From Balneolaceae bacterium (GTDB taxonomy: Bacteria; Bacteroidota; Rhodothermia; Balneolales; Balneolaceae), in contig JAXHMM010000003.1 in the NCBI GenBank assembly GCA_034521445.1, forward strand, positions 62,001-126,000: a stretch of 64,000 nucleotides of DNA, written 5' to 3'. Shown piece by piece: positions 1 to 64,000 of the stretch. The position numbers and the translations under genes were made by a program. The notes under the pieces were generated by a model. That model made no database searches and had not been told where the DNA came from. It worked only from the letters and a program-made list of their open reading frames with translations. Position 1 is the stretch's first letter; each line of letters starts with the position of its first letter.

Positions 1-243
1 TTCGGGTTCCAGGACCACCAGGTCGTAATCCTCGATCTCGGAGGGGGTCACCTTGTCGTAGTCCACGCCGTAGTTCATCAGTATCTGGTCGGTGCATCCC
101 ATAGTGGCTGTAATAAGACAGACGATAAGAGCCGCCCACCAGGCGCGCGCCTTATTTAGAGTGTATAAAGGGCCGGCCTCTTTCACGTGAAGTTTGTCGG
201 TTTTTGCATTCAGAGGATTCCTTTTCGACCCTGCCTGTATCAT
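1..243 (-). CDS. Lipoprotein, N-terminal part only (cut by window edge)
   Basis: The frame runs off the left edge, so only the N-terminus is visible. A hydrophobic stretch (WWAALIVCLITA) ends in the lipobox-like TMGC, so a lipoprotein signal peptide is likely. The lipidated cysteine would be residue 50 from the ATG at 243, or residue 31 from a GTG at 186. The GTG gives a more normal signal length. The frame is open further upstream to about 395, so the start is uncertain. The mature part begins CTDQILMNYGVDYDKVT and continues to DYDLVVLEPE. This loosely recalls the start of GH114/TM1410-type glycoside-hydrolase-like domains, but too little is present to assign a function. It diverges from the regulator at 509. 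Confidence 0.55.
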   Translation of the reverse strand, partial: MIQAGSKRNPLNAKTDKLHVKEAGPLYTLNKARAWWAALIVCLITATMGCTDQILMNYGVDYDKVTPSEIEDYDLVVLEPE

Positions 244-508
244 CAGGCCGTTGGCGACGGACGGGTTGCGCCCGGTCTCGCCTGCGTTCACCTGAAGCTG
301 CGCGACTATTGCAGACAGAAATTTAAGCCATTCCAACCTAAACAGATGTGACTGATTAGGGGCAGGTACGTGACAATTAAAAACTTAAAAATTTTATAAT
401 TTTTCCTTTTTGCCAGAATGTGATTAATTGAGGCCAAAACGACAGAAGTGCGGGATCATCATCCCATCCCTGGGCAGGGATCAACCAAAAAGAGTGATCA
501 TACTGCCC

Positions 509-2257
509 ATGGACCTACAAGAGAAGTTAGCCAGCCTGCTTAATCGTCACCGTCCCCGCTCGGGAGCAAACCGGGAGGAGAACACCTCGCGTGACCAGCG
601 GTATCTCAATAAAATCAAGGAGATTCTCTCCACGAGGGAGCGCTTGGAACATGAGCTAAATCGCGTCAGGGGCGTGGCGGACCTGAAGGAAGAGCTGCTG
701 ATGAACATCATTCACGATGTTCGCATGTCACTGACCCTGTTGAATGGCGCAGTGTCGCAGGTGGAGGAGGATCTCGACGAGCATGGATACGGGCAGAACG
801 GCAGGGCAGAAGGGCCCAAGGCTCGAAACCGTCGTGCCCTCCCCAAGCTCAGTGACAACATCGACGGCCTGAAGGACGGCCTTGAGCTGATGATGCAGGT
901 TAGTGAACTGCGTGTGCAGGATGCCAGTCTGAGGGTGGACGAGATAGAGTTCGGAGATTTCCTGCGCAATTGTATCGCTTTTTTTCGCAGCCGGGCGGAC
1001 CAGAAGAACATCACTATTGAGACCATCCTACCTGAACAGGAGGTCTACCAGACGGTCGATCCCGGTAAGTTTGAGAAAATCTTTCTCATGCTTCTCTCAG
1101 TAATGATTAACGCCACACCGGGCAGCGGATTGATGCGTCTGCGAATGGAAGAGGACGAGAACGATCTTCGCTTTGCGCTGGGCCATACCGGCATGGTCAT
1201 GGAGCAGGAGGAGGCAGACCGTATTCTGGGACCCTCCAAGAAGGCCTACGCCTCGCTGACATCCACTGAAAATGTACAGGGCGCCGGTATCCGGCTATCG
1301 GTCATTCGTAAGTATGTTGAGCTGCACGAAGGGGAGATGGAGATAAGCTGCGATGCCGAAGAGGGAACGGTCTACCGCATCCGCCTTCCCAGGATATCTG
1401 ACACACTTGAGCGTGCCGATAAAATGGACGCATCACCGCCGGCTCATCCCGCCCCCACGCCCTTGCACTCGGTGATGGAAGAGCTGACTCCCCTGTACCA
1501 GGGTGAAAAAGAAACCACGGTTCTGGTGGTCGACGACGACCCGCAGCTTCGTACCTACATTGCTTCGCTGTTGCGCCGGGAGGGCATGAAAACCGAACTG
1601 GCTTCCAACGGAAAGGAGGCCCAGAAGCTGCTTGCCCTGTGCAATCCCGATCTTGTAATCTCAGATATTATGATGCCGGAGATGGACGGTTTTGAGCTCG
1701 CCAAAGCCATCCGGAAGGACGGCCGTTTCCGTTTTACCCCCATCATCCTGGTATCGGCGAAAGCCGACGTGGAGTCGCGCATCTACGGCTATGACATCGG
1801 CATCAGCGACTACCTGGTGAAGCCATTCAACGAGTCGGCCATGACGGCGCGGGTTCACAATCTGCTTCGCCAGAAGGAGAGGCGCGAGCAGAGTCCCCGC
1901 CGAATCGAAGAGGAGGAGCTGGTCAACGAATCGCACGCCATGATAGAGCGGCTCAAGGCCTATGTGGAGAGCCGCATCAACGACGACAACATCACCATAA
2001 CCGAGCTTGCCGATGCCGTGAACAAAAGCCGCCGGCAGCTCTACCGAGATGTCAAGGCCATGACCGGGTACACCCCGGCCGAATTCGTACGCGAGGTGAA
2101 ACTGCGCCGGGCGAGACGGCTCTTTGAAAGCAGTCCCCGTATCACCGTGGCCGAGGTTTCCAACGCTGTGGGCTACAATACGGTCCGGCACTTCAGCAAG
2201 ATTTTCCGCAACCGCTTTGGTTTGAATCCCAGCGAGTTCAAGAAGCAGCTGGCCTAG
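509..2257 (+). CDS. Soluble hybrid regulator: degenerate histidine kinase, receiver and AraC DNA-binding domains
   Basis: 582 aa from the ATG at 509; an in-frame TTG at 428 would add 27 residues. There is no signal peptide or membrane segment, so it should be cytoplasmic. Domains in order: a DHp-like helix pair with H69 in IIHDVRMSLTLL; a HATPase-like domain (about 180-295); a receiver (about 337-452) with D386 in SDIMMPEMDG and K438; and an AraC-type HTH pair (about 480-580). The ATPase boxes are eroded. The N-box reads MLLSVMINATP, where the family has NLLSNAxKxT. The G1 box reads LGHTGMVM, where the family has DTGxG. The receiver looks intact. The arrangement resembles Bacteroidota hybrid two-component regulators stripped of their periplasmic sensor. 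It may be controlled by a partner kinase or by protein contact. Confidence 0.85.
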   Translation: MDLQEKLASLLNRHRPRSGANREENTSRDQRYLNKIKEILSTRERLEHELNRVRGVADLKEELLMNIIHDVRMSLTLLNGAVSQVEEDLDEHGYGQNGRAEGPKARNRRALPKLSDNIDGLKDGLELMMQVSELRVQDASLRVDEIEFGDFLRNCIAFFRSRADQKNITIETILPEQEVYQTVDPGKFEKIFLMLLSVMINATPGSGLMRLRMEEDENDLRFALGHTGMVMEQEEADRILGPSKKAYASLTSTENVQGAGIRLSVIRKYVELHEGEMEISCDAEEGTVYRIRLPRISDTLERADKMDASPPAHPAPTPLHSVMEELTPLYQGEKETTVLVVDDDPQLRTYIASLLRREGMKTELASNGKEAQKLLALCNPDLVISDIMMPEMDGFELAKAIRKDGRFRFTPIILVSAKADVESRIYGYDIGISDYLVKPFNESAMTARVHNLLRQKERREQSPRRIEEEELVNESHAMIERLKAYVESRINDDNITITELADAVNKSRRQLYRDVKAMTGYTPAEFVREVKLRRARRLFESSPRITVAEVSNAVGYNTVRHFSKIFRNRFGLNPSEFKKQLA

Positions 2258-2281
2258 ATTCCTGGCCAGTGCGAACAGGAT

Positions 2282-2857
2282 TCAATACCGAAGAGGGGGT
2301 ATTTTTTCGCCTTTCTCGCACGATTTGATAAGGATGGCGAGTCGTCTCTGCCGCGTTTTCTCCTGTTTGGCGCTCATGACCCAGTGTATGGAAGTCCTGG
2401 TATATCCGGGCGCCAGATTTTCGAAAAACTCCCACGCCTTGGGATTGGCCCGGATGCGATGCTCGTACTCCTTTTTAAGTGATACCTCTTCCTTCTCGAA
2501 GGATGCCTGGCCCGATTTCGCCTCCTCTCGCTGTTTCCAGGCCTGAAGGCCTGCCGGTTGCATGCGATCCTCTTCCAGCAGTTTCTGCACCGTGTCGATA
2601 TTCTTCTGGCTCCAGTGGCTGCCCGCCCGGCGCGGGGTGAAGCGGATCATGTAGCGCTCCTCGTCAATGGACTTCCGCAGCCCGTCGATCCACCCATAGC
2701 AGAGGGCCTCCTCCACGGACTCCTCCCAGCGGATGCTGGCCTTGCCCGTGGCTACTTTGTAGTAGCCCACCCACTGCACGTCCTTTTGGTCGTGGTTCTT
2801 TTTGAGCCATGCGCGGAAGCCGGCGGGGGTTTGGAAGAAGAGGGGATTTTCGTCCAT
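2282..2857 (-). CDS. YdeI/OmpD-associated (OmdA) family protein
   Basis: 191 aa. The N-terminal half matches the YdeI/OmdA family pattern: PAGFRAWLKKNH, then EEALCYGWIDGLRKSID, then a stretch containing RFTPRRAGSHWSQKN. The C-terminal half has the lysine/arginine-rich helical tail with the WVMSAKQEKTRQRRL block. The family is often named bacteriocin-protection protein. Its biochemical role is not settled; enterobacterial members are linked to antimicrobial-peptide tolerance. There is no signal peptide, so it is predicted cytoplasmic. It is monocistronic, convergent with the regulator at 509 and divergent from the ABC-F gene at 2979. Confidence 0.8.
   Translation of the reverse strand: MDENPLFFQTPAGFRAWLKKNHDQKDVQWVGYYKVATGKASIRWEESVEEALCYGWIDGLRKSIDEERYMIRFTPRRAGSHWSQKNIDTVQKLLEEDRMQPAGLQAWKQREEAKSGQASFEKEEVSLKKEYEHRIRANPKAWEFFENLAPGYTRTSIHWVMSAKQEKTRQRRLAILIKSCEKGEKIPPLRY
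2284..2307 (+). terminator. Rho-independent terminator between convergent genes
   Basis: AATACC (2284-2289) pairs with GGTATT (2298-2303) and runs into a T run ending at 2307. It ends the regulator gene and overlaps the stop region of the facing gene at 2282. The stem is short, so confidence is moderate. Confidence 0.55.
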
Positions 2858-2978
2858 GGAAGATTAACTTAAAATATTTCATTTGAAAAGCAATTCCAGG
2901 ATTCCCTGCTGTGTGAATAATCCCACCTATTCCGTACCTTCATGGCCCTAACAAATCTCCAGTCAATTCCGCATCTTC

Positions 2979-4652
2979 GTGTCTGACCAAAAAGTGATTT
3001 TCTCCATGGTTGGGGTGAATAAGATCTACAAGCCCAACCACCGTGTGCTCAAGGATATCTATCTCTCCTTTTTCTATGGCGCCAAGATCGGCGTGCTCGG
3101 TAACAACGGTTCCGGCAAGAGCACACTTCTGCGGATTATTGCCGGGGAGGACGAGGAGTACCAGGGCAACATCAGTCGCCAAAAGGGCGTCACCTTCGGC
3201 ATGTTGCCGCAGGAACCCGAGCTGGAGGCCGGCAAGACGGTGCGCGATATCGTGGAGGAGGGCGTGCAGGAGACCATTGACCTGCTGAACGAGTACGAAG
3301 AGATCAACGCCGCCTTCGGGGATCCCGACGCCGACTTCGACAAGCTGATCTCCAAACAGGAAAAGCTGCAGGAGAAGATCGAGGCTGTAGGGGCGTGGGA
3401 CCTCGACAGCAAGCTGGAGCAGGCGATGGACGCCCTTCGCACGCCGCCGGGCGACACGCCGGTGGAGGTGCTCTCGGGGGGCGAAGTGCGCCGCGTGGCC
3501 CTATGCCGTATCCTGCTGCAGAAGCCGGACGTGCTGCTGCTGGACGAGCCCACCAATCACCTGGACGCCGATTCGGTGGCGTGGCTGGAGCAGCACCTGG
3601 CCCGCTACGAAGGAACCGTCATCGCCGTCACCCACGACCGCTATTTCCTGGACAACGTGGCGGGCTGGATCCTGGAACTGGATCACGGCGAGGGTATTCC
3701 CTTCGAGGGCAACTACAGCTCCTGGCTGGAGCAGAAGAAGAAGCGCCTGGAGCAGGAAGAGAAACAGGAGTCCAAGCGTCAGAAAACCCTGGCCCAGGAA
3801 CTGGAGTGGATTCGCCAGAACCCTAAGGGCCGGCGTGCGAAGAGCAAGGCGCGGATCAACAAATACGAGGAGCTGCTCTCCGAGGAGCGCAGCGCCAGGC
3901 GCGAGGACATGGAGATATTCATTCCCGCCGGACCGCGATTGGGTGACGTGGTTATTGAAGCCAAAAGCGTGTCCAAGGGCTATGACGACCGCCTGCTTGT
4001 CGAGGAAATGAATTTCAGCCTGCCGCCCGGCGGTATTGTGGGTGTGATCGGTCCCAACGGCGCCGGGAAGACTACCCTGTTCCGCATGATCTCGGGACAG
4101 GAGGAGCCCGACAGCGGGAAGATCCGCCTGGGCGACACTGTGGAGCTGGGATACGTGGACCAGAAGCGTCCCCTGGATGCCTCCAAAACCATCTGGGAGG
4201 AGATCTCCGACGGCAAAGATACCATCAAGCTGGGCAGCCGCGAGGTGAACTCCCGCGCCTACGTCGCCCGCTTCAACTTCAGCGGCAGCGACCAGCAGAA
4301 GCGTGTGGACGAGCTCTCCGGCGGGGAGCGCAACCGCGTGCACCTGGCCAAGACCCTGAAGGAGGGCGCCAACGTGCTGCTGCTGGACGAGCCCACCAAC
4401 GATCTGGACGTGCATACCCTGCGTGCCCTGGAGGAGGCGCTGCTCGACTTCGCTGGCTGCGCGGTGATTATTTCCCACGACCGCTGGTTTCTGGACCGTA
4501 TCGCCACCCACATGCTCGCCTTCGAGGGCGACAGCCAGGTCCGCTGGTTCGAAGGCAACTACGCCGAATACGAGGAGTTCCGGCGAGATGAGCTGGGCAT
4601 TGCCGATGACCAGCCTCACCGGATCAAGTACAAGAAGTTGATGCGTGAGTAA
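2979..4652 (+). CDS. ettA: ABC-F protein, EttA-like translational throttle
   Basis: 557 aa from a GTG start. It has two ABC ATPase domains in one chain and no membrane segments. The first has Walker A GNNGSGKST, signature LSGGE and Walker B VLLLDEPTNHLD. The second has GPNGAGKTT, LSGGERNRVHLAK and VLLLDEPTNDLD. Between them is a charged linker (EEKQESKRQKTLAQELEW, then RAKSKARINKYEELL) of the EttA type. The short arm insertion in domain 1 and the length of about 555 aa match EttA rather than Uup or antibiotic-resistance ABC-F proteins. EttA binds the ribosomal E site and gates the first peptide bond according to ATP/ADP level. The family is solid; the EttA subfamily is an assignment by eye. 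Confidence 0.9.
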   Translation: MSDQKVIFSMVGVNKIYKPNHRVLKDIYLSFFYGAKIGVLGNNGSGKSTLLRIIAGEDEEYQGNISRQKGVTFGMLPQEPELEAGKTVRDIVEEGVQETIDLLNEYEEINAAFGDPDADFDKLISKQEKLQEKIEAVGAWDLDSKLEQAMDALRTPPGDTPVEVLSGGEVRRVALCRILLQKPDVLLLDEPTNHLDADSVAWLEQHLARYEGTVIAVTHDRYFLDNVAGWILELDHGEGIPFEGNYSSWLEQKKKRLEQEEKQESKRQKTLAQELEWIRQNPKGRRAKSKARINKYEELLSEERSARREDMEIFIPAGPRLGDVVIEAKSVSKGYDDRLLVEEMNFSLPPGGIVGVIGPNGAGKTTLFRMISGQEEPDSGKIRLGDTVELGYVDQKRPLDASKTIWEEISDGKDTIKLGSREVNSRAYVARFNFSGSDQQKRVDELSGGERNRVHLAKTLKEGANVLLLDEPTNDLDVHTLRALEEALLDFAGCAVIISHDRWFLDRIATHMLAFEGDSQVRWFEGNYAEYEEFRRDELGIADDQPHRIKYKKLMRE

Positions 4653-4667
4653 GGATACCGCCCGCTC

Positions 4668-4856
4668 ATGATCCTGATCATTGTCGGCATAGGGGTTGGC
4701 ATCACTTTCCTGGTGTGGCTGTGGAAGGTGCCCATCCAGAACCTGGTGACCTCCATGGAGGAGGGCGGCAGCCACCCGGCCGAAGCCTATCTTATCGTGT
4801 TCTTCGTCTTTGCGGTGGTTGGCCTGGCTATCTACGCAATCTGGCAGATCCTGTAA
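4668..4856 (+). CDS. Small two-helix membrane protein
   Basis: 62 aa beginning MILIIVGIGVGITFLVWLWK. Two hydrophobic helices (about 2-19 and 42-61) flank a short polar loop containing MEEGGSHPAEA. It starts 15 bp after the ABC-F stop and is probably co-transcribed. Its TAA (4854-4856) directly abuts the stop of the facing sulfatase gene (4857-4859), leaving no room for an intergenic terminator. I do not recognise the family. Length, hydrophobic pattern and tight linkage support a real gene. Confidence 0.65.
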   Translation: MILIIVGIGVGITFLVWLWKVPIQNLVTSMEEGGSHPAEAYLIVFFVFAVVGLAIYAIWQIL

Positions 4857-6407
4857 TCAATACGGCAGCGGTTCGCCGGTGTCGTCCTCATACTCCTCGC
4901 GCGCCTGCTTGAGCAGCGCCTCCATCTCCTGCTGGGCATCGGCGTAGGCCGGCGCCCCGTATACGCTGTTCAGCTCGTAGGGGTCGTCCTCCAGGTCGAA
5001 GAGTTCCCACTCGTCGATGGTGTAGAAGTAGATGAGCTTGTAGCGGTCGCTTCGCACGCCGTAATGGGGACGCACGTCGTGGGGACCGGGGTACTCGTAG
5101 TAGTGGTAGTAGATCACCTCCCGGATACCCTCCCCGCCGGTCTCCTCGCGGAGCAGGGGACGCAGGCTGCGGCCCTGCATATCGCCGGGGATCTCTACAC
5201 CGGCGTAATCCAGGAAGGTTTCGGCCAGGTCGAGGTTCATCACCACGTTGTCGTTTACGCTGCCGGGTCGCACCGCGCCGGGGTAGCGCACCAGCAGGGG
5301 TACGCGGATGGACTCCTCGTACATGAAACGCTTGTCGAACCAGCCGTGCTCGCCCAGGAAGAAGCCGTTGTCGGTGGTATAGACCACAATAGTGTTCTCG
5401 GCCAGCCCGCTCCGGTCAAGGTAGTCCAGCAGCCTCCCCATGTTCTCGTCAAAGGACTTGATCACCCGTAGGTAGTTCTTGATGTAGCGCTGGTAGTTCC
5501 AGTGAGCGGTCTCCAACTCGTTCATGCCCTCCGGCTGCTCGTCGCGCCAGTCGGGCATGGTGGAAATATTCATGTAGGCGTGCCCGGCGGCGGACGACCG
5601 GTTCATGTAGTCGTCGTTGAAGGTGGGGGGTACCGGAAGGTCGTAGCCGGAAAACATATCTTCGTGGTCCTCTTCGGGCACCCAGCCCCGGTGCGGGGCC
5701 TTGTGCCAGGAAAACATGCAGAAAGGCTGGTCGCTCTCTTGCCTTCGCTGCTCCAGCCGTTCCATCGTAAGATCGGTGATGATGTCGGTGACGTAACCCT
5801 CGTGGTTTTGCCGCTCGCCCATCTCGATCATATCCGGATCGTGGTAGCTCCCCTGTCCCGGCAGCACATTCCAATAATCGAAACCGGTGGGATCGCTTTT
5901 CAGGTGCCACTTGCCGACCACCGAGGTGTGGTAGCCCGCCTCGCGCAGCAGCTTGGGAAAGGTCTGCTGGCTGCCGTCGAAGGGCGCCTTGTCGCCGAAG
6001 AGATTCTCGCGCACCCCGTGCTTGTGACTGTACTTTCCGGTGAGGATGGTGGCCCGGCTGGGCGCGCAGAGGGAGTTGGTCACGTAGCAGTTGTTGAATC
6101 GCATGCCCCCGGCGGCCAGGCGGTCCAGGTTGGGCGTTTCCATGAGACGGCTGCCGTAGCAGCTCAGCGCGTTCACTGCGTGGTCATCGGTCATCACGAA
6201 GAGGATATTGGGCCGGTCGGGGAGGCTGGAGGATCGCGTGAAGCCGCCCTCGCCCGCCTCCTCGCAGGCCTTCAGCCCAAAGAGTCCGCTGAGTCCCAGC
6301 GCCCCCATGCCCTTGAGCGCCTTGCGGCGGCTCCAGGATTGAGGGCCGGAGGGCCGCTGGTCGTCTGGTTTGTCACCTGAGGGGTCCCGCTCTTTGTGGT
6401 CTGACAT
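4857..6407 (-). CDS. Sulfatase, exported (formylglycine-dependent)
   Basis: 516 aa. The alkaline-phosphatase superfamily sulfatase signature is clear. The metal-binding pair D74/D75 lies in ILFVMTDDHAV. The maturation motif is LCAPSRATILTGKYSHKHG, with C114 as the residue converted to formylglycine. Further motifs are GKWHLK and YTTDNGFFLGEHGWFDKRF. The N-terminus has a twin-arginine motif (SWSRRKALKG) followed by a hydrophobic stretch ending LKAC. It is therefore probably exported by Tat, possibly as a lipoprotein through C48. The substrate is unknown; the sequence looks closest to N-acetylglucosamine-6-sulfatase or arylsulfatase types. It lies 71 bp downstream of the gene for a formylglycine-generating enzyme on the same strand. 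Confidence 0.93.
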   Translation of the reverse strand: MSDHKERDPSGDKPDDQRPSGPQSWSRRKALKGMGALGLSGLFGLKACEEAGEGGFTRSSSLPDRPNILFVMTDDHAVNALSCYGSRLMETPNLDRLAAGGMRFNNCYVTNSLCAPSRATILTGKYSHKHGVRENLFGDKAPFDGSQQTFPKLLREAGYHTSVVGKWHLKSDPTGFDYWNVLPGQGSYHDPDMIEMGERQNHEGYVTDIITDLTMERLEQRRQESDQPFCMFSWHKAPHRGWVPEEDHEDMFSGYDLPVPPTFNDDYMNRSSAAGHAYMNISTMPDWRDEQPEGMNELETAHWNYQRYIKNYLRVIKSFDENMGRLLDYLDRSGLAENTIVVYTTDNGFFLGEHGWFDKRFMYEESIRVPLLVRYPGAVRPGSVNDNVVMNLDLAETFLDYAGVEIPGDMQGRSLRPLLREETGGEGIREVIYYHYYEYPGPHDVRPHYGVRSDRYKLIYFYTIDEWELFDLEDDPYELNSVYGAPAYADAQQEMEALLKQAREEYEDDTGEPLPY

Positions 6408-6478
6408 GGCAATCCCGTTGTTTGTAAGAGGTCCTGTTTAGCCCAAATAAACCGATCCGCGGCAGTATTGCAACGCGG

Positions 6479-7339
6479 TTACGGGTCTCCCGCTACCCGA
6501 AAGCCCATATTTCCAGTGGCGCTGTCGGGCGTGTTGGCCGATCGCGCGGCCACCCGGTAGCGGTTGCAGTAGGAGCGGTGGCACAGGTAGGAGCCACCGC
6601 GGATTACCTTGTCGGTACCCTGCGGGGGACCCGCCGGGTTGTCGGAGATTCGGAGCAGGGGGTAGTCGGCGCTGAACCAGTCGGCGCACCACTCCCAGAC
6701 GTTGCCCGCCACGTTGTAGAGTCCGTAGCCGTTGGGCGGAAAAGCGTCGGCCGGCGCCGTGCCCCTCCAGCCGTCTTCTTTGGTGTTTTGGTCGGGGAAA
6801 TCGCCTTGCCAGATGTTGCAGCGGTGCTCGCCGCCGGGAGTCAGCTCATCGCCCCAGGGATAAGTCTTTCCCTCCAGTCCCCCGCGGGCAGCGTACTCCC
6901 ACTCGGCTTCGGTGGGCAGGCGCAGACGGGTCCAGGCGCAGTACGCCTTCGCGTCGTTCCAGGAGACCTGCACCACCGGGTGGTCCATGCGACGGGACAC
7001 GGAGCTCCCGGGTCCCTCCGGCTCCTTCCACCAGGCGCCCTCCACCGCCTTCCACCAGCCGGCCTGGCCGGGGGAGGAGAGCTCTTTTTCGCGCAGGTTC
7101 TCGGGCAGGAAATCGCGGAAAACGAAAGCCCAGCCAATCTTCTCAGCTTCCGTACGGTAGCCGGTCTCGCGCACAAAGGCGGCGAAGGCACGGTTGGTCA
7201 CCGTTGTGGCGCTGATGGCGAAAGAGTCTACCCTCACCTCCCGCACGGGCGTCTCCCCGTCTTCAGGAAATCCTTCCCCTGAGGCTGAACCCATGCGGAA
7301 GGTCCCGCCGGGCAGTTCGATCATTGCTGGCAAGTCCAT
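6479..7339 (-). CDS. Formylglycine-generating enzyme (SUMF1/FGE family)
   Basis: 286 aa from the ATG at 7339; an in-frame GTG at 7411 would add 24 unlikely residues. This is a complete FGE-sulfatase domain from MIELPGGTFRMGS to GNMGFRVAGDP. The family motifs PTEAEWEYAARGG and GNVWEWCADWF are present. The C-terminal active site RGGSYLCHRSYCNRYRVAAR keeps both copper-binding/redox cysteines (C253 and C258), as in experimentally characterised aerobic FGEs. Many paralogues in this family lack them. It should oxidise the CxPSR cysteine of the sulfatase encoded 71 bp downstream in the same operon. There is no signal peptide, so modification would be cytosolic, before Tat export. Confidence 0.93.
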   Translation of the reverse strand: MDLPAMIELPGGTFRMGSASGEGFPEDGETPVREVRVDSFAISATTVTNRAFAAFVRETGYRTEAEKIGWAFVFRDFLPENLREKELSSPGQAGWWKAVEGAWWKEPEGPGSSVSRRMDHPVVQVSWNDAKAYCAWTRLRLPTEAEWEYAARGGLEGKTYPWGDELTPGGEHRCNIWQGDFPDQNTKEDGWRGTAPADAFPPNGYGLYNVAGNVWEWCADWFSADYPLLRISDNPAGPPQGTDKVIRGGSYLCHRSYCNRYRVAARSANTPDSATGNMGFRVAGDP

Positions 7340-7549
7340 GTCTGTCGAGCGTGATGGTTGTATTGGCGGTTTCAAGGTGGCTCCCTGGAGCAGTGAGTGG
7401 GCCCCTTCCACTGCAAAGTAATCAGCCTACGGGCCAGTTGACAGGAATGACTGCGACCAACGCAACTTGGAACCTGTACGCTTCGTTTGCATACCAATGA
7501 GTACACCCCTAATATGAACAGCGACCATCAACGAAATCCCTCCACAGCC

Positions 7550-8128
7550 ATGAAGAAACTGACCCACGGCATTACCTTTTTTGCACTGTTATTCGCCATA
7601 TGCTGCCTGGCACCCTCGCAGGCACAGGCCCAATGGAGCATCGGCGCCTCCTACGAAATACGCGAAGAGTCTCCCAAGAACGGTTTTGGAGGTCGCATAG
7701 GTTACGCCCTGCTGGGCAACCAGTCCATGTTGGACGTGCGCCTGCGTGCCCATCTTAGTTATTTTTCGGAGGAGTACGACAACTATCGTGACTTCGGCGT
7801 ACCGGCAGAACTGACCAACTACGACTTTGGCCTGATGGCCGTAGGCGGTCTCTCCCTGGGCCTGCTGAAGCCTTATGTGGGACTCGGCCTCGGGGCCAGT
7901 ACCTTTAAATTGCAGGGCGATGACCTGCCCCAGAATTCTCCCTTCGACGAGTCGGAGAGCGACAGTAAGATCAGCTGGACCGGCATGGTGGGCGCTGAGG
8001 TGAGTCCGCTGCCCTTCCTGCATCCCTTTATCGAGTATCGCTTTGAACCGGCCGACCGGCCCGGATTTGCTGATATCCGGGACAGTGACACCGGACGCTT
8101 TATCTTCGGGCTCTCCCTTTCGTTCTGA
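7550..8128 (+). CDS. Outer-membrane beta-barrel protein, small
   Basis: 192 aa from the ATG at 7550 (MKKLTHGITFFALLF). A Sec signal peptide ends near AQAQW. The mature part alternates hydrophobic and polar residues, for example FGLMAVGGLSLGLLKPYVGLG. It ends in GRFIFGLSLSF, with the terminal phenylalanine typical of BAM substrates. It resembles 8-stranded OmpA/OmpW-like barrels. The specific role is unknown. It is monocistronic with a strong terminator just downstream. Confidence 0.75.
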   Translation: MKKLTHGITFFALLFAICCLAPSQAQAQWSIGASYEIREESPKNGFGGRIGYALLGNQSMLDVRLRAHLSYFSEEYDNYRDFGVPAELTNYDFGLMAVGGLSLGLLKPYVGLGLGASTFKLQGDDLPQNSPFDESESDSKISWTGMVGAEVSPLPFLHPFIEYRFEPADRPGFADIRDSDTGRFIFGLSLSF

Positions 8129-8150
8129 GCCCCCTGGTTATAACCAGTAC

Positions 8151-8187
8151 AAAGGCGGACAATCCTGTGATTGTCCGCCTTTTTTTA
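8151..8187 (+). terminator. Strong Rho-independent terminator
   Basis: A 14-bp perfect stem (8151-8164 with 8169-8182, GGCGGACAATC core) with a 4-base loop CTGT runs into a T7 run (8180-8186). It ends the beta-barrel gene. Confidence 0.93.
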
Positions 8188-8189
8188 AA

Positions 8190-8256
8190 CGGGAAATGCT
8201 ATTTTCCCGGTTTGTTACGAAATACGAACAGGTTGGTAAATGAGCAATCTGTTCGT
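8190..8256. promoter_or_regulatory. Two inverted repeats upstream of relA/spoT
   Basis: CGGGAAAT (8190-8197) faces ATTTTCCCG (8201-8209). A second, perfect 8-bp pair, ACGAACAG (8224-8231) and CTGTTCGT (8249-8256), is separated by 17 bases. Both lie 66-130 bp before the relA/spoT start. They could be an operator, a 5' UTR hairpin, or both. Confidence 0.35.
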
Positions 8257-8321
8257 TTAATTGAATGTATGGCAATCATTAGCCGTTTTACAGCTAGCAT
8301 ACGGCCGTCAACGGTATCCTC

Positions 8322-10574
<2,253 letters not shown>

Positions 10575-10713
10575 CTTTTTGATTTTCATATCTGTTGCAA
10601 AAACAATATCATCTACCGTGATTTTGGAGGAGTGCCCCCCCGGTTGCATCTCATATAGGATCATTCGCTATACCCCACAGCATAATAAGGACGACTAAAG
10701 GCAAAACTGAAAT

Positions 10714-11040
10714 ATGATTACGTACACCAAAAGAGATTTAGTTCGCAGAGTCGCGGAAAACCTGGATGAACCCATGGTCCAGGCGGAGCCCTGGGTGGAC
10801 GCTGTTCTCGTGGCCATTCGCGAGACCATGATGTCCGCCGATCCCACCTGCCGCATTGAACTTCGCGATTTCGGCGTTTTCGAGGTCAAAAAAACCAAGG
10901 CCAAGCCCAAGGCACGCAACCCCAAAACCAACGAAGTGATCTACGTGCCGGCCCACCGCAAAACCCACTTCAAGCCGAGCAAGCTGTTGAAGGAATTCCT
11001 GAAGCAGCCCCTGGAAGAAGTAGAAGAACAGGAAGGCTGA
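10714..11040 (+). CDS. HU/IHF-family DNA-binding protein
   Basis: 108 aa. The bacterial DNA-binding fold reads TKRDLVRRVAENL at helix 1, then ELRDFGVFEVKKTKAKPKARNPKTNE, which spans the beta arm with the RNPKT motif. It is slightly longer than HU (about 90 aa), with an acidic tail LEEVEEQEG. It should bend and compact DNA in the nucleoid. It is 1 bp from ruvX, so a HU-ruvX-def operon is likely. A plausible promoter lies in 10640-10680 (TTGCAT, about 18 bp, TATACC). Confidence 0.92.
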   Translation: MITYTKRDLVRRVAENLDEPMVQAEPWVDAVLVAIRETMMSADPTCRIELRDFGVFEVKKTKAKPKARNPKTNEVIYVPAHRKTHFKPSKLLKEFLKQPLEEVEEQEG

Positions 11041-11041
11041 T

Positions 11042-11464
11042 TTGAACAGGTACGGACGCATCATCGGTGTTGATGTAGGCACCAAGCATGTGGGACTTGC
11101 GCGCACGGATCTGTTGCGCACCATCGCCAATCCTATCGGCACCTACAGTCCTGATGACGCTTTTGCCAAACTGGAGGAACTGGCCCGAACGGACCAGGTG
11201 GAAAAGATCGTGGTGGGCTGGCCGCTCACCCCGGAAGGCAAGGAGGGGGCCGCCGTCGAGATGGTGGAGCAGTTCCTGGAGAAGCTACACCGCATTCTTC
11301 CAGACATGGAAGTGGATAAAATAGACGAGCGCTACACCTCTAAGGAAGCGGTTCAGGTGATGGTTGAATCGGGGGTGCCGAAGATGAAGCGCCGGGAAAG
11401 CGATCGAATCAACCGGGCGGCGGCGGCCATCATCCTGCAGAAATACCTGAACCTGCAGAACTGA
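11042..11464 (+). CDS. ruvX: Putative pre-16S rRNA nuclease / Holliday-junction resolvase-like YqgF
   Basis: 140 aa from a TTG start one base after the HU stop. The RNase H-like fold motifs are IIGVDVGTKHVGLARTD, then VVGWPLTPEGKEG, then IDERYTSKEAVQ with a C-terminal DRINRAAAAIILQKYL. YqgF/RuvX was first proposed as a Holliday-junction resolvase and is now linked to 16S rRNA 5'-end maturation. Being followed directly by def and fmt fits a translation role. Confidence 0.93.
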   Translation: MNRYGRIIGVDVGTKHVGLARTDLLRTIANPIGTYSPDDAFAKLEELARTDQVEKIVVGWPLTPEGKEGAAVEMVEQFLEKLHRILPDMEVDKIDERYTSKEAVQVMVESGVPKMKRRESDRINRAAAAIILQKYLNLQN

Positions 11465-11472
11465 CTCTTTCC

Positions 11473-12027
11473 ATGGCTATACTGCCCATACTTACCTACG
11501 ACGACGATGTCCTTTACCGGGAGACGGAACCGGTGGAGGAGAGCACCTCCGCCCTCCAGCAGCTCATCGACGATATGTTCGAGACCATGTACAACGCCGA
11601 CGGGGTGGGACTTGCTGCGCCCCAGGTAGACCGTACCGAGCGGGTATTCGTCATCGACGCCGACAGTATGGCCGAGGAAGATGGGGAAGAAGGCCCCGGT
11701 CCCCTGGTCATGATCAACCCTGAAATCACCTTCGCCAGCGACCGTCAGGTTGAGATCGAGGAGGGGTGCCTGAGCATTCCCGGCGTCAACGCCGCGGTGC
11801 GACGGCCGGAGGAGATCGAGGTTGCCTACCTGGACCGCGACCTGGAGAGGCAGCGCTTGCGCGTGAACGGTATCCTGGCGCGCGTGATTCAGCACGAAAC
11901 CGACCACCTCCACGGCGTGCTTTTCCTGGACCACCTATCTGTTTTCAAGCGCAAGCTGTTGGGATCGAAGCTCAGGGAGATCGCCGACGGACGAATAGAG
12001 GCCGATTATCCCCTGGCCCCGAAGTAG
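11473..12027 (+). CDS. def: Peptide deformylase
   Basis: 184 aa. All three family motifs are present: GVGLAAPQ (44-51), EGCLSIPG with metal ligand C99, and QHETDHLHG with ligands H141 and H145 and catalytic E142. It removes the formyl group from nascent N-termini in the cytoplasm. It is the partner of fmt, which follows after a GACTT repeat array. An acidic insertion (SMAEEDGEEGPGP, about 65-77) is longer than in E. coli Def. Confidence 0.97.
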   Translation: MAILPILTYDDDVLYRETEPVEESTSALQQLIDDMFETMYNADGVGLAAPQVDRTERVFVIDADSMAEEDGEEGPGPLVMINPEITFASDRQVEIEEGCLSIPGVNAAVRRPEEIEVAYLDRDLERQRLRVNGILARVIQHETDHLHGVLFLDHLSVFKRKLLGSKLREIADGRIEADYPLAPK

Positions 12028-12029
12028 AC

Positions 12030-12108
12030 GTCCGACTTCCCGACTTCCCGACTTCGGACTTCGGACTTCGGACTTCCCGACTTTCCGACTTTTAGACTTT
12101 AAGACTTG
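12030..12108. repeat. Direct tandem array of a GACTT-core 7-8 bp unit
   Basis: Ten consecutive units fill the def-fmt gap. In order there are three of CCGACTTC, three of GGACTTC, two of CCGACTTT, then TAGACTTT and AAGACTTG. The array ends 2 bp before the fmt ATG and replaces any ribosome-binding site. Every unit keeps the GACTT core in the same orientation. The same unit recurs at 45213-45303. Confidence 0.95.
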
Positions 12109-12110
12109 GA

Positions 12111-13034
12111 ATGAAAATCGTTTTCATGGGCTCGCCCGATTTCGCCGTTCCCAGCCTGGAACGCCTGCAGGTTTCCGGGCATGAGATCGTCGCGGTGGTC
12201 AGCAATGTGGACAAGCGGCGGGGCCGAGGCGGGGACGCCTCCCCCACACCGGTAAAAAGGCGCGCCCTCGAATTGGACCTCCCTGTGATTGAGGTGGAGA
12301 ATCTGGACGATCCGGGCTTCCACGAGCGGCTTCGCGCGAAAGGGGCCGATCTATTTGTAGTGGTGGCCTTTCGCATCCTGCCCGATGCCGTGCTTGACAT
12401 CCCTCCCAAGGGTACGGTCAACCTGCACGCCTCCCTGCTGCCCCGGTACCGTGGAGCGGCGCCCATCCACTGGGCCGTTATTAATGGGGAGGAAGAGACC
12501 GGCTGCACGGTCTTTTTTGTGCAGAGCGAGGTGGACACCGGCCAGATCCTGCTGCAGCGATCAACGCCCATCGGACCCGAGGAGATTACGGGCGACCTCT
12601 ACGCCCGGCTCAAGGGGTTGGGGGCGGATCTGCTGGCGGAGGGCTTGGACCTTATCGCATCTGGCGACTACACCCTCCGCGACCAGGATCACGGGATGGC
12701 CACGGCCGCGCCCAAGCTCTTTCCGGAAGACGCCCGGCTCGACTTCTCCCGGCCGGCTCTGGAGGTGCACAATCGGATACGCGGACTCAGTCCGGTACCG
12801 GGCGCCTGGGCGGAACTCGACGACCTCAAGTTCACCATCTACCGCTCGCGGGTGGGGCCGGACGGTACGGGCCTGGCACCGGGCCGGTTGGATGAGCGCA
12901 ACGGCAGCCTGTTGACAGGTTGCGGCAAAGGCGGAAGCGTGGAACTGGTGCAGGTGCAGCTGGCCGGCAAGAAGCGTATGGCCGGGATGGACTTTTTCCG
13001 CGGTTACCACGGCACGGGGGTTTTGCATGGATGA
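12111..13034 (+). CDS. fmt: Methionyl-tRNA formyltransferase
   Basis: 307 aa, normal length. The N-terminal formyltransferase domain has MKIVFMGSPDFAVPSLE and the catalytic segment around NLHASLLPRYRGAAPIHWA. VDTGQIL and GADLLAEGL follow. The C-terminal OB-like domain begins near SRPALEVHNRIRGLSPVPGAW. It formylates Met-tRNAfMet for initiation and pairs functionally with def just upstream. Confidence 0.96.
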   Translation: MKIVFMGSPDFAVPSLERLQVSGHEIVAVVSNVDKRRGRGGDASPTPVKRRALELDLPVIEVENLDDPGFHERLRAKGADLFVVVAFRILPDAVLDIPPKGTVNLHASLLPRYRGAAPIHWAVINGEEETGCTVFFVQSEVDTGQILLQRSTPIGPEEITGDLYARLKGLGADLLAEGLDLIASGDYTLRDQDHGMATAAPKLFPEDARLDFSRPALEVHNRIRGLSPVPGAWAELDDLKFTIYRSRVGPDGTGLAPGRLDERNGSLLTGCGKGGSVELVQVQLAGKKRMAGMDFFRGYHGTGVLHG

Positions 13035-13120
13035 TCCGTGTCCAATCTTGAGTTGAAAAATTTACGGAATATTTAGATATACCTGTCCACCAAACCCTAC
13101 AACCAAGCATCACGGCACCT

Positions 13121-13816
13121 ATGGATCTGCCCCCCCTTTTAGAAGCCGCCCGAAACGGTGATTTCAACACACTGGAGAAGCTCCACCGTGACGGAGCCGA
13201 CCTGGACGAGACTGCCCGTAACGGTTCCACCGCGCTTATCCTTGCCGCCCAGCATGACCATGAAGAGGTGGTGCGCTACCTGCTGGAGGAGGGCGCCGAT
13301 ACGAATGTCACCACGTCCATGGGCGGAAGCGCACTCAATAAAGCCGCCGAGAACGGTAACCTGGAGATGATGAAGCTGCTAATGGACAAGGGGGCGGAGA
13401 TCGGTGGACTCGCACTGATCGTGGCCGCGCGGGAGGGCAAGCTCGACGCGGTAAAGCTGCTGGTGGAAAAGGGTGCCGACGTGAACGTCAAGCAACGCTG
13501 GGGACAGACTGCCATTATGCAGGCGGCACGCGAGGGTCACGCCCTGGTGATCCGCTACCTGCTCGAGAAGGGGGGCAACGTGAAGGCGCGAGACAAAAAC
13601 GGGGAGACCGCTCTTTCCATCGCCATGGACAACGATCAGGTGGATGTGGGCGCCCAGCTCCGACGGGCCGGTGCCGTCATGTCCTCCCAGAACAAGACGC
13701 CCCTGGCGCGGGAGGAAGCCGATATGGACGATGACGACGATTCGGGTCCCGATATCGAGCTGGACGACGTGATCGACGAGGACGAGGTTCCCGAAGACAT
13801 GGATATGGACGATTAG
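13121..13816 (+). CDS. Ankyrin-repeat protein with acidic tail
   Basis: 231 aa. Five to six ankyrin repeats fill residues 1-175, seen as GSTALILAAQHDHEEVVRYLLEEGAD, GQTAIMQAAREGHALVIRYLLEKGG and NGETALSIAMDN. The last 35 residues are strongly acidic (EEADMDDDDDSGPDIELDD). There is no signal peptide, so it is probably a cytosolic protein-protein interaction module. The partner is unknown. It sits between fmt and gap with its own upstream gap of 86 bp. Confidence 0.88.
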   Translation: MDLPPLLEAARNGDFNTLEKLHRDGADLDETARNGSTALILAAQHDHEEVVRYLLEEGADTNVTTSMGGSALNKAAENGNLEMMKLLMDKGAEIGGLALIVAAREGKLDAVKLLVEKGADVNVKQRWGQTAIMQAAREGHALVIRYLLEKGGNVKARDKNGETALSIAMDNDQVDVGAQLRRAGAVMSSQNKTPLAREEADMDDDDDSGPDIELDDVIDEDEVPEDMDMDD

Positions 13817-13868
13817 GTTTTATCCGCTTTTCCCCTTCCCGTGACATTCCCCGAGCCCCCTTGCCGCC

Positions 13869-14995
<1,127 letters not shown>

Positions 14996-15073
14996 CAGGG
15001 CCATCGGCCGGGAACACCCGATTCCCGGATGCATCCGTGGCTGGAATTTCCGATATTATACCTTTGAAAACAT

Positions 15074-15147
<74 letters not shown>

Positions 15148-15155
15148 CCCTTCTG

Positions 15156-15188
15156 GGACCTGCCTTATTCGGCGGGTCCTTTTTTTTG
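15156..15188 (+). terminator. Rho-independent terminator after tRNA-Pro
   Basis: GGACCTGCC (15156-15164) pairs with GGCGGGTCC (15171-15179), followed by a run of eight T. It ends the tRNA transcript. Confidence 0.9.
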
Positions 15189-15275
15189 TCTGCATGTTGG
15201 CGTCGAACGTTCCACGGCAGGCACGGGTTTTGTGGATGATGGGTAAGAAATCCAATCCAGGTTCACACATCTCGA

Positions 15276-15725
15276 ATGATCGACTGGAAAAAGGTACAAC
15301 ACTACGCCTCCGAGGGTAGCCCCGACCCGCCGCGGCGGGTGGAGAAATCCGAGGAGGAGTGGAAAGAGGAACTCTCGCCCGATACCTTCCGCATTGCGCG
15401 CCGTCACGGGACCGAGCGTCCCTTTTCGGGGGCGTACTGCGAAGCTCACGCGCCCGGACTATACGCCTGCGCCTGCTGTGGCACGGAACTTTTCGCCTCG
15501 CACGGCAAATTTGAATCGCGATCCGGCTGGCCCAGCTTTACGCGCCCCGTATCGGATGACGTTCTACGCTACAGGGAGGATCACAGTCATGGCATGCACC
15601 GCATCGAGGTCCTCTGCAACGTCTGCGACGCCCACCTGGGACATGTCTTTCCGGACGGTCCCGAACCCACGGGCTTACGCTACTGCGTCAACTCTGCAGC
15701 GCTCAGCCTGCAGGAAGGGGAGTGA
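15276..15725 (+). CDS. msrB: Peptide methionine-R-sulfoxide reductase MsrB
   Basis: 149 aa, a single SelR domain. The catalytic cysteine is C137 in LRYCVNSAAL. The structural zinc site is formed by the cysteines around 65-68 (YACACCG) and 114/117 (LCNVCDAHLGHVF). GWPSF and the HGMHRIEV strand are also present. It reduces methionine-R-sulfoxide in proteins. There is no signal peptide, so it is cytosolic. It is convergent with the GAF kinase, with stops 28 bp apart. Confidence 0.96.
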   Translation: MIDWKKVQHYASEGSPDPPRRVEKSEEEWKEELSPDTFRIARRHGTERPFSGAYCEAHAPGLYACACCGTELFASHGKFESRSGWPSFTRPVSDDVLRYREDHSHGMHRIEVLCNVCDAHLGHVFPDGPEPTGLRYCVNSAALSLQEGE

Positions 15726-15753
15726 ATGGAACCTGTGGTGTGGAGATTTCCAG

Positions 15754-17001
15754 TCATCCGACTTTTTCAGCAGGGAATTGAATTTCAAAGCGGGTGCCCT
15801 CACCGACGGTGGAGTGCACTTTCAGGCTGGCCCCGCAGATGTCGGTCAGCTGTTTGACGATATGCATGCCCAACCCGTAACTGTGTTCGTTGTCGGTACC
15901 CGATCGCCCGTCTCCGTTGTGTTTTTCGAACAGTCGGTCAAGGTCCTCGTCCGAGATACCGATGCCCGTGTCGGACACGGTCGCCTCCAGGGTTCCCTTC
16001 CCGTTGTCGCTGCCGTGGAATTCCAGGTCTACCTCGATGCGACCACCGCGCGGGGTGAATTTGACCGAATTGGAAACCAGGTTCGCTATGATGCGCGTAA
16101 ATTTCTGGTCATCCAGCTTCAGCCTGGGTATGTTGCTCTCCAGGTTTAGCGCCAGGTCAATTTTCTTGTTGGCTGCAGAAAATTCATAGAGCTGCAGTAC
16201 CTGCCTGATACTCTGGGCGGGATCGCATTCCACGGGTGAGGCGCGCAGGTTGCGAAAATGTACCAGTTCGCTGTCAAGGAGTTCGGTCACGATCTGCAGC
16301 AGGCGTTCGGCGCTATCCTTGATGATTCCCACCAGTTCCCGCCGCTCCTCGCGCGATTCTTCGGACTCTTCCAGCAGGAAGTCGGAAGCCCCGATGATGC
16401 CCATGAGCGGATTGCGCATGTCATGGCTCACCACGCTCATCAGTTCGTTTTTCTGTTTGTTGAGGGCTTCCAGCTCTTTCTGCTTTCTGCGGAGTTCAAG
16501 ACGTGCCACCACTTCGTCCGCCAGCACCTTCAGGTCCTTGCGTTGATCGGGGGTCAGGGATCGTGTTTGGGTATCCAGCACGCACAGGGCGCCTATGGCA
16601 TGTCCGTTGGAGGTCACCAGGGGCGCACCTGCGTAGAAGCGGTATCGGGGCGCCCCCTTGACGTAAGAGGCGTTGCTGAAGCGTTCGTCCTTGCGAAGGT
16701 CCGATACCTCTAACAGTTCATCCTGCAGGATGGTGTATTGGCAGACGGATTTTTCACGCGGAGAATGGTCAATCTTGGTTCCGTACGCCGACTTGGTCCA
16801 CTGACGGGATGAATCCAGCAGGTTGATTCGTGATACGGGCGCCTCACAGATGCGGGAGGCCAGGCGTGTTAGACCGTCGAACTCCTGCTCCGGGAGGCTG
16901 TCCAGGATATCCAGTGCGTAGAGTGCTTTTATCCGGTCCTCCTCGTCGGAAGGTCTTGGGGCTGGCACTACGCCGGCCGAGTTGTCGTTTTGGTTATTCA
17001 T
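15754..17001 (-). CDS. GAF-domain histidine kinase, soluble
   Basis: 415 aa with no membrane segment. A GAF domain spans about 25-170 (CQYTILQDELLEVSDL, YRFYAGAPLVTSNGHAIGALCVLD). The HisKA domain has phospho-acceptor H193 in MSVVSHDMRNPLMGII. The HATPase domain has N-box IIANLVSNSVKFTP, G1 VSDTGIGI and G2 YGLGMHIV, so it looks fully active. It has no receiver of its own. The gene is divergent from a single-domain receiver (start 17160), with 158 bp between starts. That receiver is the obvious candidate partner. Confidence 0.92.
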   Translation of the reverse strand: MNNQNDNSAGVVPAPRPSDEEDRIKALYALDILDSLPEQEFDGLTRLASRICEAPVSRINLLDSSRQWTKSAYGTKIDHSPREKSVCQYTILQDELLEVSDLRKDERFSNASYVKGAPRYRFYAGAPLVTSNGHAIGALCVLDTQTRSLTPDQRKDLKVLADEVVARLELRRKQKELEALNKQKNELMSVVSHDMRNPLMGIIGASDFLLEESEESREERRELVGIIKDSAERLLQIVTELLDSELVHFRNLRASPVECDPAQSIRQVLQLYEFSAANKKIDLALNLESNIPRLKLDDQKFTRIIANLVSNSVKFTPRGGRIEVDLEFHGSDNGKGTLEATVSDTGIGISDEDLDRLFEKHNGDGRSGTDNEHSYGLGMHIVKQLTDICGASLKVHSTVGEGTRFEIQFPAEKVG

Positions 17002-17159
17002 GTACGTGGTGGTGGATTTTCGCCTTCAAACCCCGTCCCTTTTTTATTATAGTGATTATGGACTATTCTTTCATCCGAGGCAGGGGAATTCCCATTTCAT
17101 GCATTCCAAGGCCAGGATGTCTATATTGCAAATACCTAAAGCATCAGTAATTCGGAGAA

Positions 17160-17540
17160 ATGATGATGAATGAACCCCTGGTACTGCTGGTGGAGGACAA
17201 TCCCAGCATCTACAAGCTTATTCTCTATAAGCTGAAAGGCAGTGGTTACAGGACCGAGCATCGCGACAACGGTCCGGACGGGCTGAAGGCCGTCAGGGAG
17301 CTGCGGCCAGACCTGATGGTGCTGGATGTGATGCTGCCCGGCATGAACGGTTTTGAGCTGCTGCGTGAGGTGCGAGGAGACGAAGATGAGGAGATCCGGG
17401 ATACCAGGGTGATCATGCTCACCACAAAAAACCGGGAGGAGGACCTGGAGCAGGGCTTTGAGTTGCAGGTGGAGGATTATATGGGCAAGCCGTTCAAACC
17501 CGCCGAACTCCTCATGCGTATCCAGAAAATTTTGGGCTGA
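17160..17540 (+). CDS. Single-domain response regulator (CheY-like)
   Basis: 126 aa, a receiver domain only. The acidic pair is in LLVEDNPSIYK. The phospho-acceptor is D56 in DLMVLDVMLPGMNG, the switch T88/T89 is in IMLTTKN, and K110 is in YMGKPFKP. It has no output domain, so it must act by protein contact. It is 12 bp upstream of the HEAT protein gene and heads the receiver-HEAT-GT2 operon. The GAF kinase gene diverges from it. Confidence 0.93.
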   Translation: MMMNEPLVLLVEDNPSIYKLILYKLKGSGYRTEHRDNGPDGLKAVRELRPDLMVLDVMLPGMNGFELLREVRGDEDEEIRDTRVIMLTTKNREEDLEQGFELQVEDYMGKPFKPAELLMRIQKILG

Positions 17541-17552
17541 GTCCCACCGACT

Positions 17553-18668
17553 ATGGCTTTTCTCTTGCTGCAGAGCGCCGCCTACGCGGACTGGTCCATG
17601 GGCGTACTGTGGATCTGCAGTCTGGTGCTGGGCGGCATCACCCTCCTGCTCTTTGCGGCATCGCTTTACGTCCGCTCCCGGCACGCCCGTTTCGACCGGA
17701 TACTGCGCGAGCGAAGGGAACACTTTTTTCCCCTTGTCATGGCATACCTGGAGGGGGCGCGAAACCGGGAAAGCTTTGATGAAGAACTCACAGGCAGAGG
17801 CGTGGATTATATCGCACTGGAGCAGGTGATCACCGATCTCCTGGAACATATTGAAGGAGAGGAGGTTGTGAAACTGCAGCACCTGTTGGAGCTCCCCGTC
17901 ATTGCGAACTACCATCTGCGGCAGCTGGAATCAGACGATCCCTTCGAGCGCATCAAGGCCTGCAACTACATCAGCTCTGTAAACCTGGTCACCGACGTGA
18001 CGACCCGCCTGGTGGAGCGCAACCTTGACGCGGACCATCAGTTGCTGGTATTTTCCGCCGCTTCGGCAATGATGTCCTCTGACGAATGTGACGTTCGCGC
18101 CCGTGCGCTTCGTGCGGCCGCCGAACGCGAAGGACTCTCGGGCATGGCCGTCCTGGAGATGTTCTACAAATTTCACCGTCCTGAGCTGGAGCAGATGGAC
18201 GAGGAGGCCCGGCAGCTTCGGAAAATCCTGGAAGAGGGAAGCATTCCAGCAAGGAGCCTGGCCTATCTCGTCCGCGGGGTGGCGGAAGCCGGTTATTTTC
18301 AGCTCAGCGACTATTTGTTGGCTAAGCTGCGAAGTGAGCATCCGCGATGGCAGCGGGCCGAAGTGCTTGCTGCATTGATCCGCGCCCTGGGCGAGATCTT
18401 CAACCCGGCGGCGTCGGTCGACATACGCTCCCTCATCTATCACCCCTCAGCCCTGGTGCGCCTGGCCTGCGCGAAGGCCCTGTCGGACCTGCTCGAACAG
18501 AGTAATCTGCCGGCCCTCTACAACCTGCTCTATGACCCGGAAATGCGGGTCCGTTTCCAGGCGGTCAAAGGACTGCTCTCGGAGGGGCGGTGGGGACCTG
18601 CGCTTCTGGATGAGGTCCTGCGCTTCAAGCCCGAAATACTGGAACTCAGGGAGCGCGCCCATGTTTGA
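17553..18668 (+). CDS. Membrane-anchored HEAT-repeat protein
   Basis: 371 aa. One transmembrane helix near the N-terminus (about 17-40, WICSLVLGGITLLLFAASLYV) is followed by a basic stretch. The long cytoplasmic part is entirely helical. The last third shows HEAT-like repeats such as HPSALVRLACAKALSDLLEQSNL and DPEMRVRFQAVKGLL. It is a scaffold rather than an enzyme. Its stop overlaps the start of the GT2 gene by 8 bp, so the two are translationally coupled. It could carry the receiver's signal to the synthase. Confidence 0.8.
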   Translation: MAFLLLQSAAYADWSMGVLWICSLVLGGITLLLFAASLYVRSRHARFDRILRERREHFFPLVMAYLEGARNRESFDEELTGRGVDYIALEQVITDLLEHIEGEEVVKLQHLLELPVIANYHLRQLESDDPFERIKACNYISSVNLVTDVTTRLVERNLDADHQLLVFSAASAMMSSDECDVRARALRAAAEREGLSGMAVLEMFYKFHRPELEQMDEEARQLRKILEEGSIPARSLAYLVRGVAEAGYFQLSDYLLAKLRSEHPRWQRAEVLAALIRALGEIFNPAASVDIRSLIYHPSALVRLACAKALSDLLEQSNLPALYNLLYDPEMRVRFQAVKGLLSEGRWGPALLDEVLRFKPEILELRERAHV

Positions 18669-20286
18669 TCCGGCAGGCTTTTACGAACTGCTCTCCTCCA
18701 ACGTGGATGGGGTTATGGACGTACTGGCTCCCTTCAACTGGTTTGTGATCGGCTATTTTCTGCTGCTCAATACCAGCTACATCGTGCTGGTGCTGCTCTC
18801 CTTTTTCCACATCCGCCGGCAGGTTCGCCGCTCCAGCGTCTACAAAATGACCGGCTTGTTTAGCTCGGACCTCTATAAGCCGGTAAGCATCCTGGCACCT
18901 GCCTACAACGAGGAGGCCACCATTATCGACTCGGTGGACGCACTGCTGCAGATCCAGTTCCCGGATTTCGAGGTGATCGTGATCAATGACGGTAGCAGCG
19001 ACGCCACGCTGGAGCGTCTCAGGAAGCATTACGAGCTCTATGAGGTCCCGCCGCCCTTGGACATGCCCATTGATCACGAACCTATTCGGCAGGTCTACCG
19101 CTCCCGCATGCACCGCGAGCTGGTGGTGGTGGACAAGGAGAACGGGCGCAAAGCGGATGCCCTGAACGCGGGATTGAACGTGGCTGACAAGGAGTTGGCC
19201 TGCGCCATCGACGCCGATTCCATCCTCGAGCCGGACGTGCTGATGAAGATGCTTCGCGCCTTCGTGGAGGACGACCGTACGGTGGCCGTGGGAGGTATTG
19301 TGCGGGTGGCCAACGGCTGTACGATTCGTCACAGTGTGATCGAGGAGGTGGGTATGCCCGATACCTACCTGGCGCGCATTCAGGCGCTGGAGTATCTGCG
19401 CGCCTTTCTATTCGGCCGGGTGGGCTGGGACTACATGGAGAGCCTGCTTATTATCTCAGGAGCCTTCGGAGTATTCGACCGCTCGGCGGTGCTGAAGGTG
19501 GGCGGTTTTCTCAAGGAGACCGTGGGTGAGGATATGGAGCTGGTTGTGCGCCTGCACCGCCACCACATCGAAAACGACATTCCCTATCACATCCGCTTTC
19601 TACCCGAACCGGTGTGCTGGACACAGGTGCCGGAGGACTGGGAGACGTTGGGCAGGCAGCGCAACCGCTGGCAGCGCGGCCTCTTTGACACCCTCTGGCG
19701 CCACCGGAAAATGCTTTTCAATCCCAGCTACGGACGCCTCGGCATGCTGGCCATGCCATTTTTTCTCTTTTTTGAGCTGCTGGGACCGGTGGTCGAACTT
19801 CTGGGATTTCTCTACTTCTTTGTCGTGCTTGCTCTCGGGGCCGTAAACACCCCCTTTGTGCTGTTGTTCTTTTGTACGGCCATCCTGCTGGGGATGATCC
19901 TGTCGGTTTCGTCGGTGCTCTGCGAGGAGTTCACCTTCCGCCGGTATCCCGGCATGAGGGATGTGGCACTCCTGGCCGGCTACGCTTTCCTGGAAAATAT
20001 CGGTTATCGGCAGATCCATACCTGGTGGCGCTTCCGTGGGCTGGTGGACTTCCTCAAGGGCAACATGGACTGGGGGGAGATGGTGCGCCATCGCTTTGAC
20101 GACGAGTCTACAGAAGGAGGGGCGGACACCCCCGCACGGGAGGTTACTCCGGGATGGCGCAGGCGTCTTATTCCCTGGGTCTACCGCGGAGTGGTGAGCG
20201 TCGTGGCCCTGCTGCTCGTGCTGCTGGTGGTACAGGTGCTGGTCTTCGAAGGCGTGTTGCCGGCGTATCTGCTGCCCTTTTCCTGA
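18661..20286 (+). CDS. Membrane glycosyltransferase, GT2 family (processive type)
   Basis: 541 aa from the ATG at 18661, which lies inside the end of the HEAT gene. An N-terminal membrane helix (about 27-50) precedes the GT-A domain. The motifs are VSILAPAYNEE, D110 in VINDGSSD, the D184/D186 pair in AIDADS, E290-D291 in VGEDMELV, and QRNRW (333-337). The last is the QxxRW signature of processive synthases such as cellulose, hyaluronan and poly-GlcNAc synthases. Three to four membrane helices follow (about 365-445), with a final one at the C-terminus. The product is probably an exported polysaccharide. The sugar is unknown, and no PilZ domain is seen. Confidence 0.9.
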   Translation: MFDPAGFYELLSSNVDGVMDVLAPFNWFVIGYFLLLNTSYIVLVLLSFFHIRRQVRRSSVYKMTGLFSSDLYKPVSILAPAYNEEATIIDSVDALLQIQFPDFEVIVINDGSSDATLERLRKHYELYEVPPPLDMPIDHEPIRQVYRSRMHRELVVVDKENGRKADALNAGLNVADKELACAIDADSILEPDVLMKMLRAFVEDDRTVAVGGIVRVANGCTIRHSVIEEVGMPDTYLARIQALEYLRAFLFGRVGWDYMESLLIISGAFGVFDRSAVLKVGGFLKETVGEDMELVVRLHRHHIENDIPYHIRFLPEPVCWTQVPEDWETLGRQRNRWQRGLFDTLWRHRKMLFNPSYGRLGMLAMPFFLFFELLGPVVELLGFLYFFVVLALGAVNTPFVLLFFCTAILLGMILSVSSVLCEEFTFRRYPGMRDVALLAGYAFLENIGYRQIHTWWRFRGLVDFLKGNMDWGEMVRHRFDDESTEGGADTPAREVTPGWRRRLIPWVYRGVVSVVALLLVLLVVQVLVFEGVLPAYLLPFS

Positions 20287-20412
20287 TCCCGTTTCCCCGG
20301 TTGCACGGTCTCCGTCTTATGGTATTTTAGGTAAAATCCAGTCAAAATACGCAAGGTGATTTCCATGCATATGCCCAAAAGCGTGATTCCGGGCGACTGA
20401 TTCGTACGGTGG

Positions 20413-23091
20413 TTATTCACTGCGCAGGCTCTTCACCGGGTTCATGGTGGCCGCTCTGAGCGACTGCCAGCTGACCGTCAGCAGGCAGATGAGCACCCCG
20501 GCCAGCAGGGTGACAGCGAAGACGCCCGCGCCGATCTCTGTGCGGAAAGCGAAATCCTGCAGCCAGCGGTCCATGAACCACCAGGCCGGCAGGGAGGCCA
20601 GCAGGAAGGCCAGCCCCACCAACGCCAGGAACTCGCGGGAGATGAGGAAGATGATGTGGGAGATGCCGGCGCCCAGCACCTTGCGGATACCGATTTCCTT
20701 GGTACGCCGGGAGGTGGTGAAGGCCACCAGTCCGAAAAGTCCCATACAGGCGATAAACACGGCCAATCCTGAGAATATGCCGTAGATGCCGGCCAGCCGC
20801 GACTGAGTGTTGTACTGGGTGGCGTAATCCTCATCCAGGAAGAAATAGTTGAAGGTATAGCCTGGGAAAAACTCCTCCCAGGTGGAGCGCATGTGTTCGA
20901 TCATTCCCGAGGCACCGGAAAGGCCCTGCGCGGCGTCGAAACGCAGGGCGTAGTAGTCGAAATATTGCGGCTCGACGACCATCACCATGGGCTGGATATT
21001 ATGTTGCAGGCCGTGGTGATGGTAGTTCTCAATGACTCCTAGCACCGGGTCTTCCAGCAGGCTGTTGATGGTGGTAACCTGCTTGCCTATGGCTTCGGCG
21101 GGGGAGTCCCAACCGAAGGCCTCCACGGCGGCGCGGTTGATGACTACGCCGGACTGCGCGTCGGAGGGCCGCTCAGGATCAAAGGCGCGGCCCGCCGCAA
21201 GTTCCAGTCCGAAGGTGGGGATGTAGTCGAAGTCTACCGGCAGGTACTCCACCGATAGGCTCTGATCGGGATTCTGCCCCTCACCATAGGCCAGTATGCT
21301 GCGCCAGCCGGACCGGCCGGGGGTGGCCATGGCAGAGGTGACCTGCGTGACGGCTGGGTGAGAGGCCAGCTGCTGCTTGACGGTGACATACTGATTCGGA
21401 CTAAGGGAGGACTGTCCGCGGCGCGCGTCCATCACCACCACCTGCTCCTTCTGGAAGCCCAGTTCTTCGGATTGCATATAGTCGAGCTGCTTGACCACCA
21501 CTACGGTACATATGATAAGAAAGCAGGTGACGGCAAACTGGAAGACCACCAGCCCCTTGCGCAACGTCGCCCCTTTCCCAAAACTGGTAAAACCGCTCTT
21601 GAGAACCTGAACCGGCCGGAAAGCCGAAAGCAGGAAGGCGGGGTAGAGGCCTGACAGCAGACCGACAACCACCACAAAGCCCAGCAGGACCACCCCCATG
21701 GCCGGCGTGAAGAGATCGCCCCAGGTGAAGGCGTTTTGGGTGAGGTGGTTGAACAGGGGCAGGGCCCAGACGGCCAGTCCCATGGCCAGAACCATGCTGA
21801 AGAAGGCGGTGAGGGTGGATTCGGTCAAAAACTGCACAATAAGCCCGCGCCTTCCGGAGCCTACGGTCTTGCGAATGCCTACCTCCTTGGCACGCTCCAG
21901 CGAGCGGGCGGTTGAGAGATTCATGAAATTGATACAGGCGATGATCAGCAGGAAGAGGGCGATGCCCCCCAGAAGGTATAGGTAGCTGATATCGCTGGAG
22001 GGCCCGAGTCTGTTGCCGGTGTTCACCCTCAGGTAGATATCTTGCAGGGGTTCCAGGCGCACCTCCGGCTCCATGTTGAGTCCCCGAAAGTAGTCGCCTG
22101 CCTTCTCCATGTAGATGTCCCGAACCTTATCGCGAAGGGCATCCACGTCCGTGCCCGGGCGCACCAGCACGTAGTTGTACATATTGAGGTCGAGCCAGTG
22201 CTGGTCGATGGCGTTCTCGAAGGTGGGCCGTACCTGCTTCCAGCTCTCGAAGGATACCAGGGCGTCGAACTGCAGGTGGGAGTTGTCCGGGACGTTCTCC
22301 GCCACACCGGTGACGGTGAACTGCAGGGAATCACGCAGGGTGAGGGTCTGTCCCAGGGCCGTGGCGTCTCCGAAGTACTTATCCCGGAGATCTTCGGTGA
22401 TAACCACGCTGCCGGGCGCGTCGAGGGCCGTGGAAGGGTCGCCTTCGGCCAGGGGAAAGTCGAATACCTCCAGGAATTCGCCGTCCGCCACCAGCGTGTT
22501 GTCGAAGTAATGGCGCCCCTGGTGGCTGACGGGCCACGATTCGCTGCGCAGGTAGACGGCCTCCTCGACTTCCGGATACTCCGACTCGAGCACCTGTCCC
22601 AGCGCCCAGCCGTTGGTGTGGTAGCTGGAGGTGGCTACGCGGTAGATGCGGTCCGCGTTGTCATGCCACCGGTCGAAACTGAGTTCGAATCGCAGGTAGA
22701 GCACCATCAGAAGGCAGGCCGCCAGGGCCACGGCCAGTCCCATGATATTGATGAAGGCATAGCCCTTTCGCCGGCGGAAGTTTCGGAAGGTGATCTTCAG
22801 GAAGTTGGGCATGAGGGTGAACAGGCGGCTGCGGCCTTCCCATTCTTTTCTGGGTTTTTTGCCCCTGCGCGCCACGCGGTACTGATCCTCGAGTGCATCC
22901 AGGTCTTCCAGCTCCCCGGCGGTGACCCGCCGGAAGGCTTCCTCCGCTTCGATGCCGCTTTCCACCAGGTCGTCGATCCGGTCGCGCAGGTGACTTTCCA
23001 GCTCCTCTACGTGGCCGGGTTCGAGCTGGCGTCTTTTTCGAAGCTCCTTTCTCCAGGCCTTGATGGCCTCCTCAAGACTGAATGCATCCAT
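20413..23091 (-). CDS. Large FtsX/MacB-type ABC permease with N-terminal prefix domain
   Basis: 892 aa. Residues 1-90 form a soluble helical prefix (MDAFSLEEAIKAWRKELRKR, then LESHLRDRIDDLVESGIEAEEAF) of the permease-prefix type. There follow a membrane helix, a MacB periplasmic domain, three FtsX helices, then a second periplasmic domain and three more FtsX helices with RRTKEIGIRKVLGAGI. This double FtsX layout is common in Bacteroidota and Acidobacteriota. No ATPase gene is adjacent. The one at 27335 belongs to another operon. Substrate unknown; export or mechanotransmission roles are usual for the fold. Such genes often lie beside PadR regulators, but none is present here. Confidence 0.88.
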   Translation of the reverse strand: MDAFSLEEAIKAWRKELRKRRQLEPGHVEELESHLRDRIDDLVESGIEAEEAFRRVTAGELEDLDALEDQYRVARRGKKPRKEWEGRSRLFTLMPNFLKITFRNFRRRKGYAFINIMGLAVALAACLLMVLYLRFELSFDRWHDNADRIYRVATSSYHTNGWALGQVLESEYPEVEEAVYLRSESWPVSHQGRHYFDNTLVADGEFLEVFDFPLAEGDPSTALDAPGSVVITEDLRDKYFGDATALGQTLTLRDSLQFTVTGVAENVPDNSHLQFDALVSFESWKQVRPTFENAIDQHWLDLNMYNYVLVRPGTDVDALRDKVRDIYMEKAGDYFRGLNMEPEVRLEPLQDIYLRVNTGNRLGPSSDISYLYLLGGIALFLLIIACINFMNLSTARSLERAKEVGIRKTVGSGRRGLIVQFLTESTLTAFFSMVLAMGLAVWALPLFNHLTQNAFTWGDLFTPAMGVVLLGFVVVVGLLSGLYPAFLLSAFRPVQVLKSGFTSFGKGATLRKGLVVFQFAVTCFLIICTVVVVKQLDYMQSEELGFQKEQVVVMDARRGQSSLSPNQYVTVKQQLASHPAVTQVTSAMATPGRSGWRSILAYGEGQNPDQSLSVEYLPVDFDYIPTFGLELAAGRAFDPERPSDAQSGVVINRAAVEAFGWDSPAEAIGKQVTTINSLLEDPVLGVIENYHHHGLQHNIQPMVMVVEPQYFDYYALRFDAAQGLSGASGMIEHMRSTWEEFFPGYTFNYFFLDEDYATQYNTQSRLAGIYGIFSGLAVFIACMGLFGLVAFTTSRRTKEIGIRKVLGAGISHIIFLISREFLALVGLAFLLASLPAWWFMDRWLQDFAFRTEIGAGVFAVTLLAGVLICLLTVSWQSLRAATMNPVKSLRSE

Positions 23092-23112
23092 AGTGCCTCC
23101 ACATCTGGTATA

Positions 23113-23150
23113 CCTAATTGTATTAGGGGTTACAGGTAAGCATACCTAAT
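23113..23150. promoter_or_regulatory. Candidate operator upstream of the FtsX permease
   Basis: CCTAAT (23113-23118) and ATTAGG (23122-23127) form a perfect dyad around TGT. A further ACCTAAT half-site ends at 23150. They lie 22-60 bp upstream of the permease start (23091). Confidence 0.35.
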
Positions 23151-23229
23151 ATAACCGGGTAAGGTTACAAAGAAATATAGGGAGGACCGGCCGTTGTGAT
23201 AGAGGCCGTGAAAGGGGGGCGGTGCGTGC

Positions 23230-23649
23230 TCAGGCAGGATGGATCTCGTAGGTGCTGCGGATTTCGGTGGCCTTTTCCAAGGCCTTGGAGACCGAGCAGT
23301 ACTTGCCCAGGGAGAGATCGATGGCGCGCTCCACCTTTGCGGGATCGATGTCGCCGGTGAAAATATATTTAACGTCTACGGTCTCGAACTCCGAGTAGGT
23401 GTCGCGGCTCTTCTTGTCGCCGGTGACCTCGATGCGAAAATCGCGGACATCCTGCTTCTGTTTGCGCAGTATACCGGCAATGTCGATGGCGCTGCAGGCG
23501 CCGATGCCGGCCAGCAGCAGCTGGAGCGGGGAGATGCCGCCCTCCAGTCCGCCCACCGTGCCTGAACCGTCCAGGCGGATTTTACCTCCGCTCTCGTTGC
23601 GGGCTTCAAAATGCTGTTCCTGGTCGAGTTGTTGGATGCTGATCTTCAT
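23230..23649 (-). CDS. OsmC family protein (YhfA-like)
   Basis: 139 aa. OsmC/Ohr fold with the two conserved cysteines: C52 in LLAGIGACSAIDIAGIL and C118 in LGKYCSVSKAL. The LQLLLAGIGACSA form and short length fit the YhfA-like subgroup rather than Ohr. It probably acts as a thiol-dependent peroxide reductase in the cytoplasm. Electron donor unknown. It follows hisIE by 13 bp on the same strand, upstream of it in reading direction, so it could be co-expressed with the his tail or independent. Confidence 0.88.
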   Translation of the reverse strand: MKISIQQLDQEQHFEARNESGGKIRLDGSGTVGGLEGGISPLQLLLAGIGACSAIDIAGILRKQKQDVRDFRIEVTGDKKSRDTYSEFETVDVKYIFTGDIDPAKVERAIDLSLGKYCSVSKALEKATEIRSTYEIHPA

Positions 23650-23662
23650 GAATGGTATGGCC

Positions 23663-24316
23663 CTATTTGTGATGTTTGTGTCGGGGTTTGGCGTGCCGTT
23701 TCTCCAGCCTCTTCACTAAGCGCTCAAGGGAGACGTCCTTCTCCTGCATGAGCACCATCAGGTGAAAAAGCAGGTCGGCCACCTCCCCGGTGAATTTCTT
23801 TTTCTTGTCGTTCTTGGCCTCGATGACGGTCTCCACGGCCTCCTCACCCACCTTCTGGGCGATCTTGTCCAGTCCCTTGTCGAAGAGGTAGGTGGTGTAG
23901 GAATCCTCGGGACGCTCCTCGCGGCGGCTACGGATCAGGGCCTCCAGCTCGGTCAGGAAGGCCAGGCGGGAGGCCGGTGGATCGAAATCTTTGCGGTGGA
24001 AACAGGTCTCCTCGCCAGTATGACAGACGGGTCCCGTGGGTTCGGCCAGCACGAGGAGGGTGTCGCGATCGCAGTCGGCCTGGAGATCCACCAGGCGGAG
24101 CCGATTACCCGAACTCTCGCCCTTGGTCCAGAGCCGCTCCTTGCTGCGGCTGTAAAAGGTGACCAGCTCCTGCTCGAGGGTCTGCCGAACCGCCTCGCGG
24201 TTCATGTAACCGAGCATGAGTACGCGTCCGTCGCCGGCGTCCTGAATGACGGCCGGCAGCAGGCCGCCTCCCTTGTCAAAATCCAGTGCTTCGATGTCCA
24301 ATGCGTTCTCTTTCAT
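23663..24316 (-). CDS. hisIE: Bifunctional phosphoribosyl-AMP cyclohydrolase / phosphoribosyl-ATP pyrophosphatase
   Basis: 217 aa from the ATG at 24316 (MKENALDIEALDFDKGGG). The frame is open further upstream, but that part overlaps hisF. The HisI domain has VLMLGYMNREA, the metal ligands in QADCDRDTLLV, and GPVCHTGEETCF. The HisE domain has YLFDKGLDKIAQKVGEEAVETVIEAK and the helix VADLLFHLMVLM. A basic histidine-rich tail ends the protein. It carries out steps 2 and 3 of histidine synthesis. It is the last his gene on the minus strand, 31 bp after hisF. Confidence 0.96.
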   Translation of the reverse strand: MKENALDIEALDFDKGGGLLPAVIQDAGDGRVLMLGYMNREAVRQTLEQELVTFYSRSKERLWTKGESSGNRLRLVDLQADCDRDTLLVLAEPTGPVCHTGEETCFHRKDFDPPASRLAFLTELEALIRSRREERPEDSYTTYLFDKGLDKIAQKVGEEAVETVIEAKNDKKKKFTGEVADLLFHLMVLMQEKDVSLERLVKRLEKRHAKPRHKHHK

Positions 24317-24347
24317 GGGATGGTGCGGGCCCTCGGGCCCCGTCGGT

Positions 24348-25124
24348 TTATTCGGTTTGGCGGGTGGACGTTCGGCGGACCGTAACGCCCTCCCTGTGCA
24401 TGATTTCCTTGAGCTTTTCCACCGATATCTCGCCGAAGTGGAAAATGCTGGCCGCAAGCACCGCATCAGCCTTTCCTTCGCGCACGGCCTCCACGCAGTG
24501 CTGCGGCCCTCCTGCGCCCCCGCTGGCGATGACGGGGATGCCCAGGCGTGCGTCGGCGCGGCGCAGCAGCTCCAAGTCAAAGCCCGATTTGGTGCCGTCG
24601 CGGTCCATGCTGGTCAACAGGATTTCCCCCGCCCCGCGTTCTTCAGCCTCTTCCATCCAGGCAAGGGCGTCCCTGCCGGTGGCTTTGGAGCCCCCGGAAA
24701 TGTATACCTCCCAGGAGTCCCCGGCATGCTTGGCGTCCACCGCGGCTACGATGCACTGCGAACCGAAGGCTGCCGCGACGCGGTTGATCAGATCGGGATC
24801 GCGCACAATGGCGCTGTTCAGGGACACCTTGTCGGCCCCGGCCCGCAGGAGGCCGGCGACCTCCTCCACCGATCCTATGCCTCCGCCCACGGTGAAAGGG
24901 ATGTCCAGCTCCCGTGCGATGCGGCGGACCAAATCCGCCAGGGTACGCCTCTTCTCCTTTGTGGCGGTGATGTCCAGGAAGACCAGCTCGTCGGCTCCTT
25001 CGGCGGCGTAGCGACGGGCCAGCTCAACGGGGTCGCCCGCATCCCGCAGGCCTTCGAAATTGATCCCCTTGACGGTGCGGCCGTCTTTGATGTCCAGGCA
25101 GGGTATGATACGTTTTGCGAGCAT
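24348..25124 (-). CDS. hisF: Imidazole glycerol phosphate synthase, cyclase subunit
   Basis: 258 aa, a (beta/alpha)8 barrel. The N-terminus [15 protein letters not shown] holds catalytic D11. The second catalytic aspartate lies in [12 protein letters not shown]. Phosphate-binding motifs TVGGGIGSV and [12 protein letters not shown] are present. It pairs with HisH (31911-32498) to make imidazole glycerol phosphate and AICAR. It starts 94 bp after the hisA stop; that gap contains a stem-loop. Confidence 0.97.
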
Positions 25125-25201
25125 GGGGGAGAGGTACCGGATGTCGGAGTGGGGAAAGTATACCCAACTTTTGCCAGAAAATCTGTCGGTTGTGGGACTT
25201 C

Positions 25202-25217
25202 GGAGCCGCCCGGCTCC
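25202..25217 (-). other. Stem-loop in the hisA-hisF gap
   Basis: GGAGCC (25202-25207) and GGCTCC (25212-25217) form a 6-bp perfect stem immediately after the hisA stop. No T run follows, so it is more likely an mRNA processing or stability element than a terminator. Confidence 0.4.
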
Positions 25218-25218
25218 A

Positions 25219-25932
25219 TTACGTATAGAGCTTCAGTTCGTCCAGGGTGACCTTCTTTTCGTAGTAGGCCCGTCCCACCACCGCGGCGGCAAGGCCGACC
25301 TCCCGCAGGTCTTGCAGGTCGGCTGCCGAACTCACCCCGCCCGAAGCGATGAAATACAGCTCGGGGTACTGCTCCTGCAGATCCCGGTAGAGGGCAATGT
25401 TGGGACCCTCCAGTGTGCCATCCCTTGCGATATCGGTGCAGAGCACATACTGAAGTCCCCTGTCGATCATGGGCTGCAGAAAGGTGTCGATGGACTGCGC
25501 GGAGGTCTTCTCCCAGCCCGAATAGGCGATCCTGCCCTCCTTCAGGTCCATACCCAGTACGGCCCGGCCGGGATGTTCCTCCAGCAGGCGGTACCACGCC
25601 TTTGGCTTGCGAACCGCAAGGGAGCTGCAGATTACTCGGGACACGCCGGCCTCCAGCAGCCGGAGGGCGTCGTCGTAGGAGCGCACACCGCCGCCGGCCT
25701 GCACCTCCACGCCGGTCTCCTCTACCATGCGGGTGATATGTGAAAGATTCACGAAAGCGCCTTCGCGCGCCCCGTTGAGATCAACCACATGCAGGAAGCG
25801 GAAACCCGCATCGGCAAAGGTACGGGCCTCTTCCAGTGGTCGGTTGTTGTAGACGGTGACCTTTTCGTAGTCGCCCTTGGTAAGGCGGACCACCCGGCCG
25901 TCCAGAAGGTCGATAGCGGGAATGACGTTCAC
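25219..25932 (-). CDS. hisA: ProFAR isomerase
   Basis: 237 aa from a GTG at 25932; a more upstream ATG at 25998 would add 22 residues that do not fit the family. The barrel starts [22 protein letters not shown] with catalytic D8. The second half has the catalytic aspartate in [14 protein letters not shown]. The phosphate sites are [13 protein letters not shown] and [13 protein letters not shown]. It is step 4 of histidine synthesis. It follows the exporter block (151 bp after the beta-barrel gene stop), so it may need its own promoter or depend on read-through. Confidence 0.95.
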
Positions 25933-26083
25933 AGTATTCAGGGTCTGAGGTGGGATTGCGGTTTGGCTAACGCGGACACGGCACAGAGCGACAGGCACCA
26001 GTCCCGGTTCAGGAAGTTAACAAGAAAACAGGGGGAATATCAGACCGGATTGTCCTTTCTGGCCGGTGGTGGATTTGCGACGG

Positions 26084-27268
26084 CTAGTAGGAATACTTCA
26101 GGCGCAGGAAGAAGAGATTCTGGGTGTCCAGCGACGCGCGGAAGAGCCTCCCCTTGAGCAGCTGGGCGAGGACCATAAGGTCCAGGTTTTCACCCAGGGA
26201 GTAGCTTGCCTGGGGGATGATCACGGCCAGGGGACGGTCGAAGCTGCCCATGACACCCAAACTGGAGCTTATCAGGGGATGCAGCTGGTAGGAGGCGTTC
26301 AGGAACCAGCCGCTGCGCGCGATAAAGAGGTTGTCCGCCGTCGGGGGACGCACAAGTCGGGCAAGAGGCTCCCCTGTGCGCCGGTATCCCCCGTTGTAGA
26401 GCACTTCGCCCTGCAAATAGATCCCGAACGGCAGCATGTAGTCGACTCCCACGGTTGCCGTAAGGTGTCCCGCAGTCTCCAGCAGTTCGTCTTCGGGATG
26501 GAACCATGATACTTCGCCCTTCATGCCCGCCTGCCCGAGATACCCTGCCCAACCTGCGCCCACTACTATTTGCCTGCGGTAGTAGCCCCCGAGGAATTGC
26601 ACGTCGTAGCTGCCCCAGCTCTCCCGTACCATGCCGGCCAGCACGGAGCCTTCCAAGTCACGGCCCATCCGCCAGGCGCCCTCTACCCCGGCGGCGTAAC
26701 TCCAGTTGTACTGCGCGCTGAGGGCGTCCACCCCCGGGCGTTCCTCGTAGTCAAAATCGAGAAAGGCGTAGTTATTGAACAAATCGTTGGGATTCCAGAT
26801 GTAGGTGCGTCCCCAGTTGATGCGCTGACGGCCGGCGTGAACCTCCAGGTCACCTGAAAACCAGCTCAGGTGCAACCGGTCAATATTCGAGTGTATGAGC
26901 GTTTGTTCCCCGCTGTGCCACACCCAGGAGAGGTCGGCATAGCCGGAATCGTGTTCGTAGTATTCCTTCAGGCCTGCACCGTGTCGGATGCTGTAACCGG
27001 TCAGCAGGCGCGTGCGCATGTCGGCCTGTACCGTGAGAGCGCGAGAGATGGACCAAGAGGACTCAAGGCGGTGGTGCAGTATGTTGTCATAGCGGAACCG
27101 TTTGAAGGCGTTGTCCGTCGAAATATGAGCCAATTCTTTCAGGTATCCCCCCAGTTTTAGGGTCCCGGCGCCCGAATCCTGGGCCAAAAGGGGGGCGGCG
27201 AGGGTGCCCGACAGTAGAAGTGCAGGAAGGAATTGCAGCAGGGAAGGGGGGCGGAAGGGTAGAGACAT
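26084..27268 (-). CDS. Outer-membrane beta-barrel protein of the exporter operon
   Basis: 394 aa from the ATG at 27268 (MSLPFRPPSLLQFLP). A signal peptide is cleaved near PLLAQDS. The mature part is one long barrel with aromatic-rich strands such as LEVHAGRQRINWGRTYIWNP and ends in FFLRLKYSY with a terminal aromatic residue. The GRQRxxWG motif is common in DUF1302-like and related porin-type barrels. It is the last gene of the TetR/LolA-like/FtsX/FtsX/ATPase operon, so it may be the outer-membrane receiver or channel for the exported molecule. Confidence 0.78.
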   Translation of the reverse strand: MSLPFRPPSLLQFLPALLLSGTLAAPLLAQDSGAGTLKLGGYLKELAHISTDNAFKRFRYDNILHHRLESSWSISRALTVQADMRTRLLTGYSIRHGAGLKEYYEHDSGYADLSWVWHSGEQTLIHSNIDRLHLSWFSGDLEVHAGRQRINWGRTYIWNPNDLFNNYAFLDFDYEERPGVDALSAQYNWSYAAGVEGAWRMGRDLEGSVLAGMVRESWGSYDVQFLGGYYRRQIVVGAGWAGYLGQAGMKGEVSWFHPEDELLETAGHLTATVGVDYMLPFGIYLQGEVLYNGGYRRTGEPLARLVRPPTADNLFIARSGWFLNASYQLHPLISSSLGVMGSFDRPLAVIIPQASYSLGENLDLMVLAQLLKGRLFRASLDTQNLFFLRLKYSY

Positions 27269-27334
27269 GCCCGCTCTAAGTCCGTGCCAAAGCCATTTAA
27301 ATACGTTAAAAAGCATAATTATGAAATTTACATT

Positions 27335-28024
27335 TCACGAATCGCGAAACACATCACTATCTATCTTCCCGTCCACCAGGGTAACCACGCGATGTGCCCG
27401 GTCGATTACGCGCTGGTCGTGGGTAGAGAAGACAAAAGTCATCCTTTCCTCCCGGTTCAGGTCTGCCATCATGTCGAGCAGTTCGCCGCTGGACACCGAA
27501 TCGAGGTTGGCGGTGGGTTCGTCAGCCAATACAAAATCGGGTTTGGAGGCAAGTGCGCGTGCTACGGCCACGCGCTGCTGCTGTCCCCCGCTGAGCTGGG
27601 AGGGACGCTTGTCGAACTTGTCCGCCAGTCCCACGGAACGCAACAGTGCAGCGGCGATTTCCCGGCACTCCCTGCCGGGACGACCCTGCATCTGCATGAC
27701 GAAGGCCACGTTTTCAAGGGCGGTTAACACCGGTATGAGATTGTAGGCCTGGAACACGAAGCCGATGTGGTGCAGCCGGAAATCGATAAGTTTACGGTCC
27801 GACAGTGTGGCCAGGTTGGTTCCGCCCACCGAAACGCTGCCGGATGTGGGCGCGTCCAGCCCACCGATGATGTTCAGCAGGGTGGTCTTGCCCGATCCGG
27901 AGGGACCTACGATGGCGGTGAATTCCCCTTCCTCGATCTGCAAATCCACGCCGCGCAGCGCGTGCACTGGCACCTGGTCGGGGTTATAGACTTTGGTTAG
28001 GTCTCGAGTTTCAATGACTGCCAT
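27335..28024 (-). CDS. ABC transporter ATPase, LolD/MacB type
   Basis: 229 aa. Walker A is GPSGSGKTTLLNIIGGL, the signature is LSGGQQQRVAVARAL, Walker B is FVLADEPTANLD, and the switch histidine is in VFSTHDQRVI. The LDxPTSGxVxVxG segment and length fit the LolD/MacB/FtsE group. It is the ATPase for the two FtsX permeases encoded just upstream (4 bp gap). It is cytoplasmic and membrane-associated. Confidence 0.95.
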   Translation of the reverse strand: MAVIETRDLTKVYNPDQVPVHALRGVDLQIEEGEFTAIVGPSGSGKTTLLNIIGGLDAPTSGSVSVGGTNLATLSDRKLIDFRLHHIGFVFQAYNLIPVLTALENVAFVMQMQGRPGRECREIAAALLRSVGLADKFDKRPSQLSGGQQQRVAVARALASKPDFVLADEPTANLDSVSSGELLDMMADLNREERMTFVFSTHDQRVIDRAHRVVTLVDGKIDSDVFRDS

Positions 28025-28028
28025 GGCG

Positions 28029-29249
28029 TCAGATTTTATGGATTGCTTCCACGGGATTCAGTTTCAGTGTTTTCCATGCGGGATATAGGGCCGAGAGGAA
28101 AGCCGCAGCGGCTACCAGCAGGGCGATGTTGAGATAATAGGCCGCGGTGAGTTCGGGATAAATGACCGTGCCCATACCGTAGGCGCTGAGTCCCTCCGCA
28201 AAGGGACCCAGGTCGATGCCCGTACGACCCAGCACACCCACCGTGATCCAACTCAGAAGCAGTCCCAGAGGCGTACCGGCCATGGTCAGGAAAAAGGTCT
28301 CGGCCAGTATCATACCAAACAGTCTCATACGGTTCATGCCCACAGCCATGAGCATGCCCAGCTCTTTGGTGCGCTCCAGGATGGCCATCAGCATGGTATT
28401 GACGATACTGAAGACCAGGGCAATGAGGATGATGATCATGATCACGTACAAGGAGATGTCCATGGAGCTGTAGACGTACTGCAGCTCAGGGGCGATCTGA
28501 TCCCAGCTCCTTACCTCCAGGTCCGGCAGCCCGGCGGCTATTTCGCGCCTTAACTGCGGGGCCCGTCCAAAGTCGTCGATCATCAGGGTCATGCGGTGCA
28601 CCAGGGTCGAATCACCGAGCAGGGGGTTCAGGTCCTCGCGAAGGACAAATACGTTCCCCTGGTCGTAGCGGTCGTAGGATGAGTCGAAGATGCCGTCCAC
28701 ACGGAATGCGCCCGCGGTGATATCACCGTTGGTGTCTTGGAAGCTGAGCACCAGGCGGGAGCCCGGTTCCAGACTGAGACGCTCGGCGAGAGCGCGACCA
28801 ACAGCAACCGGGGTGCGCCGGCCTGGGTCGGGCATGGTCCCCTCCACCAGGTGCCCATGAACCGGGTGCAAGGTGTCCGCCTCGCCGCCCAGCCCGTGGA
28901 TAGTCACCCCGTAGTTTCCACGGGCACTCTGGGCAAGACCGCTTGCAATGCTTTCCGCGCGCAGGGCCGCGACACCTGGCAGGTCGCGCAGGGAATCGGC
29001 CAGCGAGGCCGCTTCCGGTATGGCCATGGAGGGCTGCATGAGGTCGCCGAATTCGGGGTGGCGCACCTGCAGGTGTCCGATGCTCAGATTCAGCTGTTTC
29101 TGCAAGTAGCCCTGGGCCATGCCGTTGAAAAAGGCCGAGATAAAGACGCCTGCCCAGAGTCCGAGCACCACGGCGACGATCACCACCGCGCTGCGCGTGG
29201 GAGATCGCCAGATGTTTTTCCAGCCGAGGGTCAGGATTTTGGCGAACAT
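28029..29249 (-). CDS. FtsX-family ABC permease (second subunit, LolC/E-like)
   Basis: 406 aa. LolC/E layout: an N-terminal membrane helix (about 22-45) after a basic WKNIWRSPTRSAV motif, a periplasmic MacB-type domain (about 60-250), then three helices with ILERTKELGMLMAVGMNRMRLF before the second. The C-terminus ends LYPAWKTLKLNPVEAIHKI, the typical family ending. One base separates it from the preceding permease gene. It likely forms a heterodimer with that permease, powered by the ATPase at 27335. Confidence 0.92.
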   Translation of the reverse strand: MFAKILTLGWKNIWRSPTRSAVVIVAVVLGLWAGVFISAFFNGMAQGYLQKQLNLSIGHLQVRHPEFGDLMQPSMAIPEAASLADSLRDLPGVAALRAESIASGLAQSARGNYGVTIHGLGGEADTLHPVHGHLVEGTMPDPGRRTPVAVGRALAERLSLEPGSRLVLSFQDTNGDITAGAFRVDGIFDSSYDRYDQGNVFVLREDLNPLLGDSTLVHRMTLMIDDFGRAPQLRREIAAGLPDLEVRSWDQIAPELQYVYSSMDISLYVIMIIILIALVFSIVNTMLMAILERTKELGMLMAVGMNRMRLFGMILAETFFLTMAGTPLGLLLSWITVGVLGRTGIDLGPFAEGLSAYGMGTVIYPELTAAYYLNIALLVAAAAFLSALYPAWKTLKLNPVEAIHKI

Positions 29250-29250
29250 G

Positions 29251-30474
29251 TTATGACCTCATAGATTCTACGGGTTCTTTCCGGGCAGCCCTCACCAGGG
29301 GAACCAGGCTGAAGAGCAAGGTGATTACAAAGACGGTGATGGCCTGGCTGGTGAATATGCCGGGATCCATGGAAAAAAATAGCACCGGGTCCATGGCATA
29401 CTGTTGCATGGCCGATTCCATGGCGCCTTCCAGGTTGATGGGATTCAGGTTAAGGTACCAGATCACAGGCAGGCTCAGCAGGATACCGAAACCGGCGCCC
29501 ATCAGGGCGATCATCAGCACCTCGATGGCCAGGATAAAGAAAAGGGTGCTGCGTGGAGTGCCCACCGAAAGCATCACGCCGAACTCGAAGCTGCGCTCGG
29601 CGATCATCATGAGTACCGTGCCCAGGATGCCGAACCCCACCACCATGTAGAGCACCCCCAGGATGATGATGCCGCTGCCGCGGTCGGCCTGTATGGCCTG
29701 CTGCAGTTCGGGCATCATTTCTTTCCAGCTCATCACTTCGTACTGGGAGGTATCCACCCGGCTTCGGAGCAGGGAGACCGTCTCCTCGAGGGTCCGGGGA
29801 TCCTCCAGCATCAGGGCCGCGGCGGTCAGCCGGTCCGGGGCGGAAAACAGTTCCTGTGCGGTCTCCAGGGGGAGATAGACCAGGTTGTCGTTCAGCTCCG
29901 GATTGGCGTAGGAGACTACACCCCGTATGGGATAGAGCCCGGCCGCGGTCATGCCGCGCCAGCCCTGTCCCAGCAGCACCAGGCTGTCGCCCAGGACGGC
30001 GCCCAGCCGATCGTAGAGACCCTCGCCCAGGATGGCGCCATGTTTGGAGGGGGAATCAAAATAGCGGCCGGCCTGCAGGCTGGAAGGAGGGTCACTGAGG
30101 GCACGCTCGGCTGCGGGATCAATGCCCAGTACCATGGCGGGCCGGCTCTGGCGCCTGGCGGCGCTCAGGGCGTAGGACTCCAGCCTGGGGACTACAGAGA
30201 TCACGCCCGGAGTTGAGGCCAGGGTGTGGTGCAGGGTGTCACTCATGGCCATGCTGTTCTCCAGGGTGGGCTCATCCCAGAAGCCGCGGGCGTGCACCTG
30301 GATGTGTCCGATATACTTGCCCACGGTGTTCTCGATCATATTGTCGTACTGTCCCTCTTGCGTAGAACGGGTCAGCACCGAGAGAAAAACAGCCACTACG
30401 ATGGAGAGAGTGGTGATAACCGTACGGCGACGGTTTCGCCAGATGTTGCGCCAGGCCAATTTGAATGCCAGCAT
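29251..30474 (-). CDS. FtsX-family ABC permease (first subunit, LolC/E-like)
   Basis: 407 aa with the same layout as the next gene: FKLAWRNIWRNRRRTVIT before TM1, a large periplasmic domain, then three helices with IAERSFEFGVMLSVGTPRSTLF and a VRAARKEPVESM ending. It starts 4 bp after the LolA-like gene. Two different permeases with one ATPase and a LolA-like periplasmic protein are the full parts list of a Lol-like exporter. This set is probably a paralogous system, not the housekeeping LolCDE. Confidence 0.92.
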   Translation of the reverse strand: MLAFKLAWRNIWRNRRRTVITTLSIVVAVFLSVLTRSTQEGQYDNMIENTVGKYIGHIQVHARGFWDEPTLENSMAMSDTLHHTLASTPGVISVVPRLESYALSAARRQSRPAMVLGIDPAAERALSDPPSSLQAGRYFDSPSKHGAILGEGLYDRLGAVLGDSLVLLGQGWRGMTAAGLYPIRGVVSYANPELNDNLVYLPLETAQELFSAPDRLTAAALMLEDPRTLEETVSLLRSRVDTSQYEVMSWKEMMPELQQAIQADRGSGIIILGVLYMVVGFGILGTVLMMIAERSFEFGVMLSVGTPRSTLFFILAIEVLMIALMGAGFGILLSLPVIWYLNLNPINLEGAMESAMQQYAMDPVLFFSMDPGIFTSQAITVFVITLLFSLVPLVRAARKEPVESMRS

Positions 30475-30478
30475 GCGA

Positions 30479-31255
30479 CTACTCCACTCTTTTCATGTTT
30501 TGCGTACTGAAAAAGGACGCTTCGAGTCCCACGTCGAACGCCAGGCTGTGGTAGAGGAGTTCGGTGCGGTGGCCCGCCTCGTCGGCCGGAATCATGACCA
30601 TGCGCGTGGGGATGGTGCGGCCATCCATGCTGGCGATATCCGAGCCTTCCATGGTTTTTACCAGCAGACCCTCCTCGTCGTAAAACTCCGTGCGCAGCTG
30701 CAGGTACTCTTGCTTGGAGATGTAACTCACCACGGTGCCCCAGACCACGGGGGCGTCGGGTTTGGGTGTCATCTCTATACGCCAGCATTCGCGGCCGCTC
30801 ACGGTGCTGTCTCCGGCCAGGCTGTGCTCGTAATCGGATACGATGGAGGATTCGCGCACCAGGTCGTTGTTGGAAAAGTCAGAGCCCATCCACGACTGGC
30901 TCATCATGGAAGGCGGAAGCTTGACGGTGCGGTTGATGTCGGGCAGCCAGTGCCAGATCTCGTTGCCGCGTTTCAGGTAGGCTGTGCCGGCATCGCGGGC
31001 CGGGGCGGTGACCAGGATGAGGCTGAACTCGCTGCCCAGGCTCCAGCCCTTCAGGGAGAGCTCACGCTCCCAGGAGGGGCGCACGATGCGCATGGTGATC
31101 TCCGATCGTGAGCTCTCACCCCTCATTTTCTGGTCGGCCCGGCGTACGATCTCTGTGGCGTCGGGTGTCTGCTGTGCAAGGGCGGGCTGCCAGAGTGCAG
31201 CCAGCGCCAGGTAGCAGGCTAGCAGTATGCTAGGAAGTCGTGTGATCGGGTACAT
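30479..31255 (-). CDS. Periplasmic LolA-like (outer-membrane lipoprotein-sorting) protein
   Basis: 258 aa. A signal peptide is cleaved near PALAQQTPD. The mature part belongs to the LolA-like family annotated as outer-membrane lipoprotein-sorting protein. Recognisable segments are IVRRADQKMRGESSRSEITM, YLKRGNEIWHWLPDINRTVKL, and LVRESSIVSDYEHSL. The fold is an open barrel that carries lipid or lipoprotein across the periplasm. The start overlaps the tetR end by 26 bp, so the two are co-translated. It is probably the shuttle for the FtsX pair downstream. Confidence 0.88.
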   Translation of the reverse strand: MYPITRLPSILLACYLALAALWQPALAQQTPDATEIVRRADQKMRGESSRSEITMRIVRPSWERELSLKGWSLGSEFSLILVTAPARDAGTAYLKRGNEIWHWLPDINRTVKLPPSMMSQSWMGSDFSNNDLVRESSIVSDYEHSLAGDSTVSGRECWRIEMTPKPDAPVVWGTVVSYISKQEYLQLRTEFYDEEGLLVKTMEGSDIASMDGRTIPTRMVMIPADEAGHRTELLYHSLAFDVGLEASFFSTQNMKRVE

Positions 31256-31820
31256 AGCGGCGGATTACTTTTTCTTTCATGGTTTCCAGGGGATACTCCT
31301 CGCCCATGGAGATGCAGCCCATGGCAAAGCCGTCCAGTTGGGCGCCCAGGAAGTACGCCTCGGTTTCGGCATCGTCATGGCCCAGCTCCTCGAGGAGTTC
31401 TTTCAGGATGGTCATCTGCTGCTTATTGTAGCGGTCGATGGCGGGTTTGAGGGTGCGCAGCGCCTCCGGCTGCAGGCTGAGACCGATCAGCAGGCGCATG
31501 GTTTCTGTCTCCTCCCGTATGAAACCGAATATCATCTCGATCATGTAGACAAAGCGGCCGGCAGGCGGGAGGTGATCCGGGAAATCCATGGCCTGGTCGC
31601 TCATGGCGGCCAGCTCCTCGAATATGCTCTCCAGGATGGCCTCCTTGCTGTCGAAGTAGTGATAGATGAGTCCCTTCGAGATGCCCGCCTCCTCAGCAAT
31701 GGCGCTGACCGGGGTCTGGGTAAACCCCTGCCGGGCGAAGAGGGGAAAGGCCGCCTGGCGGATGCTGCTGCGGGTTTCCTCGCGAAGGACCTGGTTCTGT
31801 TCGGCGGTTCTCGGGCTCAT
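31230..31820 (-). CDS. TetR/AcrR-family transcriptional regulator
   Basis: 196 aa. The HTH lies at about 15-60: IRQAAFPLFARQGFTQTPV, then AIAEEAGISKGLIYHYFDSKEAI, a textbook TetR helix-turn-helix. The C-terminal ligand domain is generic. It is the first gene of the exporter operon. An imperfect palindrome lies 5 bp upstream of its start and overlaps the putative -7 element, so auto-repression of the whole operon is likely. The inducer is unknown, probably a lipid or hydrophobic compound. Confidence 0.94.
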   Translation of the reverse strand: MSPRTAEQNQVLREETRSSIRQAAFPLFARQGFTQTPVSAIAEEAGISKGLIYHYFDSKEAILESIFEELAAMSDQAMDFPDHLPPAGRFVYMIEMIFGFIREETETMRLLIGLSLQPEALRTLKPAIDRYNKQQMTILKELLEELGHDDAETEAYFLGAQLDGFAMGCISMGEEYPLETMKEKVIRRYVPDHTTS

Positions 31821-31825
31821 GTCAC

Positions 31826-31878
31826 TTGTTAACTGACCGTTCAGTCAACAATATGCAACACCCATTAGTAAATAGCAA
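31826..31878 (-). promoter_or_regulatory. Promoter and TetR operator of the exporter operon
   Basis: Reading the minus strand, TTG (31876-31878) and TATTGTTG (31846-31853) resemble -33 and -7 elements spaced about 22 bp. A 26-bp palindrome at 31826-31851 (arms TTGTT and AACAA outside, ACTGA and TCAGT inside) has only two mismatched base pairs (four positions). It overlaps the -7 element and ends 5 bp before the tetR ATG. Confidence 0.6.
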
Positions 31879-31910
31879 GATGTATAGAAAAGTCGGTCCG
31901 GTGAGAGGTG

Positions 31911-32498
31911 TTAAACCATCTCCAGGAAATTCTGAAGCAACCGCCTTCCCGCGCTGCCCGATTTCTCCGGGTGGAACTGTACGCCCAGGTAGTTGTCGCG
32001 GCCGGCCGCTGCGGCAAAGGGAGTGATGTAGTCGCATTCGGCCAGCGTATGGTCGTTCAGCGGGGCATAGTAGGCGTGCACGTAGTAAAACCAGCTGCCG
32101 CCGTCCACGCCCCTCAGCAGGGGGTGGGAGTGGGATTCCGAGAAGGTGTTCCAGCCCATATGCGGTACCTTTTGCCGGTCGGAGCGAAAGCGCCTGAGGC
32201 GACCCGGGAGGATGCCCAGGCCCTTGCTGTCGCCCTCCTCTGAGGATTCATAGAGAAGCTGCATGCCCAGGCAGATGCCCAATACCGGCTTGTCGGTTTC
32301 CTTCAGCCAGAGGTCCAGGCCGCGGCTTTGCAGCGACTCCATGGCCGCTTTAGCGTGGCCCACACCGGGAAAGATCACGCCGTCCGCCGCCTCCAGCTCA
32401 CCGGGGTCGGCCGTGATCAGGTGCTCCCTGCCCAGCCGCTCCAGGGCATTGGAAACCGAGGCGAGGTTGCCGGCGTCGTAGTTGATGATGGCGATCAT
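31911..32498 (-). CDS. hisH: Imidazole glycerol phosphate synthase, glutaminase subunit
   Basis: 195 aa, a class I glutamine amidotransferase. The triad is C76 in VLGICLGMQLLYE with H176 and E178 in VQFHPEKSG. It supplies ammonia to HisF. The start overlaps the hisB stop by 4 bp (ATGA type). It is the last gene before the his series is broken by the exporter operon; its partner hisF is 6.8 kb further on. Confidence 0.96.
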   Translation of the reverse strand: MIAIINYDAGNLASVSNALERLGREHLITADPGELEAADGVIFPGVGHAKAAMESLQSRGLDLWLKETDKPVLGICLGMQLLYESSEEGDSKGLGILPGRLRRFRSDRQKVPHMGWNTFSESHSHPLLRGVDGGSWFYYVHAYYAPLNDHTLAECDYITPFAAAAGRDNYLGVQFHPEKSGSAGRRLLQNFLEMV

Positions 32499-33379
32499 AG
32501 CAGGTCCTTGGTACTGGGCAGGATGTTCAGGTTGCGCTCACTCCGGCTGACGGCCGCCCGGAGGCAGCGCGCGAAGGCCTTGAAGCAGGCCTCGATCTTG
32601 TGGTGGTCGTTTTCGCCCTCCACCTCCAGGTGCAAGGTGGCATTCAGGTGCATGGCCAGGGAGTGGAAAAAGTGCCGGGTCATCTCGGTGGGGAAGTCGC
32701 CCACCATCTCACGGCGGAAGCTGCCGCTGAATTCCAGCCAGGAGCGCCCGGAGAGATCCAGCGCGCAGGTGGCCCGGCTCTCGTCCATGGGCAGCACGAA
32801 GGCGTAGCGTTGCACGCCCGTCCTGTCGCCGAGGGCCAGGTCGATGGCTTCGCCCAGGGTAATGGCTACATCTTCGATGGTGTGGTGTCCGTCCACCTGC
32901 AGGTCGCCCTCACAGAAGAGCTGCAGGTCTATCAGCCCGTGCCGTGCGATCTGCTCGAGCATGTGGTCCAGGAAACCGAGTCCGGTGTCTATCTGCGCCC
33001 CGCCGCCGCCGTCCAGGTTCAGGCGCACCCGCACGCGGGTTTCCGAGGTTTGACGTTCATGCTCGGCCCGGCGTTCAGGAAAGAGGATGCCCTCGCAGAG
33101 GTCGGTCCACCCGCCGGCCTCCAGGGCCACGCCGTCGGTGCGCAGCAGCTGCAGCCGGTCGCCTTCTGGAGCCACACGCAGGCCGGCGCGGTCGGCGTCG
33201 TGGTCCGGGGCGATGCCCTCGTTTTCGAGGAGGGCGCGCTGCGGACCGCTCAGTTCTTCCGTCTCGAAGAGCAGGCGGTGTCCCGCCTGCTGCAGGCGCT
33301 TGAGGGCGTAGAGAGCGCCGCCCCGGAGCATCTCCTCGTCGGGGCCTTTCAGGGCTTCGGTGGTGATCTGGATGTTCAT
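32495..33379 (-). CDS. hisB: Imidazoleglycerol-phosphate dehydratase with degenerate N-terminal HAD remnant
   Basis: 294 aa from the ATG at 33379, which overlaps the hisC stop by 4 bp. Residues from about 103 are a complete dehydratase domain: INTG-like QIDTGLGFLDHML, first metal motif HHTIED (165-170) and second ENDHHKIEA. Residues 1-100 are unusual. GGALYALKRLQQAGHRLLF and DLCEGILFPERRAEHERQT line up with the HAD-phosphatase half and linker of bifunctional HisB. However, the DxDGT nucleophile motif and later HAD motifs are missing, and the domain is about 60 residues shorter. Dehydratase activity is expected; histidinol-phosphatase activity is not. Confidence 0.92.
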   Translation of the reverse strand: MNIQITTEALKGPDEEMLRGGALYALKRLQQAGHRLLFETEELSGPQRALLENEGIAPDHDADRAGLRVAPEGDRLQLLRTDGVALEAGGWTDLCEGILFPERRAEHERQTSETRVRVRLNLDGGGGAQIDTGLGFLDHMLEQIARHGLIDLQLFCEGDLQVDGHHTIEDVAITLGEAIDLALGDRTGVQRYAFVLPMDESRATCALDLSGRSWLEFSGSFRREMVGDFPTEMTRHFFHSLAMHLNATLHLEVEGENDHHKIEACFKAFARCLRAAVSRSERNLNILPSTKDLL

Positions 33380-34433
33380 GGGGAGAGTTTCTTGAGGGCT
33401 TCGATAAGACGGTCGTTGTCGGCGGGACGTCCCACGGTGATGCGCAGGCACTCCTCGCAGAGGGGTTCGTCTCCGCGGTAGCGTACAATCACGCCTGCTT
33501 CGGCCAAATCCCGGTAGATGCGCCGGGCGTCGTCAACCCGCACCAGCAGGAAGTTGGCCTGGCTCTCAAACACGGTGCGCACCTGTTTCAGTTCCGAGAG
33601 CCGGCCGGCCAGTTTCCGGCGCTCCCCACGGATGGAGTCGGCGTTGGCGCGCACCGTATCCAGGTGGTCCAGGGCGTCGGCGGCGGCGGCCGCGGAGAGA
33701 CTGCTCACGTTGTAGGGCGGCTTGACCTTCATCAGGTAGTCGATCAAGGGGCGGGTCCGAAAGCCATGCCCACGCGGGCACCGGCCAGGCCGAAGGATTT
33801 CGACAAGGTTTGCAGCACCACCAGGTTGGGATAATCGCGTACCCGGGGCGCCAGGCTGGGGGAGCTGCTGAAATCGATGTAGGCCTCGTCCACCACCACG
33901 ATGCCAGGGAACCAGCCGAGGATCTCCTCCAGCCGGTCCGGTTGAACCAGGTTGCCAGTGGGGTTGTTGGGCGAACAGAGAAAGAGCAGGCGGGTTTCCG
34001 GTCGGCAGGCTTTGCGCAGGGCCTCCGGACGAGGTTGGAAATTTCGGTCGGTCACGGCCTCGTCCACCGCTGCATCGTGGATGCGCGCGCTCACCCGGTA
34101 CATGCCGTAGGTGGGCGGGGCGATGAGGATGCGTCCCTTTCCAGGCTCGCAGAAGATGCGCAGCAGCAGGTCGATGGCCTCGTCGCTGCCTACCCCCAGG
34201 AAGACGTTATCCGCCTCTACCCCGCGCCAGTCGGCGATGCGGCGGCGCAGATACGGATGGCGCGGCGGGGGATAGCGGTGCAGGCCCGCCAGGGAGGGGG
34301 CCGGCGGCCCCCAGGCGTTTTCGTTGGCGTCTAGCAGCAGCCCCTCTCCGAAGTCGTCGCGTGCGCTGCGGTAGGGCTTCAGCTCCCGGATGTTGGGGCG
34401 GACCAGGGCGTCAAGGTCAAAGGCCTTGTTCAT
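33376..34433 (-). pseudogene. hisC: Histidinol-phosphate aminotransferase, interrupted by a one-base frameshift
   Basis: Two frames cover one HisC. The first (34433 to 33744) holds the N-terminal two-thirds with SPNNPTGNL, the PLP aspartate in VVDEAYIDF and lysine K212 in QTLSKSFGLAGARVG. It ends GMAFGPAP then TGA. The second (33747 to 33376) continues IDYLMKVKPPYNVSSLS to the normal C-terminus. At the junction the minus strand reads GCCCCTTGATC; one extra base, or a -1 slip on the C run, joins both frames with no lost residue. The body and operon place are normal. It is either a sequencing or assembly error in the C run or a recent mutation; programmed slippage is less likely. Confidence 0.88.
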
Positions 34434-34472
34434 AGCGGCAGGTCATGATTTCATGTTTGGTTTATGGCGCGG

Positions 34473-35789
34473 TCAGTCTTCGTTACCGTGGCCGGATTCA
34501 TCCCCGCGGGACTCCAGGCGGATGGTGACGGCGCGCCGGTGTCCCTCCAGTCCCTCGATCTGCGCAAGGCGCTCCACGGCGGGCGCCAGGTTGCGCAGCC
34601 CTTCACGGCTGAGGCTCTGCATGGTGATCTGTTTGAGAAAAGAGTCCACCGACACCCCGGAGTACATGCGCGCATAGCCATAGGTGGGCAGGGTGTGGTT
34701 GGTCCCGCTGGCGTAGTCGCCGGCGCTCTCGGGGGTCCATCTGCCGAGAAATACGGAACCGGCGTGCCGGATGCGGCCGGCCTGCTCCTCAGCATGCTTG
34801 CACTGGACCACCAAATGCTCCGGGGCGTAGCGGTTGGAGAAGTCGAAGGCCTCCTCCAGGCTCTCCGCCTCCACGCTGAAGCTGTGTTCCAGCGCCTGCC
34901 GTGCGATCTCCGCGCGCGGCAGGTCGGCCAGCTGCGCCTCCAGGGCGTCCAGGCAGGCCTGGCGGTCGAAACCGGGAAGGTAGACCAACACCACCTGGCT
35001 GTCGGGTCCATGTTCGGCCTGCGAAAGCAGGTCGGCTGCCACAAAGCGGGGATCGGCTCCCGCGTCGGCGATCACCAGCACTTCGGAGGGGCCGGCCGGC
35101 ATGTCGATGGCCACCTGCGCACGGCTATTCTGCAGCAGCATCTTGGCGGCGGTCACGTACTGGTTGCCGGGCCCCAGGATCTTGTCCGCCTTGGGCAGGC
35201 CTTCCATGCCCCAGGCCATGGCGGCCACGGCCTGCGCGCCCCCGGCCAGCAGCAGGTGGGATGCGCCCACCTTGCGTGCGATATAGCGGATTTCGGGACC
35301 CACGCCGCCCTCTGCGTTGGGAGGGGTAGCTACGACGATGTTCCGGCAGCCAGCCAGCGCGGCGGGGATGCCCAGCATGAGCAGGGTGGAGGGGAGGATA
35401 GCGGTGCCCCCCGGCACGTAGAGGCCCACGGTGTCCAGGGGACGCGACACGCGCCGGCAGCGCACGCCGGGCATGGTTTCCACTTCGGTCTGGCGGGGGA
35501 GCTGGGCCTTGTGGAAGCGGTAGATGTTGCGAAAGGCCGTGTCAATGGCCTCCCGGGTCGGTTCCGGCAGCCCGGCTTCCGGTTCCTCGGCAGGATGCAG
35601 GATCAGCGGATCGGGATCGGTGCCGTCGAAGCGGCGGGTGTAGCGGCGCACGGCCTCCTCCCCCTCGCGCCTTACCTCTTCCAGGATGGGCCGGACCTGC
35701 TCGAAGATCTCCTCCAGCTCGAGCACGGGTCGGCGGCACAGCTCCTGCAGCTCCTCTTCGGTTCGTTCGCGGATGCGGTAGTCTTTCAT
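34473..35789 (-). CDS. hisD: Histidinol dehydrogenase
   Basis: 438 aa, full length. Family motifs: VGLYVPGGTAILPSTLLM, RNIVVATPP, GAQAVAAMAWG, KILGPGNQYVTAAK, and MPAGPSEVLVIAD. The zinc/catalytic region has SQAEHGPDSQ, and the C-terminal part has YASGTNHTLPTYGYARMYSG. It catalyses the last two steps of histidine synthesis (histidinol to histidine). It starts 9 bp after hisG; hisC follows after 39 bp. Confidence 0.97.
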   Translation of the reverse strand: MKDYRIRERTEEELQELCRRPVLELEEIFEQVRPILEEVRREGEEAVRRYTRRFDGTDPDPLILHPAEEPEAGLPEPTREAIDTAFRNIYRFHKAQLPRQTEVETMPGVRCRRVSRPLDTVGLYVPGGTAILPSTLLMLGIPAALAGCRNIVVATPPNAEGGVGPEIRYIARKVGASHLLLAGGAQAVAAMAWGMEGLPKADKILGPGNQYVTAAKMLLQNSRAQVAIDMPAGPSEVLVIADAGADPRFVAADLLSQAEHGPDSQVVLVYLPGFDRQACLDALEAQLADLPRAEIARQALEHSFSVEAESLEEAFDFSNRYAPEHLVVQCKHAEEQAGRIRHAGSVFLGRWTPESAGDYASGTNHTLPTYGYARMYSGVSVDSFLKQITMQSLSREGLRNLAPAVERLAQIEGLEGHRRAVTIRLESRGDESGHGNED

Positions 35790-35798
35790 GGGGGCCTC

Positions 35799-36680
35799 CT
35801 AGAGAATCATGCTTTCGATGGGCAGCATGACGATGCCGGTGGCCCCGGCCTCCTTCAGCCGCTCCATCACCTCCCAGAACCGCTCGATGGGAATGACGGT
35901 GTGGATGGCCACCATATTGTTATCGGCCAGGGGCATGACCGTAGGACTCTTCAGGGAGGGAATGATCTCGCGGATTTCCGCCACGGACTCCTGCGGCGCG
36001 TTCATCATGATGTAGCGGCTGCGACCGGCCTGCTGAAAGCCCTCGATGCGCTGCAGAAATTTTTCAATGAGTTTTTTCTTGCCCGGCGAGAGTTCCTTGT
36101 TGGTACGGATAAGCTGGGTCTCCGACTCGAAGACGGTTTCGATCTCGGCCAGGCCGTTGGCCTTGAGGGTGTTGCCGGTGGATACCAGGTCACAGATGGC
36201 GTCGGCGACCTTGAGCCGGGGAGCGATTTCCACTGCCCCCGATATGGTAACGATCCTGGCCTCCACGCCGCGCTCCTGCAGGAAACGGCGCGTCAGGTTG
36301 GGATAGCTGGTGGCGATGGTGCGTCCCTCGAAATCCTCAACGGTCTGAATTTCCCCGTTTTTACGGGCGGCCAGGGAGAGCCGGCAGACCCCGTAATCGA
36401 GTCCACGTATGACCGTCACGTCGACGCCGGTTTCAGCGGTGACGTTGGCGCCCACAAAGCCGAGGTCGCACACCCCGTCCTGGACGTATTCGGGGATGTC
36501 GTCGTCGCGGATGAGCAGCAGTTCCACGTCAAAGTTGCGGCAGGTGAGCATGAGGCTGCGCTTGTAGTTGTCGAAGCGAAGGCCGATGCCTTCCAGCAGG
36601 GCTATGGTTTTGTCGGTCAGCCGCCCGTCCTTTTGCAGGGCGATGCGGAGTGAGGTTTTGGAATTGGCAGAACGATTCAT
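35799..36680 (-). CDS. hisG: ATP phosphoribosyltransferase, long form
   Basis: 293 aa. The length and C-terminal segment (IIPSLKSPTVMPLADNNMVAIHTVI) show the long form with a regulatory ACT-like domain, which is feedback-inhibited by histidine and needs no HisZ. Catalytic parts: LRIALQKDGRLTDKT, YVQDGVCDLGFVGANVTAE, and the PRPP-binding region near ICDLVSTGNTLKANGL. It is step 1 and the first enzyme gene of the operon. It follows a histidine-rich leader ORF (36752-36835) by 71 bp. Confidence 0.97.
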   Translation of the reverse strand: MNRSANSKTSLRIALQKDGRLTDKTIALLEGIGLRFDNYKRSLMLTCRNFDVELLLIRDDDIPEYVQDGVCDLGFVGANVTAETGVDVTVIRGLDYGVCRLSLAARKNGEIQTVEDFEGRTIATSYPNLTRRFLQERGVEARIVTISGAVEIAPRLKVADAICDLVSTGNTLKANGLAEIETVFESETQLIRTNKELSPGKKKLIEKFLQRIEGFQQAGRSRYIMMNAPQESVAEIREIIPSLKSPTVMPLADNNMVAIHTVIPIERFWEVMERLKEAGATGIVMLPIESMIL

Positions 36681-36751
36681 GGATATAGGTTGATACTGGG
36701 ATTACAGGTAAAAAGAGTGGTGTTCGTACGTCCGGGGAGCGCGGCAGGAAT

Positions 36752-36835
36752 TTACCGCAGATGGGTAAGCATAAGGTGACGGGCGTCACCGTGGTGTCGA
36801 TGAAGATGGGGAATATGGAAGGTGCGTTGCTGCAT
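36752..36835 (-). CDS. hisL: Histidine-rich leader peptide of the his operon (HisL-like)
   Basis: A 27-codon ORF from ATG to TAA. Seven codons are histidine (positions 7, 10, 12, 14, 15, 20 and 25; four CAT and three CAC). Its core reads HIPHLHRHHGDARH. It is in the same orientation as hisG and ends 71 bp before its start. This is what transcription attenuation needs: histidyl-tRNA shortage stalls a ribosome on the His codons. A 6-bp perfect stem with a 4-base loop (36775-36790) lies inside the ORF at codons 16-21. A T5 run lies at about 36712-36716, but no strong stem precedes it. The downstream mechanism is therefore unresolved (classical terminator, Rho or coupling). An AT-rich TATATT (36844-36849) lies just upstream. 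It is too short for normal gene calling. Confidence 0.8.
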   Translation of the reverse strand: MQQRTFHIPHLHRHHGDARHLMLTHLR

Positions 36836-36955
36836 CGGCACCCAATATAGCTATTTTAAGAGCAAGCTTCCAGAGCAGCTTCAGCCGGCTGTTGAAGACC
36901 CGGGCCTGTTCGGATCGGGACGCGCTGCGGGGGGCGTTCTCTCCGCCCAAAGAAG

Positions 36956-36988
36956 AAAGCCCCGACCCTATCACGGGTCGAGGCTTTT
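36956..36988. terminator. Strong hairpin, possible bidirectional terminator, upstream of the his leader
   Basis: AAAGCC and CGACCC pair with GGGTCG and GGCTTT (36956-36968 with 36975-36987), with one mismatch and a 6-base loop. On the minus strand it is followed by a pyrimidine-rich CTTTCTTCTTTG, on the plus strand by TTTTGG. No gene on either strand obviously ends here, so it may terminate an unannotated RNA. Confidence 0.5.
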
Positions 36989-36995
36989 GGTAGGG

Positions 36996-37171
36996 ATCTT
37001 CTGGGTATAGAAGATGTCAGGGTATGGTATCATGGAATCTGCTCATGCGTTCCTGTTATCTACTTCAACCGGCGTCCACCCCCGATGTTCCGCGCCAACA
37101 TCCCCCCGGAGGGCCCCTGAGGACGCCAGGCGGGGTCTCCGGGCGCAAGACCCGTGCGCAGGCGGGCGTCC
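36996..37171. other. Hairpin-rich untranslated region with two competing stems
   Basis: ATCTTCT (36996-37002) pairs perfectly with AGAAGAT (37009-37015). GATGTT (37084-37089) pairs with AACATC (37097-37102). GGACGCC (37121-37127) can pair with GGCGTCC upstream (37071-37077) or with the second GGCGTCC downstream (37165-37171), but not both. GGGTC/GACCC (37133-37137, 37149-37153) forms a further hairpin in the second option. The stretch 36836-37267 has no convincing coding frame. A structured 5' leader of the gene at 37268 or a small RNA is possible. I do not recognise a known class. Confidence 0.4.
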
Positions 37172-37267
37172 TGTGCGAATGGCGATTGAACAAGTGGACC
37201 TAAAGGTGTATTCTACATCCCCGAAACGGATCCGTAGAATGCACAGACCAATGAAAGCACACGAAGT

Positions 37268-37525
37268 ATGATTACCACGGCCCAGTTTACCTACATTCCC
37301 CTCCGAGAGACCGAACCGAGGGAGAGCATCGATTACCTGCTGGAGCTGGTTGCCCAGCACGACGTGGACGTGGACGTGAACTACCTTTCCACCAGTGTAC
37401 GCGGTGATACCGAAGTGGTTTTTGAACTCATCCGGGAGATCTACGACACCATGACCCTGGAGGGCCAGGACTTCCGCTTTCACGTCGAGCTGCTCAGTCC
37501 CGTCCCGCAGGAAGACCAGGCCTAG
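37268..37525 (+). CDS. YkoF-like / MTH1187-like small thiamine-binding-type protein
   Basis: 85 aa. A single ferredoxin-like alpha/beta domain: TAQFTYIPLRETEPRESIDYL, then VNYLSTSVRGDTEVVFELIREIYDTM. This matches the small YkoF/DUF77 group, whose members bind thiamine or its pyrimidine moiety HMP. No thiamine transport or synthesis genes are near, and no TPP riboswitch motif was found upstream, so ligand and role remain open. A hairpin-rich leader precedes it. Confidence 0.7.
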   Translation: MITTAQFTYIPLRETEPRESIDYLLELVAQHDVDVDVNYLSTSVRGDTEVVFELIREIYDTMTLEGQDFRFHVELLSPVPQEDQA

Positions 37526-37670
37526 TTCCGGTGACGGCTTGCCTGCCGGTCCATTACCGTCAGGGGAGGGAGGCTTTTTCGAGTGCCGGCGGGTATGGAA
37601 TGCCCTCCGTATTTTGTATCTTTAGCGTTCTTTTTGGCCCCAAACCCCGGCGTTGGAACGACGCACCTGC

Positions 37671-39476
37671 ATGACCCAGATCCGCAACTTTTGCATTATC
37701 GCGCACATCGATCACGGCAAGTCCACCCTTGCCGACCGGCTGCTTGAACGTACCGGTGCCATCACCGAAAGGGAGATGCAGGAGCAGATTCTGGACGACA
37801 TGGACCTGGAGCGCGAACGGGGCATTACCATCAAGAGCCACGCCATCAAGATGGACTACAAGCGTCCGTCGGGCGAGAACGTCATTTTCAACCTCATCGA
37901 CACCCCGGGCCACGTGGACTTCTCCTATGAGGTCTCCCGTGCGCTAAAGGCCTGCGAGGGCGCCCTTCTGGTGGTGGATGCCGGCCAGGGCGTGGAGGCG
38001 CAGACCATCTCCACCCTCTACCAGGCCATCGACCAGGACCTGGAGATCGTGCCGGTACTCAACAAGATCGATCTTCCGGGCGCCGACGTCGAGGGTGTGG
38101 GGCAGCAGATCGTCGACCTGATCGGCTGCGACCACGAGGATATCCTGAAGGTGTCCGGCAAGACGGGAGAGGGGGTGGACGCGTTGCTGGAAGCCATTGT
38201 AGAACGCATCCCCTCACCGGGACGCGAAGCCGGCAAGCCGCTGCGGGCGCTGATCTTCGATTCCGTCTTCAATACCTACCGCGGCTCCATCGTCTATGTG
38301 CGTGTCATGGAGGGCACCCTCAACCAGGGCGACGGCATACGCTTCATGGCTACCCATAAGGAGTACGATGCCGAGGAGATCGGCTACCTGAAACTCAAGA
38401 AGGAGAAGACCAACTCCCTGCAGGCAGGGGAGGTGGGCTACGTCATCGGCAGTGTGAAGTCCCTGGACGATGCCCGCGTGGGCGACACCGTCACCACCAC
38501 TGCCAACCCGGCCTCCGAGGCCATACCGGGATACCAGGAGCCCAAACCCATGGTCTTCAGCGGCATCTATCCCACGCAGTCTGACGATTTCGAAGACTTG
38601 CGCTCGGCCCTGGAAAAGCTGCAGCTCAACGACGCCTCCCTTACCTACCAGCCAGAAACCTCCCAGGCGCTTGGTTTTGGCTTCCGTGCCGGCTTCCTGG
38701 GTCTGCTGCACATGGAGATCGTGCAGGAGCGCCTGGACCGCGAATTCGACATCGACATCATCACCACCGTGCCCAACGTGGAGTACGAGGTGCACTACCG
38801 CGACCATGGGGAGATGGCCACGAAGGTAGTTGACAATCCCAGCACCATGCCCAATCCCGGCATGGTGGAGGATGTCTACGAGCCCTTTATCAAGGCCACC
38901 ATCCTGACGCCCTCTGACTATATCGGTCCCGTGATGAAGCTCTGCGAGGAGCGGCGCGGGGTTTATGTGAACCAGCTCCACATGCAGGGTCAACGCGTGG
39001 AAATTACCTACGAACTTCCGTTGGCGGAGGTGGTATTCGACTTTTACGATCGCCTCAAGAGCGGAACGCGGGGTTATGCCTCCCTCGACTACGAATTTCT
39101 TGAATACCGAAAAGGGAACCTCGTTCGTTTGGATATCTTGCTGAACGGCGATCCCGTGGACGCCCTCTCCAGCATCACGCACCGCGACAGTGCCTACGAG
39201 CTGGGACGGAAGCTGACCAAAAAGCTCAAGGAGCTTATTCCGCAGCAGCAGTACGAGGTGGCGGTGCAGGCGGCCATCGGCTCCAACGTCATCGCCCGGG
39301 AGACCATCCGTGCCATGCGCAAGGATGTGACGGCCAAGTGCTACGGCGGGGATGTCAGCCGCAAGCGCAAGCTGCTTGAGAAACAGAAGGAGGGTAAGAA
39401 ACGCATGAAGCAGGTGGGGACCATTGAGGTGCCCCAGGAAGCGTTCCTGGCCGTGCTTTCGATGGACGATGACTGA
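37671..39476 (+). CDS. lepA: Elongation factor 4 (LepA)
   Basis: 601 aa from the ATG at 37671 ([19 protein letters not shown]); a TTG 18 bp upstream is also in frame. G motifs: G1 [10 protein letters not shown]2 RERGITI, G3 [10 protein letters not shown]4 [11 protein letters not shown]. The C-terminal LepA-specific domain is present ([20 protein letters not shown] and [19 protein letters not shown]). It is a ribosome-associated GTPase acting under ionic stress and in subunit assembly. lepB lies two genes downstream, the classic lepA-lepB neighbourhood. Confidence 0.97.
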
Positions 39477-39538
39477 CAAAAAATTTACGGTTTTCCGCAT
39501 TTATTGGTACCATAAGCCAAATTCCTGAAATACGAACC

Positions 39539-40132
39539 ATGCTGAACCTACGCCGCATACTGTGCATTCTGGTCTTGCTGCTGGTCGTTGCCGGCAGCCA
39601 GCAGGCCCTGGCGCAGTTCGAAGCTCCCGAATTCCAGAAAATCGAGACCGTAGATGCAGAGGAGTTCGACCGCCGTTTTGCCGACATAAGCTGGACGGGA
39701 CAGGGGATGTACCAGCAGACCGAAATTGACGGAATGCCCACCGCCGAGCTCCGCGCGCGCCTCCAGGCGCGTTTCGGGGAGCCCACTTTTACCATCGGTG
39801 ATCTTATCGACAAGCCCAATTTCCGCCTGGGCATGGCCGTGCAGTTCGAGTACCGTTTTGTTATCAACAACTCCATCCCTCTGATCATACTGGATGTGTT
39901 CGGTCCGTTCGGCCGGGGACTTTCCTATACGGCGGCCAGCCGCTATATCGACATGATGCCGCAAATCAAACGCACCCTGTCGCAGATGCTCCTTGAGGTG
40001 GATACGCCCGGCAACTACACCGACTACTACTACTCGGCCGACCAGGGCCAGTGGTTCGAGGTGCAGTTCCGGGACGGGGAGGCGACCACCCGCGAAATTG
40101 ACGCGCCCGAAGGCATGAATGTCAACGGCTGA
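39539..40132 (+). CDS. Secreted protein of unknown function between lepA and lepB
   Basis: 197 aa. A clear Sec signal peptide (ILCILVLLLVVAGSQQALAQ, cleaved at ALA-Q). The mature part has mixed alpha/beta content, for example FRLGMAVQFEYRFVINNSIP and TDYYYSADQGQWFEVQF, with no lipobox and no cysteine in the mature part. It is probably periplasmic. I do not recognise the family. Its place between lepA and signal peptidase I suggests co-transcription; a functional link is only inference. Confidence 0.75.
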   Translation: MLNLRRILCILVLLLVVAGSQQALAQFEAPEFQKIETVDAEEFDRRFADISWTGQGMYQQTEIDGMPTAELRARLQARFGEPTFTIGDLIDKPNFRLGMAVQFEYRFVINNSIPLIILDVFGPFGRGLSYTAASRYIDMMPQIKRTLSQMLLEVDTPGNYTDYYYSADQGQWFEVQFRDGEATTREIDAPEGMNVNG

Positions 40133-40197
40133 GGAGGCTGCGGTCCGGTTGAGCCGGTACCGCCCAACGACTAACTGGAACAATAAAAAGACGCATT

Positions 40198-41286
40198 TTG
40201 GCAGACGAGCAATCCGCCGGGGACCGCAAGGCCCGAGGCAATACCAGTAAAAAGGAACAGTCGGACAAGGCGAAAAGCTGGTTTCGCGAGTGGGTGGACG
40301 CCTTTCTTTTCGCGGCCATCGCGGCCATCATTATCCGCACCTTCTTTTTCGAGGCCTACCGCATTCCCACTCCCTCCATGGAGGAAACCCTGCTGACGGG
40401 CGACTTCCTGGTGGTTTCCAAGATCAGCTATGGGGCTCGTACCCCCATGGTGGTAGGCATCCCCTTCACCAATGTCTACCTGCCCGGCGTGATGCTGCCT
40501 TGGACCCGCCTGCCCGGGCTAACGGAGATCCAGCGCAACGACATCGTGGTCTTTAACTATCCCATCGACCTGGCGCCCATCGCGGCCAAGACCAACTACA
40601 TCAAGCGGGCGGTGGGCATGCCCCGCGATACGCTTTCCATTGACGACAACGAGCTGTTTGTGAACGGCGCATCCGCCGAAGACTACCCGGGTGTGCAGAA
40701 GATGCGCCTGGTGGAAGTGCGCGAGGGCGTACGGCTGAGTCCTGCCCGCGTGCAGGCCACCGGTGCCTCCCTGGCCGGGATGGCCGGTCCCAACACCTAC
40801 CGGCTCAACGCCAACGATCAGGCGGCTGAGGAGATCGCGCAGTGGGAGGATGTGACCCAGGTGCGGCACTGGCTGCTGCCAGATTCCCTGGACGAGTACC
40901 GCCAGCGTCCCTTCAGCTTTTCCAGCGGCTTCCTGAATCACCACCACATGCCGACCGTTGTGGTGCCCTTTGAGGGGCAGCAGATCACCCTTACGCCCGG
41001 TAACTACCACATCTACGAGAACATCCTGACCCGCTACGAGGGGAATAACGTGACCCGCGAGGGCGATAGCTTCGTTATTAACGGGGAACGCACCAACACC
41101 TACACCATCGGCCAGGACTACTATTTCATGATGGGCGACAACCGTGATGACAGCGAAGACAGCCGCTTCTGGGGATTCGTGCCGCGCGACCACGTGGTGG
41201 GCAAAGCGGGCATGATTTACTTCTCCTGGGACGCCGAACGATGGATGCCGCGCTTCAACCGCCTGATGAACATGGTCCACCGCTAG
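40198..41286 (+). CDS. lepB: Signal peptidase I
   Basis: 362 aa from a TTG start. An N-terminal membrane anchor (FLFAAIAAIIIRTFFF, about 36-51) precedes the catalytic domain. Catalytic S60 lies in YRIPTPSMEETL and K136 in NYIKRAVGMPRDTLSI; both are required for the Ser/Lys dyad. The C-terminal box FMMGDNRDDSEDSRFWGFVP is intact. About 100 residues are inserted between boxes D and E, as in long Bacteroidota forms. It cleaves Sec signal peptides at the periplasmic face. Confidence 0.95.
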   Translation: MADEQSAGDRKARGNTSKKEQSDKAKSWFREWVDAFLFAAIAAIIIRTFFFEAYRIPTPSMEETLLTGDFLVVSKISYGARTPMVVGIPFTNVYLPGVMLPWTRLPGLTEIQRNDIVVFNYPIDLAPIAAKTNYIKRAVGMPRDTLSIDDNELFVNGASAEDYPGVQKMRLVEVREGVRLSPARVQATGASLAGMAGPNTYRLNANDQAAEEIAQWEDVTQVRHWLLPDSLDEYRQRPFSFSSGFLNHHHMPTVVVPFEGQQITLTPGNYHIYENILTRYEGNNVTREGDSFVINGERTNTYTIGQDYYFMMGDNRDDSEDSRFWGFVPRDHVVGKAGMIYFSWDAERWMPRFNRLMNMVHR

Positions 41287-41290
41287 CGGC

Positions 41291-41322
41291 CTGAAGCGGT
41301 CGGCCGCGCGCCTTCAGTTTTT
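41291..41322 (+). terminator. Rho-independent terminator after lepB
   Basis: CTGAAG (41291-41296) pairs with CTTCAG (41312-41317), followed by five T (41318-41322). The loop contains a CGGCCG palindrome. It overlaps the end of the facing rlmN gene. Confidence 0.5.
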
Positions 41323-42429
41323 GCGGATGCTCTTACCCTTCGTCTTTCCTTCCTGGATGGCCAGCTGTCCGCAGCCCGCATCGATGTCGTCCCCCCGGCT
41401 GCGCCGCACCGTTGCGGTGACGTCGTGTTTTACCAGTTCCTGCATGAAGGCGTCGAGGCGTTCCTCCCTTGCCCGTTTAAGGGCTACGCCCGCCACCTTG
41501 TTGTACATGATGATATTCACCTTGCTGGGAATCCAGCGGACGATCTGCGCCAGCTCGCGGGCGTCTTCCGGGCTGTCGTTGAACTCGTCGAAGAGCAGGT
41601 ATTCGTAGGTGATGGGCCGGTGCAGCATGGCGTAGTAGTGCTCCAGGGACTCACGGAGCTGACCCAGGTCCATCGACTGGTTGATGGGCATGATCTCATT
41701 GCGTTTCTCGTCGTTGGCCGCATGCAGGGAGATTGCCAGGTTGAAGGGCTGACGCTCGTCGGCTAGCTTTTTGATCTGCTTTGGCAGGCCCACGGTGGAG
41801 ACCGTAATGCGTTTGGGCGAGAGCTCCAGGCCGTGATCGGAGGTGATGATGGAGGCCGATTGCGTAACGGCGCGGTAATTGTGCAGGGGCTCGCCCATGC
41901 CCATGTAGACGATATTGGTGATTTTCTTGTCGTATTTGTCCAGGCACCAGTCGTTGATGTACTGCACCTGGTCGACGATCTCCCCGTGGGAAAGGCTGCG
42001 GTAGAGTCCCATCTTGCCGGTGGCGCAAAAGGAGCAGCCGAATACGCATCCCACCTGTGAGGAGACGCAGACGGTCAGCCGGTTGGGCGCCCCGTCGGGG
42101 TAGAAGTCCGGGATCATGACCGCCTCCACCTTGTGGTCCTCCCCGTCGTCGAGCCGGAACATGAACTTTACGGTGCCGTCGGCCGACTCGCGGCGGTCCA
42201 CCTCTTCGATGCGGCGCAGTTCAGCCTCTTCGGATAGGCGAACACGCAGTTCCTTGGAGAGATTGGTCATCTCATCGAAGGAACCGGCGCCCTTCTCATA
42301 GAGCCAGCGGAAGATCTGTGCCGAGCGGTAGGACTGCAGGTCCAATCCGGCGCAGAACTCCTCGAGCTCTTCGGGGGAAAGGGATTTGATGTCAACTTTT
42401 CTCGGGGTGCCGGTCGCTGCGTCTGCCAT
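41314..42429 (-). CDS. rlmN: Dual-specificity 23S rRNA/tRNA adenine-C2 methyltransferase
   Basis: 371 aa from the ATG at 42429 (MADAATGTPRKVDIKSL). A radical-SAM enzyme with the cluster motif C128-x3-C132-x2-C135 in QVGCVFGCSFCATGKMG. SAM-binding segments VYMGMGEPLHNY and ISLHAANDEKRNEIMPIN follow. The methyl-carrying cysteine C353 is in GDDIDAGCGQLA. It methylates A2503 of 23S rRNA and A37 of some tRNAs. It lacks features specific to Cfr. It is convergent with lepB. Confidence 0.96.
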   Translation of the reverse strand: MADAATGTPRKVDIKSLSPEELEEFCAGLDLQSYRSAQIFRWLYEKGAGSFDEMTNLSKELRVRLSEEAELRRIEEVDRRESADGTVKFMFRLDDGEDHKVEAVMIPDFYPDGAPNRLTVCVSSQVGCVFGCSFCATGKMGLYRSLSHGEIVDQVQYINDWCLDKYDKKITNIVYMGMGEPLHNYRAVTQSASIITSDHGLELSPKRITVSTVGLPKQIKKLADERQPFNLAISLHAANDEKRNEIMPINQSMDLGQLRESLEHYYAMLHRPITYEYLLFDEFNDSPEDARELAQIVRWIPSKVNIIMYNKVAGVALKRAREERLDAFMQELVKHDVTATVRRSRGDDIDAGCGQLAIQEGKTKGKSIRKN

Positions 42430-42517
42430 AACAGTCAAGATACAAAATAGCCTGCGGAAGGTATAGGCCGGAGGGGGAGGGCGGATCCTGCGAAGGGCCA
42501 CTTCGCAGGCAATCTGT

Positions 42518-43189
42518 TTACTCCCCGGCGTCTGGGTGGTAGGCGCGGGCGGCGGCCAGCAGGACGTCTGAATCGATACGGTTCCGGTAGTCGGGATGCA
42601 CGTACTGGAAGGTGACGGTCCCGTCAGGGTTGACCAGGAATACCGCGGGCACCGGAAGCTGGTGATGGTCATAACCGGAGCGTTCTTCCAGATCCATGCC
42701 GTTTTCCCTGTAGCGCTGAACCGTTTCCAGATCCACCCGGAAGGCCAGTCCGAAATCACGGGCAGTCTGCATGGAGGCGTCCGATAGCAGGGTGTACTCC
42801 GGCGCACGGTCCAGCCTGAGCTCCTGCAGCATCTCCGGGCGGTCAGCGCTGATGGCTAGAATCTGGTATCCTATGTCCGTCAGCTGCGACTCGATGCGCT
42901 GCAGTTCGGCCAGGTGGCGGTTGCAGTAGGGACACCATCCCCCGCGGTAAAAGATCAGCACCGTCGGGGCCTGGCTGATCAGTCCGCGCAGCGCGACGCT
43001 GTCGCCCTCCACCGTCTGCAGGGTGGATGCGGGAATGGCGGTGCCCGTCAGCAGGGGTTTCACCTCTGAGGCCTCCGTGGGGACGTCGCGGTCCGCATCG
43101 CCGGAGCCGCCGCTTTGACAGGCGGCCAGGAAGGCGGCCAGTGCCAGGAGGGTGAGTGCGGTGCGAAGCACCGGTGCTCGGGGTATCAT
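42518..43189 (-). CDS. Lipoprotein peroxiredoxin-like protein (AhpC/TSA family)
   Basis: 223 aa from the ATG at 43189. A lipoprotein signal has lipobox LAAC (C24). A thioredoxin-fold AhpC/TSA domain has LIFYRGGWCPYCNRHLAEL with C86 and C89, a CxxC form typical of the PrxQ/selenoprotein-like subgroup. It is probably anchored on the periplasmic side, where it would reduce peroxides or act as a thiol-disulfide reductase. The start overlaps the OsmC gene end by 4 bp, so the two are translationally coupled. Confidence 0.9.
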   Translation of the reverse strand: MIPRAPVLRTALTLLALAAFLAACQSGGSGDADRDVPTEASEVKPLLTGTAIPASTLQTVEGDSVALRGLISQAPTVLIFYRGGWCPYCNRHLAELQRIESQLTDIGYQILAISADRPEMLQELRLDRAPEYTLLSDASMQTARDFGLAFRVDLETVQRYRENGMDLEERSGYDHHQLPVPAVFLVNPDGTVTFQYVHPDYRNRIDSDVLLAAARAYHPDAGE

Positions 43190-43614
43190 GCGTTGAGCGT
43201 GGTTTCGAGTTTGACGGTGACCCCGGTAAGGGCGCGGGAAACGGGACAGTTTTTGCTGGCGCCTTCCGCAATCTCCCGAAAGGTGTTCTCGTCGATGTCC
43301 GGCACCTGCGCGTCCACTTTCAGTAGTATGGTGGAGATGGAAGGGCCGTCGCCGGAAAGGTCGAGGGTGACGTCGGCGACGGTGTGCACCGATTCGGGCT
43401 GGTGACCCGCCTGCGCGAGCTCGTTGGAGAGGGCCATGGAGAAACACCCGGCGTGCGCCGCGCCGATGAGCTCCTCGGGATTGGTTCCGTCGCCCTCCTC
43501 GAAACGGGAGGCGAAGGAGTAGGCTCCCTCATAGGCGCCGCTCCCAAAAGTCATGGTTCCTTTTCCACTTTTCAGATCGCCGTTCCAGGTTGCTTGGGCG
43601 GTGCGTTTTGGCAT
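43186..43614 (-). CDS. OsmC-type organic hydroperoxide reductase
   Basis: 142 aa from the ATG at 43614 ([19 protein letters not shown]). OsmC-subfamily features: [22 protein letters not shown] with C57 and [11 protein letters not shown] with C123. It uses a dithiol to reduce organic hydroperoxides in the cytoplasm. It is the upstream gene of a two-gene operon with the lipoprotein peroxiredoxin, pairing a cytoplasmic and an envelope defence. This is the second OsmC-fold protein in the window and is only distantly similar to the one at 23230. Confidence 0.93.
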
Positions 43615-43951
43615 GATGGGTATCTCGTTTTTGGTTGGAATTGGACGTGACGGAGAAAGGGATAACACAGGACAGCCAACGGGCATTCCCCTTGCAGATA
43701 CGCCCAAAAAACCCAGATGCAATTATTTGTAAATACCGGCAAGCGGCAGGAATGGAGGTCCGGCTGCACCCGTTACATCATCTGTCCGATCGGCAACTCT
43801 GGGACGCGCATGGCAGCCAGCTGCGGCATAAACTTCTTACCACTTTTTAAATCATTTTTCAGGTTTAAGTCTGATCTTTGCCTCGCACCCGGGAGGCCGT
43901 CAGCATCCCGGAAAACACACTTTTGCACCCAGAAAACAGAACTTGGTTTTG

Positions 43952-45217
43952 ATGCGATTTCCCACCCTGCTCACCTGCATATTTCTCCTGACCGCACCTG
44001 CTGTCGCGCAGCAGACAGCCGAGGAAGAGGAGGCCGGCTATGATTCGGCCACCTTCAGTCTCTTCCTGGACTGCCAGGGATGGTGCTCGGAGAACTATAT
44101 CCGCGAGGGGATTACCTTCGTTAACTTCGTACGCAACAAGGATGTGGCCGACATGCATCTGCTGATCACCCAGGAGGGCACCGGGAACGGGGGGCAGGAA
44201 TACACCATGAAGTTCCTTGGCAGCAACCAGTTTGAGGGCAAGAATGACACCCTCACTTTTTATTCCCCCGCCACCGATTCGCAGGACGAGTGGCGGCGCA
44301 GGATGGTGCGCTACGTCAAAATCGGCCTGCTTCCCTACCTGCGGGACTATGGCGTGCTGGACGAAATGGAAGTTACTTACACGGGGGAGGGCACGGAAAC
44401 GGATGCACAGTCCGGCTCCCGGCAGGAAGACCCCTGGAACAACTGGGTATTTGAGCTTAACGGCGACACCCGCCTGAACGGGGAGGAGGCGCAGAGCCGC
44501 TGGTCGTTCAGCGGTAGTGCCGAGGCCAGCCGTGTTACCGAGAACTGGAAAACGCGTATCAGTTACGACCAGGACTACACCCGCCGGAGTTTCACACGTG
44601 ATGGGGAGACCGAAACCTTCGTTACCGAGAACTATCGCGGTGACTTTTTTATCATCAAGAGTCTGGGTCCCCACTGGTCGGCAGGCGTTTCCGGAGATGC
44701 CTATTCATCCACCAGGCAGAACGTGGACTTCAGCGCCTCCGGCGGGGCGGCCGTGGAATACAGCCTCTATCCCTACTCCGAATACTCCGAGCGTGAGATT
44801 ACGCTGCAGTATCGCCTGAGCGGCGGCTACTACGACTACACGGAAATGACGCTCTTCAATGAGACCTCTGAGTACCTGACCCAGCAGCGCCTGGAGGCAC
44901 GCATGAACTTTACCCAGGCCTGGGGACAGATCGAGGGGCGCCTGAATGCCTCCACCTACCTGCACGACCTGAACAAGAACCGCCTGGATGTGAATCTTGA
45001 ATTCGATTTCCGCGTCTTCCGGGGACTCTCCTTTAATGTATCGGGACGCTACGCCTGGATCAACGACCAGCTGGGCGTACCTGCCGGCGATATTTCCGAG
45101 GATGAACAGCTCCTGGATCTTCGCCAGCAGCTTACCTCCTACTCCTACGGGCTGTCTTTCGGCATCGAGTGGACCTTCGGCTCCATCTACAACAACGTGG
45201 TGAATCCCAGATTTTAA
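43952..45217 (+). CDS. Predicted outer-membrane protein with N-terminal periplasmic domain
   Basis: 421 aa from the ATG at 43952. A signal peptide is cleaved near AVAQQTAEE. The first 110 mature residues contain FSLFLDCQGWCSENYIREGI, then VNFVRNKDVADMHLLITQEG. These have two cysteines four residues apart and look like a soluble domain. The rest is a run of barrel-like strands (YRLSGGYYDYTEMTLFNETS, and SYGLSFGIEWTFGSIYNNV near the end). It ends NPRF with a terminal phenylalanine. The family is not recognised. The stop codon is fused to the first unit of the inverted GACTT array. Confidence 0.75.
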   Translation: MRFPTLLTCIFLLTAPAVAQQTAEEEEAGYDSATFSLFLDCQGWCSENYIREGITFVNFVRNKDVADMHLLITQEGTGNGGQEYTMKFLGSNQFEGKNDTLTFYSPATDSQDEWRRRMVRYVKIGLLPYLRDYGVLDEMEVTYTGEGTETDAQSGSRQEDPWNNWVFELNGDTRLNGEEAQSRWSFSGSAEASRVTENWKTRISYDQDYTRRSFTRDGETETFVTENYRGDFFIIKSLGPHWSAGVSGDAYSSTRQNVDFSASGGAAVEYSLYPYSEYSEREITLQYRLSGGYYDYTEMTLFNETSEYLTQQRLEARMNFTQAWGQIEGRLNASTYLHDLNKNRLDVNLEFDFRVFRGLSFNVSGRYAWINDQLGVPAGDISEDEQLLDLRQQLTSYSYGLSFGIEWTFGSIYNNVVNPRF

Positions 45218-45303
45218 GTCTCATAAAGTCATAAAGTCGAAAAGTCCGAAGGTCCACCGACTCCCCGACTTTATGACTTTTCGACTTCTAGACTTTCAGA
45301 CTT
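45213..45303. repeat. Inverted GACTT array between convergent genes
   Basis: The left half (to about 45257) repeats AAGTC about five times. The right half repeats GACTT about six times. The blocks AAGTCGAAAAGTC and GACTTTTCGACTT are exactly complementary. The whole forms a long imperfect hairpin that fills the gap and includes both stop codons (45215-45217 and 45296-45298). It may act as a bidirectional terminator. It uses the same unit as the direct array at 12030-12108. Confidence 0.9.
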
Positions 45304-46708
45304 GTAGGCTTTTAACAATGTTTGTTGCTTCGCTGACCATGTTGCGCGCCTCTTCCAGGCTGGAAGCCTCGGCGTAGATGCGCAGCACCGGCTCGGTGCC
45401 TGAGGGACGCACCAGCAGCCAGGAGCGGTCTTCCATGATGTGCTTTATGCCGTCGGTAAACTGCCATTCGCCCACCTTTTTGCCTGCCAGTTCGGTCAGT
45501 TTCTTCTCCTCGCAGTGGCGTATCATGGCTTTTTTTCGCTCGTCGGAGGTGTGCAGGTCGTTGCGGTCAAAGTGATGGGGCCCGAACTCCTCGAAAAGCT
45601 CTTCCACCAGCCGGCTCAGATTCTTGCCGGAGCGCACCATCATCTCCACAATGGTAAGTCCGATGAAGAGGCCGTCGCGTTCGGGGATGTGGCCCTTGAC
45701 GGCCAGGCCGCCCGACTCCTCCCCGCCCACCAGCACGTTCCCCTCCACCATTTTTTCGGCGATGTACTTGAAACCGATGGGCGTGACGTCAAGAGGAAGG
45801 CCGTAGCGCTCGGCCTGCTTGTCGAGCATGTCGGTGGTGGAGAAGGTTTTCACGATGGATCCGTCCATGCCTTTCTCGGTATGCAGGTACTTGACCAGCA
45901 GTGAGAGGAGTTTGTGGGAGCTGACAAAGTTTCCCTTTTCGTCGAACATGCCGATGCGGTCGGCGTCGCCGTCGTTGGCCAGTCCTGTGTCGCAGCCGCG
46001 CTCCGGGATGAGGCGGGCGAGCTCCGTTAGATTTTTCTCGATGGGTTCAGGCGGGGTGCCCCCAAAGGAGGGATTGAAACTTCCATGTATCTCCTCCACC
46101 TGGTCTTTACCCAGAAGCTCGGTCAGCAGTCCCTGGCCTGACCCGTACATGGGGTCGTGCGCCAGACGGATATCGCTCTCGCGAATGGCGTCCAGGTCGA
46201 GTACTTCCTCCAGCAGCTGAAGGTACTGTTTGGTGAGGGGGATCTCCTCGATCAGGCCCTTCTCCTCCCAGGATCGGTAGGCGCCGGGGTCCAGGTCGGG
46301 ATCGAAGGACGCCAGGCGCTGCTCCACGGCCGCAATCTGTTCCGGCGTGGCGGGTCCTCCGAAGGGCGCCTTGATTTTAAATCCGTTATAGGCCGGGGGA
46401 TTGTGGCTGGCGGTGATGACCACGCCCACGGCGTCGTACTCCTGCGCGGCCCAGCTCACCGCAGGCGTGGGAGCGATGGAAGCGGCGAAGCGCACGGGAA
46501 TGTCCATGGCCGCGAAGACCGAGGCGGCGTACTCGGTGAAGGCGCGTCCCTCGAAGCGGGCGTCGTGCCCGATAACCACCCCGTTGCGGGTAATCTGCTC
46601 ATCGGCGATCCACCGTGCGGTCGCCTGGGTTACGCGGTTCAGGTTTTCGTAGGTAAAATCACGGGCGACTACGGCCCGCCATCCGTCGGTACCAAAGGCA
46701 ATGTTCAT
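45296..46708 (-). CDS. Phosphohexomutase (phosphoglucomutase/phosphomannomutase family)
   Basis: 470 aa. Catalytic S101 lies in VVITASHNPPAYNGFKI. The metal loop is LANDGDADRIGMFD, the sugar-binding loop is VLVGGEESGGLAVK, and the phosphate-binding loop is LLVRPSGTEPVLRIYAEA. It interconverts hexose 1- and 6-phosphates (glucose, mannose or glucosamine). Sequence alone does not say which; it is related to archaeal-type PGM/PMM/GlmM. Its last codons and stop lie in the GACTT array. It is the gene downstream of lgt, 54 bp apart. Confidence 0.93.
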   Translation of the reverse strand: MNIAFGTDGWRAVVARDFTYENLNRVTQATARWIADEQITRNGVVIGHDARFEGRAFTEYAASVFAAMDIPVRFAASIAPTPAVSWAAQEYDAVGVVITASHNPPAYNGFKIKAPFGGPATPEQIAAVEQRLASFDPDLDPGAYRSWEEKGLIEEIPLTKQYLQLLEEVLDLDAIRESDIRLAHDPMYGSGQGLLTELLGKDQVEEIHGSFNPSFGGTPPEPIEKNLTELARLIPERGCDTGLANDGDADRIGMFDEKGNFVSSHKLLSLLVKYLHTEKGMDGSIVKTFSTTDMLDKQAERYGLPLDVTPIGFKYIAEKMVEGNVLVGGEESGGLAVKGHIPERDGLFIGLTIVEMMVRSGKNLSRLVEELFEEFGPHHFDRNDLHTSDERKKAMIRHCEEKKLTELAGKKVGEWQFTDGIKHIMEDRSWLLVRPSGTEPVLRIYAEASSLEEARNMVSEATNIVKSLQV

Positions 46709-46762
46709 GCGTCTCCAAAGGGCTTAATTCACATTCGTTCTAAATATAAGGCTGAGGGGAGG

Positions 46763-47869
46763 TCAGCCGCTCTCCGGCGGGGTTGCGTCATCGGTCGTCG
46801 CCGCGGGCATGGCACTCCAGTCCACCTTGCGCGCCAGCAGCCAGAGTCCCAGAACGATGAGCGGGATACTGAGAAGCTGTCCCATGTTAAACATCCAGTT
46901 TGCGGCAAACTCCGCCTGGAACACCTTGGTGTACTCCAAAAGGAATCGTCCCCCGAACAGCAGGACCAGGAAGATGCCGAAAAGGGAACCTTCAGGAGGC
47001 TGTCTGCGGTAGCGCCGGTAGACCAGCAGGAGTATCCCGAAAACCAGCAGGCAGAGCAGGGCCTCATAGAGCATGGTGGGGTGGCGGGGCACCATGTCGA
47101 TGCGTGAGAAGATCACGCCCCAGGGCAGTTCGGTGGGTTTACCGATGATTTCGGAGTTTACGAAGTTGCCCGTGCGGATAAAGGCGCCGCCCAGGGCCAC
47201 CACCACCACCACGCGGTCGGCCAACCAGAGGAAACTCATGTCACGGCGCTTGCGCACAAAGAGGTACATGGCCAGCAGAATGCCGATGGCGGCCCCGTGG
47301 CTGGCCAGTCCTCCCTCCCAAACAGCCAGGATCTGCGAAGGGTGGGTGAGGTAGTAGACCGGGTCGTAGAACAGGATGTGTCCCAGCCGCGCCCCCACCA
47401 CGGTGGCGATGAGTATGTAGGTGAGCAGCTGCTCCAGCTCCTCCATGGAGCGCCCGCCGTCGCGGAACAGCCTGCTTTCGATGGCGAAGCCCGCAACGAA
47501 GGCCATGGCGAAGAGAAAGCCGTACCAGTGCGGTTGGATGGGTCCAATAGCGCTGATGGTGGAGGTGGGAATCACCACCTGGAAGAGAAACTGTCCCACG
47601 GCCAGGGCGCCGGCCAGCAGCGCCAGCACCTGCCAGGCGGGAGGCTCCGCCGGCTCTCCCTTACCTTTCCCTTTGGACGGGCGGCCGTTCCCCTCGTTGG
47701 CCTTCTCCTTCAGTTTGGGATAGAGCAGGAAAAGCAGGGCCACCCCGGCGGCCACGCCGATGATGGAGACGGGGATGGGCAGGTGGAGGGTGCCCAGGTT
47801 GAAGGCCACGCGGTCGGCCTGCCACACCAGGTGGTCAGTAGCTTGCATGATAAGGGCGGGGGTAAGCAT
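46763..47869 (-). CDS. lgt: Prolipoprotein diacylglyceryl transferase
   Basis: 368 aa. The catalytic core has IQPHWYGFLFAMAFVAG, the arginine-containing GGRSMEELEQLLTYI and GARLGHILFYDP. The signature ALGGAFIRTGNFVNSEIIGKP is present, followed by RHPTMLYEALLCL and FGGRFLLEYTKVFQ. Seven or more membrane helices are seen. An extra N-terminal section of about 100 residues, with two helices and a charged Lys/Glu loop, is longer than in E. coli Lgt. It adds the diacylglyceryl group to lipobox cysteines; the window encodes several lipoproteins. Confidence 0.95.
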   Translation of the reverse strand: MLTPALIMQATDHLVWQADRVAFNLGTLHLPIPVSIIGVAAGVALLFLLYPKLKEKANEGNGRPSKGKGKGEPAEPPAWQVLALLAGALAVGQFLFQVVIPTSTISAIGPIQPHWYGFLFAMAFVAGFAIESRLFRDGGRSMEELEQLLTYILIATVVGARLGHILFYDPVYYLTHPSQILAVWEGGLASHGAAIGILLAMYLFVRKRRDMSFLWLADRVVVVVALGGAFIRTGNFVNSEIIGKPTELPWGVIFSRIDMVPRHPTMLYEALLCLLVFGILLLVYRRYRRQPPEGSLFGIFLVLLFGGRFLLEYTKVFQAEFAANWMFNMGQLLSIPLIVLGLWLLARKVDWSAMPAATTDDATPPESG

Positions 47870-47948
47870 CCGTTGAAATATTCGGTCAGGGACCCGGGGT
47901 CAAATGCGCTCTAAAATGCGGAATGTAGCACATCCAGACAAGGGGTGG

Positions 47949-49409
47949 TCACGATTTAATGCGGAAGTCGGTGCGTCCCTCGCGGTCCATGAGCACCACG
48001 CCCAGCTCCACCAGGCGGTCGCGGATGCGGTCGGCCAGCTCGAAATTCTTGTCCCGCCGCGCTTCGCTGCGCAGATCGAGCAGCACCCTCACAAGCTCCT
48101 CGGTCTTGTCGTCGCCACGGCCGCCCCTATCCTGCTCCGTCTCCGGCCAGAGTCCCAGCACCCCGTCGACGAATCCGCGCAGAAGCTCCTTCACCTCGTC
48201 CAGGTTGGCGGGGGCGTCATCCTCGTTGATGCGCTTTCGCAGGGCACGCAGTTCCTCGAAGAGCACGGCCAGGGCCTGGGCGGTGTTGAAATCGTCGTTC
48301 ATGCGTGCCTGCACCTCGGAGCGCAGGGCCTTGGCGTCGAAAGCGTTGCCCGCGCCGGCATCGGCCCCGTCGATGTCCCGCAGCATCTCCTGCAGGCTCT
48401 TCAGCCCGTTCTCGGCGCCTTCCAGGGCGTCCTCCGAGAAGTCGGTGGTGCTGCGGTAATGGCTCTGCAGCAGGAAAAAGCGGATCACCTGGGGATCCCA
48501 GGCGCGGCTCAGCAGCTCGTGGTCGCCCCGGAAGAACTGGTCCAGGGAGATGGCGTTGCCGAGGGATTTGCCCATCTTCTGACCCTCGAGGGTGACCATA
48601 TTGTTGTGCATCCAGTAGTTGGCGAAGGGCTGGCGGTAGGCGCCCTCGGCCTGGGCGATCTCGCATTCGTGGTGGGGGAACTGGTTGTCCAGTCCGCCGC
48701 CGTGGATGTCGAAGTGCTCGCCCAGGTACTTGGTGGACATGGCCGAGCACTCGATATGCCAGCCGGGATAGCCGGGTCCCCAGGGAGAGGGCCATTTCAT
48801 AATATGTCCGTCGTCGGCCTTCTTCCAGAGGGCGAAGTCTTCCGGGGATCGCTTGTCGGAGGCGGTCTCGATGCGGGCGCCGCTCTCCTGCTCCTCCACC
48901 TTGCGGCCGCTCAGCCTGCCGTAGTCCTCGTCCGAGGAGACGTCAAAGTAGACATTGCCATCGGTCTCGTAGGCGTGGTCGTTGTCCAGCAGCCTGCGCA
49001 CCATTTCGATCTGCTCGATGATATGTCCGGTGGCGCGCGGGGAGATGTCCGGGCGCCGCACGCCCAGCTTGTCCATGTCCCGGAAATAGTTGTAAGTGTA
49101 CTTCTCGGCGATCTCCATAGGCTCCAGCTTTTCGATCTGGGCCTGCTTCTCCAGCTTGTCCTCCCCCTGGTCGGCGTCGTCGGTCAGGTGTCCCACGTCG
49201 GTGATGTTCTGCACGTAGCGCACCCGGTAGCCCAGCCACTGCAGGTAGCGCACCACCACGTCAAAGGAGACGTAGCTTTTGGCATGGCCCAGGTGGGGAT
49301 CGCCGTAGACGGTGGGACCGCAGACGTAGATGCCCACGAAACCCTCCTCGATGGGTTCAAAAGGCTCTTTTGAGCGGCTCAGGGTGTTGTAGATATGGAG
49401 GGTTTCCAT
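47949..49409 (-). CDS. cysS: Cysteinyl-tRNA synthetase
   Basis: 486 aa from the ATG at 49409 ([17 protein letters not shown]). The zinc ligand C30 is in [12 protein letters not shown] and the HIGH-type motif is [10 protein letters not shown]. Also present are [15 protein letters not shown] and [13 protein letters not shown]. The KMSKS equivalent reads [10 protein letters not shown]. An anticodon-binding C-terminal part ends FRIKS. It charges tRNA-Cys. The normal length fits an intact enzyme. Confidence 0.97.
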
Positions 49410-49543
49410 GCTTCGAGGCGACTTCCGGTTCGGGTTCTGAAGATGAAACAGTTCGGGCGCGTCCATCGTGCCGTGGAGAAGCCTGCGGACGCGCGGCATT
49501 AAGATAGGGTAATTGGTCCGCAGTAGCCAGTGGCAGGACGTGC

Positions 49544-52297
49544 CTAGCGGTTGTCGAAGAGCCTGCGGAGCACGCTGCCCGCCTTGTCCTTGAGATAGGT
49601 TTCGAGAATGGGTTGGATGGTCTCGCGGTCGGGTTCGATGCGGGGCTGCCGGAGGGTGCCGGTTACGCGCAGGGGCAGCATGAGGGCGCCGTCCTCGCGG
49701 GCAAGGGCGTCCACCGCCTGGGCGGTCACCACCGAGGCCACGGCCTCGCGGTAGCGCTGCGGGAGGTAGAGCGTCAGCTGCAGGTCGAGCGTACCGTCGG
49801 AAAGGCTGCGCGTGCCGTTAATTACAGCGCCCGTGCCACCGCTGACCAGGCGCAGGCTGTCCACCCGCATCACGCCCCGGTCTACGTTGAAGGTGCTGTT
49901 CCAGCTGTCCAGCGTGGCACTGCGGAGCTCCTGCAGGTCCAGCAGGGCGGCCACCCGCTGCTGGATGGGGTGACCCTCCAGGCGGGTGCGGCTCATGCCG
50001 AAGCTTCCGCTTATGTCGGTGGTGGCCAGCACCGGGGTAAACAGGGAGTCCAGTTCGGTGCGGTAGGAGACGGAGGCGTCGAAGTGCCCCTGCAGGTAGT
50101 CATGCAGCCGGTATTCGGGTCCCAGCACCGGGTATTCCTCAAAAAAGGAAGCGAGCTGCAGGCTGTCGACGCCTCCCTCGAAAATCACTTCGGTACGTTC
50201 GGGACGCGGCACCCTCCAGGTGATGGAGCCGCTCATGCTGCCGCCTAGAAGGCGTGCGGAGCCTTCGGCCAGCCGCAGTTCAAGCGGGGAGCCCGTCAGG
50301 CGACCCTGGACATCGCTTAGGTTGACCCCGGTAAGGGTCATGCGCGCAATCTGCGCGTCCACCTCGCTCTGCAGGTGTGGCAGGTGGACGGCCAGGGGGG
50401 CGGAACTGGTGTCCTCCCAGTTGATCCACTGGTCCATGTCGAGGTAGTTGCTGCGGAAGGTGCCCGTCAGGCGCGGCGGTTCTGCGGCGTTGCGTTCGCC
50501 CTCCGGGAGCAGCCAGTTGCGGTAGCGCTCCATGGTCCCCTCCAGCTCCATCTGCGAATCGCCCAGCCCGAAGCTGAGGTTTTGGAGGGTGGCCGCGGAG
50601 GGCGTCAGGCGCAGCTCCCCGTTGAGGCTGCGCACGGGATGGGGCAGTCCCCCGCCGGAGAGGTGCACGTTGGTGAGGCTGAGGGTGCCATCCGGTACCA
50701 GGGCGGCGGGCTCGGCTGGGGCGCCGCGCAGGTTTAAATCGGCGCGCGCGGAGCCGGAAAGGGAGACCAGCACGCCGCCCAGACCCAGGCTGTCGCCCTC
50801 CACGGGATAGAAGCGCCGCAAGGTGGAAAGGTCCACCTCCAGGGCGGACTGCAGGTCCACCGTTCGCATGGAATCCAGGGGCTGGCGGATGCTGCCGCTC
50901 GTGCTGAAGGTATTGCCCGCGGCCTGCATGCGCAGGCTGCGCAGTTCGAGCCGGTCGGCCCGGGCGAGGGCGTCCAGCTCGATGCCCGTAATGGCTTCGG
51001 GAACCCCGGCGTAACGCAGGCTGCCGCCACTCAGCCGGAAAGTACCCTCGTAGTCGGCCTCGGCGGGACGTGCCCGGTTGCCTCGGAAGGTGACGTCCGC
51101 CGCCAGCTCGCCGGCCATCTCCTGCAGGCCGAAGGTGGAGACGTCGTAGTATTCAGGCAGCGTAGAAAGGTCCATATCTGCCTGCACCGCGGCCTCGAAA
51201 TCGCCGTCTTCCTGCAGGGGATGCTCCAGGGTGCCGTTGGCCCTCAAGGTGTTCTGCCCGGCCTGTGCAGTAAATTCGGTGAGGGTGAGGGCCTGATTAT
51301 CGGCCCGGGCGTTCAGGCGAATGTCCTCTATGGCCCGGGGGAGGTCGGGATTTTTCAGGTAGCCGTCGCGCACCTGAAGGTCGGCCGCAAAGGAGGGCGC
51401 GGATCCGCCGGCCATGCTGCCTCCCACTGTACCCTGCAGGGTGAGGGAACCACGGGTCTGCAGCCCCTCTACGTATCTGCCGGGCAGCAGCGCGAGCAGT
51501 TCCCCGAAGTCGTCAGTGGACGATTTGAGGGAGAGATCCAGATCGGGTCCCGCGCTCCAGTTGGACACGCTGCCCTCCAGCTGCAGGGAGAGTCCGCGAA
51601 GGGATAGGCTGCCATCCTGCAGGCGAAGGATCTCCGCGCGAGTGTCGACCGTGGATTGCTGGGAGAGGGTGACCGGTACCTGCAGGGTGCGCGCCTCGCC
51701 GCCGGAGCCCCAGCTGAGGCCCTCCGCACGCAGCTCCGCCCCGCTGGTGATGAGCGAGTCGAAGGAGAGGGAGAGTTCTCCTCCCAGACCGTGCAGGGCC
51801 GCGCGTGTACCGGTGGAATCGTTACGGTAGTCCACCTCGCCTCCCTCCACCGAAAAGAGGGGGATGCTGATGGACCAACTGCCGCCGGCCGCCTCCTCAT
51901 CTTCCTGTTCAAAAAGGAAATCCATGTTAGTGGTGCCGTCCCCGTAAATGCGATAGCGAAACCGGGGCCTCCGCAGGTGCACTTCGGAGATGTCCGCCCT
52001 TCCCTGCAGGAGCGGCAGCAGGGCCACCCCCGCGGTGCCGCGCTCAAGGGCCATTACCGTGTCGCCTTTGGCGTCGCCCGGTACCAGCAGCCCGCCCACG
52101 CTCAGTCCGGGGCGGGGAAATGTGCGCCAGAAGGAGAGGGACATGCTTTCGGCCTGCACCTCGCGGCCCAGGGCCTCGCTGAGGTAGGGGAGGGCGGTGC
52201 GTTTGAGACGTTCATCGGTCAGCCACAGGTTGAGTCCCACGGCCACCATAACCAGAAAAAGGACGATGCCGCCTGCGATTTTCAGGAATCTTTTCAT
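49544..52297 (-). CDS. AsmA-like large envelope protein
   Basis: 917 aa from the ATG at 52297 (MKRFLKIAGGIVLFLVMVAVG). One N-terminal membrane anchor (about 7-27) precedes a huge periplasmic region of repeated beta segments. The AsmA-type start reads YLSEALGREVQAESMSLSFWRTFPRPGL and DISEVHLRRPRFRY. The C-terminal AsmA_2-like part includes SGSITWRVPRPERTEVIFEG and VDSLRLVSGGTGAVINGTRSL. AsmA-like proteins (TamB, YhdP and relatives) form lipid-conducting bridges between membranes. A lipid-trafficking role is likely, but the exact family member is not assignable. It is monocistronic and divergent from pcm. Confidence 0.85.
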   Translation of the reverse strand: MKRFLKIAGGIVLFLVMVAVGLNLWLTDERLKRTALPYLSEALGREVQAESMSLSFWRTFPRPGLSVGGLLVPGDAKGDTVMALERGTAGVALLPLLQGRADISEVHLRRPRFRYRIYGDGTTNMDFLFEQEDEEAAGGSWSISIPLFSVEGGEVDYRNDSTGTRAALHGLGGELSLSFDSLITSGAELRAEGLSWGSGGEARTLQVPVTLSQQSTVDTRAEILRLQDGSLSLRGLSLQLEGSVSNWSAGPDLDLSLKSSTDDFGELLALLPGRYVEGLQTRGSLTLQGTVGGSMAGGSAPSFAADLQVRDGYLKNPDLPRAIEDIRLNARADNQALTLTEFTAQAGQNTLRANGTLEHPLQEDGDFEAAVQADMDLSTLPEYYDVSTFGLQEMAGELAADVTFRGNRARPAEADYEGTFRLSGGSLRYAGVPEAITGIELDALARADRLELRSLRMQAAGNTFSTSGSIRQPLDSMRTVDLQSALEVDLSTLRRFYPVEGDSLGLGGVLVSLSGSARADLNLRGAPAEPAALVPDGTLSLTNVHLSGGGLPHPVRSLNGELRLTPSAATLQNLSFGLGDSQMELEGTMERYRNWLLPEGERNAAEPPRLTGTFRSNYLDMDQWINWEDTSSAPLAVHLPHLQSEVDAQIARMTLTGVNLSDVQGRLTGSPLELRLAEGSARLLGGSMSGSITWRVPRPERTEVIFEGGVDSLQLASFFEEYPVLGPEYRLHDYLQGHFDASVSYRTELDSLFTPVLATTDISGSFGMSRTRLEGHPIQQRVAALLDLQELRSATLDSWNSTFNVDRGVMRVDSLRLVSGGTGAVINGTRSLSDGTLDLQLTLYLPQRYREAVASVVTAQAVDALAREDGALMLPLRVTGTLRQPRIEPDRETIQPILETYLKDKAGSVLRRLFDNR

Positions 52298-52442
52298 GAA
52301 TTTCGGGTCCCGGTTGTCATTCGTTTGTTGCGTCGGACGCGTCCTTTGATGCATCCGTTGACTGAATTAAAGTCCGTATCTTTGATTCAAGTTCCGTAAG
52401 TTTTTGTATGTTATTCAAAATTCCAGAATCGAACACCATCCG

Positions 52443-53114
52443 ATGAGCATTTGGGGGTCCGAACGCAACAACCTGAAGTTCAGGCAGAGGCGCCGGCGGC
52501 TGGTGGAGACCCTCAGGGAAAAGGGCATCGAAGACGATCGCGTACTGGAGGTGTTCGGCCGGGTTCCCCGGCACCGTTTCATCGATACGGCCCTTGAAGA
52601 CCGCGCCTACGAGGATACCGCCCTCCCCATCGGCAAGCGCCAGACCATCTCCCAGCCCTATACCGTGGCGCGGCAAACCGAACTGCTGAAGATCATGCCC
52701 GGCGAAAAGGTATTGGAGATCGGCACAGGCTCGGGCTACCAGGCCGCCATCCTGCACGATCTGGGCGCGGAGGTCTACAGTGTGGAGCGTCACGAGGAGC
52801 TCTACGAGCGGGCCCGTACCAAGCTGCGCGAAATGGGCTGTCACGTGCAGCTCAAGCTGGGCGACGGCACCCTGGGCTGGTCGGCCTACGCCCCCTACGA
52901 TGGCATCGTGGTGACGGCCGGGGCCCCGGAGGTGCCCTCGGGACTGCTGGATCAGCTTATGGTGAACGGGAGGCTGGTGGTGCCCGTGGGCGATTCGCGC
53001 AAGCAGGAGATGGTGCGCGTCACCAAGATTCGAGAGGATGAATTCGAGGAGGAGCGCTTTTCCCATTTCAAGTTTGTGCCCCTCATCGGCGAAAAAGGGT
53101 GGAGCGATGAGTAG
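52443..53114 (+). CDS. pcm: Protein-L-isoaspartate O-methyltransferase
   Basis: 223 aa from the ATG at 52443 (MSIWGSERNNLKFRQRR). Family motifs: RVPRHRFID, the active-site region LPIGKRQTISQPYTVARQTE, SAM motif I VLEIGTGSGYQAAIL, and post-I VYSVERHEEL. It repairs isoaspartyl residues in aged proteins. The stop overlaps the DUF368 gene start by 8 bp, so the genes are coupled. Confidence 0.95.
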   Translation: MSIWGSERNNLKFRQRRRRLVETLREKGIEDDRVLEVFGRVPRHRFIDTALEDRAYEDTALPIGKRQTISQPYTVARQTELLKIMPGEKVLEIGTGSGYQAAILHDLGAEVYSVERHEELYERARTKLREMGCHVQLKLGDGTLGWSAYAPYDGIVVTAGAPEVPSGLLDQLMVNGRLVVPVGDSRKQEMVRVTKIREDEFEEERFSHFKFVPLIGEKGWSDE

Positions 53115-54249
53115 GGAGGAAGGAGACGCCGCCAAAACCGACCCAACCTCCTGGAGCGAGTGGCCGGGACTTATCTCCCGCGGATTCGTCATGGGATCGG
53201 CCGACATCATCCCCGGTGTCAGCGGCGGTACCATGGCCTTGATCCTGGGCATCTATTCCCGTCTCATTCATGCCATACGGAGCGTGGACCTGTCCTTCTT
53301 CCGGTGTCTTCTCCGCCTTCGCTGGAGGGAGGCCCTGGCGGGGGTCCACTGGCGCTTTCTGGTCCTCTTGGTGGGCGGCATCCTGCTGGCCGTGGTCTTC
53401 TTCACCCGGGTGGTGCCCTTGCAGATCTACATGCATACCCACCCCGAGCTGATCTACGGACTCTTTTTCGGGCTTATACTGGGCTCCATTTTTATCCTGG
53501 TCAAGGCGCTTGAGCACTTCGGGTGGGCCCACGCCCTGCTGCTGGCCGCCGGCGCCCTTGCGGGCTGGTGGACGGTGACCCTGGTGCCCGCCGCCACGCC
53601 GGAAACCCCGCTCTTCGTCTTTCTGAGCGGGTCGGTGGCCATCTGCGCCATGGTCCTGCCGGGTATCTCGGGTTCCTACCTGTTGCTCATTCTGGGAAAA
53701 TACGACTATATCCTGAGTCAGCTCGCCCTGCTCGGCGGCTCCGCCACTGTCGAAGGGCTGCTGGCGCTATTGCCCTTCTTCGGCGGGGCTGCGGTGGGAC
53801 TGGCCCTCTTTACACGACTGCTTTCCTGGCTGCTGGACCGGCACTACGGCCCCACCCTGGCGGTACTCATCGGTTTCCTGGTGGGGTCGCTCTATATGAT
53901 CTGGCCCTGGCAGCAGCGTGAATACCGCGAGTTTACCCGTGTGGAGGCCGTGGTGGAGGTCGGCAGCGACCGGGCGGGCGACCTTCGCGACCGGCAGGAG
54001 GATCCTGACCTGCCGGAGTTCGAGAGGCTGGGCGAGGTGCTGAACCCGGATGTGCAGGGAGCCCCCCGGCAAGTGGAGATTCTGCGGGTCCAGAAAAAAC
54101 TGGTGCGCTCCACACCGGAGCTTCCCGCTCCCCGGGAGCAACCCGGCGAAAGCGCGGCCGGCGCTGCCGGCGCTGCGGCGGGACTGCTAATGGTGGTGGC
54201 ACTGGAGCGTATGCAGCGGCGCATGGGCGGGGACGGTAGGAATGAATAG
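53107..54249 (+). CDS. DUF368 family membrane protein (predicted undecaprenyl-phosphate translocase)
   Basis: 380 aa from the ATG at 53107. The DUF368 signature opens the protein (RGFVMGSADIIPGVSGGTMA) and recurs in inverted form as VLPGISGSYLLLILGKYDY, with eight or so membrane helices. The helix ending GFLVGSLYMIWPWQQ is followed by a hydrophilic stretch of about 85 residues and a final short hydrophobic segment (AGAAGAAAGLLMVVAL). Some DUF368 members (PopT) recycle undecaprenyl phosphate across the inner membrane. It overlaps pcm by 8 bp. Confidence 0.88.
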   Translation: MSREEGDAAKTDPTSWSEWPGLISRGFVMGSADIIPGVSGGTMALILGIYSRLIHAIRSVDLSFFRCLLRLRWREALAGVHWRFLVLLVGGILLAVVFFTRVVPLQIYMHTHPELIYGLFFGLILGSIFILVKALEHFGWAHALLLAAGALAGWWTVTLVPAATPETPLFVFLSGSVAICAMVLPGISGSYLLLILGKYDYILSQLALLGGSATVEGLLALLPFFGGAAVGLALFTRLLSWLLDRHYGPTLAVLIGFLVGSLYMIWPWQQREYREFTRVEAVVEVGSDRAGDLRDRQEDPDLPEFERLGEVLNPDVQGAPRQVEILRVQKKLVRSTPELPAPREQPGESAAGAAGAAAGLLMVVALERMQRRMGGDGRNE

Positions 54250-54284
54250 CCCGCACCACGGGTTATACCGTATCGGGACAGACG

Positions 54285-54302
54285 GGGCCGCAAGAGCGGC
54301 CC
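54285..54302 (+). other. GC-rich stem-loop upstream of the UspA gene
   Basis: GGGCCGC (54285-54291) and GCGGCCC (54296-54302) form a perfect 7-bp stem with loop AAGA. No T run follows. It lies 40 bp before the universal stress protein ATG and after the DUF368 stop. Confidence 0.4.
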
Positions 54303-54342
54303 GGACCACACAATCGTTTAACGGAATGAATCGGGAGCTAAT

Positions 54343-55329
54343 ATGAAGGAAATAAGGAAGATACTGGTGCCAACGGACTTTTCGGAGGGGGCGGTCCCCG
54401 CCTACACCCACGCGCAGGAAATTGCGGGACGTTTCGGATCGACGGTGGATTTTATCCACGTTATTCCCACCCTGCGCTATTTCGGGGAGAGTCTTTCCAG
54501 GATGGGAGCGCCCCTCGATATGGAGAACGATCTCTATCCCCATGCGCAGGAGGAGGCTCAGCACCGGTTGGGAAGCCTGATGGATGACTATATCCACGAA
54601 GACAATCGAGGGGAGGCGGTGGTGCGCATCGACCGCAAGCCCTCGGAAGCCATTGCTGAATACGCCGGCGACCACGGCTACGATCTTGTCGTCATGGCCA
54701 CCCACGGCAAGCATGAGACAGAGATGCTCCGGGGTTCAGTCACCGAAAAGGTGATCCGACACTCGCCGGTCCCCGTATTCACGGTCGACCAGCGCCTGTC
54801 GCCGGGGGGACTCAAGCACATTCTCTATCCCACCGACGGCTCCTCCGCCTCCTGGGAGGCCCTGCCGCTTGCCCTGGCCGTGGCCGACACCTACGACGCC
54901 GAGATTACCTTTTTCCACGTCACCGAGCTGTACGGCAGCCTGGCCGAGAAGGTCACGCAGAATCCCAACCTGCCCGACGAGGTAAACATCTACGAAGGAC
55001 TCCTCGACAGCCTGGAGGATTATCTTATCGACCGAGGCATGGATAGCGTTGATCTGCAGCGCGGGGAGGTCGATTTTGAAGACCGCCTGGTGGTGACCGA
55101 GGGGGCGGGCAGCCACGCCATCCCCGCCAGGACCGAAATACGCAAGGGCGTCTCCGCCCACTACGCCATCGAGGAGTACGCCGGGGAGTACGCCGACCTG
55201 GTCGTCATGGCCACCCACGGCCATAGTGGACTCGCCCATTTCTTTCTGGGCTCCACCACCGAAAAGGTTGCGCAGCACGTCGACAAGCCGGTGCTTACCG
55301 TCCGTTCGGTGCGGCGCGAGGACACCTGA
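54343..55329 (+). CDS. Tandem universal stress protein (two UspA domains)
   Basis: 328 aa with two UspA domains. Domain 1 (about 1-145) has KILVPTDFSEGAVPAYTHA and LVVMATHGKHETEMLRGSVTEKV. Domain 2 (about 160-325) has HILYPTDGSSASWEALPLAL and LVVMATHGHSGLAHFFLGSTTEK. The second matches the nucleotide-binding loop pattern G-9x-GS better; the first is one residue shorter. It is probably a cytoplasmic ATP-sensing stress protein. Targets unknown. Confidence 0.93.
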   Translation: MKEIRKILVPTDFSEGAVPAYTHAQEIAGRFGSTVDFIHVIPTLRYFGESLSRMGAPLDMENDLYPHAQEEAQHRLGSLMDDYIHEDNRGEAVVRIDRKPSEAIAEYAGDHGYDLVVMATHGKHETEMLRGSVTEKVIRHSPVPVFTVDQRLSPGGLKHILYPTDGSSASWEALPLALAVADTYDAEITFFHVTELYGSLAEKVTQNPNLPDEVNIYEGLLDSLEDYLIDRGMDSVDLQRGEVDFEDRLVVTEGAGSHAIPARTEIRKGVSAHYAIEEYAGEYADLVVMATHGHSGLAHFFLGSTTEKVAQHVDKPVLTVRSVRREDT

Positions 55330-55372
55330 TATCGTCCTCACACCGCAAATTATTTGAGATTCATCCTACCCC

Positions 55373-56251
55373 ATGCCCGAACTTATTACCATCGAGGAGC
55401 TTACCGCGATGGGCCTTCCTCCCATTATCATCTACGCGGCCCCAGTCATGTTCGCCCTTGTCTTCCTGGAGTGGGGATTCGGCTGGTACCGCAAACGAAA
55501 GCTCTACAATAAAAAGGACTTCTGGGCCTCGGCCGCCATCGGCATCGGCAACGTGACGATCAGCTCCTTCACCAAGCTCAGTATCTTCGCCCTGGTACTC
55601 TTCTTCTATAACATGGTACCCTGGCGGGTTCCCTACGCCTGGTGGGCTTATCCCCTCTGTTTCGTTTTCCTTGACTTCTGCCGCTACTGGGCCCACCGCG
55701 TCGCCCACGAGCAGCGGATATGGTGGGCTACCCACGTTCCGCACCACTCCTCGGAACAGTACAACTTTTCGGTCTCCTTCCGTCTTTCCTGGGTGCAGGG
55801 CTTCAAGGTGATTTTTTTCCTGCCGGTGGCCATGGCCGGATTTCACCCGGTGGTCTTCTTTATCTGCCACCAGATTGCTGTTCTCTACCAGTTCTGGATT
55901 CATACCGAACTCATCGAGAAGCTGCCTCGTCCCATCGAGTTTCTTTTTGTGACGCCTTCGCATCACCGCGTGCACCACGGCAAGGACGACAAGTACCTGG
56001 ACAAGAATTACGGCTCCACCTTTATCATCTGGGACCGCATCTTCGGGAGCTTTGTGCCCGAGCAGGAGCGTCCCAATTACGGCATCACCGAACCGCCCGA
56101 CTCCTACAACCCGCTCTACCTGGTCTTCCACGAGTTCATCGCCATCTGGAAGGACATACGTGCGGCCGAGGGCTGGAGAGAGATGGCGTGGATTCTCTTT
56201 GCCAGTCCCGCCGAGCAGGCGGAGGCCGCCGAAGGGGATAAGCAGCAGTAG
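55373..56251 (+). CDS. Sterol desaturase / fatty acid hydroxylase family membrane di-iron enzyme
   Basis: 292 aa. Four or so membrane helices. The histidine boxes are complete: HRVAH, HVPHHSSEQYN, and HHRVHHGKDDKYLDKNYG. The order matches the fatty acid hydroxylase superfamily (sterol desaturase, carotenoid and alkylglycerol oxygenase). The WDRIFGSFVPEQERPNYGI ending is typical of bacterial members. It hydroxylates or desaturates a lipid in the inner membrane; the substrate is unknown. It starts 43 bp after the UspA gene. Confidence 0.92.
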   Translation: MPELITIEELTAMGLPPIIIYAAPVMFALVFLEWGFGWYRKRKLYNKKDFWASAAIGIGNVTISSFTKLSIFALVLFFYNMVPWRVPYAWWAYPLCFVFLDFCRYWAHRVAHEQRIWWATHVPHHSSEQYNFSVSFRLSWVQGFKVIFFLPVAMAGFHPVVFFICHQIAVLYQFWIHTELIEKLPRPIEFLFVTPSHHRVHHGKDDKYLDKNYGSTFIIWDRIFGSFVPEQERPNYGITEPPDSYNPLYLVFHEFIAIWKDIRAAEGWREMAWILFASPAEQAEAAEGDKQQ

Positions 56252-56486
56252 CCCTGGATGCCGTGGAGCGGCCTACCCCCCGTTACGCTTTTTCTTTGAA
56301 CTTGCGGGGATTCGGCGTACCTTGGGTGCGCCAGACGGCACAGCCTACCTCTCGGATTACGACGGAATAGCGGCCCTTCTCAGTGCACAGCCCCGTTTCA
56401 CTCGGTTTTAGGTTCATTATATGTTCAGGGTACCTGGACCGCAGTGACGCGCAGGGTGCCTGCATTCAACTCGTATTTATCCTCTT

Positions 56487-57902
56487 ATGTCTAAAAAGAC
56501 CTTCCAGGGCCTGCCTATCAGCGGACCCGTATTGCAAGCTCTCCGTGAACTCCAATTTGAACACCCCACCCCTGTCCAGCAGGAGGCCATTCCTCCGCTC
56601 ATGGAGGGAAGGGACGTAGTGGGTCAGGCCCAGACGGGCACGGGCAAAACCGCCGCCTTCGGCATCCCGGCCGTCCAGCAGGCGGACCCCTCCCTGCGCG
56701 CCGTGCAGAGCATTGTTCTGTGTCCCACCCGGGAACTGGCCGTGCAGGTCACCGGTGAACTGAAGCGCCTCGGCCGCCATATTTCCGGACTGGAGGTACT
56801 GTCGGTCTACGGCGGACAATCCATCGGGCGGCAGATCAAGGCCCTGAAGCGCGGGGTCCAGATTGTGGCAGCCACCCCGGGCCGCATGATTGACCACCTG
56901 GAACGGGGCACGCTCTCCTTTGAACACCTGAAACTGGTGATCTTCGACGAAGCCGACGAAATGCTGAATATGGGATTCCGGGACGACATGGAGTGTATTC
57001 TCTCCTTTGCCCGGCAGCCGGTGCAGATGGCCATGTTTTCGGCCACTGTTTCGGGTCCCATCCGCCAGATCATGCAGCGTTACATGAAGGATCCGGTGAT
57101 GATCCGCACCGGCCGGGAACAACTGGCCGCCCCCGACATCGAGCAATTCGTGATGAAGGTACGGGACTCCGACCGCCTGGAGGCCGCCTGCGGCATCCTG
57201 GCCGGCAAAGGCATGCAGCTGGCCCTCGTGTTCTGCAACACACGCTGGAAATCGAAGAAGCTGGCCGGCCAGCTTCGTTCGCGCGGCTTCGGGGCGGACT
57301 ACATCGGCGGAGACCTGAGCCAGAATCAGCGGGATCGGGTTATGGCCCGTTTTCGTTCGGGCGGCCTGGACCTGATGGTGGCCACGGACGTGGCGGCCAG
57401 GGGCATCGATGTGGACGACATCGACGTGGTGATCAACTATGATATTCCCAACGACCCCGCATACTACGTGCACCGGATCGGTCGCACGGGACGTGCGGGC
57501 CGAAGCGGCACCGCCGTCACCCTCTGCTCCCAGAGGGACCGGAAGGCCCTGCGCGCCATCGAAAAAGAGGTGGGACACAGCCTGCCCGACATGGATCGGC
57601 CTGAGACTCCCGAAGTTGCGCCCACCCGGAAGGGGGGACGCCCTGCGGAAAAACGCGCCGATGAAGGCGATGTGGTCCAGGTGAACTTCAACGTGGGACG
57701 CCGGCACAAGGTCTATCCCGGGGACATCCTGGGCGCCATTACCGGCGAAACCGACGTCCCGGGTCCCGCAGTAGGCAATATTGATATCAGGGGCAAGGAG
57801 AGCATCGTGGATATCTCGGCCGTCTACGTGGACCAGGTGCTTCGCGGGATGGAGCAGACCCGGGTGAAGGGAAGAAAGGTCCACGTCAGCATGGCCCGCT
57901 GA
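56487..57902 (+). CDS. DEAD-box RNA helicase, CsdA/DbpA-like
   Basis: 471 aa. Motifs in order: Q motif with HPTPVQQEAIPPLM, I AQTGTGKTA, Ia PTRELAVQV, Ib ATPGRMIDH, II DEAD, III SAT, IV VFCNTRWK, V ATDVAARGIDVDDID, VI HRIGRTGRAG. The C-terminus has a DbpA-type RNA-binding domain (VQVNFNVGRRHKVYPGDILGA, VGNIDIRGKESIVDI). This points to ribosome assembly or cold adaptation. It is convergent with the MFS gene, 13 bp apart. The 235 bp upstream (56252-56486) hold no recognisable element beyond weak hairpins. Confidence 0.95.
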   Translation: MSKKTFQGLPISGPVLQALRELQFEHPTPVQQEAIPPLMEGRDVVGQAQTGTGKTAAFGIPAVQQADPSLRAVQSIVLCPTRELAVQVTGELKRLGRHISGLEVLSVYGGQSIGRQIKALKRGVQIVAATPGRMIDHLERGTLSFEHLKLVIFDEADEMLNMGFRDDMECILSFARQPVQMAMFSATVSGPIRQIMQRYMKDPVMIRTGREQLAAPDIEQFVMKVRDSDRLEAACGILAGKGMQLALVFCNTRWKSKKLAGQLRSRGFGADYIGGDLSQNQRDRVMARFRSGGLDLMVATDVAARGIDVDDIDVVINYDIPNDPAYYVHRIGRTGRAGRSGTAVTLCSQRDRKALRAIEKEVGHSLPDMDRPETPEVAPTRKGGRPAEKRADEGDVVQVNFNVGRRHKVYPGDILGAITGETDVPGPAVGNIDIRGKESIVDISAVYVDQVLRGMEQTRVKGRKVHVSMAR

Positions 57903-57915
57903 GCCGTTTCCGCGC

Positions 57916-59106
57916 CTAGGTTTGCGGCGCGCCCGCGCCGTGGCCCATCCACGTCTTGAGGACTGCCACGACCCCGAGGAAGCCCAGGGGGAGCAGCCAT
58001 CCGGCCGTCAGGTCGTGCAGGGCCCCGAATAGGGTGGGTCCGGCGGCCGCCAGCAGGTAGCCCGCCGACTGCGCCATGCCCGAGAGTTCGGTGGCGCGCT
58101 GGGAGTTGCTCGAGCGCAGCACGATAAAGAGCAGCGCCAGTCCGAAGCTCCCGCCCAGCGAAAAGCCGATCAGCGAGACCCAGAGTGCCGCCATGGGAGC
58201 CTCCGGCAGGGCCAGCCCGGCCAGGCTCACCCCTTCCATGGCCACCAGCACCCAGACCATACCGCGCTGGCTGCGCAGCTTTTCGGCCCAGGCCGGGATG
58301 ACCAGCGTTCCCAGCACGCCCATGGCCTGTGAGAGGGAGAGCATCCAGCCGGCGGGGCCTGCCGCCATGCCGCGGTCGCGCAGCAGCTCCGGCAGCCAGG
58401 CCAGCACCACGTAGAACGTAAGCGACTGCAGTCCCATGAATAGCGCCACCTGCCAGGCCTGCCGCGATCGGCCCAGTTCCCACATCGCCTTGCGGTGGCT
58501 GCGTCCAGGTGTCGGACGTTCCCGGTAGCGAAGCTGCGGCAGCCAGGCCAGCAGGCCTGCGAGGGAGAGCAGGGCCCAGGATCCCAGCGACCAGCGCCAG
58601 CCCAGTCCCACGCCCTCGGCCAGGGGAATGCTCAGTCCTGCGCCTGCGGCCGCGCCCACGCCCAACACACTGGAATAGAGTCCTGTGACAGCGCCCGTAT
58701 GGTGGGGGAAGTCCCTTTTGGCGATGACCGGAAGCAGGGTGTTGCCGAGGGCGATGGCCACCCCCAGCAGCAGGGTGCCCCCGAAGAGTGCGCCCACCGG
58801 TTCGGGCACACGCAGCAGAAGGCCCAGGGTCAGCAGTCCCATGGCACCCGCCATGGTGCCCTCCAGACCGAAACGGCGGGTGAACAGCGGCGTGAACATG
58901 GAGACCACCCCGAAGGCGATCAGCGGCAGGGTGGTGAGCAGGCCCAGCAGGGTGTTCGACAGGCCCGTGGAGGCGCGTATGGCACCCACCAGCGGACCCA
59001 CCGAGGCGAGGGCCGGGCGCAGGTTGAGGGAGACCAGGACAATGCCCGCCAGCAGCAGGACCTTCTGGAGAGGTTCCCGCCGGGAGTAGATGGGTGCCTG
59101 CTTCAC
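57916..59106 (-). CDS. MFS transporter, CynX/NimT family
   Basis: 396 aa from a GTG at 59106 (MKQAPIYSRREPLQKVLLLA). The open frame extends further upstream but overlaps the UPF0182 gene and looks non-coding. Twelve membrane helices; the first is LLLAGIVLVSLNLRPALASVGPL, the cyanate/NimT-type opening. The cytoplasmic loop in the middle is short. The family includes CynX and NimT (2-nitroimidazole exporter). Substrate unknown. It starts 14 bp after the UPF0182 stop, so co-transcription is likely. Confidence 0.9.
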   Translation of the reverse strand: MKQAPIYSRREPLQKVLLLAGIVLVSLNLRPALASVGPLVGAIRASTGLSNTLLGLLTTLPLIAFGVVSMFTPLFTRRFGLEGTMAGAMGLLTLGLLLRVPEPVGALFGGTLLLGVAIALGNTLLPVIAKRDFPHHTGAVTGLYSSVLGVGAAAGAGLSIPLAEGVGLGWRWSLGSWALLSLAGLLAWLPQLRYRERPTPGRSHRKAMWELGRSRQAWQVALFMGLQSLTFYVVLAWLPELLRDRGMAAGPAGWMLSLSQAMGVLGTLVIPAWAEKLRSQRGMVWVLVAMEGVSLAGLALPEAPMAALWVSLIGFSLGGSFGLALLFIVLRSSNSQRATELSGMAQSAGYLLAAAGPTLFGALHDLTAGWLLPLGFLGVVAVLKTWMGHGAGAPQT

Positions 59107-59120
59107 CTGGACGCCAGCCC

Positions 59121-61883
59121 CTATGGGTTGTTCGATCCGTTCAGCAACCGCCCGATCTCGTCCATTTTCTGCCCGTAGAGGGTCCAGTTTCCGTCGCGCA
59201 TGGCGGCGCGCGCCTCCTGCCAGAGGGTCCTCAGGCGGTCGACCTGTTCGGAAGTGAGCTCTGCGGCTGTCGTGGCCGCCTCGCCCGCTGCGGCCGTATC
59301 GGCACCGAGGGCCGGCGGGGGAGGCTGCGGGGTCGCGGAGGTGTCCAGCGCTACCGGATTGACGTCTTCTTCGTAGAGGGCGTCGATGCCCTGCTGGAGC
59401 GTCGGCTGCATGGCGATCTGGTCGCCTGCCGTCACGATCACCCGCTGGAGCTGTGGAATGTCCACGCCCTGGGCGATCAGGAAGACCGGCTCTACGTAGA
59501 GGAAGGAGTCCTCGATGGGAATGACCATAAGATTGCCGCGTATGACCGACGATCCGCGCTGGTCCCACAGCGAAAGCTGCCGTGAAATCTCGGTATCCTG
59601 GTCGATTTTCGCCTCAATCTGGGCGGGTCCCAGGATCAGGCGCTCCTTGGGAAGCTGGAAGACGGAGACCTCCCCGTAATCGGGGAAATCATTTTTGGCC
59701 GCCATCCAGCCGATCATGTTGTCGCGGTTGGCGGGGGTGAGGGGGGAGATGAGCAGATATTGCAGCTCTTCCTCCCCGGGCAGGCGGGTAAGGATGTAGT
59801 AGGGCTCCATGGGGATCTGCTGTCCCCCGTACTTCTCGTTGGGACGCGTCCAGAGGTCCTCGTTGTTGTAGAAGACCTGCGGATCGGTCATGTGGTAGAC
59901 GTTGTACTTGGCGATCTGGTCCTGGAAGATGTGCTGGGGATAGCGCAGGTGTCCCTTCAGATCCTCCGGCATCTCCTCCAGGGGGGTAAACATGCCGGGA
60001 AAGATGTCGCGGTAGACATTCAGGATGGGATCCTCTTCGGTCATGGCGTAGAAATCCACCGACCCGTCGTAGGCGTCCACCACCACCTTGACCGAGTTGC
60101 GGATGTAGTTGTAGCCGCCCTGCGCCGGCTCGGAGTAGGGGTAGTCGGGGGTGAGGGTGTAGGCGTCCTGTATCCACTTCAGTTCGCCTTCGCTGAGCAC
60201 CAGGTAGGGCCGGTCGCGCAGCTCCAGGAAGGGAGCGATGCGCTGCACCCGCTCCCGGGTGCGTTTCCAGAAGATGATGCGGCTGCCCTCGTTTATGTAG
60301 TTGGTGAGCAGCATGTTCATGTCGCCGAACTGCCAGGCAAAGAGCAGCCGCTCCAGGAAGCTGTTGATGGAGACCCCCCCGCCTCCCTGGTAGCTGGTGT
60401 AGACGTTCTGGTCGCCGCGCGGATAGTCCAGCTCCTGTACGTCGGTGTTGACGATCTTGTAGTCGCTGTTGTGCTCCCCGAAGTAGATGGCGGGCTGGTC
60501 GACGGTGAGACCCATTTCGGTCACCGGCGGCAGGTCGCGTATCACCAGGCGGGGATCGCCGGAGCGACCCACCTGGGCTACGGGACTCATGGCAAGTCCG
60601 TAGCCGTGGGTGTACTGCAGGCGGCGGTTGACCCAGGTGTCGGCCTGCGGGGGCAGTTCCTCGGTGAGCTCACGGGCCGAGAGCATCATTTGCATGTACC
60701 CTTCGCCGGTCCGGTAGCGGTCGATGTCCACGTTGTAGAACTGGTAGTAGGAACGGATCTCCTGCAGCTGCCGGTAGGTCTGGATGATCAGCCGCGGGTC
60801 CCACAGCCGGATGTTGTCCACTGTGCTCTGGTTCTGCTGCAGCTTGGCGCGGGAGAGGGTGTCGCCCGCCTCGTAGTTGCGCACATTCATCTGGTCCAGC
60901 TCGTAGGCCTGGCGCGTCTGGGCGATATTGTGCTCGATGTAGGGCGTCTGGAGCTGGAGCTCATTGGGATTGACCCGCAGGCTCTGCACGGCCGGCGGCA
61001 GCACGGCCTGTCCCACGCCGCCGATGACCAGCACGGCCGCGGCTCCTCCCAGCAGCCATTTGAAGCGCGGCTTGTAGAGCTGCCAGAAGGCCACGGCGGC
61101 CAGCAGCAGGCAGGCCACGAAGAGCACCCAGAGCACCGGGAGCGTCACGCTCATGTCCACGTAGTCAGCCCCGTAGACCACCCCGTTGTCCTTGTAGAGC
61201 AGCTGGTAGCGCTCCAGGAAGTAGCCCCAGGCCAGCAGCAGCAGCCAGAGTCCCAGGTTGAGGTTGAGGTGGCGCGACACCGGACGCGGGGCGGAAACCC
61301 CCTTGCCGTCCTCCCGCACCGAGAGAGTGCCTGCATAAAGATAGATAACGGCGCAGGCGGCCACGGTGAAAAAGACCAGCAGGGTCAGGCTGTTCTGTAT
61401 AAGCTCCAGGAAGGGGAGGCGGAAGACGTAGAAGCCGATGTCGTTGCCGAATATGGGATCGGCCTGGCCGAAGACCTCGCTCCAGTGGAAACGGAAGTAG
61501 GTGTCCCAGCGCATGAAAAAGGCCATGGAGAAGAAGACGCTGATCAGCGCCCCGGCGCCCATGAGCGTGCCCTTGATCTTGGAGCGGTCGATCTGCCCCA
61601 GGTCAAGCTGTCCCAGGGGAGAGGGGGAGGAGGGGAGGCTGCCCACGTTGCGCGCCAGCAGGTTCATGTTGGTCATCACATAGCCCAGGGCCACCAGCAG
61701 GGCCCCGCCCATCAGCAGCAGCTGGGTCTTCTTGATGGTCCAGAAGACGGGGGAGTAGCCCAGGGCGTCCAGCCAGAGGTACTCGACGATCCAGTCGGTG
61801 AAGGCACCCACCAGCAGCAGGATCAGGAATACCAGCAGAATCCAGGTTCGTTTTTTCTTGAAGACGTTCGGCAGGATGCTCAT
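59121..61883 (-). CDS. UPF0182 family large membrane protein
   Basis: 920 aa. Seven or so helices fill the first 330 residues (ILLVFLILLLVGAFTDWIVEYLWLDALGY, and a later segment containing FYVFRLPFLELIQN). A large soluble domain follows with the family block around NPNELQLQTPYIEHNI, then RLQYTHGYGLAMSPV and MTEEDPILNVYRDIFPGMF. The C-terminal part has a proline/alanine-rich tail and a final helix. UPF0182 proteins are common in actinobacteria and cyanobacteria. Their function is unknown. It is upstream of the MFS gene in one operon. Confidence 0.93.
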   Translation of the reverse strand: MSILPNVFKKKRTWILLVFLILLLVGAFTDWIVEYLWLDALGYSPVFWTIKKTQLLLMGGALLVALGYVMTNMNLLARNVGSLPSSPSPLGQLDLGQIDRSKIKGTLMGAGALISVFFSMAFFMRWDTYFRFHWSEVFGQADPIFGNDIGFYVFRLPFLELIQNSLTLLVFFTVAACAVIYLYAGTLSVREDGKGVSAPRPVSRHLNLNLGLWLLLLAWGYFLERYQLLYKDNGVVYGADYVDMSVTLPVLWVLFVACLLLAAVAFWQLYKPRFKWLLGGAAAVLVIGGVGQAVLPPAVQSLRVNPNELQLQTPYIEHNIAQTRQAYELDQMNVRNYEAGDTLSRAKLQQNQSTVDNIRLWDPRLIIQTYRQLQEIRSYYQFYNVDIDRYRTGEGYMQMMLSARELTEELPPQADTWVNRRLQYTHGYGLAMSPVAQVGRSGDPRLVIRDLPPVTEMGLTVDQPAIYFGEHNSDYKIVNTDVQELDYPRGDQNVYTSYQGGGGVSINSFLERLLFAWQFGDMNMLLTNYINEGSRIIFWKRTRERVQRIAPFLELRDRPYLVLSEGELKWIQDAYTLTPDYPYSEPAQGGYNYIRNSVKVVVDAYDGSVDFYAMTEEDPILNVYRDIFPGMFTPLEEMPEDLKGHLRYPQHIFQDQIAKYNVYHMTDPQVFYNNEDLWTRPNEKYGGQQIPMEPYYILTRLPGEEELQYLLISPLTPANRDNMIGWMAAKNDFPDYGEVSVFQLPKERLILGPAQIEAKIDQDTEISRQLSLWDQRGSSVIRGNLMVIPIEDSFLYVEPVFLIAQGVDIPQLQRVIVTAGDQIAMQPTLQQGIDALYEEDVNPVALDTSATPQPPPPALGADTAAAGEAATTAAELTSEQVDRLRTLWQEARAAMRDGNWTLYGQKMDEIGRLLNGSNNP

Positions 61884-62109
61884 CCGTAAATCGGGCTTGG
61901 TTTCGGGGGTGCGGCGACGCCTGGGGCGGTGCCGGTTCTGATGTGTTCAAAGTATCGACTCTGGGTCGAAATATGAAATCTATAGGGGGGGAGTCGGACA
62001 GCGGTGCGCGCCTCCCCTTGAGAGTAGGCACTGTGTGATGATATCTACGTAGAAATCCCTATCTTCGAGCGCAAGAAAATCAACCTCTTAAATCGGCGGA
62101 ATTGCAGGC

Positions 62110-63642
62110 ATGAAAGCACGGAGTAGACGCTTTCTGCCGGTTCTCCTGACGCTGTTATTGCTTCAGGCGGGCTGGTGGAATTACGCAAGGGCGTGGCAGC
62201 AAACCGGCGAGGCGCAGCATGCATCCCATCCCCATCTCTCTTTGGAGGAGATCTACCGTGACGCCGACGGCGACGGCGCCTCCGACCGTATGGGCGATAC
62301 CGTGCGCGTGAGCGGGATGGCCAACGCTCCCAGCGGCGTCTACCACGAGCGCTACCTGCAGATCTATCTGCAGAACGGCGCCACCGGACTCTCCCTCTTT
62401 GCCGAGTCCATCGATCGGCCGGTCTCCATGGGCGACAGCCTTGAGGTGCTCGGTGTGGTGCAGGACTACCACGGGCTCCTGGAGCTGGAGGTGCTTGACT
62501 ACCGCATCGCAGGACAGGTGCCGCTCGGCAGCCTGCGCACCCTTCCTCTCGACACTGTCTACGCGAATCCCGGGCGTTTTCTCGGCATGCAGGTAGCGGG
62601 AACCGCCGTGGTGGTGGGCAAGGGCAACCGCTACAACGGCAAGTACCTGACCCTCGCGCCCGGTGAGTCCGGAAACCGCTCCCTGATGTTTTATGTGACC
62701 AACTTCCACCGCAACTACGCCTCCTTCGACTTTGAACGGGTGAGCATAGGTGACCGGGTGCGGGTGGCCGGCGTGGTCAACCGCTACACCGACCCCAACA
62801 GGGGCGGTTACATCTACAGCCTTTTTCCGCGAACGACCGACGACTTCGCCTTTACCGGGATTCCGCGCCACTACCTGCTCCTGGGCGCGCTGCTGCTGGG
62901 AGGCGTACTGCTGGCAGTGGGTGCCTGGATCGTCTCCCTGCGCCGGCAGGTGCTCAGGAAGACCCGCAGCCTGGAGGAGGCGGTCGACCAACGTGACGCC
63001 CTCTTCCAGGAGATCCATCACCGCGTCAAGAACAACCTGGCGGTCATCTCCGGGCTCATCGACCTGCAGATGGACGGTACCCGGGACGAGTCCGCGCGGC
63101 GGGTGCTGCGCGACAGCCAGAAACGCATACAGTCCATGGCTCTGGTGCACGACAAGCTCTACCGCTCCGATGCCGTCACCGCCATCGGCATGGAGGCCTA
63201 CGTGAGAGACCTGGTGGAGTCCATCCGCCGTACCTTTGCCGAGAGAAAGGGCGACGTGCGCCTGGTACTGGAGGTGGAGGACCTCGATCTTGACATGCGG
63301 CAGGTTATTCCCTGCGGACTGCTGATCAACGAACTGGCGGTCAATGCCTTCAAGCACGCCTTCCTGCCGGAGCACGGGGAGGAGGGGGTGCTGACGATCC
63401 GACTGGAGGAAAGGGACGGGGCGGCGCTGCTTGTCATCTCGGACAACGGTCCCGGTCTGCCGGAGGATTTCGATCTGGCCTCCAGCGATTCCCTCGGCAT
63501 GATACTGGTACAGACTTTCGCCCGGCAGCTTTCGGCCGAGATGGAGGTGAACGGCCGCGATGGGACCGCCTTCCGTTTTACTTTTCCTCTTGAGCAGCAT
63601 GCCTCCGTACCGACCGCACCGGCGGAAACCCCCAGCCGCTAG
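62110..63642 (+). CDS. Sensor histidine kinase (HisKA_2 type) with OB-fold-like periplasmic domains
   Basis: 510 aa. A signal-like N-terminal helix (about 9-27) and a second helix (about 254-276) bracket a periplasmic region of 225 residues. That region looks like two OB-fold domains. The first is GDTVRVSGMANAPSGVYHER, YLQIYLQNGATGLSLFA and GDSLEVLGVVQDYHG; the second repeats the pattern, with GDRVRVAGVVNRY near 214. A DADGDGASD loop (51-59) could bind calcium. The cytoplasmic part has H304 in LFQEIHHRVKNNLAVISGLI and a HATPase with NELAVNAFKHAF and ISDNGPGLP. No response regulator is adjacent. Confidence 0.9.
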   Translation: MKARSRRFLPVLLTLLLLQAGWWNYARAWQQTGEAQHASHPHLSLEEIYRDADGDGASDRMGDTVRVSGMANAPSGVYHERYLQIYLQNGATGLSLFAESIDRPVSMGDSLEVLGVVQDYHGLLELEVLDYRIAGQVPLGSLRTLPLDTVYANPGRFLGMQVAGTAVVVGKGNRYNGKYLTLAPGESGNRSLMFYVTNFHRNYASFDFERVSIGDRVRVAGVVNRYTDPNRGGYIYSLFPRTTDDFAFTGIPRHYLLLGALLLGGVLLAVGAWIVSLRRQVLRKTRSLEEAVDQRDALFQEIHHRVKNNLAVISGLIDLQMDGTRDESARRVLRDSQKRIQSMALVHDKLYRSDAVTAIGMEAYVRDLVESIRRTFAERKGDVRLVLEVEDLDLDMRQVIPCGLLINELAVNAFKHAFLPEHGEEGVLTIRLEERDGAALLVISDNGPGLPEDFDLASSDSLGMILVQTFARQLSAEMEVNGRDGTAFRFTFPLEQHASVPTAPAETPSR

Positions 63643-63660
63643 GCCTCCCTTCCGAGAACG

Positions 63661-64000
63661 CTAGAGCACCTGCGCCCCCTCGCCCTGCGCGATGAGCGAG
63701 GTGTAGCCGTCCAGGCGCTCCTGCACCTTCCCGTCGGTCAGGTCTACCGTGCGTCCCTCCTCCGCCGCAAGGTAGGCCGCCTGCACCAGGCGGGTAATTT
63801 CAAGTCCGTAGGACCAGTCCAGTGTCGCGTCCCGTCCCTCCAGGAATGCCCGGGTCATGTCGTCCAGCTCGCCCACGTAGCCGTACAGATCGGCCTCGTT
63901 GGGCTGCACCGCCATGAGGCCCCTGCTGGCCGTGGCCTTTTCCAGGGCTGTCTCCGCGTCGGCGGCGGCCTCCGCCGCTTCGTCTCCTATGAAGATCTCG
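63661..64000 (-). CDS. Gfo/Idh/MocA-family oxidoreductase, C-terminal part (cut by window edge)
   Basis: The frame is open to the right edge, so the N-terminal Rossmann domain lies outside the window. The visible C-terminal 112 residues include YVGELDDMTRAFLEGRD, then YGLEITRLVQAAYLAAEEGRTVDL. This is the usual ending of Gfo/Idh/MocA dehydrogenases (helix, then A-x-Y-x-S/A-A-E-E-G-R-x-V-D-L). The sugar or inositol substrate cannot be inferred. It is convergent with the kinase at 62110, with 18 bp between stops. Confidence 0.82.
   Translation of the reverse strand, partial: EIFIGDEAAEAAADAETALEKATASRGLMAVQPNEADLYGYVGELDDMTRAFLEGRDATLDWSYGLEITRLVQAAYLAAEEGRTVDLTDGKVQERLDGYTSLIAQGEGAQVL

Follow-up and report, generated by a model that had tools for sequence, protein, structure and literature searches.

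A conserved histidine-rich leader peptide before hisG in Balneolaceae and its possible Rho-dependent output

The leader ORF and the his operon

The DNA considered here is a 64 kb stretch of a Balneolaceae genome, referred to at its full length as the window, and the named neighbours of the source genome are Fodinibius, Gracilimonas, Balneola and Rhodohalobacter. On its minus strand lies a his operon in which a short, histidine-rich ORF is followed by hisG, hisD, hisC, hisB and hisH, in that order:

36752..36835, minus strand: hisL-like leader peptide ORF, encoding MQQRTFHIPHLHRHHGDARHLMLTHLR and a stop codon, with 7 His in 27 codons; kept in Balneolaceae
35799..36680, minus strand: hisG, ATP phosphoribosyltransferase, the first gene of the operon (TIGR00070, 194.8 bits; TIGR03455)
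34473..35789, minus strand: hisD, histidinol dehydrogenase (TIGR00069)
33744..34433, minus strand: 5′ part of hisC, operon member, the rest lying in another frame downstream
32495..33451, minus strand: hisB (IGP dehydratase region), operon member
31911..32498, minus strand: hisH (TIGR01855), operon member

The hisC gene as a whole occupies 33330–34433 (minus strand), and a frameshift near 33750 divides it in two; its first part encodes 229 amino acids with a terminal GPAP before the stop codon, and the remainder (PLIDYLMKVKPPYNV...LIEALKKLSP, then a stop codon) continues in another frame. This frameshift could reflect either a genuine lesion or a mistake in the assembly.

The leader is encoded on the same strand as hisG, its translation running from 36835 to 36752, and its stop codon lies 71 nt from the hisG ATG at 36680. 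The original prediction of a 27-codon ORF with seven His codons on the strand of hisG, built around the core HIPHLHRHHGDARH, was reproduced exactly on re-translation, and its assertion that a chance origin is very unlikely is borne out by two separate counts. A first-order Markov null based on the 400 nt 5′ of hisG yielded a comparable ORF, defined as 12–45 codons with at least 7 His, in 3 of 2000 resamplings, and a search of both strands across the 64 kb window turned up no ORF of this kind other than the leader. Rfam searches at both gathering and permissive thresholds gave no attenuator or T-box match in the leader region; relaxing these searches as far as E = 5 produced a single chance match, located in the hisG coding region, and none elsewhere in the region. 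Likewise, the His_leader covariance model (RF00514) had no match at the leader. We consider it close to certain that this ORF is a genuine leader peptide.

Leader conservation and the his terminator

Wherever a Balneolaceae locus extends far enough upstream, a histidine-rich ORF is present 5′ of hisG, encoding peptides such as MQKNTLHIHSLHHGGFDRQ, MKNKRLHNAHHLHHGLHHGHHHVH and MAKNITHISLHHHCHHGSHGHIVR. Together, 62 of these leaders contain 513 His codons (approximately 8.3 per leader), and between genera they have little in common beyond these codons. The comparison of close relatives suggested alongside the original prediction therefore came out in its favour, with the ORF always present and its His codons kept while other codons drift. 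Leaders of this type are common across Bacteroidota, with examples including MNRTHRHHHHVHASPKGRW and MKRTVLHHHHHHYNGQ; judged from sequence, his leaders are a general feature of the phylum and the ORF in the window belongs to that set. In some other Balneolales families, however, hisG lacks a recognisable His ORF (several loci among L047–L076). By the same criteria, no His-rich ORF was seen 5′ of hisG at L059, L063, L064, L067, L068 and L076, and the leader seems to have been lost or changed in these lineages.

A T5 run occurs 3′ of the leader ORF, at 36714–36710 on the minus strand. As a terminator this run was rejected, since the terminator scan finds no stem before it, in agreement with the earlier reading that a classic terminator is not obvious here and that the T5 run has no strong preceding stem. 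No stem-loop and T run of the hisL type was found in the interval between the leader and hisG in the window, and scanning approximately 60 Balneolaceae his leaders revealed no intrinsic terminator, with the exception of one borderline case (L022, −10.6 kcal/mol). Outside Balneolales, in contrast, hisG is preceded by a strong hairpin and T run, with stabilities of about −9 to −25 kcal/mol, in at least 33 of approximately 40 his leaders.

The trp operons provide a useful comparison within the family. Leaders containing WWW or WW, with classic terminators, lie 5′ of trpE across Balneolaceae (L205–L234 and L265), and every trp leader recognised by the scan combines a T run with a terminator hairpin whose stability lies between −15.9 and −23.7 kcal/mol. 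The source genome's own trp leader, 5′ of trpE (L265, G000:C10), reads MSSHISAPRWWHGHDVRAVGKV, with AACCCGCTGCAGGAAACTGGGGCGGGTT and then a T run. As the trp leaders retain their terminators, there has been no family-wide general loss of attenuators. The suggestion that the his mechanism is unlike enterobacterial attenuation is thereby strengthened, the terminator having been lost family-wide at his and kept both at trp and in other Bacteroidota.

Two further observations concern a neighbouring hairpin and related leaders. A strong, terminator-like hairpin (AAAGCCTCGACCC-GTGATA-GGGTCGGGGCTTT) is present in the window at 36956–36987 on the minus strand, approximately 120 nt 5′ of the leader ORF. 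It sits between divergent genes, with no obvious gene for it to end, and may mark where a small RNA that lacks annotation ends. As a his attenuator it was rejected: lying upstream of both the leader ORF and its promoter, it cannot attenuate the operon from that promoter. In addition, conserved leader ORFs rich in branched-chain amino acids, with a LILSILISGIINLILIIS-like ending, precede ilvB in Fodinibius and Rhodohalobacter-like genomes (L235–L257); such ORFs occur before ilvB in many relatives, and the source genome has no full-length match to ilvB itself.

Promoter, leader hairpins and spacer

Around the leader ORF we identified the following elements, among which the near-leaderless spacing of the promoter, both hairpins and the C-rich spacer had escaped the original prediction:

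36870..36872, minus strand: −33 element TGG, separated from the −7 box by 20 nt (in relatives TTGG, with a 19–20 nt spacer)
36842..36849, minus strand: −7 promoter box TATATTGG, matching the TAnnTTTG consensus at 5/6 positions, 6 nt before the ATG
36775..36790, minus strand: hairpin I, GGTGAC-GCCC-GTCACC, within the ORF and directly 3′ of its HRHH cluster
36740..36759, minus strand: hairpin II, TGCGGTA-AATTCC-TGCCGCG, enclosing the leader stop codon
36681..36751, minus strand: rut-like spacer from the leader stop to hisG, 38% C and 12.7% G, with no intrinsic terminator

The predicted transcription start in the window lies at approximately 36837, giving a 5′ UTR of approximately 2 nt. Across Balneolaceae his leaders the TAnnTTTG box stands 4–5 nt before the start codon, which is often GTG, with TTGG approximately 20 nt farther upstream. 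The box of Flavobacterium psychrophilum spans −12 to −5 (PMC9723704), so that a spacing of 4 nt places +1 on the start codon. A box matching at least 5/6 positions at 4 or 5 nt was found for 44 of 72 leaders compared with 8 of 167 control genes, and perfect boxes at these distances for 21 of 72 leaders and none of the 167 controls; leader start codons were chosen partly by box score, which favours short spacing, and the controls (genes from sampled 20 kb stretches of Balneolaceae) were allowed any in-frame start within their first 25 codons to offset this bias. In terminator-type his leaders elsewhere in Bacteroidota the box is mostly 7–29 nt from the start. Balneolaceae trp leaders also have a close box (often 7 nt) and yet possess terminators, indicating that leaderlessness is not tied to the loss of the terminator.

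Promoter spacing thus predicts that the Balneolaceae his leader mRNA is leaderless. In the window the mRNA is predicted to be leaderless or to carry approximately 2 nt before the ATG, strict leaderlessness being less sure given the 5/6 box and the 6 nt spacing. The sole conserved promoter motif seen adjoins the upstream side of the ORF, and the transcript should therefore include it. Leaderless mRNAs are rare in the Bacteroidota that have been studied, at 5.5% in F. psychrophilum (PMC9723704), and 5′ UTRs under 10 nt account for 3.7% in B. thetaiotaomicron (PMC7366714).

Relatives have a hairpin at the position matching hairpin I, with arms that differ from group to group (GGCGGT/ACCGTC, GATGTCC/GGACATC, ATGATnGCC/GGCnATCAT and GCTATC/GATAGC), and this hairpin, at a mean z of −0.40, is only slightly more stable than expected from synonymous recoding. 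Hairpin II is more stable than in shuffled spacers (mean z −1.49, n = 58), with a weak value of −0.35 for the window's own leader. Its arms also show better pairing to the native spacer than to spacers exchanged between leaders (z −6.3, n = 46), a figure that is inflated by relatedness, the loci being kin to each other so that P values overstate their independence. RNAalifold applied to whole leaders found a consensus within subgroups only, because the hairpins shift position and change arms. When ribosome masks were applied to the leader of the window, hairpin I disappeared with the ribosome stalled at codons 14–15 (HH), and hairpin II disappeared with the ribosome placed on the stop codon. 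The masks remove hairpin I or hairpin II only, the group alignments contain no conserved alternative (antiterminator) helix, and no antitermination structure accounting for a switch was identified.

The composition of the spacer is distinctive. Among 59 Balneolaceae his leaders it averages 26% C and 7% G, compared with 19% C and 17% G upstream of the 167 control genes, 17% C and 20% G in the spacers of terminator-type his leaders, and 16% C and 20% G in trp leader spacers. A rut-like stretch, defined by a C/G ratio of at least 2 and spaced Cs, occurs in 88% of leaders and 11% of controls, and the C excess is found in every genus-level group. The folding model gives an unpaired probability of 0.71 for the spacer versus 0.46, and an unstructured C-over-G region, a putative Rho loading site, is present both in the window and in the spacers of the family. 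The hisG start is modelled as unpaired at 0.65 whether there is no ribosome, a stalled ribosome or a ribosome at the stop codon, with a difference of 0.005 between the stalled and finished states, and is more open than the starts of control genes (0.47). Sequestration of the hisG start is not supported by these models.

The source genome encodes Rho (591.8 bits). As a separate observation, two Rho proteins are found per genome, represented here by L202 (G000:C6:322974-324167) and L201 (G000:C5:66475-67962). The second paralogue, of approximately 400 amino acids, is present in 24 of 24 Balneolaceae genomes sampled, in another Balneolales family (f2) and in most of the Rhodothermia-class genomes sampled, and nearly all other Bacteroidota sampled have a single Rho.

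A proposed model for histidine control of the operon

It is likely that the leader peptide confers histidine-responsive control, and the established logic of leader peptides makes it likely that histidine acts via ribosome stalling. A detailed consideration of the leader and spacer enabled us to propose a fuller model, to which we give about an even chance, in which hisGDCBH is controlled by charged tRNA-His via a leaderless leader peptide, with Rho-dependent termination as the output. With tRNA-His charged, the ribosome would reach the leader stop codon and leave, whereupon Rho would load on the spacer and transcription would end before hisG. When histidine is short, the ribosome would instead stall within the His run and alter which hairpins form; in this stalled state Rho would be inactive and RNA polymerase would continue into hisG. 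Hairpin II, which would be opened only by a ribosome that has reached the ORF's end, is the candidate for the link from stalling to Rho exclusion. Spacer composition, the absence of a terminator and the openness of the spacer form the basis for the Rho output, and suggest that Rho probably stops transcription in the spacer once the leader has been fully translated, a step that we would put at roughly evens.

Other explanations would place the regulatory output elsewhere. In translational attenuation, a stalled ribosome would open a structure otherwise covering the hisG start. A short, leaderless ORF without a terminator is indeed the layout of the mycobacterial cys leaders (PMC1262725; Canestrari et al. 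2020, cited in PMC13236596), but an hisG start that is unpaired at 0.65 in all ribosome states (difference 0.005; controls 0.47), together with group alignments devoid of conserved pairing between the leader and this start, makes such a mechanism unlikely here. It is quite unlikely that ordinary intrinsic attenuation operates through a weak and unusual terminator composed of hairpin II, or longer variants of it, with scattered T runs. Although T-rich stretches follow hairpin II in some relatives (L022, −10.6 kcal/mol; L103, L107 and L110, −5.3 kcal/mol), most Balneolaceae leaders, including that of the window, have no stem of at least 5 pairs abutting a T run, the window sequence 3′ of hairpin II is CTCCCCGG, and the same scan detects strong terminators in the Balneolaceae trp leaders.

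Leader translation might also act on hisG by some other route, such as reinitiation, mRNA decay or polymerase pausing/ribosome coupling, in which case the C-rich spacer would be no more than an unstructured stretch where ribosomes enter hisG. Shine-Dalgarno sequences are little used in Bacteroidota, and a spacer that is open, as computed here, could therefore help initiation. Such a role sits poorly, however, with the lack of a C-over-G excess upstream of Balneolaceae control genes (19/17) or in trp spacers (16/20), and spacers of approximately 55–115 nt are long for reinitiation; we regard routes of this kind as improbable. Finally, histidine-rich peptides can bind metals, and the ORF could be a metal-binding small protein, or a product of chance, unrelated to histidine control. 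The constant position of the ORF before hisG, both in Balneolaceae and across the phylum, the divergence of the peptides with mainly their His codons kept, and the parallel occurrence of Trp-rich leaders before trpE render this extremely improbable.

The sensor part of the proposed Rho-linked system is known in kind, and the his leader as such is a member of the known Bacteroidota set. In common with enterobacterial hisL (RF00514), it comprises a short, His-rich ORF that immediately precedes hisG, shares its transcript and is interpreted as sensing charged tRNA-His. Unlike hisL, the Balneolaceae leader has no Rfam match, no intrinsic terminator or antiterminator that we could find, a start codon that coincides with the predicted 5′ end or lies close to it, and a C-rich spacer. 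The terminator-type leaders of Bacteroidia, Ignavibacteria and part of Rhodothermia also have a His-rich leader approximately 50–130 nt before hisG, and position suggests that the two types are presumably homologous; however, they carry a strong GC hairpin and T run, which the Balneolaceae leaders lack, and usually a longer 5′ UTR. The mycobacterial poly-Cys leaders share a leaderless ORF rich in one amino acid and the lack of a terminator, but belong to another phylum, amino acid and operon, and the hisG start is modelled as not occluded in our case. For these cys leaders Rho was once proposed as a possible output (Seliverstov et al. 2005, PMC1262725), and translation attenuation was later reported for the leaderless poly-Cys ORFs (Canestrari et al. 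2020, as cited in PMC13236596).

Rho-dependent leaders such as E. coli tna and the topAI uORF (PMC12121999) show how translation of a short ORF can decide Rho termination before structural genes, as predicted here, although what they respond to is free Trp or drugs that target the ribosome, whereas the sensor in Balneolaceae would be the His codons. Within Bacteroidota, the attenuators predicted in Flavobacterium psychrophilum (PMC9723704) similarly have leader peptides upstream of amino acid operons, and the accessible text of that study describes no leaderless or terminator-free his leaders. The his genes of this superphylum were surveyed in 2021 (PMC8305728), in a paper from which the word ‘leader’ is absent. 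In the literature that we searched, we found no terminator-free, leaderless his leader in Bacteroidota.

Classical attenuation, as taught, joins a leader peptide to a terminator hairpin. In Balneolaceae this hairpin has been dropped at his and kept at trp, with the sensor kept, and sensor and output are therefore separable. On a tentative evolutionary reading, which in our estimation falls a little short of an even chance, the his attenuator of the family would have exchanged its intrinsic terminator for a Rho output while keeping the His-codon sensor, in a leaderless ORF, with the second Rho possibly linked to this change. Attenuator searches based on terminators miss leaders of this kind. 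Looking forward, the swap is testable in the culturable genera Fodinibius, Gracilimonas, Balneola and Rhodohalobacter and, if true, would represent a clear case of evolution exchanging one output module for another beneath an amino acid sensor that stayed conserved.
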